A stretch of 64,000 bases of DNA from Salinicoccus carnicancri Crm (GTDB taxonomy: Bacteria; Bacillota; Bacilli; Staphylococcales; Salinicoccaceae), in assembly GCF_000330705.1 (NCBI RefSeq), contig NZ_ANAM01000001.1, positions 62,001-126,000 on the forward strand, written 5' to 3'. Position numbers and translations under genes: made by a program. Under the pieces are notes generated by a model that did not search any database, was not told where the DNA came from, and saw nothing but the letters and a program-made list of their open reading frames with translations. Of this stretch, positions 1-64,000 are shown one piece after another. Numbering within the stretch: the stretch's first letter is position 1; each line of letters opens with the position of its first letter.

Positions 1-60
1 GTGCTGTGTGAGCTCGATGCCCTGCGCTCTGAGTGCGTCTACGAATTGTTGTTCCGTCAT
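1..60 (-). CDS. rsmG: 16S rRNA m7G527 methyltransferase RsmG (N-terminal fragment)
   Basis: Only the first 20 codons are in the window; the gene runs off the left edge. The visible N-terminus reads [10 protein letters not shown] then RAQGIELTQ, which resembles the start of staphylococcal RsmG (GidB), the SAM-dependent enzyme that methylates G527 of 16S rRNA. The start ATG overlaps the stop of mnmG as ATGA, and rsmG follows mnmG in most Firmicutes, so context carries much of the call. Catalytic motifs cannot be seen. Confidence 0.8.
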
Positions 61-1940
61 GCGTTTACCCTTTTGATGTTGCCCTGTTCGATATAGACGA
101 GAAGGATTGAGATATCCGCCGGGTTCACGCCTGAAATCCTGGATGCCTGCGCGATATCCAGAGGCTTGACTTTCTTCAGCTTATCAAGCGCCTCTGTCGC
201 CAGGGAATGCACCGCGTCGTAGTCGATGTCCGCCGGAATCTTCTTGTTCTCCATGCGTTTCATCTTTTCGACCTGGGCAAGGGACTTGGCGATATAGCCG
301 TCATACTTCGTCTGGATTTCAGCCTGTTCGTACTCCTCTTTGGAAATCTTGATGTCCTCTTCCAGAATCTCCATGATGGATTCATAGTCCATCTCCGGAC
401 GTTTGAGCAGATCGAATGCAAGGATGCCGTCCTTGAGTAGTGTTCCGCCTCTTGACTCGATTACAGCCTGTGCTTTTTCGTTCGGCTTGATGCGGATATT
501 CCTCAGACGGTCGATTTCCGCTTCGACATTCTGTTTCTTTACAAGGAACGCATCGTAGCGGGCTTCCCCGATCAGACCGATTTCATGGCCTTTTTCAGTC
601 AGACGGAGGTCCGCGTTGTCATGACGGAGCAGCAGACGGTGTTCCGCCCTGGATGTCAGCAGACGGTAGGGTTCATTCGTCCCTTTGGTGACGAGATCAT
701 CGATCAGTACGCCGATGTAGGCATCGGAACGGCTCAGGATGAGCGGTTCCTCGCCGAGCAGCTTGGCTGCGGCGTTGACGCCGGCGAGGAGCCCCTGGCC
801 CGCCGCCTCTTCATACCCGCTCGTACCGTTGATCTGGCCCGCGGTGAAGAGGTTCTCTATTTTTTTCGTCTCAAGTGACGGCCACAGCTGTGTCGGCACA
901 AGTGAATCATACTCGATGGCATAGCCGGAGCGCATCATGCGCGCGTTTTCAAGGCCCGGAACGGAAGCGAGCATATCGCGCTGGACATTTTCAGGCATGC
1001 TTGTGGAAAGCCCCTGTACATAGACTTCTTTCGTCCCCCTGCCTTCTGGCTCCAGGAAAATCTGATGGCGCGGCTTATCGTTGAAACGCACGACCTTATC
1101 TTCGATTGACGGGCAGTAGCGCGGACCGGTGCCCACGATATTCCCGGAATACATCGCTGAGAGATGCAGATTGTCATTGATGATCCGGTGCGTATTCTCT
1201 GAAGTATATGTCAGCCAGCACGGCAGCTGGTCGATGATGAACTCTGTGGTCTCGAAGCTGAACGCCCTCGGCACATCGTCGCCCGGCTGGATTTCAGTTT
1301 TCGAATAATCGATGGAATCCGAATTGACGCGCGGGGGTGTCCCCGTTTTGAAGCGGACGATATCGAATCCGAGCTGCTTCAGCTGATCGGCAAGGGGCAC
1401 GGAAGGCATCTGGTGGTTCGGTCCGCTGGAGTATTTCAGATCCCCGAGGATGATTTCCCCGCGCAGGAATGTCCCTGTCGTAACGATGACCGCTCCGGCA
1501 TCGTAGACGGTGCCGATGTTCGTTTTTACACCCTTGACGACATCACCCTCCACGATGATCTCATCAACCATGCCCTGCAGGATGTCCAGGTTCTGCTCAT
1601 CCTCGAGCACACGTTTCATCTCCTGCTGGTACAGCGTCTTGTCTGCCTGTGCACGGAGTGCGCGCACTGCAGGCCCTTTCCCTGTGTTCAGCATCCGCAT
1701 CTGTATGTGCGTCTTATCTATCACTTTTGCCATCTGTCCGCCGAGCGCATCAACTTCCCTGACGACGATTCCTTTGGCCGGGCCGCCGACAGACGGATTG
1801 CATGGCATGAATGCGATATTGTCGAGGTTAATGGTCAGCATCAATGTTTTAAGCCCTTTGCGCGCAGAGGCAAGTCCCGCTTCGACGCCTGCATGTCCTG
1901 CACCAATGACCACAACATCATATTTCATATTTCCTGTCAT
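57..1940 (-). CDS. mnmG: tRNA uridine-5-carboxymethylaminomethyl modification enzyme MnmG (GidA)
   Basis: FAD-dependent partner of MnmE; together they install the cmnm5 group on the wobble uridine of certain tRNAs in the cytoplasm. The N-terminus has the dinucleotide-binding signature [13 protein letters not shown], followed by the family blocks [21 protein letters not shown] and GYEEAAGQG, and the C-terminus ends in the helical MnmE/tRNA-binding domain ([12 protein letters not shown]). The ATG at 1940 is chosen because an AGGAGG lies six bases upstream; upstream in-frame codons would put that site inside the gene. About 627 aa, normal for the family. It sits 13 bases after mnmE and overlaps rsmG, so the three are probably co-transcribed. 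Confidence 0.97.
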
Positions 1941-1953
1941 AGTTTTCCTCCTC

Positions 1954-3333
1954 TTATTTTCCAAGACAGAACTGGCTGAAGAGCTGGTCGATCAGCTGTT
2001 CGCTGACGTCTTCACCAATGACTTCCCCAAGCAGTTCCCAAGTTTTGACAAGGTCGATCTGTATGATATCGACCGGTACGTCCATCTCCGCTGATTCAAT
2101 TGCGTCGGTGATTGCCCGCTTCGCATCTTCCAGCAGGCCGATGTGCCTGTTGTTGGATACGTAAGTCGAATCCGTGGACTGGATGCTGCCTTCAAAGAAC
2201 AGCTCAGCAATCCTGTCCTCCAGTTCGTCGACACCCGTGCTGTTTATGATCGATGTCCCGACGACGGGCATGTCCGGGTAGCGCCTGCCCAGATCCTCTG
2301 TATCAAACTTCGTTTCGAGATCGAGTTTATTCACAATGACGATCACTTTCTGGTCGGATACGGAATCGAGGATTTCGATATCCTCATCTGTAAGCGATTC
2401 GTTGTTGTTTACCACATACAGAATCAGTTCAGCCTGGATGAGTGCCTGACGGCTGCGCTCCACACCAATCTTCTCGACGATGTCGTCAGTATCCCTGATT
2501 CCCGCCGTATCGACGAGTTTGAGCGGAATGCCGTTGACATTGACGTATTCCTCCAAAATGTCCCGCGTTGTTCCAGCGACGTCCGTGACGATCGCCTTGT
2601 TGTCCTGGATGAAATAATTAAGGAGTGAACTTTTACCGACATTCGGCTTGCCGACGATGACGGTGCTCAGACCTTCCCGCAAAATCTTTCCCTGCGAGCT
2701 GCTTTTCAGAAGTTTTTCAATTTCCTTTTCCACTTTTCCCGCTTCTTCCAGAAGAAACGATGTTGTCGCTTCTTCGACATCATCGTATTCCGGATAGTCT
2801 ATATTCACTTCCACCTGGGCAAGGATGTTCAGAATACTCTGCCTCAGGCTTTCGACATATGTCTTGAGCCTCCCCTGCATCTGCTGGTTGGCCACCTTGG
2901 ATGCCTCGGTTGTCTTCGACCTGATGAAGTCCATGACACCTTCCGCCTGCGAAAGGTCGATTCTGCCATTTAAAAATGCGCGTTTTGTAAATTCTCCGGG
3001 TTCGGCCATGCGGGCTCCATGTTTCAAAGTGAGCTGCAGCACACGGTTTACGGTATGGATTCCGCCGTGGCAATTGATCTCTACTATATCCTCCCTGGTA
3101 TAGGTCTTCGGCGCGCGCATTACAGCCGCCATGACCTCCTCCACGGATTCACCAGTTTCGGGATCAACAATATGCCCGTAATTAATCGTATGGGAATCCA
3201 CCGATGACAACGGTCCCGCCCCTTTGTAGAGGGTGTCGGCAATTTCCACGGCATCTATGCCTGACAGACGGACAATCGCGATCGCACCTTCGCCCACCGG
3301 GGTCGAGATACTGGATATAGTTTCTAATTGCAT
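1954..3333 (-). CDS. mnmE: tRNA modification GTPase MnmE (TrmE)
   Basis: GTPase that works with MnmG on wobble-uridine modification of tRNA. 459 aa, the usual length. The N-terminal tetrahydrofolate-binding domain comes first ([18 protein letters not shown]), then a helical domain into which the G domain is inserted: P-loop GKPNVGKSS near residue 228, switch region AGTTRD, DTAG, and NKLD. The protein ends in FCLGK, the conserved catalytic-cysteine C-loop. The start ATG is preceded by AAAGGAG. Part of the leftward jag-mnmE-mnmG-rsmG run, 15 bases after jag. Confidence 0.97.
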
Positions 3334-3348
3334 AGTGCAGTACTCCTT

Positions 3349-4188
3349 TTATTTCTTTTCTATCACTAAATAGCGGTTCGGCTCGGAACCTTCTGAATAT
3401 GTTTCAATATTTTCAATGTCACTGAGCACATGATGCATGATTTTGCGTTCAAATGAAGGCATGGGTTCCATCCTGAGCGGGCCGTTTGACCTGAGCGCCT
3501 TTTTTGACATGTTCATCGCCAGGTTCTCGAGAGTTTCCCTGCGCTTTTCCCTGTAGTCCCCGACATCAAGGATGATGATGCCGTAACTCCTGTGGATGGA
3601 ATTGAAGTAATTCTGGGCGATTTCCTGCAGTGCATTCAGTGTCGCGCCCCGCTTGCCGATCAGTTTGGCGGCTGCCGGCGACTCGATGTCTATCCGGATT
3701 TCATTGCCATTGATATCCGTCCTGCTTGTACCTTCAATATTCATATCCCTGATGATATCGTCTATATAGCACTTTGTTCTTTCCGCCGCTTCCCGCATAA
3801 GTACCTTGTTGTCCCTGGCAGGGGCACCGGTATCAGAATCATCCACAGTCCCTTCCCCAGACGGTTCCACCGTGGTTGTGCCGTTTTTTTCCATAGGAGG
3901 GCCCGTGGTATCTTCCGGCGCTGCTCCCTTTTCAGCAGGTGCCTCCGCTGTGACGCTGTCGACTTTGTCAACATCCCTTGAAATGAGCGCCTCTATGGTT
4001 CCATGCGCCTTCAGTTCCGGGTTGATGACAGTCAGTCTGACGGCCGCCTCCTTTTTGCCGAAACCGAAAATTCCCCGTTTTCCTTCATCTTCGACATCTA
4101 TCCTGATATCCGATTCAGTTACTTTCAGTTCTTCCAGACCTCTGGCGATTGCACGATCGACGGTTTCTTCCCTATAAATCCTGTACAT
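3349..4188 (-). CDS. jag: Jag/KhpB RNA-binding protein (Jag-N, KH and R3H domains)
   Basis: 279 aa. The Jag-N domain (about residues 1-50) carries KRGIFGFGKKEA. A long acidic, Thr/Pro-rich low-complexity linker (about 70-125) follows, then a KH domain with GKRGATLNALQEI, and an R3H domain near the C-terminus (REKRRETLENLA, FERKIMHH). In other Firmicutes KhpB pairs with KhpA as an RNA chaperone linked to cell-wall and division control. In Bacillus the membrane insertase yidC/spoIIIJ lies directly upstream; here jag follows rnpA directly and no yidC is present, as the 16-base gap to rnpA shows. Confidence 0.93.
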   Translation of the reverse strand: MYRIYREETVDRAIARGLEELKVTESDIRIDVEDEGKRGIFGFGKKEAAVRLTVINPELKAHGTIEALISRDVDKVDSVTAEAPAEKGAAPEDTTGPPMEKNGTTTVEPSGEGTVDDSDTGAPARDNKVLMREAAERTKCYIDDIIRDMNIEGTSRTDINGNEIRIDIESPAAAKLIGKRGATLNALQEIAQNYFNSIHRSYGIIILDVGDYREKRRETLENLAMNMSKKALRSNGPLRMEPMPSFERKIMHHVLSDIENIETYSEGSEPNRYLVIEKK

Positions 4189-4204
4189 GGCAGTGACCCC
4201 CGTG

Positions 4205-4543
4205 TCATTTTATACATCTCGCGATTTTCAGCACATGCAATAATGATTTTTCCATCTGATGGTAGTCCATACGGCTGACAGGCTGCCTGGCGATCACGAC
4301 ATATTCCCTCGGGTTGAGTGAATTCCGATGCTTCTGGAAAAACACCCGGATGCGCCTTTTGATCTTGTTGCGTTTCACAGCGTTGCCGAGCTTTTTGGAT
4401 ACACTGATCCCAAGACGCATATGATCTGTTTTAGGATTGTCTGTCAGATAGACTACAAATTGTCTGTTTGCAAAAGATTTCCCTTTCTTGAAGACGAGCT
4501 GGAAATCTTTTTCCCTTTTAATTCTGTATCTTTTCTTCATCAT
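4205..4543 (-). CDS. rnpA: Ribonuclease P protein component
   Basis: Small basic protein that binds the RNase P RNA and helps it mature tRNA 5' ends. The sequence has the N-terminal RIKREKDFQ, the central FVVYLTDN strand, and the RNP-like signature LGISVSKKLGNAVKRNKIKRRIR. Start: the ATG at 4543 is seven bases from AAAGAG; a TTG just upstream is also open but less likely. 112 aa, normal. Preceded by rpmH with an intrinsic terminator between them, so full expression of rnpA needs read-through or its own promoter. Confidence 0.95.
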   Translation of the reverse strand: MMKKRYRIKREKDFQLVFKKGKSFANRQFVVYLTDNPKTDHMRLGISVSKKLGNAVKRNKIKRRIRVFFQKHRNSLNPREYVVIARQPVSRMDYHQMEKSLLHVLKIARCIK

Positions 4544-4616
4544 CAATACGCTCTTTCATATGATATTCCATTATACAAAATCCGGCGACATTTATAAAAT
4601 ATCCCGCCATATACAT

Positions 4617-4646
4617 AAAAAAAGATCACCTGTTCAGATGATCTTG
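4617..4646 (-). terminator. Intrinsic terminator/attenuator between rpmH and rnpA
   Basis: Read leftward, AAGATCA and TGATCTT form a stem around a loop of about ten bases, followed directly by a run of T. It lies within 6 bases of the rpmH stop and would reduce transcription into rnpA-jag-mnmE. Confidence 0.75.
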
Positions 4647-4651
4647 GGGTA

Positions 4652-4789
4652 TTAGGCTGAAAGAACTTTTCTGCCTTTTCTTCTGCGACGGGCCAAAACT
4701 TTACGTCCGTTCTTTGTGCTCATTCTTTTACGGAAACCGTGCACTTTGCTGTGTTTACGTTTATTTGGCTGGTAAGTACGTTTTGTCAT
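4652..4789 (-). CDS. rpmH: 50S ribosomal protein L34
   Basis: 45-aa, very basic protein starting [15 protein letters not shown] and continuing with [10 protein letters not shown] and [14 protein letters not shown], which is the L34 signature. Component of the large ribosomal subunit. An ATG with GGAGG upstream sets the start. It is the first gene leftward of oriC, its conserved position in Firmicutes. It is too short to appear in length-filtered gene lists. Confidence 0.97.
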
Positions 4790-4863
4790 TTTAAAATACA
4801 CCTCCATGATACTTCTGCCTGTATATAGCTTCTAAATTAAGCTTCTAAAATTGTAACTATTAA

Positions 4864-4892
4864 AGAATAACAGAAACACCCCCTGATTTCAA
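4864..4892 (-). promoter_or_regulatory. Candidate rpmH promoter
   Basis: Read leftward: TTGAAA, a 17-base spacer, then TATTCT. The -35 is good and the -10 is weak (4 of 6). It is correctly placed about 75 bases before rpmH. Confidence 0.45.
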
Positions 4893-4925
4893 CACAATTT
4901 TCACTTTTAACCCCCCGGAAATTTC

Positions 4926-5213
4926 TGTGGATAACTTTCATCATACACACCCGCTGTGGATAATAATCCGGAGTTTTTATATTTTCCACAGGTTATGCGC
5001 CAGTTTATCCCCAGATGAACAGATGTGAACTATATGCTTGTGGATAACTCGTGGATTTGTGCATATCTCTCCTGGACTGTTGATATTATACGGTGAATTC
5101 GATATAATTCTGTTTACGTAATTGTGGAAAAACGTCCTGAATGCGAATGTTATCCACAGAATGTTGATAAGTTGTGGACAGTTATCAATGTTCGTGGAAA
5201 ATCTTTATCCACA
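4926..5213. other. oriC: oriC part 1: DnaA-box cluster upstream of dnaA
   Basis: Perfect TTATCCACA/TGTGGATAA boxes lie at 4926-4934, 4955-4963, 5039-5047, 5150-5158 and 5205-5213. Near-matches lie at 4982-4990 (TTTTCCACA) and 5005-5013 (TTATCCCCA). This is the incA/B-type half of a bipartite Firmicute origin between rpmH and dnaA. Boxes flank the dnaA promoter on both sides, which fits DnaA autorepression. Nothing else is seen in the 460-base gap. Confidence 0.93.
5080..5108 (+). promoter_or_regulatory. dnaA promoter
   Basis: TTGATA (5080-5085), 17-base spacer, TATAAT (5103-5108). It sits inside the DnaA-box cluster and reads into dnaA, leaving a leader of about 135 bases. Confidence 0.75.
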
Positions 5214-5251
5214 GCCTGTGATTATGTGAATAAGAAAAGAGGACAAACCTA

Positions 5252-6583
5252 ATGAGCAGTTTAAATGATATATGGAACAATACATTAAAGGGGATAGAAG
5301 AACAGATTGCCACCGCCAGCTATTCGACATGGTTCAAGGAAACATCAATGACCCATCTCGACAACGACCAGGCGGTTGTCAAAGCCGAATCCCAGTTCCA
5401 GCGTGACTGGCTTGAAAAAAACTACAGCCAGCTGATTCAGGAACAGCTGTATGAAGTCATGGGGGAAAAACCGGACATTCATATCGTCACCGAAGATGAT
5501 CAGACAAAGGGAATGACGGAGGCTGTTGGAAAAGAACCTGAGGAAACACCTGATTTCCCGGTCCATAACCAGCTCAATGTCAACAACACATTCGAGACAT
5601 TCGTCATCGGCAACGGCAACCGCTTCAGCCACGCCGCTTCACTCGCCGTCGCCGAAGCGCCGGCCAAAGCATACAACCCGCTTTTCATATACGGAGGGGT
5701 CGGTCTCGGCAAGACACATCTGATGCATGCCATCGGACATTATGTACTGGAACACCGGCCGAATGCGAAAGTCGCCTACCTGTCCAGTGAAAAATTTACG
5801 AATGAATTCATAAATTCCATCAGGGACAACAAAACCGAAGATTTCAGGAACAGGTACAGGAATGTGGATGTGCTGCTGATTGATGACATACAGTTTCTTG
5901 CCGGCAAGGAGTCGACACAGGAGGAATTCTTCCATACGTTCAATGCGCTGCATGAAGACAACAAACAGATTGTCATTTCGAGCGACCGTACACCAAAGGA
6001 GATCCCGACTCTTGAGGACAGGCTGAGATCCCGCTTTGAATGGGGCCTTATCACCGATATCACCCCTCCCGACCTCGAAACACGCATTGCGATACTGCGC
6101 AAAAAATGCGAAGAGGAAGAAGTCGAAATACCTAATGAAGCGATGATCTACATCGCAAACCATATACAGACGAATATACGTGAACTGGAAGGGGCACTCA
6201 CGCGTGTCGCAGCCTACTCGAAGCTGGTGAACCAGCCGCTGACGCCGGAGATGGTCTCAGAAGCCCTGAAAGATCTCGTGACCCAGTCCAGTTCGAAGAA
6301 GATTACGGTCGCTGACATACAGGAGGCCGTCGCTGACTTCTACGGTATCCAGATTGAGGAATTCTCATCCAAGAAACGTACAAAATCCATCGCTTTCCCA
6401 AGGCAGATTGCAATGTATCTTGCACGTGAGCTGACCGACTACTCACTGCCGAAAATCGGTGAAGTTTTCGGCGGACGGGACCACTCCACCGTCATCCATG
6501 CGCATGAAAAGATTTCCAAGATGCTGAACCAGGATGAAATTTTCAAGCAGGAGCTGAAACAGATAGAAAATAAGATCAGCTGA
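5252..6583 (+). CDS. dnaA: Chromosomal replication initiator protein DnaA
   Basis: AAA+ ATPase that binds DnaA boxes and opens oriC. 443 aa. Domain I is at the N-terminus ([16 protein letters not shown]) and domain II is a short acidic linker near residue 95. Domain III has Walker [10 protein letters not shown], Walker [10 protein letters not shown] and sensor regions. Domain IV ends with the box-recognition motif [11 protein letters not shown]. The start has GAGGACAAACCTA upstream, a weak Shine-Dalgarno typical of dnaA. It is flanked by DnaA boxes on both sides and followed by dnaN, the standard origin arrangement. Confidence 0.98.
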
Positions 6584-6596
6584 CGGATGTGCACAG

Positions 6597-6715
6597 TGTG
6601 GATAAATGTTACACTGGAGCCAACAGATTATGCACATGTGGATAACTTACACATCAAAGCTCTTCCCGACTTATCCACAAATCCACAGTACCTACTGTTA
6701 TTATTACTTTATTTA
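6597..6715. other. oriC: oriC part 2: dnaA-dnaN DnaA boxes and AT-rich unwinding region
   Basis: DnaA boxes lie at 6597-6605, 6637-6645 (TGTGGATAA) and 6671-6679 (TTATCCACA), with a half-box just after. Directly downstream is a run of TA-rich triplets (TAC TGT TAT TAT TAC) and then an AT-only stretch. This matches the basal unwinding system layout of Firmicutes: last box, DnaA-trios, duplex-unwinding element. Melting is inferred to begin here, at about 6690-6735. Confidence 0.85.
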
Positions 6716-6749
6716 ACTATCAATATATATAATAAGGAGTCATTATCAT

Positions 6750-7883
6750 ATGAAAATCAGCATTAATCGCCAGTATTTCATTGAACAATTGAATCATTGT
6801 CTAAAAGCGATATCACCAAGGACGACGCTCCCCATCCTCAATGGTATAAAGATGGAAGTGAAGGACAATCAGCTGCTCCTGACGGGCAGTGATTCAGAGA
6901 TATCCATAGAAATCACAATACCTACGGAAATTGATAATGAAGAAATCCTGGAAATTAATGAACCCGGCGCTGTCGTATTGTCCGGCAGATTCTTTGTCGA
7001 CATCATCAAAAAACTCTCCGGTGATTTTGTACAGCTCGAAACGAATGATTCATTCCAGACAAAGATCACTGCCTCAAAATCCGAATTCAACCTGAGCGGC
7101 AATGATCCAGACCAGTACCCTCTGCTGCCGGAAGTGAATGATGACGAAAGCATCGTACTGAAATCGACAGTCCTCAAAACAATCATCAATCAGACCAACT
7201 TCGCGGTTTCCATGTCGGAAACACGCCCTGTCTTAACAGGTGTGAACTGGCAGTTTGATGAAGAAGGCATAAAATTCACGGCAACGGATTCACACAGGCT
7301 GGCGCTCCGCAGACTCAGCGGCGAACAGTTCTCCATGGGAACCATGAATGCGATCATCCCCGGAAAATCACTGTCCGAACTGAATAAGATCATCACTGAT
7401 TCAGATGATGAAGTGGAAATCCATTTCTCCCAGAACCAGGTGCTGTTCAGCTACGGCAACATGCGTTTCATTTCAAGGCTGCTTGAAGGGAACTATCCGG
7501 ATACTTCAAGACTGTTCCCGGAAAACTACGAAACGAAGGTCACTGTGGACAATTCGGGCTTCTATCATGCGATCGACCGCGTCTCCCTCCTGGCACGGGA
7601 AGGCGGCAACAACGTCATCCGCATGACGGTGGAGGATGGCAACGTTGAACTGTCCTCCAACTCGCCGGAAGTCGGCACGGTGAATGAAGATGTGAACACA
7701 AACGGCGTGGAGGGCGAAGGACTTAAGATCTCATTCAACTCCAAGTACATGATGGATGCACTGAAAGCAGTCAACGATGATGAAGTGACGATCGATTTCT
7801 TCGGTACGATGCGCCCATTTACACTGAGCGCCGCGAATTCCGACGAAGTCATCCAGCTGATCCTGCCGATCCGCACGTATTAG
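6750..7883 (+). CDS. dnaN: DNA polymerase III beta subunit (sliding clamp)
   Basis: 377-aa ring-forming clamp that tethers the replicative polymerase. The three clamp folds are recognisable by the N-terminal block AISPRTTLPILNGIKM, the central TRPVLTGVNW and TDSHRLALR, and the C-terminal end VIQLILPIRTY. AAGGAG lies upstream of the ATG. It follows the second origin segment and ends at a strong terminator, so dnaA-dnaN form one unit. Confidence 0.98.
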   Translation: MKISINRQYFIEQLNHCLKAISPRTTLPILNGIKMEVKDNQLLLTGSDSEISIEITIPTEIDNEEILEINEPGAVVLSGRFFVDIIKKLSGDFVQLETNDSFQTKITASKSEFNLSGNDPDQYPLLPEVNDDESIVLKSTVLKTIINQTNFAVSMSETRPVLTGVNWQFDEEGIKFTATDSHRLALRRLSGEQFSMGTMNAIIPGKSLSELNKIITDSDDEVEIHFSQNQVLFSYGNMRFISRLLEGNYPDTSRLFPENYETKVTVDNSGFYHAIDRVSLLAREGGNNVIRMTVEDGNVELSSNSPEVGTVNEDVNTNGVEGEGLKISFNSKYMMDALKAVNDDEVTIDFFGTMRPFTLSAANSDEVIQLILPIRTY

Positions 7884-7903
7884 GTATAAAAATCTTATAA
7901 ATG

Positions 7904-7954
7904 GCGACTGAGGCCCAGAAATTTAAAAACAGGGCTTCTCAGTCGCTTTTTTGT
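7904..7954 (+). terminator. Terminator after dnaN
   Basis: GCGACTGAG (7904-7912) pairs with CTCAGTCGC (7938-7946), followed by six T. Confidence 0.88.
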
Positions 7955-8018
7955 TTTCAAAGGGGAAAACCCTAAAAAGACTATAAAACGCTCTGAAGGC
8001 TTTATTTGCCCTTCTGGA

Positions 8019-8047
8019 GTGAAAATTATCCAAAAATGTAGTATAAT
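8019..8047 (+). promoter_or_regulatory. Candidate promoter for yaaA-recF-gyrB
   Basis: GTGAAA (4 of 6), 17-base spacer and a perfect TATAAT at 8042-8047, about 30 bases before yaaA. Confidence 0.55.
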
Positions 8048-8076
8048 ATAGAAGTGAGAGTTAGGAGGATGAGTGA

Positions 8077-8288
8077 ATGGAAAGTATCCAATTCGATGAA
8101 ATCATTACGCTGGGTCAGTTCCTCAAGCATGAAGGGATAATCGGTACTGGAGGGGAAGCGAAATGGTTCCTCCAGGAAAACGAAGTGTTCCTGAATGGCG
8201 AGCCTGAGTACCGCAGAGGCAAGAAGCTTCATGACGGTGATGAACTGGACCTCGGGGATGCCGGGCGCTACAGGATAGAATACCCGAA

Positions 8289-8292
<4 letters not shown>
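8077..8292 (+). CDS. yaaA: S4-domain RNA-binding protein YaaA (RlbA-like)
   Basis: 71-aa protein made almost entirely of one S4 RNA-binding fold: LGQFLKHEG, EAKWFLQENEVFLNGE and RRGKKLHDGD. It always lies between dnaN and recF in Firmicutes; the B. subtilis homologue has been connected with ribosome assembly (established for that family, not shown here). TAGGAGGA precedes the ATG. Its last codons overlap recF as ATGA, implying translational coupling. Confidence 0.93.
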
Positions 8293-11320
<3,028 letters not shown>

Positions 11321-11338
11321 AGATGGAGGTAAATATGA

Positions 11339-13903
11339 ATGAGTGACGAAAAAGACAGACTGCAGCAGGTCAATATCAGCAAGGAGATGCGTACGTCATT
11401 CCTGGATTATGCAATGAGTGTCATCGTCTCGAGGGCGCTTCCCGATGTCCGGGACGGTATGAAGCCCGTGCACCGGAGAATACTTCACGGTATGCATGAC
11501 AACGGCATGACCGCTGATAAACCGTATAAGAAATCCGCACGTATCGTCGGTGATGTCATGGGTAAATACCATCCGCATGGCGACTCATCCATCTATGATG
11601 CCATGGTCCGCATGGCGCAGGATTTCAGCTACCGCTATCCGCTCGTCAACGGCCAGGGCAACTTCGGTTCCATGGACGGCGACGGGGCTGCGGCGATGCG
11701 TTACACAGAGGCGAAGATGAGCAGGATCTCCATGGAACTCATGCGGGATATCAACAAGGACACCATCGATTTCCAGGATAACTATGACGGCAACGAACGC
11801 GAGCCGGTGGTCCTCCCCGCCCGCTTCCCGAATATGCTCGTCAATGGGGCGAGCGGTATTGCCGTCGGCATGGCGACGAATATCCCGCCGCACAATCTGA
11901 GAGAAGTGATCGATGCGGTGCTTGCATTGTCAAAAGATGATGAGATCACCCTGCCTGAGCTCATGGAACACGTGAAGGGTCCGGACTTCCCCACTTCCGG
12001 CCTCATCGTCGGCAAGGGCGGCATCCGCAAGGCCTATGAAACGGGCAGGGGCTCCATCATCATGCGCGCAAAATGCGAAATCGAAATGATGAAGAACGGC
12101 AAGGAACGCATCATCGTCTCTGAAGTCCCCTATCAGGTCAACAAGGCGCGGCTCGTTGAAAAGATTGCCGAACTGGCACGGGACAAGAAGATCGAGGGTA
12201 TCACCGATCTGCGTGATGAGACGAGCCTCAAGGAAGGCGTCAAGATCATCATCGAGATCCGGAAGGATAAGAATGCCAATGTCATCCTGAACAATCTCTA
12301 CAAACAAACGCCCCTTCAGACATCATTTGGCATCAATATGCTGGCGCTTGTCAAAGGCCAGCCGAAGATCCTCGGTCTAAAAGAGGTACTGCATCACTAC
12401 CTCGAGCACCAGAAAGTCGTCGTCCTCCGACGGACGAAGTTCGATCTGAAGCGTGCGGAAGACCGGGCGCATATCCTGGAAGGTCTGAAGATTGCGCTTG
12501 ATAACATCGATGCCATCATCGCACTGATCCGGGCATCCCAGAATGATGAAGCGGCGAGAAGCGGCCTGATGGAGAATTTCGACCTGTCGGAACGCCAGGC
12601 GCAGGCCATACTGGATATGCGTCTCCGCCGCCTGACCGGACTTGAACGTGACAAGATCGAGGACGAATATAATGAAATACTCAGGACCATCGAAGAACTC
12701 AAGGCCATTTTGGCGGATGAGGAGAAACTCCTTGAAATCATCCGCGAAGAACTGCTTGACATCAGGGATAGATACGGCGATGACCGCCGCACGGAAATCA
12801 CCCTCGGCAACCTTTCCGACATCGAGGATGAAGACCTGATCCCTGAAGAACAGATTGTTGTGACACTCAGCCACAACAACTACATCAAACGTCTGCCGTC
12901 CTCCACGTACCGCGCCCAGCATCGCGGGGGGCGCGGAGTACAGGGCATGAACACGATCGAGGATGACTTCGTCAGCCAGATCGTGACGATGAGCACGCAT
13001 GATTACATCATGTTCTTCACCAATAAAGGGCGAGTGTACCGTCTGAAAGGCTATGAACTGCCTGAACTGTCCAGACAGTCCAAGGGCATTCCGATCGTCA
13101 ACATGCTGGAAATCGACAAAGATGAAAAAATCAGCACAATGATTGCCGTGAAGGATAAGGATCCTGAGGAATTCGAGAATATGTTCCTTGTATTCGCCAC
13201 GAAGAACGGACTCGTCAAACGGTCCGGCTTGGAGAACTTCGAACGAATCAACAAAAACGGCAAGATTGCGATTTCCTTCAGGGGAGATGATGAACTTCTG
13301 GCAGTACGGCTGACAGACGGCACGAAAGAAGTCATCCTGGGTACAAAGGATGGTGCCCTCATCCGTTTCCCTGAAGAGCAGATCCGCACGATGGGACGGA
13401 CAGCTGCCGGTGTCAAAGGGATCAGGCTCCGTGAAGATGACGAAGTCGTCGGCCTTGATGTGCTTGTGGAAGACCAGTCGATCCTTGTTGTAACGGACAA
13501 CGGTTACGGCAAACTGACGCCCGAAGCAGAATACCGCATTACGAACCGCGGCGGTGTCGGCGTCAAGACGGCAAACCTCACCGACCGCGTCGGCGAACTG
13601 ATCTACATCGCCTCTGTAAACGGCGATGAGGATCTGATGATTGTGACCAATCACGGTGTCATCATCCGCCTTGTGATGGAAGAGGTGTCCATTCTGGGCC
13701 GTAACACGCAGGGGGTAAGGCTGATCAAGCTGTCCGGTGACCAGAAGGTGGCGACTGTCGCCAAAGTGAAAGAGGAAATCGAAGAGGAAGAGCTCACTCT
13801 CGACAATGAAGAGGCGTCGGAGGAAGCGGCTGAAGATATTACACAGGAAACACTGACCGCAGAAGAATCCCTGAACCTTTCCGAAGATGAAACAGAAGAA
13901 TGA
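11339..13903 (+). CDS. gyrA: DNA gyrase subunit A
   Basis: Breakage-reunion subunit of gyrase, 854 aa. It has an N-terminal winged helix with the catalytic tyrosine near AAMRYTEA. The quinolone-determining region reads [12 protein letters not shown], so Ser83, Ser84 and Asp87 by its own numbering are the unmutated type. The C-terminal beta-pinwheel carries the gyrase box QHRGGRGV, and the tail is very acidic ([14 protein letters not shown]). The ATG at 11339 is chosen because the ATG three codons earlier in another frame stops at once; GGAGGT lies eight bases upstream. Confidence 0.98.
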
Positions 13904-13911
13904 TCCATCAT

Positions 13912-13939
13912 CCCGCAGCCCCGTGCTGCGGGTTTTTTT
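13912..13939 (+). terminator. Terminator after gyrA
   Basis: CCCGCAGC (13912-13919) pairs with GCTGCGGG (13925-13932), followed by seven T. Confidence 0.93.
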
Positions 13940-13944
13940 GGACA

Positions 13945-13973
13945 TTGCCAATTATCCGTGTAAGCGCTATAAT
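13945..13973 (+). promoter_or_regulatory. hut operon promoter overlapped by a cre-like CcpA site
   Basis: TTGCCA (13945-13950), 17-base spacer and perfect TATAAT (13968-13973). A cre-like operator TGTAAGCGCTATAA (13959-13972) matches the consensus TGWAANCGNTNWCA at all but one position and covers the -10. CcpA bound here would block transcription, so carbon catabolite repression of the hut genes is inferred. Confidence 0.75.
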
Positions 13974-14043
13974 GAAAGCAGTCATTAGTGAATTCAGCAT
14001 AATCACCCATAGAAAACAAGCCGGTTTAAAAGAGGTATTACCG

Positions 14044-14490
14044 ATGAGCAATGAAACACACCAGAAAGCATTTGGGAAATATGCAACGCTTTCGGCCCTG
14101 TTGGGTGAGAAAGCGGCGCTCGAACTGATGCCTGACCATAGGGAATTCAGCGTGGTCACGGGCAAAGTCGGATCGATGGACCTGAAAAAAGTCATCTCAT
14201 CCGTTGAAACGGCGGCAAAACGCAATGAACTCATCGACCCCGGCATCTACCGGGAAACGCATGCACTCTACCATGCGATCATCGAGGCGGCCGAAGGTGT
14301 GACGCGCGGAAAACTGAGCGTCGGCGAAGTCATGCGGACGGTCGGACTTTCATTCTCCGTCGTCAGAGGATATCCGTATGAAGACCAGCATGAGGGAGAA
14401 TGGCTTGCGGTATGCTTCTACGGCACCATCGGTGCACCGATCAAGGGGAAGGAACACGAAACCCTGGGCCTCGGAATCAACCATATCTAG
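14044..14490 (+). CDS. hutP: Hut operon positive regulatory protein HutP (RNA antiterminator)
   Basis: 148 aa. HutP is a histidine- and Mg-dependent RNA-binding protein that prevents termination ahead of hutH. Family blocks seen: GKVGSMDLKKVI, ETHALYHAIIEA, GVTRGKL, VMRTVGLSFSVVRG, and the C-terminus GTIGAPIKGKEHETLG followed by GINHI. The histidines of the HALYH segment are probably among the metal/ligand residues. Start: ATG at 14044 with AGAGGT upstream; an earlier in-frame ATG would begin before the -10 of the mapped promoter, which argues against it. It is first in the operon, directly before its own presumed target site. Confidence 0.93.
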   Translation: MSNETHQKAFGKYATLSALLGEKAALELMPDHREFSVVTGKVGSMDLKKVISSVETAAKRNELIDPGIYRETHALYHAIIEAAEGVTRGKLSVGEVMRTVGLSFSVVRGYPYEDQHEGEWLAVCFYGTIGAPIKGKEHETLGLGINHI

Positions 14491-14511
14491 ACAATGGAAT
14501 AATACATGTCA

Positions 14512-14528
14512 CAGACTTCAGCTTTTAG
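14512..14528 (+). promoter_or_regulatory. HutP-binding site: three NAG triplets with four-base spacing
   Basis: CAG (14512-14514), CAG (14519-14521) and TAG (14526-14528) are each separated by exactly four bases. This is the known spacing of the HutP recognition clusters (NAG-N4-NAG-N4-NAG). The last triplet abuts the terminator stem at 14529, so HutP bound here would be placed to prevent hairpin formation. Function is inferred from the B. subtilis system. Confidence 0.8.
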
Positions 14529-14569
14529 AGACACTGGAATCCCGTAAAGGGATTATTGTGTCTTTTTTT
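14529..14569 (+). terminator. hut attenuator hairpin
   Basis: GACAC and AATCCC pair with GGGATT and GTGTC around GTAAA, with a three-base internal loop, followed by seven T. It lies between hutP and hutH and is probably relieved by HutP plus histidine. Confidence 0.88.
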
Positions 14570-14592
14570 ATTGTCAAAAAGGAGGAGACATA

Positions 14593-16083
14593 ATGTCAGT
14601 TTTAACTTTGGAAGGACACGGTCTGACAATCGACAAGATGAAATCATTTCTTGCGGATGCAGACAGTACAATCGAAATATCGGAGGAAGCATATGAAAAT
14701 GTGCGGCGCTCAAGGAGGATCGTCGAGGATATCATAGAACATGAAAAGACGATCTACGGCATTACAACGGGATTCGGACTGTTCAGTGATGTGAGGATCT
14801 CAAGGGACAGGACACAGGATCTGCAGGTCAATCTGATCCGCTCCCATTCATGCGGAGTTGGCAGGCCGTTTGGTGAACACACGGTGCTCGCCATGATGGT
14901 GCTGCGTCTGAATACACTGCTCAAGGGGCACTCCGGTGTGACCGTCGCGCTTGTCGATCAGCTGAAGGCATTCATCAATGGACGCATCATCCCGAAAGTG
15001 CCCGAACAGGGTTCTCTCGGGGCATCGGGTGATCTTGCCCCGCTCTCCCACCTCGCGGTGGCACTCATCGGCGAAGGCGAAGTCTATCATAAAGGGGAAC
15101 TTCGTGAATCTAAAAGCGTGCTGGAATCGCTCGGTATCACGCCGCTCACTCTGGAGGCGAAGGAAGGACTCGCCCTGATCAACGGTACCCAGCCGATGAC
15201 GGCACAGGGGCTGATCAACTGCATCGAGGCCGAGAAGCTGATGGATGACAGTGTCTGGATTGCTGCACTCACCCATCAGGCATTGAACGGCATCACGGAC
15301 GCGTTCAATGAAAAGGTGCATAATTCAAGGGGCTATCCGGAGCAGATGGAGGTAGCCAGGCAGCTCCGCAGCTATCTGGAGGGATCATCCCTCACGACGA
15401 GGCAGGGTGAAGTGCGGGTGCAGGACGGATATTCACTCAGGTGCATCCCGCAGGTGCACGGTGCATCACTGCAGACACTCGCCTATGTAAAGGACAAGCT
15501 TGAGATCGAAATGAATGCGGCAAATGACAACCCGCTCATTTTCGGGGAGGAGGAGGTCATTTCCGGCGGGAACTTCCACGGTCAGCCGATCGCCATCGCC
15601 ATGGATCTGCTCAAAATCGGCACGGCAGAGATTGCGAACATCTCAGAGCGCCGCATCGAGCGTCTGGTCAATCCGAATCTGAACGGTGATCTGCCGGCAT
15701 TCCTCAGTCCGGAGGAAGGGCTGCAGTCGGGTGCTATGATCCTGCAGTATTCAGCTGCGAGCCTGGTGTCCGAGAATAAGACGCTCGCCCATCCGGCAAG
15801 CGTCGATTCCATACCGTCATCGGCGAACCAGGAGGATCATGTATCGATGGGGACGATCGGATCGCGGCACGCACGGGATATCATCGACAACATGCGCAAT
15901 GTTCTGGCAACAGAGCTCTTCATCGCGCTGACAGCCGTCGAGATCAAGGGGATCTGCGGCCTGTCACCTAAAACTCGGGAGAAATTCGACACTTACAGGG
16001 GAATCGTGGATTTCATCGGCCACGACCGCAATTTCAGCAAAGACATAAAAATATTATCGGACGCACTCAGGGTGGTCGGCTGA
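14593..16083 (+). CDS. hutH: Histidine ammonia-lyase
   Basis: First step of histidine breakdown: histidine to urocanate plus ammonia. 496 aa. The Ala-Ser-Gly triad that cyclises into the MIO cofactor is in [14 protein letters not shown]. Other conserved blocks are [23 protein letters not shown] and [18 protein letters not shown] lies upstream of the ATG, just after the attenuator. hutH beside gyrA is also found in Staphylococcus, but there the rest of the pathway is elsewhere. Confidence 0.97.
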
Positions 16084-16228
16084 GGAAACCAATGGTCCAA
16101 CAGCCATGAAAGCATCGCATTCAGACATTGGCGGCTGTCTGGTTCATAAGGGCAGTGCTGTCACCCGTCATTGTCATACCGGCCGCGTCACTTTTATGCT
16201 AAAAATTCTTATACAGGGAGTGGATGTT

Positions 16229-17887
16229 ATGTCCAGGAAAATAACTGCAAAAAAAGGTTTGGAAATCGAATGCAAAGGCTGGGAGCAGGAAGCGGCACTC
16301 CGCATGCTCTACAACAACCTGGATCCTGAAGTGGCTGAAAGACCCGGGGATCTTGTAGTATACGGGGGTATTGGAAAGGCTGCCCGCAACTGGGAATCCT
16401 TCGAAGCCATAGAAAATACGCTCCGCAATCTCGAAAAGGATGAAACGATGCTCATCCAGTCGGGCAAGCCGGTGGCTGTCTTCAGGACACATGAGGAAGC
16501 GCCGAGGGTGCTGCTTTCGAATTCTGTGCTTGTGCCGAAATGGGCGAATTGGGAGCATTTCAACGAGCTCGATCGGAAAGGTCTGATGATGTACGGTCAG
16601 ATGACTGCGGGAAGCTGGATCTACATCGGTTCCCAGGGCATTGTCCAGGGAACTTATGAGACATTTGCGGAACTTGCGAACCAGAACTACGGCGGCTCGC
16701 TTAAGGGTACGGTTACACTGACTGCCGGTCTGGGCGGCATGGGTGGTGCGCAGCCGCTCGCCGTGACGATGAACGACGGGGTCGCAATCTGTGTCGAAGT
16801 GGATGAGACGCGTATCCAGAAGCGCCTGGATACGAAATATCTCGATACGAAGACGGATTCGCTCGAAGAAGCGATGAAACTGGCTGAAGAAGCGCGGGAA
16901 AAAGGTGAGGCGCTCTCCATCGGACTGCTCGGCAATGCCGCTGCAATCCATCATGAAATACTGAAGAGCGGCTTCAAGATTGATATTGTGACGGACCAGA
17001 CATCGGCCCACGATCCTCTGAACGGCTATGTCCCGGAAGGATACAGCCTGGAGGAAGCGGCAAGGCTGCGTGAATCCGATGCCAGAGAATATGTGAAGCT
17101 GTCCTCAGCATCCATGGCGAAACATGTGGAAGCGATGCTTGAATTCCAGCAGAGCGGCTCCGTCGTCTTCGACTACGGCAACAATATCCGCCAGGTGGCA
17201 TTTGACGACGGTGTGGATAATGCCTTTGATTTCCCGGGCTTCGTACCGGCCTACATCCGCCCGCTTTTCTGTGAAGGCAAAGGTCCTTTCCGTTTTGCGG
17301 CACTGAGCGGTGACCCGAAGGATATAGAAGTGGCGGACCGAAAAATGCGGGAACTCTTCCCGGACAATGAAAAGTTGCTGCGCTGGCTCGATATGGCCCA
17401 GGAGAAGATTGCGTTCCAGGGGCTGCCCTCAAGAATTGCATGGCTTGGTTACGGCGAGCGTGCGAGGATGGGGCTTGCACTCAATGAACTTGTGGCGAAC
17501 GGTGAAATCTCGGCACCGGTCGTCATCGGACGGGATCACCTGGACAGCGGCTCTGTAGCGAGTCCGAACCGCGAGACAGAGAGCATGAAGGATGGAAGTG
17601 ATGCTGTCGGTGACTGGGCGATTCTGAACGCTCTTGTAAATACGGCAGCAGGCGGTTCATGGATCAGCGTGCACCACGGCGGCGGCGTGGGTATGGGCTA
17701 TTCCCTCCATGCAGGCATGGTTGTTGTGGCGGACGGCACCGAAAATGCGAAACGCCGCCTGGAACGTGTACTCACAAGCGATCCGGGTATGGGTGTTGTA
17801 AGGCATGCCGATGCCGGCTATGACACTGCGATTGAAACAGCGAAGGAGAAAGGCGTCAACATACCAATGTTAAAGGAGAATGGATAA
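16229..17887 (+). CDS. hutU: Urocanate hydratase (urocanase)
   Basis: Second step: urocanate to imidazolonepropionate, using tightly bound NAD as electrophile. The ATG at 16229 gives 552 aa, the family length, and has GGGAG upstream; the reading frame is open further back, but that extension is not part of the family. Motifs: [31 protein letters not shown] (NAD site), and [12 protein letters not shown] 145-base gap separates it from hutH, with no clear promoter or hairpin, so it is probably in the same transcript. It overlaps hutI by one base. Confidence 0.97.
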
Positions 17888-19116
17888 TGAATGACACTGT
17901 AATCAGAAATATAAAATCACTCATCCTGCCTGAAAAGACGGACAGACCGCTCAGGGGACGGGAGATGGATGAACTCAACATCATACATGATGCGATGGTC
18001 GTCATCGATGGCGGCAAAGTCGTCTATGCGGGAGTGGAGACCGGCGGATATGAGGGTGAAGAGACAATAGATGCAGCAGGAATGATTGTCTCCCCTGCCC
18101 TCGTCGATCCGCATACCCATGTCGTCCACGGGGGCTCCCGTGAACATGAGATGGCGCTGAAGCGTCAGGGGGTGGATTATCTGACGATACTTGAAAAAGG
18201 CGGTGGCATCCTGAATACGGTCGAACAGACGAGAAAGGCGACACATGAAACGCTGTTCGACAAGGCATCAAAGAATATCACACGCATGATCCAGCACGGC
18301 GTGCTTACGGTCGAAAGCAAAAGCGGCTACGGCCTCGACCGCGAAAATGAGCTTAAACAGCTCAATGTTTCCCGGGAAATAGCGGAAAAATTCCCTATAG
18401 AGATGAAACACACATTCCTCGGACCGCACGCCATCCCGAAAGAGGCCGACAGTGAAACGTTCCTCAACGAAATGATCGGCTTGCTGGATGAAGTGAAGGA
18501 CATTTCCGATTTTGCGGACATATTCTGTGAAACGGGCGTGTTTTCCATCGACCAGTCCAGAAGGTACATGGAAGCGGCAAATGAAAAGGGCCTCCGTGTG
18601 AAGATTCATGCCGATGAAATCGATCCGCTCGGCGGCCTTGAGCTGGCGGTCGAACAGGATGCCATCAGTGCGGATCACCTGGTTGCCGCAAGCGAAACGG
18701 GGAAATCGATGCTGAAGGATTCGGACACGGTGGCGGTACTGCTTCCGGGGACGACATTCTATCTCGGAAAGGACAAGTTCGCCGATGCCCGAGGTATGCT
18801 GGATAACGACGGTGCAGTGAGCCTCGCGACTGATTACAACCCGGGCAGCTGTGTAACGGACAACCTCCAGATGATCATGGCCATCGCGGGTTTGAAACTT
18901 AGAATGACACCGAATGAAATCTGGAATGCGGTGACGGTCAATGCCGCGCATGCAATCGGTGCAGACCGGGGGACACTCCAGGAAGGCGATGCGGCGAACC
19001 TTGTCATCTGGGATGCGCCGAACCATGAATATATCCCCTATCACTACGGTGTCAATCATGCCCACACGGTCATGGCGGACGGCAGAGTGGTCTACGAACG
19101 ACCGGGATTGCTGTAA
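17887..19116 (+). CDS. hutI: Imidazolonepropionase
   Basis: Third step: hydrolysis of 4-imidazolone-5-propionate to formiminoglutamate. 409-aa amidohydrolase. Metal-binding [11 protein letters not shown], then [30 protein letters not shown] and DYNPGS. The start ATG overlaps the hutU stop (TAATG). No formiminoglutamase gene (hutG) follows, so the last step must be encoded outside this window. Confidence 0.97.
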
Positions 19117-19126
19117 GTCCCTCCCC

Positions 19127-19155
19127 TTGCCTTTTTACAGGATTCGTATTAGAAT
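19127..19155 (+). promoter_or_regulatory. Promoter of the serS T-box leader
   Basis: TTGCCT (19127-19132), 17-base spacer, TAGAAT (19150-19155), immediately before the T-box leader. Confidence 0.6.
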
Positions 19156-19169
19156 GGTTTTTAACTTGA

Positions 19170-20695
<1,526 letters not shown>

Positions 20696-20757
20696 TAGTA
20701 ATACTGGATGCTCCTATTCATTTAGGGGCTTTATTTTATGGTTGGAGGAGTGAAATA

Positions 20758-21678
20758 TTGAATAATAAAGTTTCGTTGCTTCAAATGATGATCGCCCTCC
20801 TGATGGTGTTCGTTTTCATCACACTGACTGACATCAGCCTCATCCTGGGCGGCGTCATCCTCCCCTTTACCGTCTATTTCCTGGTAAAATTGAAGCATGA
20901 GTCGAACTATCATTTTTGGCTGACATTCGTCAGTTTCCTCATACCTGCAGTGTTCCTGCTGTCGGCCACTGTATGGCTTTGGTACCTGCTGCTCTATCTG
21001 CTCGCAGTGGTGCTGCACCGCACGCTCACACAGAATATGTCACAGGAGCTCACGCTTTTCTATGTAACGGCGGCGCTCGCACTCGGCACGCTCGGCGGAT
21101 TGAACATCATGCAGTGGACGGGTGCGATAAGGCCCCTGTCCGATGTCTATATGAATTTCCGCGACTGGTACATGGGACAGCTCGACATGTACGGTGAATT
21201 TGCTGCCTCGCAGATGGACACGGGACTGATCAGTCAGACGCTGGACCAGATTTTCATCAGCCTGCCTGCATACATCACGCTGATTTCCTTTGCGCTGGCA
21301 CTGTACACTGTACTGATGCTGCGCCTCATCCTTAAGCCATCTCAAGTGAAGCTTTGGGAGTACCGTTCATTCAAAGACTGGAAATTCCCGCGCTTCATAC
21401 TGTATTTATTTTTGATTTCATTTATAGTATCATTCTTTACAACCGAAGGGACGACGTTCTTCTCGACGATGAATAATATAATCATCGTGCTGGAATGGGT
21501 ATTATATTTACATGGTTTAAGTTTCGCCTACTTCTTTTTCAGGGAAAAGAGAATGCATGTGGCACTGTCGGTTCTGCTGCTGATTCCACTGATCATACTC
21601 AAGCCCCTGACATTGCTGATTGGTATATTTGAAATGATCTTCAGACTGAGGACGATAATAGAACTTAAGAGGAAGTGA
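20758..21678 (+). CDS. yybS: DUF2232 multi-pass membrane protein YybS
   Basis: 306 aa, strongly hydrophobic, with about seven or eight predicted membrane segments, e.g. near residues 10-45, 60-95, 160-190, 210-230 and 240-290. It matches the YybS (DUF2232) family that precedes gdpP in Firmicutes; function unknown. The start is TTG at 20758 with GGAGGAG upstream. It overlaps gdpP by four bases, which suggests coupled expression. Confidence 0.88.
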   Translation: MNNKVSLLQMMIALLMVFVFITLTDISLILGGVILPFTVYFLVKLKHESNYHFWLTFVSFLIPAVFLLSATVWLWYLLLYLLAVVLHRTLTQNMSQELTLFYVTAALALGTLGGLNIMQWTGAIRPLSDVYMNFRDWYMGQLDMYGEFAASQMDTGLISQTLDQIFISLPAYITLISFALALYTVLMLRLILKPSQVKLWEYRSFKDWKFPRFILYLFLISFIVSFFTTEGTTFFSTMNNIIIVLEWVLYLHGLSFAYFFFREKRMHVALSVLLLIPLIILKPLTLLIGIFEMIFRLRTIIELKRK

Positions 21679-23660
21679 TGATGATGTACAACGTGCTGGA
21701 CAAAAGAATGATATTCATACCGTTTGGTATCGCGGCGTTCCACGTTCTCGTAATGAATATCTTCATTACGGTCAATCATTTTAATACCGGCCTGTTATTT
21801 TTTGTTGTCAGCATCATCCTTCTGACGCTGCTGTTTATGTATCTCCACCGCTCGCTCAAAGTGAGCGAAATCAAATTCAGGCAGATGGCCCTGGATGTGG
21901 CCGGCAGCAAGCAGTATGCCATCGACAATCTGCCGATGGGTCTCATCCTGCTCAATGATGCGGATGAAATCGAATGGATGAATGACTATATGGGCAGAGT
22001 GGTTCCGGCAGACAATGTGGATGAGCCGATCAACAAGCTGTTCCCGAACATCATGACGACACTGAAGGCGAATAACATCCAGATGACGGAATCATCCTTC
22101 AACGACCACCATTATAAAATCTACTGGGATGAGAATCACCAGGCACTCCACCTTCTGGACATCACCAGCCAGCGCAACAGGGAGCTTGAACTCGAGGACA
22201 AGAAGCCGGTCATCGGAATTCTGTTCCTCGACAACTATGACGATGTGACCCAGAATATGAGCGAAGCGGTAAAAAGCGAGCTCAACAACTCGATTACAAA
22301 CACGATCAACGACTGGGCGAATCACCATCACATCTATATCCGCAGATTCTCACAGGACAGGTTCATCATAGTCCTGAACAACAAGAGTCTGAAAGAGATA
22401 GAAGCAACACGCTTCAATCTTCTTGATGAAGTGCGCGAACGGTCCCAGGAAATCGGTGTGCAGATTACGCTGAGCATCGGAATCGGGGAAGGCTCGAGCG
22501 ACTATATCGAAGTCGGAGAACTTGCCCAGTCGAGCCTCGATCTTGCACTCGGACGCGGCGGGGATCAGGTCTCCATCAAAGCTGTGAACGGCAATGCCCG
22601 TTTCTATGGCGGCAAGACGGATCCGATGGAAAAACGGACACGCGTCAAAGCGCGTGTCATCTCCCACGCTTTGCGGGATATCCTGCTTGAAGGTGAGAAT
22701 GTTCTGATCATGGGGCATAAGCATCCCGATATGGACGCTCTCGGTTCGGCGATTGGTGTGGCAAGGATCGCCACCATGAACGGCATCAAGGCCAACATCA
22801 TATTGAATGATGAAGATATCGACGATACGCTCCAGCGTATGTTCAAGGAAGTCCAGGAACGCGAGGAGCTAATGGATCTCTTCGTCACGTCGGATGAGGC
22901 GTGGGATCTCATGAGCACCAAGACGACGGTGGTCGTCGTGGACACCCACAGGCCGAGTATGGTGCTCGATGAAGTCATACTGAACAAGGCGACGCGCAAA
23001 GTGATCATCGACCACCACAGGCGTGCCGATGACTTCATATCCAGCCCCCTGCTCGTCTATATGGAGCCCTATGCCTCAAGTGCGAGCGAACTTGTAGCGG
23101 AACTGCTTGAATACCAGAATAAAGAGCAGAAGCTCTCCCGTCTGGAAGCGACGATCATGCTTACCGGGATCATCGTCGATACGCGTAACTATACGCTCCG
23201 CACCGGATCACGGACATTTGATGCGGCAAGCTTCCTGAGGAGCAATGGTGCGGATCCGGTGCTCGCCCAGACGTTCCTGAAAGACGATATCGATACGTAT
23301 ATCGCACGCAGTGACCTGATCAAATCCGCAGAAATTCGTGATAACGGCATGGCGATCGTCAAGGCGGATCCATCCATGACCTACCATCCGGTCACGGTTG
23401 CCCAGGCTGCGGACCAGCTGCTGCAGATCGAAGGAGTCAAAGCTTCGTTCGTCATGGCCATCAGGGAAGATGAATCCATCGGCATCTCCGCACGCTCGCT
23501 GGGTGAAATCAACGTCCAGATCGTCATGGAATCACTGGGCGGCGGCGGCCATCTGTCCAACGCAGCAACACGTGTCACCGACAGGTCGATGGACGAATTG
23601 TACGATGAACTTTTAAACGCAATAGATCAAGTACTTGATAATAGGAGTGAAGAGGAATGA
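21675..23660 (+). CDS. gdpP: Cyclic-di-AMP phosphodiesterase GdpP
   Basis: Membrane-bound hydrolase of the second messenger c-di-AMP. 661 aa. Two N-terminal membrane segments (about residues 10-55), a PAS-like domain, a degenerate GGDEF domain (about 175-305) and a C-terminal DHH/DHHA1 unit: [31 protein letters not shown], and the substrate loop [10 protein letters not shown]. All expected DHH metal residues appear present. Overlaps yybS and rplI by four bases each. Confidence 0.96.
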
Positions 23661-24103
23661 AAGTGATCTTTCTAAGTGACGTCAAGAACAAAGGACAAAG
23701 AGGCGATGTCAGGGAAGTGCCCAATGGTTATGCACAGAACTACCTTTTCAAGAACGGGCTTGCAGAGGAAGCGACACCGGGCAACCTGAAGAAGCTGAAG
23801 GAAGAGCAGGATAGAGCAGCAGCGGCAGCGGAACAGAAACTTGTGGACGCCAAACTGCTGAAAGATGAGATAGAACAGAAAGAAGTCGAAATAGAAACCA
23901 AATCGGGTGATGACGGCAGACTGTTCGGTTCCATCAGTTCCAAACAGATTGTAGAAGCGTATGAAAAGCAGCACGGCATCAAACTGGATAAAAGGAAAAT
24001 CGATATGCCCCAGCCGCTGAAGAGTCTTGGCTACCACAAGCTGGAAGTCAAACTGCATCAGGAAGTGACAGCGGTCATCAGGGTTCATGTCGTTGAACAA
24101 TAG
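23657..24103 (+). CDS. rplI: 50S ribosomal protein L9
   Basis: 148 aa. N-terminal domain with [17 protein letters not shown] and [11 protein letters not shown], then the long connecting helix ([12 protein letters not shown]) and C-terminal domain ([12 protein letters not shown]). It binds 23S rRNA at the L1-stalk base. The ATG overlaps the gdpP stop. The yybS-gdpP-rplI-dnaB order is standard. Confidence 0.97.
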
Positions 24104-24124
24104 ACTGTAAAGGAGGGATTGATT

Positions 24125-25513
24125 TTGGATATACATCAGCAGATGCCGCATAATATGGAGGCGGAACAGTCTGTTCTCGGTGCCATACTGATCAATCCCG
24201 AAATCTTCATTTCAACGGCTGAAACCCTGGCCCCTGAAGATTTCTACCGAAGAGAACATCAGCATATTTACCGCGCGATGGGAATTCTGAGTGAAAATCA
24301 TGAGAATATAGACGTAGTGACCCTGATCGATCAGCTGAAAAGCATGGAACAGCTCAACACGATCGGCGGGCCGCGCTACCTTGCCGAACTCTCCAACGTT
24401 GTCCCGACAAGCCGCAACGTTGGTTTCTATGTCAATATCGTTTCGAAATACTCGCTTAAACGGACCCTGATACAGACTGCCGAAGAGATTGCGAGCGAAG
24501 GATTTTCCGATGAGACCGATGTCGAGGACCTGCTGACCGAAGCAGAGGGAAAGATCATGTCGATTTCGGAGAGCCGCAGGAACGAAGGATTCAAATCGAT
24601 GAAATCCGTTGTGCACGAAGTCTACGAACAGGTTGAGGCGCGTGCCGGACAGACATCCAGTACGACCGGCATACCGACAGGCTACCGTGATCTCGATTTC
24701 ATGACTTCAGGCTTCAACCGTAATGATCTGATCATACTCGCCGCCCGTCCGTCCATGGGTAAGACGGCATTCGCACTGAACATCGCAGGCCACGTGGGAA
24801 CATCCGCCGACGGCTATACCGTCGCCATATTCTCCCTTGAGATGGGAGCGGACCAGCTCGTTTCCAGGATGATCTCAAGCCAGGGGATGATAGATGCAAC
24901 CAAGTTGCGCCAGGGGAACCTGGGGCATGATGACTGGGACAACTTCACCACGGCCATCGGCAGCCTCGCAGACTCGAAGATATTCATCGATGATACTCCC
25001 GGCATCCGTGTGAACGATATCCGTTCAAAGTGCATGCGTCTGAAGCAGGAGCATGGCCTCGACATGGTCATCATCGACTATCTGCAGCTGATCCAGGGTT
25101 CGAGCAATAAAAGCAGTGACAACCGCCAGCAGGAAGTATCCGAAATATCCAGGATGCTCAAGGCACTTGCACGTGAGATGGAATGTCCGGTTATTGCACT
25201 GAGCCAGCTATCAAGAAGCGTGGAGACCAGACAGGACAAGCGTCCGATGATGAGTGACCTTCGTGAATCAGGCTCCATCGAGCAGGATGCGGATATCGTC
25301 TCCTTCCTCTACCGTGAGGACTACTATGTGCGCGGCGACGGTGAGGATGACGCCGAGGGGGCACAGAAAGAACAGGACGAGATAGAGATCATCCTGGCAA
25401 AACACCGTAACGGCCCGACCGGCACGGTCAAACTGATATTCAACAAGTCCTACAGCAGCTTCTTTGACCAGGACAACAGGGACTACGGGGACGGGTACAT
25501 CCCGCCAAACTAA
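24125..25513 (+). CDS. dnaB: Replicative DNA helicase DnaB (DnaC of B. subtilis)
   Basis: Hexameric helicase of the replication fork. It has the N-terminal domain QQMPHNMEAEQSVLGAI and a RecA-like motor with Walker A ARPSMGKTAFA, Walker B VIIDYLQL and the C-terminal RESGSIEQDAD and KHRNGPTG. No intein. Start: a TTG at 24125, eight bases after AAAGGAGG; another TTG two codons earlier is too close to that site. 462 aa. A near-perfect hairpin follows. Confidence 0.96.
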   Translation: MDIHQQMPHNMEAEQSVLGAILINPEIFISTAETLAPEDFYRREHQHIYRAMGILSENHENIDVVTLIDQLKSMEQLNTIGGPRYLAELSNVVPTSRNVGFYVNIVSKYSLKRTLIQTAEEIASEGFSDETDVEDLLTEAEGKIMSISESRRNEGFKSMKSVVHEVYEQVEARAGQTSSTTGIPTGYRDLDFMTSGFNRNDLIILAARPSMGKTAFALNIAGHVGTSADGYTVAIFSLEMGADQLVSRMISSQGMIDATKLRQGNLGHDDWDNFTTAIGSLADSKIFIDDTPGIRVNDIRSKCMRLKQEHGLDMVIIDYLQLIQGSSNKSSDNRQQEVSEISRMLKALAREMECPVIALSQLSRSVETRQDKRPMMSDLRESGSIEQDADIVSFLYREDYYVRGDGEDDAEGAQKEQDEIEIILAKHRNGPTGTVKLIFNKSYSSFFDQDNRDYGDGYIPPN

Positions 25514-25516
25514 TTT

Positions 25517-25558
25517 ACGAATGTTTTTATATGGTGCATATAAAAACGTTCGTATTTT
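25517..25558 (+). terminator. Terminator after dnaB
   Basis: A long, almost perfect inverted repeat: ACGAATGTTTTTATATG pairs with CATATAAAAACGTTCGT around GTG, followed by ATTTT. Confidence 0.8.
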
Positions 25559-25560
25559 CA

Positions 25561-25589
25561 TTGCAATTTTTATCTTCTATTGGTAGAAT
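25561..25589 (+). promoter_or_regulatory. purA promoter
   Basis: TTGCAA (25561-25566), 17-base spacer, TAGAAT (25584-25589) with a TG extension, 40 bases before purA. Confidence 0.65.
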
Positions 25590-25628
25590 GGTTACGGTAT
25601 TTCAAAGAAGAAATTGGGGGACAATCAA

Positions 25629-26915
25629 ATGTCTGGAACAGTAGTAGTCGGAACACAATGGGGCGACGAAGGTAAAGGTAAGATCACTGATTTTTTGTCT
25701 GAGGATGCTGACATCATTGCACGCTTCTCCGGAGGGAATAACGCGGGACACACCATACAGTTCGGCGGTGAGACCTACAAGCTGCACCTTGTACCGTCGG
25801 GAATTTTCTATGATGACAAGATATCCCTGATAGGAAACGGAGTCGTCATCGATCCGCTCTCTCTCATCAAGGAACTGGATGGTCTGATCGAACGCGGAAT
25901 CTCAGTGGACAACCTGAGGATCTCAAACCGTGCGCAGGTTATCCTGCCCTATCACCTGCTCCAGGATGAGCTGGAAGAGGAAGCACGTGGTGAAAATAAG
26001 ATCGGCACGACAAAACGCGGTATCGGCCCAAGTTATGTGGACAAAGTACAGCGCATCGGCATCCGCATGGCGGACCTCATCGACGACGAGACATTCAGAA
26101 GGCGGCTTGAGGAGAACCTCAGGATAAAGAATCACACTTTCGAAGCACTGTACAACCGTGACGGGTTCACATTTGATGAAATATACGGACCATATAAAAA
26201 AGCGGCTGAGCGCCTGGCTCCCTACGTCACAGACACGGCAAAAGTCCTGGATGATGCGTTCCAGGATAATGGCAAAGTACTGTTTGAAGGTGCACAGGGC
26301 GTCATGCTCGACATCGACCACGGTACGTATCCATTCGTTACATCCAGCAACCCTGTTGCGGGCAACGTGACTGTAGGCTGCGGTGTTGGTACATCGTCCG
26401 TCAAAAACATCGTCGGTGTATGCAAAGCCTACACTTCAAGGGTTGGGGACGGGCCATTCCCGACAGAACTGTTCGATGACAGCGGACACCATATACGAGA
26501 AGTCGGCCGTGAATACGGCACGACGACAGGACGTCCGAGACGCGTGGGCTGGTTCGACAGCGTAGTGGTGCGCCATTCCAGACGTGTGAGCGGCATTACA
26601 GACCTGTCACTGAATTCGATCGATGTACTGAGCGGTCTGGATACTGTAAAGATATGTACCGCCTATGAAATCGACGGCATGGAAATCACAGAATACCCGG
26701 CGACACTCGATGCACTGAAGCGTGCTACACCAATCTTCAAGGAGATGCCGGGCTGGAACGAGGATATCACCGGCGTGAAACGCCTTGAAGACCTCCCCCG
26801 GAATGCACGGAACTATCTTGAAGAGATCGAAAGGCTTTCCGGCGTGAAGATTTCAATCTTCTCTGTCGGACCTGACCGCAGTCAGACCAATCTCCTCAAA
26901 GATTTCTGGGCATAA
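25629..26915 (+). CDS. purA: Adenylosuccinate synthetase
   Basis: IMP + aspartate + GTP to adenylosuccinate, first committed step to AMP. 428 aa. GTP-binding loop [11 protein letters not shown] at the N-terminus, GGNNAGHT, the GVGTSSVKN segment, and C-terminal SVGPDRSQT. The ATG at 25629 gives the family N-terminus; the open frame extends five codons upstream over the Shine-Dalgarno region. It has its own promoter and terminator. Confidence 0.97.
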
Positions 26916-26956
26916 AAAAGTTCGGCCGACAGACAATGTCCGGCCGAACTTTTTTG
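26914..26956. terminator. Bidirectional terminator between purA and cysH
   Basis: AAAAAGTTCGGCCG pairs with CGGCCGAACTTTTTT; an A-run on one side and a T-run on the other let it serve both converging genes. Confidence 0.92.
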
Positions 26957-26978
26957 CTGTGCCTGACTGTCCCCCCGT

Positions 26979-27704
26979 CTAGTCGCTTGAGGAATGCAGG
27001 CCGCACTCCGTCTTGTTGGTCCCGGCCCATCTCCCGTCGCGGGAGTCGCCGCCTGATGCGGTCTGCGAAGTGCACGGTATGCACCCTATGCTCGGATAGC
27101 TGGAATCATGGAGCGTGTTATAGGGCAGGTTGTGACCAGTGATATAGTCCCATACATCCTCCCATGTCCAGTGGATCAGCGGGCATATTTTAATGGATTT
27201 GAAGCGTTCATCCCGATTGACGAAATCGGTGTTCCGGCGCCCGGGCGACTGCGCCCTCCTCAGGCCGGATAACCAGGCATCAGCACCTGATAAAACCTCT
27301 TCAAGCGGTTTTATCTTGCGTATATAGCAGCACTGGTTCGGATCTTTCTGCCATAGTGCATCACCGTATTCTTCTGCCTGCCGGTCAAGGGAAAGATGCG
27401 GTTTTTTCAAAGTGATGCGGAGCCCGGGATATCTTTCTCTCACCCTGTCGATCAGATCATAGGTTTCCCGGAAATGAAGAGCTGTATCCAAAAAGACGAT
27501 TTTGGCATCTCTTTTCACCCGGGAAATAAGATCTATGAGAACCATGGCCTCAGCCCCGAAACTGCAGGCATAAATGAGTGATTCACCAAAGTGTCCATAG
27601 GCCCATTCCAGGACTCGGTCGGCCCCTTTTGTTTCATCATCGGGAGAGAAATACTGAAAAGGATCAACTGTAAATTTTTCATAGCTCAACTTCGTTTCCG
27701 CCAT
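26979..27704 (-). CDS. cysH: Assimilatory adenylyl-sulfate (APS/PAPS) reductase CysH
   Basis: 241 aa, adenine-nucleotide alpha-hydrolase fold (YACSFGAEAMVLIDL, FLDTALHFRET). Four iron-sulfur cysteines are in place: CC in NQCCYIRK and the pair in GCIPC. The catalytic cysteine is in the C-terminal TECGLH motif. The Fe-S ligands suggest APS as substrate rather than PAPS (family knowledge). The gene stands alone facing purA; no sulfate transporter or ATP sulfurylase is nearby. Shine-Dalgarno AAAGGGG lies upstream of the ATG. Confidence 0.9.
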   Translation of the reverse strand: MAETKLSYEKFTVDPFQYFSPDDETKGADRVLEWAYGHFGESLIYACSFGAEAMVLIDLISRVKRDAKIVFLDTALHFRETYDLIDRVRERYPGLRITLKKPHLSLDRQAEEYGDALWQKDPNQCCYIRKIKPLEEVLSGADAWLSGLRRAQSPGRRNTDFVNRDERFKSIKICPLIHWTWEDVWDYITGHNLPYNTLHDSSYPSIGCIPCTSQTASGGDSRDGRWAGTNKTECGLHSSSD

Positions 27705-27895
27705 GTTCCATTCCCCTTTCGAGCATAATGTCTAAAAATATATAACTACGATGATTAGCCTATATGATAGTGATTTTCGTGTCAAAGGAAAACTATATCA
27801 TTATACTCGGATTTACTGTATCTTTACATGTTATAGTGCCGCTATCAGAGATTGGGAAATTTCCACATTAAATTGGTTTTTGCTTAAAATTTCAG

Positions 27896-27925
27896 TTGAA
27901 ATTGAAATTTACCTCATGGTATAAT
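27896..27925 (+). promoter_or_regulatory. Promoter of the tRNA-Glu/tRNA-Asp operon
   Basis: TTGAAA (27896-27901), 18-base spacer, perfect TATAAT (27920-27925), 30 bases before tRNA-Glu. The rest of the 27705-27955 gap shows nothing else clear. Confidence 0.65.
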
Positions 27926-27955
27926 AATGTTTGTGTCAAACAGACATTTCAATAT

Positions 27956-28027
27956 GGCCCGTTGGTCAAGCGGTTAAGACACCGCCCTTTCACGGCGGTA
28001 ACACGGGTTCGAGTCCCGTACGGGTCA
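27956..28027 (+). tRNA. tRNA-Glu (anticodon TTC)
   Basis: 72-base cloverleaf: acceptor GGCCCGT pairs with ACGGGTC (one G-T pair), discriminator A; the anticodon loop CTTTCAC carries TTC; T-arm GGGTTCGAGTCCC. No CCA is encoded. Confidence 0.96.
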
Positions 28028-28051
28028 CTTTCCATTCTAATACATCAACAT

Positions 28052-28124
28052 GGTCCCGTGGTGTAGCGGTTAACATGCCTGCCTGTCACGCAGGAGATCG
28101 CGGGTTCGATTCCCGTCGGGACCG
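28052..28124 (+). tRNA. tRNA-Asp (anticodon GTC)
   Basis: 73-base cloverleaf: acceptor GGTCCCG pairs with CGGGACC, discriminator G; anticodon loop CTGTCAC carries GTC; T-arm GGGTTCGATTCCC. No encoded CCA. Follows tRNA-Glu by 24 bases, as in staphylococci between purA and walR. Confidence 0.96.
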
Positions 28125-28131
28125 CTAAGAG

Positions 28132-28165
28132 AGCCTCCAGCATACGAAAAGCTGGGGCTTTTTTG
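28132..28165 (+). terminator. Terminator after the tRNA pair
   Basis: AGCCTCCAGC pairs with GCTGGGGCT around ATACGAAAA, followed by six T. Confidence 0.88.
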
Positions 28166-28257
28166 TTGTACCGTCGTGGATAAAAATAGTAAAAAGTGAT
28201 ACATTTGTAATGGATAACTATGAAAAACGTGACTCCGAAGCAAAGTGAGGGAAAGAA

Positions 28258-28959
28258 ATGGCTAAAAAAATTGTTGTAGTGGACGACGAGAGACCCATTG
28301 CGGATATATTGGAATTCAACCTTGAAAAGGAAGGATATGAGGTGCATTGCGCCTATGACGGTAATGATGCACTCGAGCTGATACTCGAGGTTGTGCCGGA
28401 TATCGTACTGCTCGATATTATGCTGCCGGGCATGGACGGCATGGAAGTATGCCGTGAAGTCCGCAAGAAGCATGAGATGCCCATCATCATGCTGACTGCC
28501 AAAGATTCCGAAATCGACAAGGTGCTCGGTCTTGAACTCGGTGCGGATGATTATGTTACGAAGCCGTTCTCCACCCGCGAGCTGATCGCCCGCGTCAAGG
28601 CGAACCTGAGAAGGAATCAGGAAACCGCCCCGAAAGAGAAGGAAGTGGAGACAAACAATATACAGATAAAAGACATCACGATATTGCCGGATTCCTTTGC
28701 AATTAAAAAGCACGGCAGGGATATTGAACTCACCCACCGTGAATTTGAGCTGTTCCATTATCTGGCGAAGCACCTGTCACAGGTGATGACGCGGGAACAT
28801 CTGCTTGAGACGGTATGGGGCTACGACTATTTCGGAGACGTCCGGACAGTCGATGTGACAGTCAGAAGACTGAGGGAAAAGATTGAAGATGATCCATCCC
28901 ATCCGGAATACCTGATGACGCGCAGAGGCGTGGGGTATTATATCCAGGGTGATGAATAA
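28258..28959 (+). CDS. walR: Response regulator WalR (YycF)
   Basis: 233-aa OmpR-family regulator, essential in most Firmicutes, controlling cell-wall hydrolase genes. Receiver domain: DDERP acid pocket, phospho-acceptor Asp in [14 protein letters not shown], and lysine in TKPFS. C-terminal winged helix: [25 protein letters not shown]. Phosphorylated by WalK, encoded 16 bases downstream. GAGGGAAAG precedes the ATG. WalR-like sites are seen in this window upstream of both transglycosylase genes at 55-57 kb. Confidence 0.97.
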
Positions 28960-28975
28960 AGGAGTTTACACGTAA

Positions 28976-30817
28976 ATGAAGCAGTTTTTCAGGAACCTTC
29001 AGTCCCTCCATATAAAGCTTGTCATCATCTATGTCCTTCTCATCGTCATCGGCATGCAGATCATCGGCCTTTATTTCACGAATACGCTCGAGAAGGAACT
29101 TACAGGCAACTTCCAGGACAATATCGAAACACAGGTCAGCCTCATCGATACGCGTATCAATGAACTGTATACGGAATATGGGGATGACCGCGAGGTAATG
29201 CAGGAAGAAATCCAGAAGCTTCTCTCCGACTACGGCAATCGTCCGGAAATCGAAGAAGTACGTTATGTCAATTCAGATAACCTGCTCGTGGCAACGAGCA
29301 AAATATCCAATGAATCCAATATCGGTTCCAGGATAAATGCCCCACTCACCGAGGAGTCCATCTCAACGGGAACGAGGAACGACGAGATCTATGTCAACGT
29401 CGAACAGGACCATCAGCGCATATGGCTTCTGAACCAGCCCGTTCTCCAGGACAGCCAGATTCTCGGTGCTATTTATGTTTCCTCGAATATCGAAACCGTG
29501 TATCAGCAGCTTGAAGCGATCAACAACACTTTCATCATCGCGACCCTGATATCGCTCATCATTACGAGCATACTTGGTATATTCATCGCGCGCACAATCA
29601 CGCGCCCGATCACGGATATGAGGAATCAGGCACTCCTGATGTCCGAAGGGGATTATACATCGCGCGTTAAAATATACAGTAATGATGAAATCGGCGAGCT
29701 TGCAGGCTCATTCAACATACTTTCAAAACGTGTCCAGGAGGCGCAGGCGAATACTGAGAGCGAAAAGAAACGCCTTGATTCCGTCATCACCCACATGTCG
29801 GACGGCATCATCGCGACCGACAGGCGGGGCCGTATACGCGTAGTGAACGATATGGCGCTTGATATGGTCAATATGCGCGGCGGGGACATATATGGGGAAA
29901 GCATGCTCGAACTGCTTGGACTCGATCAGGACATGCACCTCGAGGACATTCAGGAGATGAATGAAAGCCAGCTGATGTTCCCCGAAAAAGATGATCAGGA
30001 GACGACCATCCGTATCAACTTCTCGACCATTGTGAAGGATACGGGATTCATCAACGGCTATATCGCCGTACTTCATGACGTTACGGATCAGGAGCGGATC
30101 GACAACGAGCGCAGGGAGTTCGTGGCAAATGTCTCCCATGAACTGCGTACCCCGCTGACATCCATGCGGAGCTATCTCGAAGCGCTGCAGGAAGGAGCAT
30201 GGCAGGATGAGAATCTGGCACCGAAATTCCTTGGTGTGACCCGTGAAGAGACCGACCGGATGATCCGGCTGGTCGAGGATCTGCTTCAGTTGTCCAGGAT
30301 GGATAATGAGGCAGAGGAACTGACCAAGGAAATCGTCGATTTCAATATGTTCTTAAACCGTACCATCGACCGTTTTGAAATGACTCATAAGGATGATGTC
30401 GAGTTTGTCAGGAATATTCCGGATACGGCCATATTCACTGAAATTGCGATGGATAAAGTTGGTCAGGTGCTGGACAATGTCATTTCCAATGCTATCAAAT
30501 ATTCCAACAGCGAGAACAAGAGAGTCGAGTTCCATGTCAAACAGAACCGTCTCTACAACCGCATGACGGTACAGATCAAAGATAACGGACTCGGCATTCC
30601 CGGCAGCAAAGTGGACCGCATATTCGAGCGGTTCTACCGCGTCGATAAAGGCCGTGCCCGCAAGATGGGCGGTACAGGCCTCGGCCTCGCCATTTCCAAA
30701 GAGATCATCGAGGCGCATGACGGCAGGATTTGGGCGAACAGCGTAGAGAATGAAGGTACGACGATTTTCATCAATCTGCCTTGTGAAACGCTTGAGGAGG
30801 ATGTCTGGGATGTTTAG
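28976..30817 (+). CDS. walK: Sensor histidine kinase WalK (YycG)
   Basis: 613 aa. Two membrane segments (about residues 12-33 and 183-205) flank an extracellular sensor domain; then a HAMP linker ([12 protein letters not shown]), a PAS domain (about 260-370), the phospho-acceptor helix [15 protein letters not shown], and an ATPase domain ([30 protein letters not shown]). It partners WalR. The 3' end overlaps walH by eight bases, so translation of the accessory proteins is likely coupled. Confidence 0.97.
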
Positions 30818-32123
30818 GGAAACAGCCAAATCAGTGATTCTGTTCGTGCTGGTGATAACGAGTGCCGTCTTGACCTACATGGTATGGAGCTACCAGCCTG
30901 AGTTTTCACAGGTAGATACATCCGTGGAATCCACTCCGAATATCGGCGGCGGTGAAACGGTATCATTCAAAAATGTCATGCGTGCCTATCAGCTCATCTG
31001 GGTCGATGGCAGTGACGTCCGGGGAACGATAGAGGAAGATGCTGTTGTCGGTGTCAGGGAATTTCTTGAGGGTACTGAAATACAGGACATAAATGTCTAC
31101 AGTAATATGAACAGGCTCGATCCTGCTGTAGGCGAGGACGGCCATGAGAAATTCCTCATCGTGGACTATCCGTCCGAAATGCCCGCAAAATCACTGTTCC
31201 AGGTGCTCGGTTTTACTTATGACGGTGCCCTCCCCGACTACAGCTTTGACCGCATCATTGTGGACATCGCTTCTGAGAATGTGACGTTTTTCATGCTGAA
31301 TGAATCACTGGACAAAGTCGCTGTAGCAAATACCGATATAGAAAGTGAGTATCTGTTGTCCATCGTTGAAAGATATGAGGATTCGTTCGAGGATTATACA
31401 GGTATCATCACCAATCAGCAGACATCGAATAACAAGACGGCCATCTACGGTCCTAATGACCCGGGTGAAGTCAATGTCGAGAACTTCCTCTCCACCCAGC
31501 ACAGTGTGGATGTGGTGAATGATATCCTCTTCATGGATGATGAAATATCGACCACGCGCAACGAAGATGTCTATGTGTATGAGGGTGAGAGCAATATCGC
31601 AACATACAGCAGTGACACCTACAGCTATTCGTATACGAACCTGGATGAAACGCTCTCTTCCGGAAGGAATCCGCATCATACGATACAGCGGAGCTTCGAT
31701 TTTCTCAATTCACATACGGCACTGGCCAACGAACATATACTGTTCGACTATGAAGAGGAATCGAATGAATCCATCTACAGGTTCACAATGAACGGCTATG
31801 TCGTGTTCAGCGGTGAAATGCAGAATACCATTTCAGTGAAGTACGGCAATAATGCGGTATATGAATATGAACGGCCACAGCTGCACATTGATGCAAATGT
31901 GCCCGGGGACCAGACGAAGGAGCTGACCACGCTTGAAAATGTCAGGTATCAGATTGCCCTGAATGAGGAACTGGATCTTCAAAAGGTATCCAAGATCACC
32001 ATTGGCTATGACATGGGCTTTGCAGAAAGCCAGACAGAGCTGAACCTGCTGGAGTTCACACCTGAGTGGTTTGTGAAATATGACGGTGAGTGGATGCGTT
32101 TTGATGAAGGGGGTCTTTATTAG
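30810..32123 (+). CDS. walH: WalK accessory membrane protein WalH (YycH)
   Basis: 437 aa with one N-terminal membrane anchor ([18 protein letters not shown]) and a large extracellular domain. In Bacillus and Staphylococcus WalH and WalI form a membrane complex with WalK and adjust its activity. The ATG at 30810 is nine bases after GGAGG inside the end of walK; an upstream in-frame ATG would overlap walK deeply and is less likely. walI starts right after the stop. Confidence 0.92.
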
Positions 32124-32900
32124 ATGGATTGGAAGCTGACAAAATCCCTTTATATACTGGTATTCCTGATCATCAACCTGGCACTCGTCTTCATGTTCTA
32201 CAACAAGCAGCAGGACAGCGTGAAAAAGATCGAGGATGCACCGGGCGTCCTCGAAGAGACCGGTATAGACGTATCGGCTGTCCCTGATCATGAGCCAAAG
32301 AAGCTTAACGTGCTGACCGGAGAGGCGGAGGATTTTGAAGATGTGGAGGGAGTTGACACATCCGATGTAGAATCGTCCGAGAACAGCCACAGTCTCGTTA
32401 TCGAATTCGAGGAAGGCGGCTCCGCCCCGTCGATGGAGCCAGAATCGCTTGAGCAATATAAGTCGGAGAGTGTTTACAGGGGCGGGGAATACGAGTATGA
32501 TGAAGTGATGAGCAAAGTGGGTAGGCGGATATTCAACCAGCAGTTCGAAGATCTGCCGATCTTCAATCATGAATCAGCAAGGCTCATCTTCCGCGGGGAA
32601 GGACCCGAGGCAAAAGTGTATGAACAGGCATACCTGAAAAACCTGAGAGAGAACTCATACTCCACTCCGGCTGCGGTGAGGAATCCCAAACAGGGTGTCA
32701 TCGACCTGTATCAGCGCGACAGGATTTCAGAGGAAGCCGTGGTTGAAAATGCGCGGCTTGGCTACTACGTCATATTGAACGACGGGGATCAGGTCATGCT
32801 GAGGCCGAAATGGGAATTCAGGATTTCCGACCAGGGTGTGGAGAAGACAATCTATATAGATGCCATCAGTGAAACAGAAGATATAATCGAAAGTGAGTGA
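32124..32900 (+). CDS. walI: WalK accessory membrane protein WalI (YycI)
   Basis: 258 aa with an N-terminal anchor (SLYILVFLIINLALVFMFY) and an extracellular domain rich in acidic residues in its first third. It starts on the base after the walH stop and is recognised by position, topology and a YycI-like core. Acts with WalH on WalK (known for the family). Confidence 0.92.
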   Translation: MDWKLTKSLYILVFLIINLALVFMFYNKQQDSVKKIEDAPGVLEETGIDVSAVPDHEPKKLNVLTGEAEDFEDVEGVDTSDVESSENSHSLVIEFEEGGSAPSMEPESLEQYKSESVYRGGEYEYDEVMSKVGRRIFNQQFEDLPIFNHESARLIFRGEGPEAKVYEQAYLKNLRENSYSTPAAVRNPKQGVIDLYQRDRISEEAVVENARLGYYVILNDGDQVMLRPKWEFRISDQGVEKTIYIDAISETEDIIESE

Positions 32901-32905
32901 AAGCA

Positions 32906-33694
32906 ATGAAAATGAGCGTGTTGGCCAGCGGTTCCACAGGGAACAGCACGTACATCGAAACAGAGAAAGGCAGCCTGCTCATAGATGTCGGACTTTCATG
33001 TAAGAGGATAGAGGAAGCACTGAATACATTGGGGACTTCATTGAGTAACATAGATGCGATACTTATCACACATGAGCATTCGGACCATATCAAAGGGCTT
33101 AAAGTGACCGCCAAACGGTATGACATCCCTATTTTTGCGAACAAAAATACATGGAGACAGATAGAAAAAAAGGGGATTGAAATCAATCCCGGGCAGAAGT
33201 TCCATTTCAATCCGTTTGAAGAGAAAGAAATCGTGGGCATGGATGTCAATTCATTCAGCGTTTCCCATGATGCGGTAGACCCACAGTTCTACACATTTGC
33301 CCGGAATGATAAGAAGATATCGGTCATCACCGATACAGGGTACGTTTCCGACCACATGAAGGGCATCATCAAAGACAGCGACTGTTTCGTCTTTGAAAGC
33401 AACCATGATGTCGACATGCTGCGCATGGGAAGATATCCGTGGGTAACGAAGCAGCGGATACTATCAGATGTCGGGCACGTCTCCAATGAAGACGCCGCAC
33501 ACGCGATGCGTGACGTAATAACCGCCCGCACCAAACGGATCTATCTCAGTCATCTGAGTCTCGACAATAATATCAAAGAGCTGGCAAAGATGAGCGTGGA
33601 ACAGGTTCTCAACCAATATGATATCGATACAAAAGATGAAATAATGCTGTGCGATACAGACAAGGAAGCACCAACGAAGATATACACAGTATGA
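32906..33694 (+). CDS. walJ: Metallo-beta-lactamase fold exonuclease-like protein WalJ (YycJ)
   Basis: 262 aa. Metal-binding signature THEHSDHIKG near residue 60, further ligands in FSVSHDA, TDTGYVSD and YLSHLS. The YycJ family has been linked to DNA mismatch repair/exonuclease activity and is always the last gene of the wal operon. Start: ATG at 32906 (KMSVLASGSTGNS); a GTG three codons earlier that overlaps the walI stop is also possible. Confidence 0.93.
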   Translation: MKMSVLASGSTGNSTYIETEKGSLLIDVGLSCKRIEEALNTLGTSLSNIDAILITHEHSDHIKGLKVTAKRYDIPIFANKNTWRQIEKKGIEINPGQKFHFNPFEEKEIVGMDVNSFSVSHDAVDPQFYTFARNDKKISVITDTGYVSDHMKGIIKDSDCFVFESNHDVDMLRMGRYPWVTKQRILSDVGHVSNEDAAHAMRDVITARTKRIYLSHLSLDNNIKELAKMSVEQVLNQYDIDTKDEIMLCDTDKEAPTKIYTV

Positions 33695-33695
33695 G

Positions 33696-33750
33696 TTATC
33701 CACAACTTATATACAAAAACATGTGGATAACGTTACAATAACGTGGATAA
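33696..33750. other. DnaA-box cluster downstream of walJ
   Basis: TTATCCACA at 33696-33704, TGTGGATAA at 33722-33730 and the one-mismatch CGTGGATAA at 33742-33750, in under 60 bases and directly after the walJ stop. No unwinding element is evident. Candidate DnaA-titration or regulatory site about 27 kb from oriC (inference). Confidence 0.7.
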
Positions 33751-33803
33751 CTCCGGTGCAGTTGTGTACAACCGGTGGAAAAGTGGAAAACAGATACAAA
33801 AAC

Positions 33804-33845
33804 AGAGAGGGAGCATCACAATCAGATGTATCCCTCTCTGTTTTA
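33804..33845. terminator. Bidirectional terminator between walJ and the leftward gene
   Basis: AGAGAGGGAGCAT pairs imperfectly with ATGTATCCCTCTCT, followed by GTTTT to the right and GTTTTTG on the opposite strand. Confidence 0.75.
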
Positions 33846-34481
33846 CTGTTTATCGGAAAACGTCTCTTTGACCCAGGACCCGTCCACATCATTTTCGCTG
33901 ATGCCATTCTCACTGAATACGATCTCCCCGTATTCAGTGAATTCATTGTCGGTGTACCGGTAGACGAAAGGAATGCCCGCTTTCTCGTAAAGTTTATACA
34001 TCAGGGCACGTACCCCTTTTCCGGCCGTCATGAAGCTGATTTCGAGCTTATCCTCATCCACACTGGTATCCATCGCATACCCTTTCATGCCCCAGTGTAT
34101 TTTCGTCCACTCATAAGCATCCGGCACGCCGAATTCAATCAGATTTTTATAGTATTTCTCGCCCAGATCAATGCGCTCCTCAGCAACAAGGATCTGCTCC
34201 TGCTCCTGCACAGCAGCCTCACTTAACGTTTCATCAAGATCGACAAAATCACTGCCTTCAAGATCCTCGACCAGCTTTTTCTTATCGTCGTCATCGAGTG
34301 TATTGTAATAAGAAGCAATAGCGGCATCCTGATAAGGTGCGGCGTGGATTTCAAGCCCTTCCGGGACTTTTTCGATCACATTGAAGTCCATTTCGTCATC
34401 CTTGTTGAAAGCGAAATCTATCATATGATTTAGGTCGTCTAATTCATGAAATTTAAGTATACTATAGGCAAGAATCGGCAT
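33843..34481 (-). CDS. Hypothetical protein, YubB/Api92-like ferredoxin-fold candidate
   Basis: 212 aa, acidic, no signal peptide or membrane segment. I do not recognise a named family with certainty. The C-terminal half (WTKIHWGMKGYAMD, then FMTAGKGVRALMYKL and a YTDNEFTEYGEIVF end) has the layout of the DUF1281/Api92 group: a W-x-x-x-x-W-G block, a strand with F-x-T-A, a helix, and a final acidic strand. Start: the ATG at 34481 follows AAGGGGTG by five bases. It is divergent from rlmH and sits in the walJ-rlmH gap, a usual place for accessory genes. Confidence 0.6.
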   Translation of the reverse strand: MPILAYSILKFHELDDLNHMIDFAFNKDDEMDFNVIEKVPEGLEIHAAPYQDAAIASYYNTLDDDDKKKLVEDLEGSDFVDLDETLSEAAVQEQEQILVAEERIDLGEKYYKNLIEFGVPDAYEWTKIHWGMKGYAMDTSVDEDKLEISFMTAGKGVRALMYKLYEKAGIPFVYRYTDNEFTEYGEIVFSENGISENDVDGSWVKETFSDKQ

Positions 34482-34580
34482 AAGAACACCCCTTTTACAT
34501 ATTTTGAATGTCACCTTAATTATTTAACAATTTACACGAACAGTCAAGCTATTACAAATAGGACGAAAGGAGGAAACATC

Positions 34581-35060
34581 GTGAAAATCACTGTAATCAC
34601 AGTTGGGAAACTGAAAGAGAAATATTGGCAACAGGCTGTCGAAGAATACAAAAAGCGCATCAGCGCCTATGCCAGACTCGAACTGATTGAAATACCGGAT
34701 GAAAAAGAACCCAGCAACGCCGGGGGTAAGGACATAGATATCATCAAGGAAAAAGAAGCCCGGAAGATCCTCGCCAAAATAAAAGACACACAGCACGTCG
34801 TCACACTAGAAATCAGGGGCAAAGCATACACCAGTGAAAAACTCGCCGAAGAATATCAGAAATGGATGAACACGGGAAAAAGTGACGTCGCCTTCATCAT
34901 CGGCGGCAGCAACGGCATAGGAGACAGCGTAAAGCAGAGGTCCGACCAGGAAATCAGCTTCGGTTCCCTCACCTACCCCCACCAGATGATGAAAGTCATG
35001 CTGCTCGAGCAGATTTTCAGAGTGAATAAGATATTGAGGAATGAGAATTACCATAAATAG
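34581..35060 (+). CDS. rlmH: 23S rRNA pseudouridine-1915 N3-methyltransferase RlmH
   Basis: 159 aa, SPOUT-class methyltransferase acting on assembled 70S ribosomes. GTG start with AAAGGAGG upstream; KITVITVGKLKEKYW at the N-terminus, FIIGGSNGIG for the SAM knot, and PHQMMKVMLLEQIFR then NYHK at the C-terminus. Its last codons are the attachment site (orfX attB) for SCC elements in staphylococci. The gene is intact here. A diverged copy of its 3' end lies at 38759-38886. Confidence 0.97.
   Translation: MKITVITVGKLKEKYWQQAVEEYKKRISAYARLELIEIPDEKEPSNAGGKDIDIIKEKEARKILAKIKDTQHVVTLEIRGKAYTSEKLAEEYQKWMNTGKSDVAFIIGGSNGIGDSVKQRSDQEISFGSLTYPHQMMKVMLLEQIFRVNKILRNENYHK
35038..35060 (+). other. rlmH 3'-end attachment site (SCC attB position)
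   Basis: The last 23 bases of rlmH end in ATTACCATAAATAG, the counterpart of the staphylococcal SCC core ending in TATCATAAATGA. It matches 15 of 23 bases of the relic end at 38864-38886 without gaps. The following 270 bases (35061-35330) hold no gene, only an AT-rich stretch and a terminator. Confidence 0.6.
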
Positions 35061-35283
35061 AACACATTAAAAATATCTATGATGAACATGAGCTTACCGA
35101 GAATCGAACTATCCGGAAAACCGAATAGTTTAAACTGAATATGGAAGAAAGATTTCAAGAGAGACTAACTTTTAAATTTTAGAGTTGGTGAACTTTTAGA
35201 GCGAATTTGTGATATCCTTGATTCAAAAAATTTTAAAATTAAAATATAATTTAAGTAGGACTATTTTGAGAAACTTAACTCTG

Positions 35284-35321
35284 AAAAATCCCTTAAGTTA
35301 GATTTATTCCTAACTTAAGGG
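35284..35321 (-). terminator. Terminator of the VWA lipoprotein gene
   Basis: Read leftward, CCCTTAAGTTAG pairs with CTAACTTAAGGG around an eight-base loop, then ATTTTT. Confidence 0.85.
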
Positions 35322-35330
35322 GAACTTCCA

Positions 35331-36740
35331 TTATTCTTCAATATCTTCCTTATAATCCCTTTCGATTTCATCAAACTCCTGGTTCACAGAATCACGGAGT
35401 TTTTCTTTCTCCGAATCAATATCATCTCCAGCGACCTCATAATTCTCACTTAAGAAGTCTCTGATAATCAAGTATCTCTCTTCTGACCATTCTCTGGCTT
35501 TTGGATAACGGAACTCTTGAGAGCTGCTGAACGATACATCATTTAAGACACCATTCATGCTATTATCTGTCTGACGGTTTGCGGTATTTGCCGCATTAAC
35601 CACCTGAGTTCGATCAAGATGTTTGTTGTTGCTTGCCTGAGTTATATTTTTAAGATTCTCATTTGACCAATCACGGTACTTAATAAATAAGTTCAGTTTC
35701 TCACGTTTTAATATTTCAGATAATTCATCTGGATTTGTTGCTGACAAGTATTCTCCGCCATTAGCTTCTGTAACATCCACTAATGATTGTACTTCATCGT
35801 CCTGAATGTCAAAACCAATGATATTTAGAACTGTTTCGATGCTCTCATCTTCTGGAAGGTCTTGAACAGCTGCGACAGGATCTCCATTACAAGTCTCCTG
35901 TCCATCACTGACAACGTAAATTGTATGACTGCCAGTAGATTCACTATTTTTAATCACCTTACCTACTTCTTCAATCGCAAGTGCTAACGGTGTAAAACCT
36001 TCACTGCCATATTGATTTAGAGCTTCATTAAATTCGTTCTCTTCATACTCACCAATTGGGAAGGTCTCTTCAACTGCAGAACATGAATCATCTTCCCCAT
36101 TGTTGTCTTTACTGAAACCATAGTTAATCAGACTCACTTGAGTACCATTTGGCATATCTTCAACAAATTGATTAACGGATTCTTTTGCCGCATCCATCTT
36201 AGTCTTGCCATCTATTTCATCAGCCATGCTGCCACTTTTATCCATTAAAATATAGACATTGTTTCTAAGAGACAACTCACCATCCTCAACCTTTAAACCA
36301 CCGGGCTGGTCAGTTAAGTCAACTAACTCAGCAGAGAAGTCTTGAAAGTACTTAATTCCTTCTTGCATGTCAGGGTGACCACCTAACATTTCCAGTAACT
36401 TCTCATAGACCATCTCATCTGTGACATCACCATCATTTTCTTCAATGAATGCCGTTAACTCATCTTCAATTTCCTGCCTAGAGGCGTCTATCATTGTCCC
36501 TTCTTCTTCCTCAAGAACAGATTCTAAAGAAATTTCCATCTCAATATTTTCTGATTCATTTGATGCCGTGCTTTCTTCTGTAGTTTCATTTTCTTCAGAG
36601 CTGGCCTCTGCTTCTGCAGATTCGTCTTCTGTACTTTCCCCTGTATTCCCTACTTTCTCATTCGATTCATCTGAGTTTTCTTCCGTTGTGCTGCACGCGG
36701 TAAGTATCATAAACAGGCCCATAAGCAAAAATACTCTCAT
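35331..36740 (-). CDS. VWA-domain lipoprotein
   Basis: About 469 aa. A signal peptide ends in the lipobox LTAC (Cys near residue 16), so it is membrane-anchored outside the cell. A very acidic Glu/Ser/Thr-rich spacer covers about residues 20-80. The von Willebrand factor A domain has an intact MIDAS motif DKSGS in YILMDKSGSMAD, plus TPLALAIEE and VVSDGQET. The C-terminal third is charged and helical. Function unknown; metal-dependent protein binding at the surface is inferred. Start: the second of two adjacent ATGs has a six-base gap to AAGGAG. AT-rich relative to the core genes. Confidence 0.82.
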   Translation of the reverse strand: MRVFLLMGLFMILTACSTTEENSDESNEKVGNTGESTEDESAEAEASSEENETTEESTASNESENIEMEISLESVLEEEEGTMIDASRQEIEDELTAFIEENDGDVTDEMVYEKLLEMLGGHPDMQEGIKYFQDFSAELVDLTDQPGGLKVEDGELSLRNNVYILMDKSGSMADEIDGKTKMDAAKESVNQFVEDMPNGTQVSLINYGFSKDNNGEDDSCSAVEETFPIGEYEENEFNEALNQYGSEGFTPLALAIEEVGKVIKNSESTGSHTIYVVSDGQETCNGDPVAAVQDLPEDESIETVLNIIGFDIQDDEVQSLVDVTEANGGEYLSATNPDELSEILKREKLNLFIKYRDWSNENLKNITQASNNKHLDRTQVVNAANTANRQTDNSMNGVLNDVSFSSSQEFRYPKAREWSEERYLIIRDFLSENYEVAGDDIDSEKEKLRDSVNQEFDEIERDYKEDIEE

Positions 36741-36968
36741 CATTAACTCCTTGTAAATTTCTAATTTTATTTAAGTATAGCCTATAATTTTTTTGAAAAC
36801 CTGAAATTCTGGATTTTAATTGTAAAAATTCTGTAAATTTATTTTTTGACAGGAATAGAAATAAACCGTAATTAAAAGCAGGGAATACATTTATTACTTG
36901 CATAGAATGTTATTCATTAGAGATAAGATATATATTGAATTGAAGAACATTGAACTGCATGCTATAAA

Positions 36969-37014
36969 GTACACCCCCATGGCTTGGTTCCAAAACCAGT
37001 CATGGGGGCGTACT
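36969..37014. terminator. Large hairpin downstream of the SDR gene
   Basis: GTACACCCCCATG pairs with CATGGGGGCGTAC, with inner TGGTT/AACCA pairing. Leftward it is followed by TTTATAG, a weak T-tract, so terminator use for the SDR gene is likely but not certain. The rest of the 36741-37040 gap is AT-rich and shows no gene. Confidence 0.55.
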
Positions 37015-37040
37015 CACGTATATTGAGTTTTGAAAATCCC

Positions 37041-37799
37041 TTAGTCTGCCTGCATACCACCGTCAACATTATAAAGTGAGCCGGTAACGAATGAAGCATC
37101 TTCAGAACCCAGGAAGTAAGCAACTTTTGCAACTTCGGCTGGTGTTCCGAAGCGACCGAATGGTATGCCCTGTTTCAGAGCTTCACCTGATTTTTCTGGT
37201 TCACCAGGAGACAGATTATTACGAATATCGGTCAGCATATCTGTATCTATCGCGGCAGGAGCAATAGCATTGACTCTGATATTCTTATCTCCGACTTCCA
37301 GTGCGGCAGTCTTAGTCAACCCGGCGACTGCATGTTTGGAGGCAATATATCCGGGCATGCCCGCGGAGCCAATGTACGCAGCGTTTGAAGCAGTGTTGAC
37401 AACATTACCAAATCCTTGTTTCTCCATTTGTGGAAGAACAAATTTCAGCCCAAGAAACACACCTGTAGTATTGATAGCCATGATTTTTTCAAATTCATTT
37501 TTATCTAAATCTTTTATTGGCTTGAATGGGCCATTAACACCGGCATTATTATAGAAAATATCGACACGGCTAAATTTCTCAACTGTTTTATCTACATAAT
37601 TTTTAACGTCCCCTTCGTCAGTGACATCGCCAACAATTATTTCGATATTGTTACCACCCAGGTTTTCCTTAGCTATGTTCAACGAATCTTCTTTTAAATC
37701 TACAAGTACAACAGTATTACCGTTATCTAAATGTTCTTTCGCAATAGCTTGACCAATACCACCAGCGCCACCTGTAATGAGCACAATCTTATTTGTCAT
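37041..37799 (-). CDS. Short-chain dehydrogenase/reductase (SDR), classical type
   Basis: 252 aa. N-terminal Rossmann motif TGGAGGIGQAIA, NNAG at about residue 90, catalytic Ser in TASNAA, and the YIASK active site, with a C-terminal NVDGG. Asp in VDLKED after the second strand favours NAD(H). Substrate unknown. AT-rich codon use (AAT, TTA, GAA) differs from the core genes. It resembles the SDR at 45846-46619 in layout and is bracketed by SCC-like scar ends. Confidence 0.88.
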   Translation of the reverse strand: MTNKIVLITGGAGGIGQAIAKEHLDNGNTVVLVDLKEDSLNIAKENLGGNNIEIIVGDVTDEGDVKNYVDKTVEKFSRVDIFYNNAGVNGPFKPIKDLDKNEFEKIMAINTTGVFLGLKFVLPQMEKQGFGNVVNTASNAAYIGSAGMPGYIASKHAVAGLTKTAALEVGDKNIRVNAIAPAAIDTDMLTDIRNNLSPGEPEKSGEALKQGIPFGRFGTPAEVAKVAYFLGSEDASFVTGSLYNVDGGMQAD

Positions 37800-37989
37800 T
37801 ATTTCAGGTCTCCTTTCTCATTCAGTAATTCAAGCATAGTAATAATAAACGGAATAATCAAAATATTGACTTATCAGGAAGGCGGTACTATATCAGTATG
37901 TGATTTTAAGTGAGGTAATTCCTTCTGACGCTAGTACTGAATACTGAGACTAGGAATAAGGAAAGATATTGCGGTTACAGAACCGTCAT

Positions 37990-38667
37990 TTAATCATTTT
38001 CACGTGTGTTTCTCCAATATCGGTATGATACCCAAGTCGATACCAATACTACTATCCAGGCGCTGACAAGGATGACACCGTTAAAGAGGGACTGATTGGC
38101 TGCGAAAGCGCCCAGTGCAACTAATGAGATCTGCCCTGGAATGGAAGCGATGAAGGTTGCTGATAAAAAGGTATACTGATTGATGCCCAGTGCACCAGCA
38201 CCATAGTTGATTGGCCAATATGGTAAGCCTGGCATGAGTCTTGCTGTACACATGGCCAAGAAGCCGGCGTTACTCAAATATTTTTTGACAGTGCTGCCAT
38301 GACGCCCAAGTAGTTTGAATGTAAGTTCCTGGCCGGTAAGTCGGGCCAACCAATAACCTAGCCATGAACCAATCAGCACGCCTGTAAAGGAGAATAAGCT
38401 GCCTGCAATGATGCCGTATAAAGAACCTGCAACTAGTGTTGGAATCGTTACTGGAATGGGTGTAATGGCAATCAATGCCGTGATTCCAATGAAGACCAGC
38501 CAACCTGCCCAACCATAGCTTTGAATCATATTCCTTAACACTTCAGGTTCAGGGACATCAACATTAAAACTCAGCCATATTAAGGTCCCAATGACAATTA
38601 CTAAAGATAATAATGAAAGTATTGATCGTGGGGAAAATGCATCTGCATGATCTTTATCTGAGCGCAT
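37990..38667 (-). CDS. TVP38/TMEM64 family membrane protein (VTT domain)
   Basis: 225 aa with about five or six membrane segments. The VTT-domain block is clear: ITPIPVTIPTLVAGSLYG, then GSWLGYWLARL, then RLMPGLPYWPINYGAG. Members of this DedA-related superfamily are thought to move or scramble lipids; no substrate can be set here. GAGGAAAC lies upstream of the ATG. Followed by a gene-poor stretch with the rlmH relic. Confidence 0.85.
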   Translation of the reverse strand: MRSDKDHADAFSPRSILSLLSLVIVIGTLIWLSFNVDVPEPEVLRNMIQSYGWAGWLVFIGITALIAITPIPVTIPTLVAGSLYGIIAGSLFSFTGVLIGSWLGYWLARLTGQELTFKLLGRHGSTVKKYLSNAGFLAMCTARLMPGLPYWPINYGAGALGINQYTFLSATFIASIPGQISLVALGAFAANQSLFNGVILVSAWIVVLVSTWVSYRYWRNTREND

Positions 38668-38758
38668 AGTGTTTCCTCTTTCCTGTGTATTTTATTAGCT
38701 GTTATGATTACTTTAACTTTAACTATGTCAAAATTAAAAGGGAAAGATTGGCGAAGCG

Positions 38759-38886
38759 GTCAAAAGACGAAGTGACCAAGAAATCAACTTCGATCCCCTT
38801 GCCTACCTCAACTAAATGATGAAAGTCATGCTTTTGAGGAGGTATTCAAGGGAAACAAGATGAGGAGGGAGCAATATTATAAGTAA
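38759..38886 (+). pseudogene. Decayed copy of the rlmH 3' end (SCC-type integration scar)
   Basis: Translation gives VKRRSDQEINFDPLAYLN, a stop, then MMKVMLL, and after a frame change MRREQYYK and stop. The intact RlmH reads VKQRSDQEISFGSLTYPHQ, MMKVMLLEQ and ILRNENYHK. At DNA level 38774-38832 matches 34944-35002 at 49 of 59 bases by my count. There is no 5' part of the gene. Such a second copy of the rlmH 3' end is what an SCC element leaves at its far junction. The surrounding gap (38668-38986) holds no other feature. Confidence 0.82.
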
Positions 38887-38986
38887 CTTCAAAAACTCGT
38901 GTAATTACGATGAGAACTAATTAGCAGGAACAGATATAATTTCTCCAGAACACGTAAAATGTTATCAAATAAATAAAAGTATACAT

Positions 38987-39400
38987 TTGGAAAAAGTCTT
39001 GGAGACATTTACACAGAAAGAGTTGGCAGAATGGGCTGTGACAAATGCCAAAAGATATACGGGCTATATAGATATTGGAGACAATGACTTAAAAAACGAA
39101 ATCATTTCAGGTGCAGAAAAAACTTTAAATGAGAGAAAGGAAGGAGTTGCGAGTGCTTATGATTTAAGACAAGCTGGCTTCCTGGCAAATAAGTTATCCC
39201 AGAAATCACAGTCAGAAATCAGTAAGTATGCAGCACGTGTTTTTGCACAAGCTATTGCTACAGGCCATATGCGCGGTCATGCTATTGCTTCTTCTGATTA
39301 TGCAATACGTGTAGTGAATTTAGAAGACGAGAATGAACGTAATTCAATTATTAAAGAACGGGATAAGCAAATTGGTTTGGCATATAAAATGAAAAACTAA
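38987..39400 (+). CDS. Imm5-like putative immunity protein
   Basis: 137 aa, helical. It matches the pattern of the Imm-5 putative immunity family: an N-terminal LAEWAVTNAKRY helix, a central AYDLRQAGFLANKL helix, and the conserved AARVFAQAIATGHMRGHAIAS segment. No toxin gene is adjacent. The start is unclear: TTG at 38987 has no obvious Shine-Dalgarno, and no ATG is available in frame, so the gene may be truncated at its 5' end by whatever joined it to the rlmH relic 100 bases upstream. It converges on the GIY-YIG gene, 27 bases apart. Confidence 0.6.
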   Translation: MEKVLETFTQKELAEWAVTNAKRYTGYIDIGDNDLKNEIISGAEKTLNERKEGVASAYDLRQAGFLANKLSQKSQSEISKYAARVFAQAIATGHMRGHAIASSDYAIRVVNLEDENERNSIIKERDKQIGLAYKMKN

Positions 39401-39427
39401 AAATACTGCACATCTCTTTCGATGTAA

Positions 39428-40282
39428 TTAGTTATGGTTCATACCGTTTTTCTTTGTGTTGAATACATTCTTCCAATAATTTTCTCTTTCAATAACAACC
39501 TCACTCTTTGTTTTTGTATCAAAAATCTCAAGAATAGAATACTGGAAGTGTTTTTGAATGTGATCCTTGCCTTTCTCTAATAGAATATCTTTGAATTCTT
39601 TATTTCCCCCTGTCAAGTTCCCTAAGTGGGCATACCCTGACCATCGTTGCCATATCCCCTCAGTATTACCAGAAGCAGAACCAATATATAGTTTGCCATT
39701 ACTTAAATCAGAAATTACATACACACCTTTAACATAGCTAAGAGCAGATTTCCAACTGGGATCTTCTCTTAAGAGGACTTGTTGCATCTCTTTATGGTTC
39801 ATACGGACATTTTGATAACCAGGGAAATGTCCTAGCTTAATATTAGGGGCGATTTCATATACTTCAGGGTTTAATTGGTCTTGAATTGTATGGTATCGAC
39901 GATTGTACACATCTCTGCCGATGGGTTTGTCAATTTTAATAATCAATCTTTTTATATATTCTTGATACTCTTCCATTAAGGTTAATTTATAACCTATATC
40001 ATTAAAAACTTCAGGAAGTTTCTTTTCAACCTTATAGAGTCCACCAAAAGCAAAGTATTCTGGTCCATAAGGATAATATTGAGCCATTGCAATTAAGTAT
40101 TCGGCATGATTAAGATTATTATTAGGTTGCTTTGTCTTCCAACTATTCATAGTGAGCCATTCAGGGTCATCTTCTAATAATAGATTCCAAGCCCTTAGAT
40201 TTGGATCGGCAGGATTCATGTTAAATTTTATTTTTGCATGCGCATCATTTGGAGTTTTGATAAATTCTGATAGTTTTATCAT
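39428..40282 (-). CDS. GIY-YIG nuclease family protein
   Basis: 284 aa. The GIY-YIG core is in the C-terminal third (from about residue 190): GVYVISDLSNGKLYIGSASG, where the GIY triad is GVY and YIG is intact, then WQRWSGYAH (Arg) and a late Glu in VIERENYWK. The N-terminal two thirds is a specific domain of unknown role. Homologues are solitary genes of mobile regions; restriction-like or repair-like activity is possible, but no methylase is nearby. AT-rich. Confidence 0.8.
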   Translation of the reverse strand: MIKLSEFIKTPNDAHAKIKFNMNPADPNLRAWNLLLEDDPEWLTMNSWKTKQPNNNLNHAEYLIAMAQYYPYGPEYFAFGGLYKVEKKLPEVFNDIGYKLTLMEEYQEYIKRLIIKIDKPIGRDVYNRRYHTIQDQLNPEVYEIAPNIKLGHFPGYQNVRMNHKEMQQVLLREDPSWKSALSYVKGVYVISDLSNGKLYIGSASGNTEGIWQRWSGYAHLGNLTGGNKEFKDILLEKGKDHIQKHFQYSILEIFDTKTKSEVVIERENYWKNVFNTKKNGMNHN

Positions 40283-40443
40283 TGTTCCACCTCATATTTT
40301 ATTAGTAAAGTTCTATCCTGTTCATTCTTGTACTGACGAATCGTCAATTTAAGTGCAATGCTTGAATTAAGGTATAAAAAACACCCATGACAATTTCGTG
40401 TAGAATGTAGATAACCTACCTAGCATCGACACGTAGGGACTGT

Positions 40444-40700
40444 CATGAGCTAGCCAACATCTTACCACATTCGAACGGACGTGTATAGAAACGCTGTGTG
40501 CTGCCGGCCTGTCCATTTGGGCCATTGCCGGGGAGCCTACCGGAGTGTATCCATGGTTTCCCGGGAAATCAGACGCAATGCCACCGGACATCAATATAGA
40601 GCTGAGAACGCAGAATTCTCCTATCAGAAACGAAGAACACACTGCGATCGGCAAAGGTCGCCGTAACAAATCACTGGCCTGCGTTTTCAAGTTTATATGG
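40444..40700 (+). pseudogene. IS30-family transposase, N-terminal relic
   Basis: Three-frame reading gives pieces of an IS30 transposase N-terminus: ASQHLTTFERTCIETL, AAGLSIWAIAGE, then after a frame change RSVSMVSREIRRNATG and QYRAENAEFSYQKRRTHC, then in another frame NKSLACVFKF. This is the helix-turn-helix and following region; the DDE catalytic part is absent. It lacks a start codon and has frameshifts, so it is dead. It is higher in GC than its surroundings. The rest of 40283-40814 shows nothing else. Confidence 0.8.
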
Positions 40701-40814
40701 TTACTGGAAGGCTCCAACTGAATTGTGGAATGATATTGTCTTTGATGCCCGAGGGTTTTTCAGAAATGAAGTGTTTATCATATAAGTGTTGTTACGCGGA
40801 GGAAGGGGTGCTCT

Positions 40815-41699
40815 ATGGAATTAAGAAATTTACGATATTTTTGGACTGTAGCTGAAGAGGGATCTATATCCAAAGCTGCATCAGAATTAAGTATTACGCA
40901 GCCGACCTTAAGTCGACAGTTAAAAAAATTAGAAATGGAACTGAGTGTAGAATTGTTTAAAAGAGATCAGAAGGGATTGATATTGACACCTGAGGGAATA
41001 TTTTTAAAGAATAGAGCGGAAGAGATTTTAGCATTGACGAATAAGACACAGCAGGAATTCGAGCATAAGAAGAATAAAATAATAAGCGGAAATATCTCTA
41101 TAGGGTGTGTAGAAGCGGATAATTCAGATACGCTATCGATGATCCTGGAAGAATTGATTAAAGACTATCCATTAGTTACGTTTCATATTAACAGTGGCAC
41201 CAGCGACGAAATTACAAATAAGCTGGACCAGGGATTGATCGATATCGCGATTTTGTTGGAACCCATTTCGGTAGATAAATATGAAAAGATATCACTTCCG
41301 CGTTCAGAGCGCTGGGGATTGCTTGTATCTCGTGATTCGGACCTTGCACAGAATGAATACATAGTGCCGGGAGATTTAAGGAAGACGCGCTTGATGATTT
41401 CCGGGAGAGAAGAAGTACAGAAAATGATCTCAAATTGGTGTCAATTTGACGTGAGCGGATTGAAGATTGTCGGAACATATAATTTGATTTTTAATACATT
41501 TTCATTAGTTGAGAATGGCGTGGGGTCAGCAGTCGTCATTGAAGGGGCGATTGCAAATAGAAAAGCAGAGGAATATTTGAAGTTTATCCCACTGCAGCCG
41601 GAGTTACAGACACATTGCGTTCTCGCCTGGAAGAGGAATCGCATCCTGACCTCATTATTAGAAGAATTCATCAAACGTTTCAGGGAAATGGCAAATTGA
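40815..41699 (+). CDS. LysR-family transcriptional regulator
   Basis: 294 aa. N-terminal winged helix (LRYFWTVAEEGSISKAASEL, TQPTLSRQLKKLE) and a periplasmic-binding-like effector domain. GGAAGGGG is upstream of the ATG. It precedes, in the same direction, the CMD-cupin-SDR-DUF2255 cluster that it may control, although a terminator separates them and the usual divergent arrangement is missing. The inducer is unknown. Confidence 0.9.
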   Translation: MELRNLRYFWTVAEEGSISKAASELSITQPTLSRQLKKLEMELSVELFKRDQKGLILTPEGIFLKNRAEEILALTNKTQQEFEHKKNKIISGNISIGCVEADNSDTLSMILEELIKDYPLVTFHINSGTSDEITNKLDQGLIDIAILLEPISVDKYEKISLPRSERWGLLVSRDSDLAQNEYIVPGDLRKTRLMISGREEVQKMISNWCQFDVSGLKIVGTYNLIFNTFSLVENGVGSAVVIEGAIANRKAEEYLKFIPLQPELQTHCVLAWKRNRILTSLLEEFIKRFREMAN

Positions 41700-41750
41700 T
41701 CAAAGGAAGTATGACTTCATCTGCTGAATTTATATTGCAACACGTAACTC

Positions 41751-41787
41751 CCCATATGCCCTGAAGGCATATGGGGGTTGTTTTTGA
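41751..41787 (+). terminator. Terminator after the LysR gene
   Basis: CCCCATATGCC pairs with GGCATATGGGG, then TTGTTTTT. Confidence 0.9.
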
Positions 41788-41865
41788 GCATTGGACGTAT
41801 ATGTTTAGAAGGGCTACGATGAATGGTATATAAATTATACAGATGCTGTAAAGAGGAGATGTAAA

Positions 41866-42186
41866 ATGACTAAAAAACAAACAGCCGGCAGAGACGCTCT
41901 GGGTGAATTTGCACCTAAGTTTGCAGAGTTGAATGATGATGTATTGTTTGGCGAGGTATGGTCTAGAGAGAAGAATCTTGCACCTTATAAGAGGAGTCTT
42001 ATTACAATTTCAGCATTGATTACAGCTGGTAACTATGAACAACTGTCTGCCCATCTGAACATGGGGAAAGCGAACGGTATTACTCAGGAAGAAATATCTG
42101 AAGTGATTACACACTTAGCTTTTTATGTTGGCTGGCCAAAAGCATGGTCTGCATTCAATATTGCTAAGGAAGTATACAAAGACTAG
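41866..42186 (+). CDS. Carboxymuconolactone decarboxylase (CMD/AhpD-like) family protein
   Basis: 106 aa, single CMD domain: VWSREKNLAPYKRSLITIS, HLNMGKANGITQEEISEVITH, and AFYVGWPKAWSAF. The CxxC redox pair of AhpD is not present, so it is the decarboxylase-like type rather than a disulfide reductase. AAAGAGGAG precedes the ATG. First gene of a four-gene redox cluster; the true substrate is unknown. Confidence 0.88.
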   Translation: MTKKQTAGRDALGEFAPKFAELNDDVLFGEVWSREKNLAPYKRSLITISALITAGNYEQLSAHLNMGKANGITQEEISEVITHLAFYVGWPKAWSAFNIAKEVYKD

Positions 42187-42222
42187 AAGACCCTGCATAT
42201 AAAAAACTAAGGAGGCAGGATA

Positions 42223-42630
42223 ATGGTTAAAAATCAAGATGTTAAGAATGGTACAATCTTTTCAAGCGGTGAGCCAAATAACGCATTTGCAGATTTCTTT
42301 ACGGGACAAAGCTATTTGAACGTGTTAGTCAACGAGCGTGATGTAAATGTAGTTGTCGGTAACGTGACATTTGAACCAGCTTGTCGTAATAATTGGCATA
42401 TTCATACAGACGGTTATCAGATTTTACTTGTAACAGGTGGTGAAGGCTGGTATCAAGAAGATGGACAGGAAGCCCGGAAACTTGTTCCGGGGTCTGTCGT
42501 TGTTACACATCAAGGTGTTAAACACTGGCACGGGGCTACTGAAAACAGTTGGTTTGAACACATCGCTATTACAGCCGGACCATCTGAATTTTTAGAGCCT
42601 GTAAGCGATGAACAATACAATAATTTATAG
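42223..42630 (+). CDS. Cupin-domain protein
   Basis: 135 aa, one cupin barrel: motif 1 includes NNWHIHTDGYQILLVTGGEGW (metal-binding His-x-His) and motif 2 GVKHWHGAT. Small cupins next to CMD proteins are common in hydroxyquinone or aldehyde-responsive clusters. AAGGAGG upstream. The gene is 36 bases after the CMD gene and 15 before the SDR, so one transcript is likely. Confidence 0.88.
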   Translation: MVKNQDVKNGTIFSSGEPNNAFADFFTGQSYLNVLVNERDVNVVVGNVTFEPACRNNWHIHTDGYQILLVTGGEGWYQEDGQEARKLVPGSVVVTHQGVKHWHGATENSWFEHIAITAGPSEFLEPVSDEQYNNL

Positions 42631-42645
42631 AATGGGGAAACGGCC

Positions 42646-43386
42646 ATGGCTCAAAATATAAAGGATAAAGTCATCGTTATTACTGGCGCAACAAGTGGTA
42701 TAGGTGAAGCTTCGGCACAATTACTACACGAGAAGGGCGCCAAGCTTGTTCTGGGCGCAAGAAGAATTGAAAAATTAGAAACTGTACAATCAGATTTAAA
42801 GGACCGCGTAGTTATACAGAAGACAGACGTTACAAAGCCTGAAGAGGTAGAAAGCCTGATACAATTAGCTTTAAGCGAATACGGCAGAATTGATGTCCTG
42901 ATTAATAATGCAGGTTTGATGCCTCAATCATTCTTGGGAGACAATCAAATTGAAGAATGGAATCAAACGATTGATGTGAACCTTAAAGGCGTACTTTATG
43001 GTATTGGTGCAGCAGTTCCAGCTATGAGAGAAAATAAGTCCGGACACATTATTAATATCGCTTCAATTGCAGGTCATCAGGTGAATCCTGGCGGCGCAGT
43101 ATATTGTGCAACTAAATACGGTGTCCGTGCGTTGACAGAAGCCTTAAGACAGGAAGAAGCGATCTTGGGTACAAACATTCGTACAACAATCGTTTCGCCA
43201 GGTGCAATTGACACAGAACTATTAGATCACATCACAAATGATGAATTGAAAGAAGGCATGGCATCTGTGTATGAAGATGCCATTAAGCCGGAAGAAATTG
43301 CGCAAACAATCGTTACAGCAATCGATACAGATGAATCAACAGCTATTAATGAACTTGTGATTCGACCTACACGCCAAATACCTTAA
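42646..43386 (+). CDS. Short-chain dehydrogenase/reductase (SDR)
   Basis: 246 aa. TGATSGIGEAS cofactor loop, NNAG, Ser in NIASIAG, YCATK active site, then RTTIVSPGAIDTEL. GARRIEK after the second strand (basic residues) favours NADP(H). Third gene of the CMD-cupin-SDR-DUF2255 cluster; probably reduces a small carbonyl compound (inference). Confidence 0.9.
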   Translation: MAQNIKDKVIVITGATSGIGEASAQLLHEKGAKLVLGARRIEKLETVQSDLKDRVVIQKTDVTKPEEVESLIQLALSEYGRIDVLINNAGLMPQSFLGDNQIEEWNQTIDVNLKGVLYGIGAAVPAMRENKSGHIINIASIAGHQVNPGGAVYCATKYGVRALTEALRQEEAILGTNIRTTIVSPGAIDTELLDHITNDELKEGMASVYEDAIKPEEIAQTIVTAIDTDESTAINELVIRPTRQIP

Positions 43387-43421
43387 GCAGATAGTAATGA
43401 AGAACAGAAAGGATGTTAAAT

Positions 43422-43805
43422 ATGTCTGAACAGTTGTGGCGAACAGAACAATTGGAACAATTTAAAGAGGCAGACGATATGCATGTCTCCCCCTTTTACA
43501 ATGACGGACGAACGTTGGGGACACCTACTTGGATCTGGTCGGTAGTCGTTGAGGGGCATTTATATGTGAGAGCGTATAATGGACAGGACTCAAGATGGTA
43601 TCAATCAGCAAAAGTTCAGCAAGCTGGCCAGATACAGTTAGCTCAGCAAACTTTCGATGTGAAATTCAAACCTGTTGAAAATGATAAGACATTGGATGAG
43701 GAAATCAATCGGGCCTATCAGGACAAGTATGGGGAAAGTCCATATCTTCCGCCCATGCTTAAAGAAGGTCCCGTAAGCGCAACAGTTGAAATCCTGCCAC
43801 AATAG
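43422..43805 (+). CDS. DUF2255 family protein
   Basis: 127 aa. The pattern matches DUF2255: TPTWIWSVVVEGHLYVRAYNG and RWYQSAK, a split-barrel-like fold found beside SDR genes; function unknown. Start: the ATG at 43422 is nine bases after AAAGGA; the ATG at 43413 abuts that site. Last gene of the cluster, followed by a terminator. Confidence 0.8.
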   Translation: MSEQLWRTEQLEQFKEADDMHVSPFYNDGRTLGTPTWIWSVVVEGHLYVRAYNGQDSRWYQSAKVQQAGQIQLAQQTFDVKFKPVENDKTLDEEINRAYQDKYGESPYLPPMLKEGPVSATVEILPQ

Positions 43806-43824
43806 AATGCTTGCAAATTATAAG

Positions 43825-43862
43825 CTGCTGCCCTGTTTACACGCAGGGCAGTAGTTTTCTTT
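43825..43862 (+). terminator. Terminator of the CMD-cupin-SDR-DUF2255 cluster
   Basis: CTGCTGCCCTG pairs with CAGGGCAGTAG, then TTTTCTTT. Confidence 0.88.
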
Positions 43863-43998
43863 ATTGTTGAAGACCTATCAAAGTGAATTATTGTAATACC
43901 TATACTTGTAGAAGCTGTTGAGTCTGGTTTAGATTTTAATTGTATTCATAGCCTGACCAGAAAGTGCAGACTATTAAACCTTGAATTTTCATGAAATA

Positions 43999-44037
43999 GT
44001 AAGAGTGCATCAGCGAATTAACCTGATGCACTCTTAC
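43999..44037 (-). terminator. Terminator of the NAD(P)-binding protein gene
   Basis: GTAAGAGTGCATCAG pairs perfectly with CTGATGCACTCTTAC around a nine-base loop. Leftward it is followed by TATTTCAT, a weak T-tract. Confidence 0.75.
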
Positions 44038-44051
44038 TGTTATATATCACA

Positions 44052-44702
44052 TTATTTAAGTTCATTAAGAGCATCTTTTATTTCAGTATTTCCTGATTTT
44101 ATGAAGATGGCTTCACGCTTTAATGAATCAACTTGTAATGCATTAATCAGTACGTTAGCTACATCCTCACGTGGTATAGTGTAGCTATTAGGATCTCCTT
44201 CTATTGTAAGGGATGCTTCGATTTTACCCGTTCCAACATCATCTTGTAATGGACCTGGATGAACGATTGTATAATCCAGATTAGAGTTTTTAATATAATA
44301 ATCAGATACGTGTTTTGCTACAGCATATGGCCGCATCACATCTGATTCACCGTCCGGATTAGGGCTGTCTGTGGCACTTAGTTGAATGAACCTTCTGACA
44401 TTGTTTTTCTCTGCCAAGTCCACCGATTTCTTAGAGCCCCATAAGTCAACGAGGATTGTCTTGTCAGCGCCTGTCTTTCCTCCTGAACCTGCTGTAAATA
44501 TAACGCTATCTGCACCTTCAAAAGCATGAGAAAAATCACTTTCCAGATCTCCGATTACAACCTTGTCAGCACCTATATCTTCAAGATCCGATACCTGTTC
44601 TTCCTTGCGCACTAATGCAATAGATGTATGCTCAGTATCTTTCAGTTGGCTGATTACTTTTTTACCTACAGCACCATTTGCGCCAATAACTAAAATATTA
44701 AT
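44052..44702 (-). CDS. NAD(P)H-binding atypical SDR (NmrA/YwnB-like)
   Basis: About 216 aa: NILVIGANGAVGKKV cofactor loop, then FTAGSGGKTGADKT, FIQLSATDSPNPDG and YTIVHPGPL. Likely a redox sensor or flavin/quinone reductase; substrate unknown. The start is odd. Family members begin M-N-I-L-V-I-G, but here the codon before NILVIG is ATT, seven bases after AAAGGGGG. The only upstream ATG (44738) lies before that Shine-Dalgarno and lacks its own. Either ATT is the initiator or the ATG has mutated. A paralogue lies at 53543-54169. Confidence 0.78.
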   Translation of the reverse strand: MNILVIGANGAVGKKVISQLKDTEHTSIALVRKEEQVSDLEDIGADKVVIGDLESDFSHAFEGADSVIFTAGSGGKTGADKTILVDLWGSKKSVDLAEKNNVRRFIQLSATDSPNPDGESDVMRPYAVAKHVSDYYIKNSNLDYTIVHPGPLQDDVGTGKIEASLTIEGDPNSYTIPREDVANVLINALQVDSLKREAIFIKSGNTEIKDALNELK

Positions 44703-44852
44703 AATATAACCCCCTTTCTGAAATATATGAACATTCATATTAGCAATTTTAAAAGCCCTCTTCAATATTTTTGATTGTACGAAGTTATTAGGTTACGTTT
44801 GATAGGAGACACTTTGCTTATTTACCATTTCCGCAAGTTGTTCTAACCATCC

Positions 44853-45734
44853 CTATTCATTACTTTTACGCAGGTAATCTTTCACAAACTTCATAAAGGC
44901 TTGAGATGCCTCTGAGAAATAGTGGTCTTTCTGATAAGCGATGCCGATCACTCTTTCGCATTTAGGGTATCCGATGCGTATCGCCTTCACATCATCTCCA
45001 AAGGCGGGCAGACTCTGACCCGGGGTCAGTGAAATACCATAATTCTGATGAACTAACTGCAAAATTGAAGATGACTCTTCCAGTTCTATGAAGTAATCAG
45101 GCTTGATACCAGCTGTTTCAAAATACTGGTCTGTCAATGTTCTGAATGAGTAGTTTTCTACAAGGCCAATCAATTTTTCATCAGCGATATCCTCCAGGTT
45201 CAAGCTGTTTCTATTTGCCAGGGGATGCTGTTTGGATACAGTGATGAATATTTCATCTTCTAAAATCGGCTCCCACATGATATTAGGACGCCCTATCTCA
45301 ACAGTTGATATTGCAAAATCAATTTGCTGACCTTCCAGAGAACTGATCACTTGATCCTCTGGGCATTGTATCTGCTTAATTTTTACTTCCGGAAAATCTT
45401 TGACAAATTTGGAGAGGAGTTTCGGAAATACATGTGGAAATGTCACTGCCATTCTAATTTCGCCAGTCTTCAGCCCCGACTTGTCCTGAATAATTCGAGT
45501 ACCTTCTTCAATTTCTAAAAATGCCCTGTTCACATGTTTATACAAAATTTCACCATATTCATTCAGAGTGATTTTTCTGCCCTTCCTGTCAAAGAGTTTC
45601 ACACCTGATGATTCTTCCAGCTGCTTAATAGCCTTTGTTAAAGCAGGCTGTGAAATATGTAATTTTTCTGCTGCTTTAGTCATATGCTCCATCTCAGCAA
45701 CGACTTGAAAGTATTCCAATTTATATAAATCCAT
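44853..45734 (-). CDS. LysR-family transcriptional regulator
   Basis: 293 aa. Helix-turn-helix at the N-terminus (MTKAAEKLHISQPALTKAIKQLEE) and a LysR substrate domain (MAVTFPHVFPKLL, ISLTPGQSLPAFG). Divergently transcribed from an SDR gene 111 bases away, the classic LysR-target arrangement, so it probably controls that SDR and itself. The start at 45734 fits the family N-terminus; upstream ATG/GTG codons are open. Confidence 0.9.
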   Translation of the reverse strand: MDLYKLEYFQVVAEMEHMTKAAEKLHISQPALTKAIKQLEESSGVKLFDRKGRKITLNEYGEILYKHVNRAFLEIEEGTRIIQDKSGLKTGEIRMAVTFPHVFPKLLSKFVKDFPEVKIKQIQCPEDQVISSLEGQQIDFAISTVEIGRPNIMWEPILEDEIFITVSKQHPLANRNSLNLEDIADEKLIGLVENYSFRTLTDQYFETAGIKPDYFIELEESSSILQLVHQNYGISLTPGQSLPAFGDDVKAIRIGYPKCERVIGIAYQKDHYFSEASQAFMKFVKDYLRKSNE

Positions 45735-45743
45735 TCTCATCAC

Positions 45744-45845
45744 TCATAACCTGAAGTTATTTATAAATCATTTATTAGTATTATACATTATTGTTTAAAG
45801 GTTATACACTTAAAGTAACTTAAGAAATAGGGAGAGGATTAGTCT
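45744..45845. promoter_or_regulatory. Divergent LysR/SDR control region
   Basis: The gap holds an interrupted inverted repeat, ATAACCT (45746-45752) and AGGTTAT (45799-45805), with AT-rich sequence between. It is a candidate LysR operator region; no clear -35/-10 pair could be fixed. Confidence 0.4.
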
Positions 45846-46619
45846 ATGTCCAATAGGTTTGAAGGTCAGGTTGTCATCATCACTGGCGGCTCCGGTGGCA
45901 TTGGTAAGCAAACAGCTCTTCAATTTTTACAGGAAGGCGCTAAAGTCACCATTGTTGATATCAATGAAGAATCTTTAACATCTGCCCGGGAAGAACTGAG
46001 CAGACAAGGTGAAGTCTTAGCTGTCCAGGCAGATGTGAGTGACGAAGCAGACGTTGAAAACTATATCAGAGCGACTGTTGAAAAGTTCGGAAAAGTAGAT
46101 GTCCTCTTCAACAATGCCGGTATCATCGGTAAAGTCGGATCACTTGTTGATCAGGAGTATGATAACTTCAAGGCCGTTACCGGTGTGAATATGAATGGAG
46201 TATTCCTTGGCTTGAAACATGCCATCAAACAAATGATAAAACAGGGAACGCCAGGTTCGATCATTAATACAGGCTCTGTGGATTCGTTCAGGGGTTCCCC
46301 GGAACAGTCAGCATACTCTGCAACTAAGCACGCCGTCGTCGGATTGACTAAAACAGCAGCTGTGGAGGCTGCCGGGCATAATATCAGAGTGAATTCAATT
46401 CATCCTGCACCAGTAGATACGCCGATGATGGCACATGTTGAAGAAAGCAGGGATAAGAAGAATTCGGCTTCAGTTCGTGAGAAATTCACGTCGGGTATCC
46501 CATTGAACCGTTATGCGGACTCCTCTGACATAGCAGATCTGGTATTGTTCCTTGCATCAGATGACAGCAAGTTTGTGACAGGAAGTCAGTATTCTATTGA
46601 TGGTGGGATGATGGCTTAG
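45846..46619 (+). CDS. Short-chain dehydrogenase/reductase (SDR), classical type
   Basis: 257 aa. TGGSGGIGKQTA, VDINEE (acidic residue favours NAD), NNAG, NTGSVDSF and YSATK active site, C-terminal YSIDGGM. GGGAGAGG precedes the ATG. Target candidate of the divergent LysR gene. It is similar in build to the SDR at 37041-37799. Substrate unknown. Confidence 0.9.
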   Translation: MSNRFEGQVVIITGGSGGIGKQTALQFLQEGAKVTIVDINEESLTSAREELSRQGEVLAVQADVSDEADVENYIRATVEKFGKVDVLFNNAGIIGKVGSLVDQEYDNFKAVTGVNMNGVFLGLKHAIKQMIKQGTPGSIINTGSVDSFRGSPEQSAYSATKHAVVGLTKTAAVEAAGHNIRVNSIHPAPVDTPMMAHVEESRDKKNSASVREKFTSGIPLNRYADSSDIADLVLFLASDDSKFVTGSQYSIDGGMMA

Positions 46620-46689
46620 GCATCCTGCACTGTTGCTTGATGACCATAGGGGAAATACGCCAGAGAACACGGGAAGTGGCCCTGTACTC

Positions 46690-46737
46690 TAAAGGCATGT
46701 CTACTGTATCTTACAGTAGACATGCCTTTTAATTTTT
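46690..46737 (+). terminator. Terminator after the SDR gene
   Basis: AAAGGCATGTCTACTG pairs with CAGTAGACATGCCTTT around a seven-base loop, then TTAATTTTT. Confidence 0.92.
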
Positions 46738-46830
46738 CAGGGTACTGATGTATTTAAGACGATTTTCTGCAGAGACGGCGTGTTTTTTGCATGAGGATAA
46801 AGTTGTCCGGTCTGTTGTCTATATCAAAAG

Positions 46831-47079
46831 CTAAATAAGAATCAATCCAACGAAAAGTGGGAGTACCAAACCTAATATGAAAAGGGATGAATTACCGGTT
46901 TCGTTACCTTCGGGACCAGCCAATTTTTTCAGTATTGGATTTGCAACCGCTCTGATCAATGCTAGGCAGATTAAGATGCTTATGATAAATATAATATTGT
47001 TGTCATTGAGGTAAGCTATGGAAATGAAAAATATAATTGAGAATGGAATGCCCAATAAGAAGGAATATAAATAATTCAT
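46831..47079 (-). CDS. Small hypothetical membrane protein
   Basis: 82 aa with three hydrophobic segments (about residues 5-22, 26-42 and 63-80) and a short charged loop (KKLAGPEGNETGN) between the second and third. No family recognised. Start: ATG at 47079, six bases after AAGGTG. It is monocistronic, convergent with the SDR gene at a distance and divergent from the XRE gene. Confidence 0.65.
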   Translation of the reverse strand: MNYLYSFLLGIPFSIIFFISIAYLNDNNIIFIISILICLALIRAVANPILKKLAGPEGNETGNSSLFILGLVLPLFVGLILI

Positions 47080-47316
47080 AAAGATCACCTTTCAACAGTG
47101 CTGATTGACATATTAAGTTAAATGCAGTGTTAATCTTTTTTTAAAAGAAAACAGTAAGAATATGTGCGCCTCTATGGCCACACTATCACAGTCTAATTGC
47201 CAATTAAAACTCCATTTTTTAAAGTGATTATGATATAAATATTTTTGTATGTCATAAAATACATATGAATGCTATAATGTTATAAATCGAAGTTATCTTT
47301 TAATAAGGGGATAAAT

Positions 47317-47871
47317 ATGGAGAATGTCTCAAGTAACATCAGCAGTAACCTCCAATCATTACGACAGGAGCGCGGTCTCAGCCTTGATAAAACTTCTGAA
47401 ATCACCGGAGTGAGTAAAGGCATGCTTGCTCAGATTGAACGCGGTGACTCGGTGCCGACAATTACAACTGTATGGAAAATTGCCGCTGGATTCAAAGTTT
47501 CCTTTTCATCATTGATCTATGATCAAAAGGGAGAAGCCCAGGTGATCAGAAAGGACGAGGGTGTTCTGATCACTGAAAACGATCAGAACTACAGGGTGAG
47601 GAATATTGTTCCCTTTTCACCTGAAAGGCATTTTGAAGTATTCTCTGTTGAATTGACAGAGGGGGCAGTCCATGTGGCAGAACCGCATGGCCCGGAAGTG
47701 GAAGAACATATTTTTGTAAATTCCGGCACTCTGGAAATGACTATAGACGGGCAGTTAATACTGCTGGACAGGGATGATGCGGTCATATTCGACGGCAATC
47801 AGCCGCATACCTACAAAAATGCCGGAAATGGTACGGCGCAGTTTAAAGACATACTATTTTACAGGAAATAG
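47317..47871 (+). CDS. XRE-family regulator with C-terminal cupin domain
   Basis: 184 aa. N-terminal helix-turn-helix (LQSLRQERGLSLDKTSEITGVSKGMLAQIERGDS, best read as two halves), then a cupin sensor domain (VEEHIFVNSGTLEMTI, AVIFDGNQPHTYKN). Such fusions often sit before and control azlCD branched-chain amino-acid exporters, as here: azlC begins 22 bases after the stop. A TATAAT (47273-47278) and a small inverted repeat TATGT/ACATA lie about 40-80 bases upstream. Confidence 0.9.
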   Translation: MENVSSNISSNLQSLRQERGLSLDKTSEITGVSKGMLAQIERGDSVPTITTVWKIAAGFKVSFSSLIYDQKGEAQVIRKDEGVLITENDQNYRVRNIVPFSPERHFEVFSVELTEGAVHVAEPHGPEVEEHIFVNSGTLEMTIDGQLILLDRDDAVIFDGNQPHTYKNAGNGTAQFKDILFYRK

Positions 47872-47893
47872 TTTCCCGATGGAGGTGTTTTCT

Positions 47894-48601
47894 ATGACAT
47901 TTGACAACCATATCGCAACACTGAAATATGCCTTTCCTAAAACAATACCGATACTGGCAGGTTTCATGTTCCTCGGTATATCCTATGGTATTTATATGAA
48001 CTCTCTGGGTTTTGGACCGGCATATGCAATATTGATGAGCATATTCATTTTCGCGGGTTCAATGGAATTTGTAGCCGGAAGCCTGCTTCTGGGACCGTTC
48101 AGTCCGCTGAGTGCGTTTTTTCTGACTTTGATGATTAATGCGAGGCACCTTTTTTACGGCATTGCCATGTTGGATAAATTCAAAGATACAGGAAGGAAAA
48201 AAACTTACCTGATATATGGCATGTGCGATGAATCATTCGTCATAAACAGTACGACAGATGTGCCTGCATACATAAACAAGGGCTGGTTCATGTTTTATGT
48301 CACATTTCTCAACCAGATCTACTGGGTGGGCGGTACAACACTCGGCAGCCTTTTCAGTTCGGCAATTTCATTTAACACCGACGGACTCGAATTCGTCATG
48401 GTTGCTCTTTTTGTCGTCATTTTTTTGGATCAGTGGATGAAGGAACGTTATCATGTGAGTTCAGTCATAGGTGTGACCTCGTCGGTTTTATGCCTGGCTT
48501 TATTCGGCCCGGACAATTTCATCATACCGGCCATGATACTGATACTGGTTGCATTATCCGCCATTAAAAGAATACTGGAAAAGCGGGAGGTGATTTCCTG
48601 A
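47894..48601 (+). CDS. azlC: AzlC family branched-chain amino-acid exporter, large subunit
   Basis: 235-aa multi-pass membrane protein. Family blocks: FPKTIPILAGFMFLGISYG, FAGSMEFVAGSLL, NARHLFYGIAML, and a C-terminal DNFIIPAMILIL. GGAGGTG precedes the ATG at 47894. It pairs with the small subunit AzlD, which starts one base after its stop. Export of branched-chain amino acids or analogues is known for B. subtilis AzlCD. Confidence 0.92.
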   Translation: MTFDNHIATLKYAFPKTIPILAGFMFLGISYGIYMNSLGFGPAYAILMSIFIFAGSMEFVAGSLLLGPFSPLSAFFLTLMINARHLFYGIAMLDKFKDTGRKKTYLIYGMCDESFVINSTTDVPAYINKGWFMFYVTFLNQIYWVGGTTLGSLFSSAISFNTDGLEFVMVALFVVIFLDQWMKERYHVSSVIGVTSSVLCLALFGPDNFIIPAMILILVALSAIKRILEKREVIS

Positions 48602-48602
48602 G

Positions 48603-48935
48603 ATGTCGGTAACACAGCAGATTCTCATTATCGTCGTGGTTGTAGCCGGGACAATGATCACAAGATTTTTGCCGTTTCTTATTTTCTCTCAGGATAAAGA
48701 GACACCGCAGTATATCAAATATCTGGGTTATGTGCTCCCCTCTGCAGTATTTGGTCTCCTTGTCGTCTATGCTTTAAGAAATGTTTCCTTTACCGGTTTT
48801 GGAAGTTTTTTACCTGAATCTCTTGCAGTCGGACTGATCGTCATCCTGCACTACTGGAAGAAAAATATGCTTATTTCAATAGCAGGCGGCACGATTTTCT
48901 ACATGATTCTGGTACAGTTTGTTTTCATATATTGA
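48603..48935 (+). CDS. azlD: AzlD family branched-chain amino-acid exporter, small subunit
   Basis: 110 aa with about four membrane segments; RFLPFLIFSQDKETPQYIKYLGYVLPSAVFG in two halves is the AzlD signature region. It sits immediately after azlC with GGAGG upstream, within the azlC tail. Confidence 0.9.
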   Translation: MSVTQQILIIVVVVAGTMITRFLPFLIFSQDKETPQYIKYLGYVLPSAVFGLLVVYALRNVSFTGFGSFLPESLAVGLIVILHYWKKNMLISIAGGTIFYMILVQFVFIY

Positions 48936-49080
48936 TCCCGCATGGAAAATTTGTACAAGCATGATGTTGTTTCTGTTCCTGCCACAGTAATGACTGAAAC
49001 ACATCCCTATAACTCAGCCGGTTCCCTTGTTAAACTGGTATGTGTATCGTAAACACATACTTTCCAAAAGGAGCATATGT

Positions 49081-50784
49081 ATGAAGGACGCTAAACAACT
49101 TGAAGCTGTACTGAATAAATTGGACGGACAGAAATACGGTGCCTACAAGCAGTTGAAGGGTATTTACCAGTTCAAACGTTTCAAACTGGCGATTGATCAT
49201 ATACAGGTCGACCCATATGCCCCGCCATCCAAGATGCGGGTCATCATGAACCGGGAAACGGCCGGGATCCCGGCTGAACTGCTGGATTCAAAAGAGAAGA
49301 TCACGGCAGTGGCAGATTTTTTGACACGTGCATTTGGAGAAAGCATTCAAAAGCAGAAGAATGCCGCTAAAACGAACAGTAAAAATATCAAAATTTTGAT
49401 TGACCGCCCCGGCCAGGAAATTTTGGAGCGGACATCCGTTGTCATTGGCGAAAGTGAACTGGAGGTACGATTCGAAGTCGGTCTGCCTGCTGCAGGCCGG
49501 CAGATTCTTGGTAAAGCGGCAGCCGGCACCATGATCGGCATACTTCCTGAAATTGCCGATGATGCACTGCTCTACCAGAACCTCGATCAGAATGGGCTTA
49601 AGGAACAGGTGGCTCTCATGCTGGACCAGGTGCATATCCGCAGGGAACTGGAGCAGAGGAATCTCGTCGCATTCGTTGCAGACGGTGCAATCCTTCCCCG
49701 CCACAGTGGTGTGTCGGATAAACCCATGGAAGATGCCGTTCCATTTTCGAGTCCTGACAATCTCAAAACCGACATCAGCCTGCCAAGCGGGCGGACAGTC
49801 TCAGGTATGGGACTTGCTGAGGGGATTACCCTGATCGTCGGCGGCGGCTATCACGGCAAATCCACACTGCTTCAGGCTTTGGAACGCGGTGTCTACAACC
49901 ATATTCCGGGTGACGGCCGTGATTTGGTCATCGTACGGGACAATGCTTCGAAGATCCGGGCTGAGGATGGTCGTAATATTGAAAAAGTGAATATCAGCAC
50001 ATTCATCAATAATCTGCCGGCAAAGAAAGACACCGTTAAGTTTTCGACAGAAAATGCGAGCGGCAGTACATCGCAGGCAGCAAATGTGATGGAGGCGCTG
50101 GAATCCGGTTCCAGACTTATGCTGATTGACGAAGATACTTCAGCGACCAACTTCATGATACGGGATGCCCGCATGCAGCAACTCATCGCACCCGACAAGG
50201 AACCTATCACACCATTCTCGGAGAAGGTGAAGCCCCTGTATGATGACAAGGGTGTTTCAACAATCCTGATTGTCGGCGGATCCGGAGATTATTTCGATGT
50301 CGCCGACCGCATCCTGATGATGGATGAATACAGGCTGAAGGATGTAACCACTGCTGCCAAGGAAATTGCCGATACTGATGTACACAGAAAAGAAGGTAAG
50401 TCAGGCCGCATATTCGGAGACATTACACCGAGAATCCCTTTGAAATCCGGGTTCCGGAAGTCAGGCAAAGATGCAAGACTGAAGGCAAAGGGCCGGACTG
50501 TCATCATGTACGGTCGGGAACCGATTGAAATCGCTGGCCTGGAACAGCTTGTCGACGACAGCCAGACCAATTGCATCTCGGTGATGATAGACTATCTGAA
50601 AAATGAAGTCCTGGATGACAGACTGACATTATCCCAGGCGGCGGACCGAATATATGACTATATAGATAAGAACGGTATGGATTCCATTTCACCCCACTCC
50701 GGCCATCCCGGCAATATGGCGCTGCCGAGGAAACAGGATTTCATGGGTGCGCTCAACCGTTATCGCGGATTCAGGATAATGTGA
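49081..50784 (+). CDS. Predicted ATPase of the ABC class (PF09818/COG3044 type)
   Basis: 567 aa, soluble. N-terminal domain with GAYKQLKGIYQFKRFKL and DPYAPPSKMRV; the central ATPase has Walker A VGGGYHGKSTLLQALE, a signature-like ASGSTSQAANVMEALE, and Walker B LMLIDEDTSATNFMIRD; then VGGSGDYFDVADRILMM. No transmembrane partner gene is adjacent, so it is not a transporter. Biological role unknown. Start: ATG at 49081, eight bases after AAAGGAG. Confidence 0.85.
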   Translation: MKDAKQLEAVLNKLDGQKYGAYKQLKGIYQFKRFKLAIDHIQVDPYAPPSKMRVIMNRETAGIPAELLDSKEKITAVADFLTRAFGESIQKQKNAAKTNSKNIKILIDRPGQEILERTSVVIGESELEVRFEVGLPAAGRQILGKAAAGTMIGILPEIADDALLYQNLDQNGLKEQVALMLDQVHIRRELEQRNLVAFVADGAILPRHSGVSDKPMEDAVPFSSPDNLKTDISLPSGRTVSGMGLAEGITLIVGGGYHGKSTLLQALERGVYNHIPGDGRDLVIVRDNASKIRAEDGRNIEKVNISTFINNLPAKKDTVKFSTENASGSTSQAANVMEALESGSRLMLIDEDTSATNFMIRDARMQQLIAPDKEPITPFSEKVKPLYDDKGVSTILIVGGSGDYFDVADRILMMDEYRLKDVTTAAKEIADTDVHRKEGKSGRIFGDITPRIPLKSGFRKSGKDARLKAKGRTVIMYGREPIEIAGLEQLVDDSQTNCISVMIDYLKNEVLDDRLTLSQAADRIYDYIDKNGMDSISPHSGHPGNMALPRKQDFMGALNRYRGFRIM

Positions 50785-50844
50785 TGCTGTCAGACATGCT
50801 TACCTGCTATTAGACTGTATGAATAACAGAATGATGACGTTAAC

Positions 50845-50878
50845 AAAGCACTCTCCGATCAGATTCGAAGAGTGCTTT
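50845..50878. terminator. Terminator between the ABC-class ATPase and DUF3021 genes
   Basis: AAAGCACTCT pairs with AGAGTGCTTT around a 14-base loop. The T-tracts are short on both sides. Confidence 0.7.
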
Positions 50879-50887
50879 GTTGATATG

Positions 50888-51277
50888 CTATTTCTCTTTT
50901 AATTTTTCATTGATTTTCCTGCTGTCTAGCAGAGAGAGAAGATAGAATGCGAAAAAGATGATGAGCATAATGACAAATATTGCACCGGCATAGAAGAAGA
51001 TATCCGACGGATCGATTGTTATCCATCCATTCAGCAATGCAACGGCTGTAAATGCCGTGATGCCCACCCCAAACTGGATTACTGTAACGAGTAACTCTGA
51101 AATTTTTGTATAGTACAGCGTAGATGCAACACCTATAAGTGCGGATGCAATCCATACGGAAATGATTTCTTCCGGCTGAATCTCATTAAGTGGACCGAAA
51201 ACACCATTCAATAGATAGATAAAGCTCCCGATACCTATTGATAGAGCGAGACTTTTCAATAGATTCTGTAACATCAT
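50888..51277 (-). CDS. DUF3021 family membrane protein
   Basis: 129 aa with four membrane segments (about residues 10-28, 38-58, 66-88 and 95-118) and a basic tail. DUF3021 proteins almost always follow a LytTR DNA-binding protein and are thought to restrain it at the membrane. Its start overlaps the stop of the LytTR gene by four bases. Confidence 0.85.
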   Translation of the reverse strand: MMLQNLLKSLALSIGIGSFIYLLNGVFGPLNEIQPEEIISVWIASALIGVASTLYYTKISELLVTVIQFGVGITAFTAVALLNGWITIDPSDIFFYAGAIFVIMLIIFFAFYLLSLLDSRKINEKLKEK

Positions 51278-51717
51278 ATTCCCAGCCTTTCCTTCAGTTT
51301 TGAAACGTAGCGTCTTGAAATACTGACTTTCCTACCGTTTTTCATACGTGCAATTAAATTCCCTGAAAATGAAGGCTCTACACGGTCGATCATCTGGGTG
51401 TTTAACATTTCTGCTTTTGACACTTTCAAAAACGTTTCAGATTTCATTTCCTCCATAAAGGCACTCAAACTTTTTGAGGTCACGATCCGGTCCGTCTTCG
51501 TGTAGACTGTCAACGTCTTATCCCGTACTTCTGCACAGATGACATCGGACTTCTGTATCATCAGAAACTCTTCCTCTGAGCGGATGACCAGGTTTTCCTT
51601 ATCCGTCGTAAAGTGATCTATATAAGATAAAATCCGTGCACCGGTTGTTGCAGTTTTAGTGTGGATTTTGACCTCATCATCATTTAACTGTTCATCAATA
51701 ATCAATTCGGTATTCAT
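51274..51717 (-). CDS. LytTR DNA-binding domain protein
   Basis: 147 aa without a receiver domain. The C-terminal LytTR fold is visible: EEFLMIQKSDVICAEV, ESFLKVSKAEMLN-like block (ETFLKVSKAEMLNTQMI), and NGRKVSISRRYVSKLKE. A regulator that probably controls its own LytTR-DUF3021 operon. GGGGAGG precedes the ATG. Confidence 0.88.
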   Translation of the reverse strand: MNTELIIDEQLNDDEVKIHTKTATTGARILSYIDHFTTDKENLVIRSEEEFLMIQKSDVICAEVRDKTLTVYTKTDRIVTSKSLSAFMEEMKSETFLKVSKAEMLNTQMIDRVEPSFSGNLIARMKNGRKVSISRRYVSKLKERLGI

Positions 51718-51830
51718 AATCAGCCTCCCCTCTGAGTTGTTTTTTACAGTATATAACGAATCAATTATCCAGTGGGTGGTTTTTCCGCAAGTGGTCTATG
51801 ATCCATCGCAACCGGTGATTTTGTATCGTT

Positions 51831-51862
51831 CAAAAAAACCTTGTCAAAGGGTGACAAGGTTT
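51831..51862 (-). terminator. Terminator of the glutamate-synthase-like gene
   Basis: Leftward, AAACCTTGTC pairs with GACAAGGTTT, then a run of seven T. Confidence 0.88.
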
Positions 51863-51885
51863 AAGTGTTCTTATATAGAACCAGG

Positions 51886-53508
51886 CTATTTATCCGGAAG
51901 TGAATCCACATCTTTCTGTCCCGCTTCGGCCTGCTGGACTTCGTGCAACATGCTTCCTACAGATGAGACACGGCCGCGGTCATCTTTGTAGGCCAGATGT
52001 TTCCGTTCCAGTTTTGTCGGCGAATCGACACCGGCGGCTGCGGCAACATTGAACAGACCGGCACGGAGTGATGTCACATAATTGGTGACCCGGTAAAGTT
52101 TTTCATCCACTATTAAACCGCTCTGAAGTTCGGGGTCTGTCGTTGCGACACCAACCGGGCATGTATTCGTATGGCACACTTCAGCCATGATGCAGCCGAC
52201 GCTGATCATAAAACCCCGGGCGATATTGATGAGATCCGCCCCCATGCCAAGTGCGATTGCCGCTTTGTCCGGAGTGATCAGTTTGCCGGAGGCGATCAGT
52301 TTGACACGATCCCTGATATCATGCTGTCGGAGCAGTTCATCCACGATTGGCAAAGCTGTCATAACTGGCAGGCCGACAGAATCTGCAAGTTCCTGATAAG
52401 TGGCGCCTGTACCGCCTTCACTGCCGTCAATTGTGATGAAGTCCGGTCCCTTACCGGAATCTCTCATGTACTTCACCATCTCATCAAGTTTTTCAACATC
52501 TCCGACCACTATTTTCATTCCCACCGGTTTTCCACCGACTTCCCGCAGTTCCTCTATAAAATCGAACAATGATGAAAAAGAATCATAGTCGACGAAACGA
52601 TTCGGGCTGTTGACTGTCTTCCCGGGTTCAATCAAGCGTATTTTTGCGATTTCTTCAGTGACTTTCTGTCCTTCGAGATGGCCACCGCGGGTCTTGGCGC
52701 CCTGTGCAAGTTTGACTTCGAAGGCCTTCACCTGTTTCATTTCAGATTTTTCTTTGAATGCCTCCCACGAGAATTCACCGGAAAGTGTCCGGACACCAAA
52801 CAATCCCGGTCCGATCTGCATGATCAGATCGGCATTACCGGCCAGGTGGTGGTCGGATATACCGCCTTCCCCCGTATTCATCCATGTGCCGCCGGCAGCA
52901 GCAAGCCCTTTTGACAGTGCTGTAATCGCCCGTTCCCCAAGGGCACCATAGCTCATCGCAGACATTCCCACCTGACCTTTGGCATGGAACGGCTCGCGGC
53001 ATTTTCCTTCCCCCAGTACAACCGCATCTTCATCGCGTAGAAAATACGGATCAATCTGTGCTTCCTCGTGGTGTTCTTTGCGGGAAAACAGCCCTTCATT
53101 ATCGACGACATATTTATAGGAATTTGTTTTCTGTGTATTGTCGACTCTCATTTCAGTGGCAAGTTTCGGGAACAGGCTGTTCCGTATATAATAGCCATTC
53201 TCCTCAAAAATACGATTGGAACCAAAACCCAGAAGCCGTTCATTGTATTTCCCGGCTTTCACGACGTCCTGGTACTGCAGTCTTGAAAATGGTTTTCCCT
53301 CATTGTCGTCCGAGAACAGATATTGTCTCAGTTCCGGGCCAACATGTTCTGCCATGTACCTTACACGTCCAAGCAGTGGAAAGTTACGCAGGATTGCATG
53401 CTGTTTCTGACGGTCATCCTTCCGGTAGATATAGGCAATGTAAGCAAGCGGCGCCGCCACCGAAGTGCTCATAATGGCTGACGGCAGATATTTTGAAATT
53501 TTCCCCAT
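51886..53508 (-). CDS. FMN-binding glutamate synthase family protein (YerD-like)
   Basis: 540 aa. It has an N-terminal membrane-anchor-like stretch (SAIMSTSVAAPLAYIAYIY), then the FMN/Fe-S half of glutamate synthase: MSAMSYGALG, GTWMNTGEGG, KLAQGAKTRGGHL, TIDGSEGGTGA, and the cysteines of CIMAEVCHTNTCPVG that bind a 3Fe-4S cluster. It lacks the glutaminase domain of GltB, so ammonia-dependent or other oxidoreductase chemistry is likely. Start at 53508: ATG five bases after AAAGGTGG. Confidence 0.88.
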   Translation of the reverse strand: MGKISKYLPSAIMSTSVAAPLAYIAYIYRKDDRQKQHAILRNFPLLGRVRYMAEHVGPELRQYLFSDDNEGKPFSRLQYQDVVKAGKYNERLLGFGSNRIFEENGYYIRNSLFPKLATEMRVDNTQKTNSYKYVVDNEGLFSRKEHHEEAQIDPYFLRDEDAVVLGEGKCREPFHAKGQVGMSAMSYGALGERAITALSKGLAAAGGTWMNTGEGGISDHHLAGNADLIMQIGPGLFGVRTLSGEFSWEAFKEKSEMKQVKAFEVKLAQGAKTRGGHLEGQKVTEEIAKIRLIEPGKTVNSPNRFVDYDSFSSLFDFIEELREVGGKPVGMKIVVGDVEKLDEMVKYMRDSGKGPDFITIDGSEGGTGATYQELADSVGLPVMTALPIVDELLRQHDIRDRVKLIASGKLITPDKAAIALGMGADLINIARGFMISVGCIMAEVCHTNTCPVGVATTDPELQSGLIVDEKLYRVTNYVTSLRAGLFNVAAAAGVDSPTKLERKHLAYKDDRGRVSSVGSMLHEVQQAEAGQKDVDSLPDK

Positions 53509-53542
53509 GGGAACCACCTTTCAGTTTTGTCATTATTGTATT

Positions 53543-54169
53543 TCAAAGTGAGTCCAGGGCGTCTTTTATCGAAGATTTGCCTTCGGTTATATCGAATGAT
53601 TTCCTGAATGTATTCTGATTGTTGATTGCAGCAACAAGAACCGAAGCGACATCTTCATGAGGAATCTCGTCATCAGCTGCAGCAATCGTTTCTGCTGCTT
53701 TTATCGTCCCTTTTCCCGGCTTGCTGACTTTCTTGGCCGTGCGGATTATTGTGTAGATCAGTTGGCTTTTCCTGATCCACTCCTCGGCTTTATACTTTCC
53801 ACCGGTTTCTTTGGATTCCTCTGATTCATCCGTACGCACAGGACTCAAGTAGACGACACGTTCGGTTTTCCGGTGCTGCGCTTCTTCAAGCGATTTTATC
53901 ACTGCTTCGTAATCAACCAGTATTTCCTGGTCTTCCCCTGCACCGAAACTGGATCCCGCAATGTAGATGATTGCATCGGAGCCATCGATGCCCCCGGTGA
54001 AATTTTCATTCTTCTCTGAAACGACTACATCAGTCGCCCCCAGCATCCTCAGTGCCTCTGCTCTGTTGTCAGTTTCCGCAACAGTCACGGTTTCATGCCC
54101 TTCTGCAGCAAGCTGCTTAAAAACATGTTCCCCTACACCTTCGATGCCGCCAAAAACAAATACCTTCAT
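53543..54169 (-). CDS. NAD(P)H-binding atypical SDR (NmrA/YwnB-like)
   Basis: 208 aa: VFVFGGIEGVGEHVFKQL cofactor loop (GGxxGxG variant), DAIIYIAGSSFGAGEDQ, RVVYLSPVRTDESEES, IYTIIRTAKKV. The same build as the protein at 44052-44702, including the DALxxL C-terminal end, so the two are paralogues. AGGGGG five bases before the ATG at 54169 fixes the start. Function unknown, likely redox or stress related. Confidence 0.82.
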   Translation of the reverse strand: MKVFVFGGIEGVGEHVFKQLAAEGHETVTVAETDNRAEALRMLGATDVVVSEKNENFTGGIDGSDAIIYIAGSSFGAGEDQEILVDYEAVIKSLEEAQHRKTERVVYLSPVRTDESEESKETGGKYKAEEWIRKSQLIYTIIRTAKKVSKPGKGTIKAAETIAAADDEIPHEDVASVLVAAINNQNTFRKSFDITEGKSSIKDALDSL

Positions 54170-54362
54170 CCAATCCCCCTCCATCTGATACATTTATATC
54201 CTCTGTTTCCCTATTCAGTCTGGTTGAAACCCTGCGTGGGGAACCAGGCATTAACGTGCAGAAAGTTGTATCCAAAGCAGCCGGAATCTGCTATGCTAAC
54301 GGAAATACTTCTGTATAAGAGGCTTAGCCCTTTATCCATCAGGAAGAAAAGGATGTGTATAT

Positions 54363-54785
54363 ATGTATAAGAAGATTCTGCTGCCGTATGATTTCACGAA
54401 TACATTCGACAACGTGCCTGACCAGCTGGTAAAACTGACGGAAAATAATGACGATGCTGTAATCACTGTTCTTAATATTGTTACAGATGGCGAAATGTCC
54501 GGAGATGTCAGATTCAATGGTAAATCTTTCAGTGGAATCACCAAAGAAAGAGCCGACAAGCTTAAACCGTTCACGGACAAACTTGATGAACGGGGCTTGA
54601 ATTATGAAGTGCGCTTCGAGGCAGGGCGTGTAATTACAGAACTGCTGAAAGAGATAAGAGAAAACGAATACGACATCGTCCTGATGAGTAACAGACGCTC
54701 GAAAAGAGAAATTAAGCACGTGCTTGGGCATGTGACGCATAAAATTGCCAAACGGGTGAATACACCTGTAATGATCATTAAATAA
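54363..54785 (+). CDS. Universal stress protein (UspA family)
   Basis: 140 aa. N-terminal KKILLPYDFTNTF, and the C-terminal nucleotide-binding signature DIVLMSNRRSKREIKHVLGHVTHKIAK with VMIIK end. The G-x2-G-x9-G(S/T) motif is altered (MSNRRSKRE), so ATP binding is uncertain. Single gene with a terminator 20 bases downstream. Confidence 0.87.
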   Translation: MYKKILLPYDFTNTFDNVPDQLVKLTENNDDAVITVLNIVTDGEMSGDVRFNGKSFSGITKERADKLKPFTDKLDERGLNYEVRFEAGRVITELLKEIRENEYDIVLMSNRRSKREIKHVLGHVTHKIAKRVNTPVMIIK

Positions 54786-54804
54786 TAAGGATTTATGTAA
54801 TAGA

Positions 54805-54847
54805 AAAGCCCTGCATTGTCCGGATTTCCCGGGCAATACAGGGCTTT
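54805..54847. terminator. Bidirectional terminator between uspA and the transglycosylase gene
   Basis: AAAGCCCTG, ATTG and CC pair with GG, CAAT and CAGGGCTTT across the centre; serves both converging genes. Confidence 0.85.
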
Positions 54848-54866
54848 AATTCAGATGGCAAAGATC

Positions 54867-55616
54867 TTACCACCAGTTATTCGCTTCACGGAACTGAATG
54901 GCTTCTTCAACTGAACCATAACGCTCTTGAGCATAGTTGATCATGCCTTCTGTCTGTTTCTCAACAGAGCCAGTGCCCCATGATTCTTTAGTCTGTCCGA
55001 GGCCTTGGTAGCCCAGTTCATTGACTGCATTCGGGTCACCGCTTGATTCAGGCATCACGATACTTTGCCACATGGCTTCTGTACCACCGGCATTGAGGAA
55101 TTGCTCCTTAGTGGAGCCGCCGGCTGATTCGGATGACTGAGTATTTTCTGCAGGTGCAGCTGCCTGGATATCTTCAGTTTGCTGTTCAGTGTTTTCAGCA
55201 GGCTGCTGAGTCTGCTCTGCGTTTTCCTCGGTTACCTGAGGTGCAGCTTCCTGCTGCACAGTGTTCTCTGCAGGCTGCTGAGCCTGTTCCGTATTTTCTT
55301 CGGTTACCTGAGGTGCTTCCTGTGTCTGTTCTGTTTGAGCAGTTTCATTCTGCGGCATTTCAACACTGTAGCCACCATATGACCATGTGTAGTAAGTGCC
55401 GTCGGATTCGAAATTATAGTTAACGCCGTCGACCGTGAAGTTGTAGCTGTACTCCCCTTCATGGATTGGCGCGTTATTCAATTCGCTTGAATTGGACTGA
55501 GCCATCTGTGCAAGCTCGTCTTTATTGATTTCCGATGCTTCTGCGTTCTGGTCTGCTGCGACACCAGTTACTCCCAAACCTAATGCCAGTGTCGTAGTTA
55601 AGATTGTTTTCTTCAT
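54867..55616 (-). CDS. Secreted IsaA/SceD-type lytic transglycosylase (copy 1)
   Basis: 249 aa. Signal peptide (KKTILTTTLALGLGVTGVAA, cleavage near AEAS), a short N-terminal domain with YSYNFTVDGVNY and YTWSYGGYSVE, a Gln/Glu/Pro-rich linker with two copies of an APQVTEEN...QQPAENT repeat, then the C-terminal transglycosylase domain: QSIVMPESSGDPNAV (Glu of MPESSG is the likely catalytic residue), GYQGLGQTKESWGTGS, and the end FREANNWW. It cleaves peptidoglycan strands outside the cell (family knowledge). A tandem paralogue lies 312 bases upstream. WalR-like half-sites precede it. Confidence 0.92.
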   Translation of the reverse strand: MKKTILTTTLALGLGVTGVAADQNAEASEINKDELAQMAQSNSSELNNAPIHEGEYSYNFTVDGVNYNFESDGTYYTWSYGGYSVEMPQNETAQTEQTQEAPQVTEENTEQAQQPAENTVQQEAAPQVTEENAEQTQQPAENTEQQTEDIQAAAPAENTQSSESAGGSTKEQFLNAGGTEAMWQSIVMPESSGDPNAVNELGYQGLGQTKESWGTGSVEKQTEGMINYAQERYGSVEEAIQFREANNWW

Positions 55617-55740
55617 AAATTCTAATTCCTCCAGATAATCTATAATGATCTTGGATGTTTTGGTTCGTTATAAGCTGTACATTTCAAAGCCTTGCTTTTT
55701 CAAGACAGTGCCTAATATATCACATACATTTCCTCTGTAG

Positions 55741-55768
55741 GTTACACTCAAATAATAATGCAATTACA
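55741..55768 (-). promoter_or_regulatory. WalR-like box upstream of transglycosylase copy 1
   Basis: Read leftward: TGTAAT, five bases, TATTAT, five bases, TGTAAC. The consensus is TGTWAH-N5-TGTWAH; outer half-sites match fully and the middle one has a single mismatch. A -10 candidate TATATT lies downstream in the direction of the gene. The same module is found upstream of copy 2. Confidence 0.65.
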
Positions 55769-55867
55769 TAGACCTGCATTGGTTGTAAAGGTGTGTAATA
55801 TTGGTAAACTGCTGTATTATTTCTGAAAATTGTTTTTAGTGGCAGGTGTATCCAATTTTGAGGATAA

Positions 55868-55910
55868 GAAAAACCCGTACGATCCGGGCTGACCGGATAA
55901 TACGGGTTTG
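55868..55910 (-). terminator. Terminator of transglycosylase copy 2
   Basis: Leftward: AAACCCGTA and ATCCGG pair with CCGGAT and TACGGGTTT, then TTTTC. It separates the two tandem genes, so each has its own transcript. Confidence 0.85.
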
Positions 55911-55928
55911 TATATCAGCTGGCTGATC

Positions 55929-56618
55929 TTACCACCAGTTGTTTGCTTCACGGAATTGGATGGCAGCATCAACTGAACCATAACGCTCTTTAGCGTAGTT
56001 GAGCATACCTTGAGTCTGCTCCTGGACGGAACCAGTACCCCATGATTCTTTAGTCTGTCCGAGGCCTTGGTAGCCATTCGGACTTACAGCGTTCGGGTTA
56101 CCTGTTGATTCAGGCATAACGATGCTTTGCCACATAGCTTCTGTGCCGCCGGCATTAAGGAATTGTTCCTTAGTGGAGCCGCCAGTTGACTGTGTGCTTT
56201 CTGCAGGCGCAGCTGCCTGTACGTCTTCTTGCTGAGCTGGCTCTTCATAGCTTTCTTCAACCTGAGGTGCCTCCTGAGTCTGCTCTTGCTGCTTTACTTC
56301 TTCAGTTACCTGAGGTGCTTCTTCAACCTGTTCTGTTTGAGCAGGTTCATTTTGTGGTAGTTCATTACTATAGCCGCCATAAGACCATGTGTAGTTATAG
56401 CCATCGGATTCGAAGCTATAATTGACACCGTCAACTGTGAAGTTATAGCTGTACTCCCCTTCATGGATTGGCGCGTTATTCAATTCGCTTGAATTGGACT
56501 GGGCCATCTGAGCAAGCTCGGCCTTATTGATTTCGGATGCTTCTGCGTTTTGGTCTGCTACGACACCGGTTACTCCCAAACCTAATGCAAGTGTTGTAGT
56601 TAAGATTGTTTTCTTCAT
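55929..56618 (-). CDS. Secreted IsaA/SceD-type lytic transglycosylase (copy 2)
   Basis: 229 aa. Signal peptide and first 60 residues are nearly identical to copy 1 (VVADQ instead of VAADQ), as is the C-terminal catalytic domain (QSIVMPESTGNPNAV, GYQGLGQTKESWGTGS, FREANNWW). The middle linker differs: it is shorter, with EEVKQQEQ and EESYEEPAQQED and no second APQVTEEN...AENT repeat. Tandem duplication with later change in the low-complexity part is the simplest reading. Confidence 0.92.
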   Translation of the reverse strand: MKKTILTTTLALGLGVTGVVADQNAEASEINKAELAQMAQSNSSELNNAPIHEGEYSYNFTVDGVNYSFESDGYNYTWSYGGYSNELPQNEPAQTEQVEEAPQVTEEVKQQEQTQEAPQVEESYEEPAQQEDVQAAAPAESTQSTGGSTKEQFLNAGGTEAMWQSIVMPESTGNPNAVSPNGYQGLGQTKESWGTGSVQEQTQGMLNYAKERYGSVDAAIQFREANNWW

Positions 56619-56750
56619 AACTTTTACTTCCTCCAGTAATTGTACTTTATATAATAGTTATTGTTTTTTATATCGTGATGTGCAAGAACACGTTTAAGCT
56701 TTACTTTTTTCAAGACAATGAACAATATATCATAAAAAAATACATAGTGT

Positions 56751-56778
56751 GTTACAGCCTAATAATAAAGAAGTTACA
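56751..56778 (-). promoter_or_regulatory. WalR-like box upstream of transglycosylase copy 2
   Basis: Read leftward: TGTAAC, five bases, TATTAT, five bases, TGTAAC; the same three-half-site layout as at 55741-55768 although the bases between have diverged. The remainder of the 56619-56995 gap has the duplicated AT-rich upstream sequence and a hairpin. Confidence 0.65.
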
Positions 56779-56905
56779 AAACCCGGTTACTTATGTAATA
56801 TTGAGATATTCTTGTATTATTTCCGTATTATTTCTGAAAATTCGTCATATTGCAGGGGTTTTCTTTGAATTGAGGTGTATACTCAGTTTGACTATCCTTT
56901 ATAGC

Positions 56906-56945
56906 AAAAGACCGTATCTTTGTCGGATACGGTCTTTTGTTTTAA
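56906..56945. terminator. Hairpin between transglycosylase copy 2 and the TSUP gene
   Basis: AGACCGTATC pairs with GATACGGTCT, then TTTGTTTT rightward and TTGCTAT leftward. No gene ends here, so it may be a leftover terminator or a leader structure of the TSUP gene. Confidence 0.6.
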
Positions 56946-56995
56946 TATATTCTAATATGAAAGTTATATAAAGTGGAAGAACCAGGGAGGAACAC

Positions 56996-57742
56996 ATGGA
57001 GATACTATCAATCATTGCTGTATTGCTCGTGGGTGTAGTAGTCGGCTTCATCAATATTGTCTCAGCCGGCGGCTCGATGCTCACGCTGCCGTTGCTTATC
57101 TTTTTCGGTCTGCCGTCGAACGTTGCAAATGGAACGAACAGAATCGCAATCATGGTCCAGAATGTGTTTGCCCTGTATCAGTTTCAGAAAAAGGGCCACC
57201 TGAACTGGCGGTTGGGTCTGCTGCTTGCTCTTCCAGCAACGGTCGCTTCAATATATGGTGCCAGGCTTGCTGTTGACATCGCTCATAACACGTTCGATAC
57301 ACTGCTTGCGACTTTTATGTTCATATTCGCAGTGCTGCTCATCCTTAAACCCCAGCGTTACATTAAAAGTAGATTCAACCCGAAAATATCTATAGTACTA
57401 CTATTTCTTGCCTTCGTGTTTATAGGTATATACGGCGGAGCACTGCAGGCTGGTGTCGGTTTCTTTATCATCCTTACGCTGCTTTTACTGGTACCGCAGA
57501 TTCCAATGGGTGAGATGCATGGCATCAAGACCCTGGTTGTGACAATCTATATCTCTGTTTCAACCTTTGTCTTCATATTCAACGGACTGGTCGATTGGAA
57601 GTTTGCTGTGGCTCTCTCACTCGGCTCAGCCATAGGGGGTTCCCTGGGTGGTAAGTATGCGAGTGTGCTTCCGGATAAGCTGCTGCAGAGGATATTGATT
57701 GTTGCCATCATTTTCTTTGCCTTAATATTGTTCGCAAGATAG
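56996..57742 (+). CDS. TSUP (TauE/SafE) family membrane permease
   Basis: 248 aa with about eight membrane segments in two similar halves: GFINIVSAGGSMLTLPLLIFFGLP and IGIYGGALQAGVGFFIILTLLLL each carry the glycine-rich helix of the family. Members export or import sulfur-containing or organic anions; substrate unknown. GGGAGG precedes the ATG. Confidence 0.88.
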   Translation: MEILSIIAVLLVGVVVGFINIVSAGGSMLTLPLLIFFGLPSNVANGTNRIAIMVQNVFALYQFQKKGHLNWRLGLLLALPATVASIYGARLAVDIAHNTFDTLLATFMFIFAVLLILKPQRYIKSRFNPKISIVLLFLAFVFIGIYGGALQAGVGFFIILTLLLLVPQIPMGEMHGIKTLVVTIYISVSTFVFIFNGLVDWKFAVALSLGSAIGGSLGGKYASVLPDKLLQRILIVAIIFFALILFAR

Positions 57743-57761
57743 GCATGAAATACTGCGTTGG

Positions 57762-57788
57762 AACCCTCTACTGAGGGCTGTTCTTTTT
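57762..57788 (+). terminator. Weak terminator after the TSUP gene
   Basis: CCCTC (57764-57768) pairs with GAGGG (57773-57777), then CTGTTCTTTTT; it lies across the 3' end of the converging gene. Confidence 0.45.
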
Positions 57789-58841
57789 CGGTCCGGGCAT
57801 CTCCATATTCACAAATGGACTGTCATACCGGAGCATGCCTTTTATACGTGTAACGTTGACATCGTCTCCACGCAGCCATCTGGCGAAGTCTAAAATGACC
57901 GGTGCCCTGTCAGGCCCGATGACAAACCATGCTTTCAGTTCTCGGGGGAGGTATACGGAGGTGTGTATTGTCCCGGCTGCGGCATCATATTTTTCTGAGA
58001 ATACACCTTCTGCGGTACTATTCATCACTTTAAATGCCTGATAGGCATTCGTGGAACTCTCCTGCCGGGTCTGTATCGTCTGCTCTCTGCGCCTTGTCTC
58101 TTCCTGGCGGTAGCGATTTTCTTCATTAAGTATATGAAAATGGTTCGTGCATACATTGGACTGCCTGACTGCAACTTTTCGCGGTGAAGCTTCGACGATG
58201 TAGGTTTCACCACCCGGATCCAGAAGGACATAGCTGAATGAGTGCCGGTGGGGAATGCTTTCCAATAAAGAAATGGCTTCTTTTACATCTGCACATGTCT
58301 CGAGTATGAGCCGGGCAATCATGCTGCACATGAAGCCATCACCCGCCATCTTGCTGTGGGTGAAGTTGTATCCCGTCACCAATCCTTTTTCGTTCATGCC
58401 GTCTATACGTCCCGTAATCTGCATGGAGGGTGCTATAAAGGCATAGCCCCCATCACTTGGCTCATAGAATACATAACGGCCTTCATACGCCCGCGGATGG
58501 CTGTCATAATTGCGTATCATGTAGTCTGAATCTGTGAAAATGGAGCAGCCGCTCCTTTTGAAATCCAGATAATATCCGCCAAATGAACGGAATGCCCTTT
58601 CCATATCCATATCGAGTGCGTCGGCAAGGCCGTGAATTTCATCGAGGATGGCGGGAGCAATCTCCTTTATAATCCTTAAATATCTTTCCGGATCGATGAT
58701 GAAATGCCTGTCTCTTTTAGGTCCCCATTGCTTTTCACGATTGGGCAAAATCGGACTGTCTCTTAATATCTCACCCTGGTAATAACCAAAATCATAATGG
58801 GTGCCCCTGAACTGAATGATATCACTGTAAAACTGCTTCAT
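57768..58841 (-). CDS. C45-family (acyltransferase-like) Ntn hydrolase
   Basis: 357 aa. The pattern fits the C45/AAT group related to isopenicillin-N acyltransferase: GTHYDFGYYQG near the N-terminus, HGLADALDMD, the probable nucleophile Cys of RSGCSIFT near residue 98, NYDSHPRAYEGR, and GMNEKGLVTGYNFTHSK. Members cut amide bonds and often remove their own N-terminal piece; whether the 97 residues before Cys are cut off is not known. Start has AGGAGGTAAGTACA upstream. Confidence 0.8.
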   Translation of the reverse strand: MKQFYSDIIQFRGTHYDFGYYQGEILRDSPILPNREKQWGPKRDRHFIIDPERYLRIIKEIAPAILDEIHGLADALDMDMERAFRSFGGYYLDFKRSGCSIFTDSDYMIRNYDSHPRAYEGRYVFYEPSDGGYAFIAPSMQITGRIDGMNEKGLVTGYNFTHSKMAGDGFMCSMIARLILETCADVKEAISLLESIPHRHSFSYVLLDPGGETYIVEASPRKVAVRQSNVCTNHFHILNEENRYRQEETRRREQTIQTRQESSTNAYQAFKVMNSTAEGVFSEKYDAAAGTIHTSVYLPRELKAWFVIGPDRAPVILDFARWLRGDDVNVTRIKGMLRYDSPFVNMEMPGPKKNSPQ

Positions 58842-58872
58842 TGTACTTACCTCCTCTGGCCGTCCTTGTTGA

Positions 58873-58916
58873 AAAGGCCAGGGGCAGTCCTCATTAACAA
58901 TGAAGCTGCCCCTGGC
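58873..58916 (-). terminator. Terminator of the flotillin gene
   Basis: Leftward GCCAGGGGCAG pairs with CTGCCCCTGGC around a loop of 18 bases, then CTTTTC. Confidence 0.8.
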
Positions 58917-58934
58917 TGGAAGTTGTTCCTGATA

Positions 58935-60431
58935 CTATTTTACATCATCGATATCATCATGGTTGTCATTATCTCCGGTGAATTTATCCCCGGATGGTTC
59001 CTGATCTTTTTCTTCTGCTTCATCCACTTCACTGAAATCCGCTTCTTCATCGTCGGAGAGATTTCCCAGGAAATTTTCCAGGTCGAATCCTGTCATCTGG
59101 CCCATGCTCTCCTGCAGTTTTGCCATTGTTCCGGTGACAGTATTCGGCAGTGATTTCAACTGGTCGCCGCTGCCGCCGTCCAGGATGCGGATGGATTCAA
59201 CGTTGCTCATGGAGTCGCTGACAGCCTTGGCGAATTCCGGCATGATTCCGATGAGCTTTTCAAGGATGATGACGTCTTTGTGTTCCGCCATTGCCTTGGC
59301 ACGGCGTTCGATCGCTTCAGCCTCGGCCAGGCTTTTCTCCCTGATGACTTCCGCTTCCGCTTTACCTTCAGCCATGCGGGATTCGGCTTTTGCTTCGGCA
59401 TCTTTAGTCTGGGCGTAGTAATCCGCCTCTGCCTGCTGCCTGCGTACTTCAACCTGCTGTTTCTCGAGCTGAACGTCATTTTCACGTTCCATCTGCCGCA
59501 GCTTCAATTCGTTCTGTTTCTCCTGCTCGCGTATTTCCAGACGCTGCCGCTCGACTTCAAGCCGGCGCTCTTCTTCTTCGAGTTCTCCGGCTGCTCTTGC
59601 TGCTGCATTCTCCTTCTCGGTCTCAGCGAGGATGCGGGCATCCTTCAGGTCTTTCTCTTTACGGCTGTCGGCAATATTCATTTCCCGTTTATATTGCTCA
59701 TTTGAGATGGTCTCGTTGTCTTTGGCCTGCTGGATTTCGGTCTCACGTCTGTTTTCGGACTCGGCAATTTCTGCTTCTTTCTTCACCCGGGCAATTTGCG
59801 GACGTCCCAGGTTTTCCAGGTAATTCTCGTCATCCCTCAAGTCGGACAGGCCAAGTGAGGTAATCTTGAACCCCATCCTGTTCAGCTGATCCTGTGCAAT
59901 CTCCCGGACCTGTTCGTTGAAACTCTCCCGATCCTTGTTGATCTGCTCCACCGTCATCTTGGAGAGGATTGCACGGAGATTCGAATTCAGGACTTCAGAA
60001 ATTTCATGTTCAATATCTTTCTGGTCCTTGCCCAGGAACTGTTCGGCATATTTGACGATGCCGTCGAGATCGTCAGCCACTTTTACCGTAGCCACGGCCT
60101 CACCGTAAATTCCAACACCTTCAAGCGTGTAGACTTTCGGGGTGGAAATTTGCAGCTGGAATGATTTGAGCGACACCCTCGTGCCGGTCTGGAACAGCTT
60201 GAGCCTGTGGCCGCCGCCCCGTATGACCTTCATGTAACGTCCCTGGTCATCCTTGTAGATGTTTGTTTCCTTCGTCTCATCACCCAGATTCGGGCCCGTG
60301 ACGATAAGCGCTTCGTTGGAAGGAACCGTACGGTATCTGGCCTTCATGAACAAGTACCAGCCGACAGCGGCGATAATGAGCACAGCGATAACGAAGATTA
60401 TCGCAAGTAAAGTACCTGTAATCTCAAACAT
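58935..60431 (-). CDS. floT: Flotillin-like membrane scaffold protein (YuaG/FloT type)
   Basis: 498 aa. N-terminal membrane segment (LLAIIFVIAVLIIAAVGWYLF), SPFH/band-7 domain (EALIVTGPNLG, STPKVYTLEGVGI, AEQFLGKDQKDI), a long Glu/Ala/Lys/Gln-rich coiled coil (about residues 220-400), and a C-terminal region that ends very acidic. Flotillins organise membrane microdomains. The usual NfeD partner is not adjacent. Start at 60431: AGGAGG lies six bases upstream; the frame is open further but extends past it. Confidence 0.9.
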   Translation of the reverse strand: MFEITGTLLAIIFVIAVLIIAAVGWYLFMKARYRTVPSNEALIVTGPNLGDETKETNIYKDDQGRYMKVIRGGGHRLKLFQTGTRVSLKSFQLQISTPKVYTLEGVGIYGEAVATVKVADDLDGIVKYAEQFLGKDQKDIEHEISEVLNSNLRAILSKMTVEQINKDRESFNEQVREIAQDQLNRMGFKITSLGLSDLRDDENYLENLGRPQIARVKKEAEIAESENRRETEIQQAKDNETISNEQYKREMNIADSRKEKDLKDARILAETEKENAAARAAGELEEEERRLEVERQRLEIREQEKQNELKLRQMERENDVQLEKQQVEVRRQQAEADYYAQTKDAEAKAESRMAEGKAEAEVIREKSLAEAEAIERRAKAMAEHKDVIILEKLIGIMPEFAKAVSDSMSNVESIRILDGGSGDQLKSLPNTVTGTMAKLQESMGQMTGFDLENFLGNLSDDEEADFSEVDEAEEKDQEPSGDKFTGDNDNHDDIDDVK

Positions 60432-61160
60432 ATGTAGCCTCCTGTTCATTTTCGTTTTTGCGCAACTGCTGAATAGTAAGGTCAAACCTGCCCTCCCCCA
60501 AGTATTCTATAAAGGGGAAGCGACTGCAATGATAAATGCGTAATTTTATATATATCCTTACTATCATCCATTACTTTATTCCGTGCAGTATAAAAAGCAC
60601 TCATGATGGATGAGTGATTTAAAACGAGGTCATTTCAATTGCTGCTGCCCGTCAGCCCGCGGAAGCGGATAGAAACCGTTGTAAAGTTGTTTCCACAGAG
60701 GTTCCGGCAGTTCAGCAGGGGACTCGTAATAAAACAGAGTTTCACGTAAAACAATACATATAAAGCGCAGGCACAACAGTGCTACCGAACCTATCGGCAC
60801 CGTGGAATCATGTGTGGATGCCATATCCTGGAGCAGCTCACAAGGTCATAGAACGGTTTCTTGTCCCTGATATATGGTTCGGACCAGACTTCGCCCTGAC
60901 GTGTGCCCGGATGCGCTTTCCGATGACTCGTAATTTTGCCGGTCAAAAGCCCTTCCCCGAGCGGTGATTGTATCTTATTACCGATGCCGAACTTCTTTCC
61001 TGTCTGCGGCTTATGTGAAACACAAATGAAATTCCGGAGAACTTGATTCTCTTTAATTCGTATAGATGTTATATTGGATGTTAAAGTTTTTCCAGTGTCC
61101 GGCGCAATCTGTTGCGGCCGGGCATTAACTATGTGCATATATAAAATAGGAGTGAATCAA
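60432..61160. other. Gene-poor stretch, possible decayed leftward gene
   Basis: No convincing intact gene in about 730 bases. Leftward, two overlapping frames can be joined by one frame change: FICVSHKPQTGKKFGIG, LLTGKITSHRKAHPGTRQG, VWSEPYIRDKKPFYDL, then FYYESPAELPEPLWKQL and GFYPLPRADGQQQLK. This has protein-like composition but I do not recognise a family, and the upstream frame runs into the promoter area of the next gene. It may be a broken gene or chance. A small hairpin (GCACTCATGATGGATGAGTG) sits at about 60597-60616. Confidence 0.3.
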
Positions 61161-61832
61161 GTGCATATCAATGTACTTTATGAGGATAATCACCTGCTGA
61201 TTATTGAGAAACCGGTCAATGTTCCGGTGCAGGGCGACAGTTCAAAAGATAAAGACCTTCTGACCATCCTGAAGCAGTATATAAAAGAGAAGTATAATAA
61301 ACCGGGTGACGTCTATCTGGGGCTGGTACACCGGCTTGACCGTCCTGTCGGCGGTGCGATGGTGTTTGCAAGGACTTCGAAAGCTGCTTCCCGTCTGGCG
61401 GATGAACTGAGGAAGCATGAGATCTACAGAAAGTATCTTGCTGTAACGAGAGGGCATCTGCAAAAGGAGAACGGAAGACTGGCGGATTATCTGAGAAAAG
61501 ATCGCAGAAAGAACATCGTCAGCGTAGTGAAACAGAATGAAAAAGACGCCCAAAAAGCGGTGTTGGATTATCAAGTACTGAAAAATAATGACACCGGGAG
61601 CCTTGTGGAAATTGAACTTCAGACCGGTCGTTCACACCAGATCAGGGTTCAGCTTTCCAATCAGGGGACGCCTCTCTACGGAGACCAGAAATATGGGCAG
61701 CATGTAAATAAGCCCGGACAGCAGATTGCTCTCTGGGCATCACGTCTGAGTCTCAAACATCCGACCAAAAAAGAGAGGGTCACTGTCGACTGTCCGCCGC
61801 CGGACAAATATCCGTGGTCGGCATTTATCTGA
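61161..61832 (+). CDS. RluA-family pseudouridine synthase
   Basis: 223 aa. Catalytic motif HRLDRPVGGAMVFARTSKAA with the conserved Asp, plus LLIIEKPVNVPVQ, YLAVTRG and QTGRSHQIRVQLSNQG-type C-terminal block. No S4 domain, so it is the short type; its target RNA site cannot be told. GTG start, seven bases after TAGGAGTG (family N-terminus HINVLYEDNHLL). Confidence 0.92.
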   Translation: MHINVLYEDNHLLIIEKPVNVPVQGDSSKDKDLLTILKQYIKEKYNKPGDVYLGLVHRLDRPVGGAMVFARTSKAASRLADELRKHEIYRKYLAVTRGHLQKENGRLADYLRKDRRKNIVSVVKQNEKDAQKAVLDYQVLKNNDTGSLVEIELQTGRSHQIRVQLSNQGTPLYGDQKYGQHVNKPGQQIALWASRLSLKHPTKKERVTVDCPPPDKYPWSAFI

Positions 61833-61849
61833 ACCGCATATCAATTCAG

Positions 61850-61880
61850 AAAGCCCATCCGGGACTTTTGGATGGGCTTT
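61850..61880. terminator. Bidirectional terminator between the pseudouridine synthase and PCD genes
   Basis: AAAGCCCATCC pairs with GGATGGGCTTT around nine bases. Confidence 0.85.
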
Positions 61881-61884
61881 CTGA

Positions 61885-62160
61885 TCAGTTGAACAAACGA
61901 TACAGGTTGTTGCACGCTTTGGCAGCTGCGATGTCTTTTTCAGTCAGTGCATTTTTGGAATGTGTCGTCCATGAAACGGTGACCGTTGTATAATCGATTG
62001 AAATGAAAGGATGGTGCTGCACGCTTTCGGCATAGGTACCGATCTTTTCTGCAAAAGAAATGCCATCAAGATATTTAACGAATTTGAACTTCCTGATGAC
62101 CATTTCATTTTCGACGGACCATCCATCCATTTTTTCCGCCTGTGCCTTTACATCTTCCAT
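61885..62160 (-). CDS. Pterin-4a-carbinolamine dehydratase
   Basis: 91 aa. Core motif SVQHHPFISIDYTTVTVSWTTH, with the active-site histidine pair HHP and a downstream histidine, then NALTEKDIAAAKACN. It dehydrates 4a-hydroxytetrahydrobiopterin in other organisms; in a bacterium without an obvious aromatic hydroxylase here, the true role (possibly molybdenum-cofactor related) is unknown. The start at 62160 is seven bases after GGAGG. Confidence 0.9.
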   Translation of the reverse strand: MEDVKAQAEKMDGWSVENEMVIRKFKFVKYLDGISFAEKIGTYAESVQHHPFISIDYTTVTVSWTTHSKNALTEKDIAAAKACNNLYRLFN

Positions 62161-62331
62161 AAGCAATCCTCCTCAAATGTCCTGTAATCCTCTCTACCCC
62201 GTTTCAAGTGCAGTCAATCTGTCGCATCCAGGAATAACGCCGGGCGTTACATAGGCTGTTATAATTTTACTGAATGCTTTCATATCAACGGTTTGGATGA
62301 ATAACGCATGGCATTATAATGTGTTTTAATC

Positions 62332-62363
62332 AAAAACAGGACTGATTTGTATCAGCCCTGTTT
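62332..62363 (-). terminator. Terminator of the CDP-glycerol transferase gene
   Basis: Leftward ACAGGGCTGAT pairs with ATCAGTCCTGT around ACAA, then TTTTTG. Confidence 0.88.
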
Positions 62364-62373
62364 CAGTAACATA

Positions 62374-64000
62374 TTATTTTTCAAATACTGCATCCACAAC
62401 TTTTTCTGATGACCTTCCGTCATCCCAGCTGCAGAATCTTTCGTGGAATTTCTCATATCGCTCCTTGTATTTCTCGCTGACTTCATCGATATTTTCAATC
62501 GCATCCATTACGTCGTCATTATTCATTAGCAGCGGCCCGGGGAGCTCTGTCTCCATATCGATGTAGAAGCCGCGCAACTGTCCCTGGTATTTTTCAATGT
62601 CGTAAGTGTAGAACAGTATCGGACGTTTCAGATTGGCATAATCAAAGAATACCGATGAATAGTCTGTGATGAGAATATCGGACATCAGATACAGTTCGCT
62701 GACATCACTGTATTTTGATACATCATATGCGAAGCCTTCCAGATCTGTCAGATCGATATTGGAAGCGACGACATAATGCATCCTGAGCAGGATGATGTAT
62801 TCATCCCCGAATTGCTCTTTCATCCTGTGCAGGTCGAGGTTCAGATCGAATCTGTACTTTCCGACTTTGTAATATTCGTCATCACGCCATGTTGGTGCGT
62901 AAAGGATGATTTTCTTGTTGGTCGGCAAGTAGATCCTTCTTTTAAGTTTCTTGATGGTTTCATCATCATTGCGGTTCGTCAAAATGTCGTTTCTCGGATA
63001 TCCGGTCTGGAGCATCGTGTTGTTGAACCAGAACGCTCTTCTGAAAATATCAGAAGAATACTGGTTGGGAGCAATCAGATAATCCCATTTATCGGTTTCA
63101 CGGTTGAAGTTCCTCTTATACCGGGCAGAATTTGTGCCGGGCATATGGACATCGGCCATGTCTCCCGCAAGTCTTTTCAGTGGTGTGCCGTGCCATGTCT
63201 GGAGATATGACTGGCCATCCCTTTTGATGTAGCTGTTAGGCATCCTGACGTTGCTGACGACATATTTCGCCCTCGCAAGGTAGTAGTAATACTTGAGGGA
63301 GAAACGTTTAACAGTTTCAGGGTTTCCTGGTATTTTGACCGGCTTGTTCATCACCCAGATGAATTTATAGTCCTTTTTGTTTTCAAGCATGTACTCATAT
63401 ATATATTTAGGACTGTCGGAATAGGATTTACCCTGGAAACTTTCAAAAACGACGAGATTGTCTTGGAAATCCATATTTTTAAATACGCGTTTATAAAGCA
63501 GTTCCTTGCGGCCTTTTTTGGAAGCCATGCCTTTTTTGATGTCCCTCAGCAGATGGTTGAAGTTGCTCAGTTTCCGGAAGATGCTTTTTTTGTTCGATTG
63601 TATCGCCTTTACATCATTTTTCAGTATGAAGTCTTTATTTTCCAGTCGTTCCGGATCAATTTTCTTTATACTTTCCACCAGGCCTTCAAAATATCGATCG
63701 ATGGTGGAATCGTCCTTGAATTCTGGCACCAGCCGTTTCCTGTAGAAGTTGAGGAGTTTGTCATCCAGGTATTTCTGGGCTTCCTCACTGAGTTCCTCTG
63801 TCCTCAGCTGATTATATATACCGAAGAGGTCAGGTGTCAGCTGTTCCAGGGGAGATTGCCTGAGTGACGGATTGTTGATTGGATCATTCCTTCTCCTTCT
63901 GAAGTATATTGCTTCATAGGAATAGGGTATCATTTCAATCTCTTCCATCAGCGGAATCATGAAAGTCAGATCTGAATACGTTTTGAATTCTTCGGAAAAC
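62374..64000 (-). CDS. CDP-glycerol glycerophosphotransferase (TagB/TagF type), C-terminal part
   Basis: At least 542 codons; the frame is open through the right edge, and the residues before the first internal ATG (SEEFKTYSDLTF) continue the protein, so the real start lies beyond the window. Glyphos-transferase domain: WHGTPLKRLAGDM, APTWRDDEYY, HYVVASNIDL, and DILITDYSSVFFDY. The upstream FMIPLMEEI and YFRRRRNDPINNPSL look like the end of a GT2 domain, so this may be a fused GT2/glycerophosphotransferase. Builds poly(glycerol phosphate) wall teichoic acid. Confidence 0.88.
   Translation of the reverse strand, partial: FSEEFKTYSDLTFMIPLMEEIEMIPYSYEAIYFRRRRNDPINNPSLRQSPLEQLTPDLFGIYNQLRTEELSEEAQKYLDDKLLNFYRKRLVPEFKDDSTIDRYFEGLVESIKKIDPERLENKDFILKNDVKAIQSNKKSIFRKLSNFNHLLRDIKKGMASKKGRKELLYKRVFKNMDFQDNLVVFESFQGKSYSDSPKYIYEYMLENKKDYKFIWVMNKPVKIPGNPETVKRFSLKYYYYLARAKYVVSNVRMPNSYIKRDGQSYLQTWHGTPLKRLAGDMADVHMPGTNSARYKRNFNRETDKWDYLIAPNQYSSDIFRRAFWFNNTMLQTGYPRNDILTNRNDDETIKKLKRRIYLPTNKKIILYAPTWRDDEYYKVGKYRFDLNLDLHRMKEQFGDEYIILLRMHYVVASNIDLTDLEGFAYDVSKYSDVSELYLMSDILITDYSSVFFDYANLKRPILFYTYDIEKYQGQLRGFYIDMETELPGPLLMNNDDVMDAIENIDEVSEKYKERYEKFHERFCSWDDGRSSEKVVDAVFEK

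Follow-up and report, generated by a model that had tools for sequence, protein, structure and literature searches.

A conserved WalR-type promoter module with three half-sites upstream of tandem isaA-like genes in Salinicoccus carnicancri Crm

In the 64,000-nucleotide stretch of the Salinicoccus carnicancri Crm genome analyzed here (the window), two adjacent genes are each preceded by three similar hexamers at 11-base intervals. Do these hexamers form an operator for the response regulator WalR, the essential regulator of the cell wall in these bacteria, and is the third one a peculiarity of this locus? The WalR (YycF/VicR) operator of Bacillus, Staphylococcus and Streptococcus, TGTWAH-N5-TGTWAH, resembles the window arrays in its hexamer, its direct repetition on one strand, the 11-base period seen at the second and third half-sites, its place next to the -35 position and the kind of gene it controls. 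The window arrays differ from it in having three half-sites instead of two, a middle half-site that is mostly TATTAT and a conserved inverted half-site further upstream.

Two exact arrays upstream of paralogous genes

The first-pass annotation placed the pattern TGTAAY-N5-TATTAT-N5-TGTAAC, with an exact 11-base period, upstream of both genes, and both copies (arrays A and B, Table 1) do match it without a mismatch. Allowing up to three mismatches, the window holds two matches, compared with 0.05 expected from shuffled sequence. A scan of the whole genome for the three-part pattern, as that annotation had proposed, returned arrays A and B as the sole exact copies and two more matches with two mismatches, against none in the backward control (at most two mismatches allowed). 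A chance origin of the array is ruled out by the shuffles, this genome-wide control and the host-family genome counts given below. The bases between the half-sites were said to have drifted, and the comparison of the two copies agrees: the half-sites are identical at 17/18 positions and the spacers at 5/10. Outside the array, identity is 11/26 in the upstream stretch, 7/18 between the array and the -10 element, 9/9 in the extended -10 element and 19/37 in the bases after it. TATTAT lies one mismatch from TGTWAH, giving each adjacent pair one mismatch at both genes, so no adjacent pair fits TGTWAH-N5-TGTWAH exactly.

Table 1. Positions of the genes, arrays and promoter elements within the window
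Feature	Position	Strand	Description
walR (yycF)	28258..28959	plus	NCBIfam YycF cut-off passed; proposed array binder
walK	28976..30817	plus	Cognate sensor kinase; NCBIfam WalK cut-off passed
Gene A	54867..55616	minus	249 aa; secreted; N-terminus IsaA/SceD-like, C-terminal domain AggPromo_Cterm
Leader hairpin, gene A	55689..55706	minus	GTCTTG...CAAGGC at predicted mRNA 5' end; -6.2 kcal/mol, p 0.08
Extended -10, gene A	55714..55722	minus	TGATATATT; predicted; hexamer starts 21 nt past proximal half-site
Array A	55741..55768	minus	TGTAATTGCATTATTATTTGAGTGTAAC; 0 mismatches; period 11
Array A, proximal half-site	55741-55746	minus	TGTAAC
Array A, middle half-site	55752-55757	minus	TATTAT
Array A, distal half-site	55763-55768	minus	TGTAAT
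Inverted half-site, copy A	55794..55799	minus	ATTACA (TGTAAT on other strand); 25 nt from distal half-site
18-base block, gene A	55814..55831	minus	AATTTTCAGAAATAATAC; identical in both copies
Gene B	55929..56618	minus	229 aa; tandem paralogue of A, upstream of A
Extended -10, gene B	56724..56732	minus	TGATATATT; predicted; spacing as at gene A
Array B	56751..56778	minus	TGTAACTTCTTTATTATTAGGCTGTAAC; 0 mismatches; period 11
Array B, proximal half-site	56751-56756	minus	TGTAAC
Array B, middle half-site	56762-56767	minus	TATTAT
Array B, distal half-site	56773-56778	minus	TGTAAC
Inverted half-site, copy B	56794..56799	minus	ATTACA; 15 nt from distal half-site
18-base block, gene B	56825..56842	minus	AATTTTCAGAAATAATAC; identical in both copies

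The two proteins are 83% identical. Their description as IsaA/SceD transglycosylases stands for the N-terminus, where profile A1 finds proteins of another GTDB family (f4) aligned from residue 1, whose N-termini resemble those of IsaA and SceD. The transglycosylase label itself rests on that N-terminus. The C-terminal domain is aggregation-promoting-factor-like (NCBIfam NF052397), and Pfam gave no match to either window protein at 0.001, the transglycosylase (SLT) domain included; one f4 orthologue had an SLT match with an E value of 0.017, below the cut-off. The structure model for gene B was poor (pLDDT 52), so that its fold search, which gave no match at E≤0.001, carries little meaning, and a profile search of the PDB with the C-terminal part of the protein returned no relative. 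Protein relatives at 11 of 13 named loci come from Salinicoccus, Lacicoccus or Jeotgalicoccus, the nearest of the 13 being from Candidatus Salinicoccus stercoripullorum (91%).

Conservation and promoter layout in the host family

We compared 35 distinct promoters collected by script, 34 from the host family and one from genome G033 of a neighbouring family. All 35 are also among the loci found by protein similarity, independent of the pattern. A further host-family promoter outside this set (L010) fits the layout as well, so that the array is present in 36/36 distinct extracted promoters of the gene (35 from the host family and one from the neighbouring family). In 35/35, the half-sites stand at -22, -11 and 0, and the hexamer of an extended -10 element (TGNTAYANT) begins 21 nt past the proximal half-site, with 19-23 nt allowed. 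The proximal hexamer is TGTAAC in all 35 promoters and the distal one is TGTAAC in 26, TGTAAT in 8 and TGTGAT in 1; the middle reads TATTAT in 29, TATCAC in 3, and TATTAC, TCTTAT and TTTCAT in one each. At its second position, the middle hexamer is off the consensus in 36/36.

Orthologues in sister species, to which the first-pass annotation had pointed as decisive, carry the array in 26/33 host-family genomes, and these 26 coincide with the genomes whose copy of the gene is of full or nearly full length. By pattern alone, with at most one mismatch, 25/33 genomes match, against 0/33 in the backward control; in three further genomes, G022-G024, the array has two mismatches and a TATCAC middle. 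If either G or A is accepted at the second position of the middle, exact triples occur in 25/33 host-family genomes (47 matches, compared with 6 in the backward control), and 29 of the 47 lie at an isaA-like gene. In G028 and G029, the protein matches by its N-terminal part only, and the one promoter read there (L093) is of the SceD type. Outside the host family, the TATTAT version occurs with at most one mismatch in 4/124 genomes, compared with 8/124 in the backward control; these four are G033, a true orthologue, and three seemingly unrelated matches. Several other matches were set aside: those in G028 and G030 (L058, L059), two of the 25 genomes, have none of the conserved flanking boxes and were judged unrelated, as were the lone matches in G039, G055 and G056 and a third match in G011.

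Could common descent account for all of this, with promoters too young to have drifted and a spacing without function? The host family is one clade, and the window copies, with their 83% protein identity, look like a tandem duplication. The spacers and flanks have diverged, however. Across 16 non-redundant promoters, the three half-sites hold 1.81, 1.69 and 2.00 bits of information, as against 0.98 and 0.76 bits in the spacers and 0.47 and 0.55 bits in the flanks, and in another GTDB family (f4, below) the -10 element follows a similar array at an equal distance. We therefore consider descent without function extremely improbable.

The layout at genes A and B is that of an extended -10 promoter without a -35-like hexamer, and no TTGACA with fewer than three mismatches was found 16-18 nt before the -10 hexamer in any of the 35 promoters. 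Counting the -10 hexamer as -12 to -7 from the predicted start site, the half-sites lie at about -61, -50 and -39. For genes A and B, the predicted start falls near 55707 and 56717, respectively. The proximal half-site would thus adjoin the -35 position, an activating position, upstream of a cell-wall gene. Beyond the array, an inverted half-site occurs at -42 or -43 in 15/16 non-redundant promoters of the host-family set. Copy A reads TTTACA there and has its ATTACA one turn further upstream. An 18-base block, AATTTTCAGAAATAATAC, is identical in both copies, and blocks like it were seen by eye in other host-family promoters. The reverse complement of this block includes GTATTATTT, which resembles a half-site.

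The predicted 5' end of the gene A transcript can fold into a hairpin (Table 1), which may be an mRNA stabilizer; copy B has nothing comparable (-0.1 kcal/mol, p 0.81). In a stretch of 27 nt round the predicted 5' end, folding reached p≤0.05 against shuffles in 10/16 non-redundant promoters of the host-family set, compared with 1/16 and 0/16 in windows further downstream and 2/23 in a selected f4 set (33 non-redundant promoters minus 7 of SceD type and minus L154, L160 and L163, of which L160 and L163 carry the triple at one and two mismatches). Rfam gave no match at its gathering threshold between 54800 and 57000.

Counterparts in a second family

The promoters of related genes extracted from f4, mostly of genus g14 (by inference, Staphylococcus), number 93. 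They come from the best matches of longer lists and do not represent every gene copy; 76 were in the original set and 17 were found on a later check, while L201, which matches by the C-terminal part alone and offers no usable start, was left out. Among the matches listed, the best triple lies within one mismatch in 53/93 (49/76 and 4/17), and the best triple has no mismatch in 29, one in 24, two in 22, three in 14, and four or five in 4; the 17 later promoters comprise 4 with an exact triple and 13 with none within one mismatch. The mean for the best triple in shuffles of the 76 promoters was 4.06 mismatches, and for 62/93 promoters, again among the matches listed, 0/30 shuffles equaled the real triple. 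The 29 exact cases (of the 93 among the matches listed) read TGTWAH at all three places, with N4 or N5 as the first spacer. One of these layouts, TGTAAT-N4-TGTAAA-N5-TGTAAT, precedes the gene for the protein in L226, which we take to be S. aureus IsaA.

The f4 array is tied to its promoter much as in the host family. In the 66 f4 promoters that could be anchored (10 of the 76 lacked an anchor and were left out of these counts), the proximal hexamer lies 21 nt (56 promoters) or 22 nt (10 promoters) from the -10 element, and 24 of the 33 non-redundant ones have TGTAA at -21 or -22. The inverted half-site stands at -42 in 16/33 non-redundant f4 promoters. Because the distal spacer is mostly N4, which makes the period 10/11 rather than 11/11, the role of the distal half-site may be a different one in f4. 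The middle begins with TGT in 26 of the 33 non-redundant anchored promoters (TGTTAT in 11, TGTAAG in 7, TGTTAA in 4, TGTAAA in 3 and TGTAAT in 1) and reads TTTTAT or TTTCAY in the other 7. Since so many counterparts have a canonical middle at the same place, the most natural reading of the TATTAT of the window is as the equivalent of a canonical half-site in which A replaces G at the second position, and putatively as a weakened WalR half-site. As far as sequence comparison can tell, the third half-site is old and not peculiar to the window; the view that it is unusual, if taken to mean restricted to this locus, is not supported, as 53 of the 93 f4 promoters among the matches listed have the triple within one mismatch.

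The triple is not universal in f4. Among the matches listed, 40/93 promoters have none within one mismatch. The SceD-type promoters L210, L212, L213, L216 and L220 instead combine a distal TGTAAN pair with TTTTAT-N5-TGTAAC ahead of the -10 element; L207 and L208, although counted among the 53, are also of SceD type and carry a different array. In six f4 promoters the proximal hexamer has been lost (L128, L130, L131, L200, L205 and L206), and several from other genera have a pair or a single hexamer only. In g14, the TATTAT version with at most one mismatch is found in 0/84 genomes. A looser pattern gives at least one triple in 82/84, with about 168 matches compared with 45 in the backward control, so about a quarter of them may be background.

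The f4 middles also bear on whether WalR might bind the outer half-sites alone, 22 bp apart, with TATTAT acting as an A+T-rich element through bending or an UP-like contact with the alpha subunit. The middle lacks the G of TGT in 35/35 promoters and in L010, while the outer sites keep theirs, and by our numbering the middle spans about -50 to -45, a region of UP-like contacts. Moreover, the footprinted VicR site at copY has an N15 spacer, one more helical turn (PMC4168254). This reading leaves the TGT in the middle of 26/33 non-redundant anchored f4 promoters unaccounted for, and the host-family variant TATCAC keeps T1, T3, A5 and Y6 yet loses A+T content. We regard binding to the outer pair alone as unlikely.

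One g14 triple lies in a different setting. TGTAAY-N5-TGTAAT-N5-(T)GTTAT (L229:1501-1528, plus strand; L230:1501-1528, minus strand) stands about 90 bp before a gene for a small secreted protein of 169-170 aa, and similar strings recur among the g14 matches.

WalR as the candidate binder and a model for the array

As the first-pass annotation stated, walR and walK lie in the same window, and both pass their NCBIfam cut-offs (Table 1). Their proximity carries no weight, because WalR acts in trans. The DNA-binding domain of this WalR has 81/100 aligned residues in common with its S. aureus counterpart (2zxj), and in both arrays TGTWAH-like hexamers repeat directly on one strand every 11 bases. 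The proposal of a WalR-type module is sustained by the direct-repeat layout, the three half-sites in phase and the activator position; the arrays depart from an exact TGTWAH-N5-TGTWAH by the mismatch in TATTAT. We do not treat the exact consensus as defining, because footprinted sites depart from it too. Several footprinted VicR sites likewise have one mismatch per pair, and that at bmsH has a half-site TATTAA (PMC4168254, Table 1 for the former).

Exact two-part sites number 29 in the genome, compared with 13 in the backward control, so nearly half of them may be background. Four of the 29 precede genes for LysM-CHAP, CHAP, NlpC/P60 and LysM-transglycosylase proteins. Others precede a PhoP-like response-regulator gene (L180) and a pstS-family gene (L193), and PhoP is the main confounder for WalR as the binder. 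PhoP boxes are TTWACA repeats, which on the opposite strand appear as TGTWAA repeats. L180, L193 and L234 carry such repeats, which are thus not unique to WalR, and three of the four hexamers at L180 and L193 end in A. In the isaA-type array, however, the outer half-sites have C or T as their last base in 35/35 promoters, so that the opposite strand does not read TTWACA, and isaA is an experimentally tested target of WalR in S. aureus (PMC6624279). That another OmpR-family regulator, PhoP foremost, binds the array seems to us very unlikely, and we infer that the binder is WalR. The three repeats at L234 (1501-1527, minus strand), from an f4 genome, read TGTAAA; a gene for a PhoP-like regulator follows them, and they may serve as its operator.

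Published work describes the WalR motif as 17 bp with two half-sites, TGTHH[N]6WGTNDD (PMC10746227). In the S. aureus isaA promoter, two WalR sites, at 49 and 228 nt before the start site, have been mutated; WalR activates this gene, and the site nearest the start counted most (PMC6624279, PMC10746227). By our numbering, the site at 49 nt fits half-sites 2 and 3, falling on the middle half-site. The literature covered here yielded no third half-site at isaA, although we do not present it as new to the literature. At gtfC and gcrR, which have two half-sites each, the stretch protected by VicR is 33 bp (PMC4168254). The S. epidermidis WalR orthologue YycF protects more DNA, 39 to 87 nt; its targets are different (the arlR, qoxB, pitR and ica promoters), and the consulted part of that report describes no three-half-site layout (PMC5405149). 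Streptomyces PhoP, likewise of the OmpR family, also acts on direct repeats with 11-nt units, and the CCEUES model proposes that core units of high affinity assist additional molecules in binding units of lower conservation; its PHO boxes belong to a different regulator, have a different repeat sequence and hold their units in pairs (PMC6283541).

These precedents make a dimer with a third protomer, or a dimer in two registers, a fitting occupancy for the array. Three half-sites cannot hold two full dimers. The first-pass annotation had suggested cooperative binding by more than one WalR dimer, which is possible and not required; one dimer plus one protomer, or a dimer in two overlapping registers, would fit at least as well as multiple dimers.

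The explanation that we consider probable is an activator-dependent promoter with three putative WalR half-sites, a dimer on half-sites 2 and 3, and a stabilizing distal half-site. Each gene would have its own such promoter, combining the extended -10 element TGNTAYANT, the absence of a -35 element and the head-to-tail array, whose half-sites at about -61, -50 and -39 would all face the same side of the helix. Half-sites 2 and 3 are the most likely docking place for a dimer of phosphorylated WalR, and the protomer at the proximal site, beside the -35 position, would contact RNA polymerase in a class II-like activation. The distal half-site may add a third protomer or hold the dimer in its second register, and in either case would stabilize binding across the weak middle. 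With that middle kept weak as TATTAT in the host family, firing should need more phosphorylated WalR than with the canonical middle of staphylococcal promoters. More tentatively, and with appreciable doubt on our part, many isaA-type promoters of these families may form a distinct class of WalR operator, in which a head-to-tail three-protomer array has an inverted fourth half-site upstream and a weak middle that gives a steep on/off response to the level of phosphorylated WalR. The S. aureus isaA site, treated so far as a two-half-site motif, would then make up two thirds of one.

On the sequence comparisons made here, this is a conserved WalR-type promoter module of an ordinary kind, whose layout goes beyond the two-half-site motif. 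If the operator does have three half-sites in phase, searches with two-half-site motifs describe it incompletely. This matters for a gene used as a reporter of WalR activity in S. aureus (PMC6624279). The mutant of the 49-nt site would also need rereading, for the first TGT of its two-part motif was changed to CCC and the distal half-site was seemingly left intact (PMC6624279). The array further offers a simple test case of an OmpR-family regulator on an odd number of half-sites.

Two observations lie apart from the isaA-like genes. A triple TGTTAC-N5-TGTAAY-N5-TGTAAT (L191:1501-1528, minus strand, which is G000:C6:361669-361696; L236:1501-1528, minus strand) stands about 110 bp before a gene for an NAD(P)-binding protein in G000 and G008, and similar strings occur in G004 and G011. 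Elsewhere in the window, the open reading frame at 34446-35060, whose product ends in YHK, is presumably rlmH, the gene at which staphylococcal SCC elements insert; downstream of it, we noted by eye a stretch with SDR, LysR and GIY-YIG-like genes.
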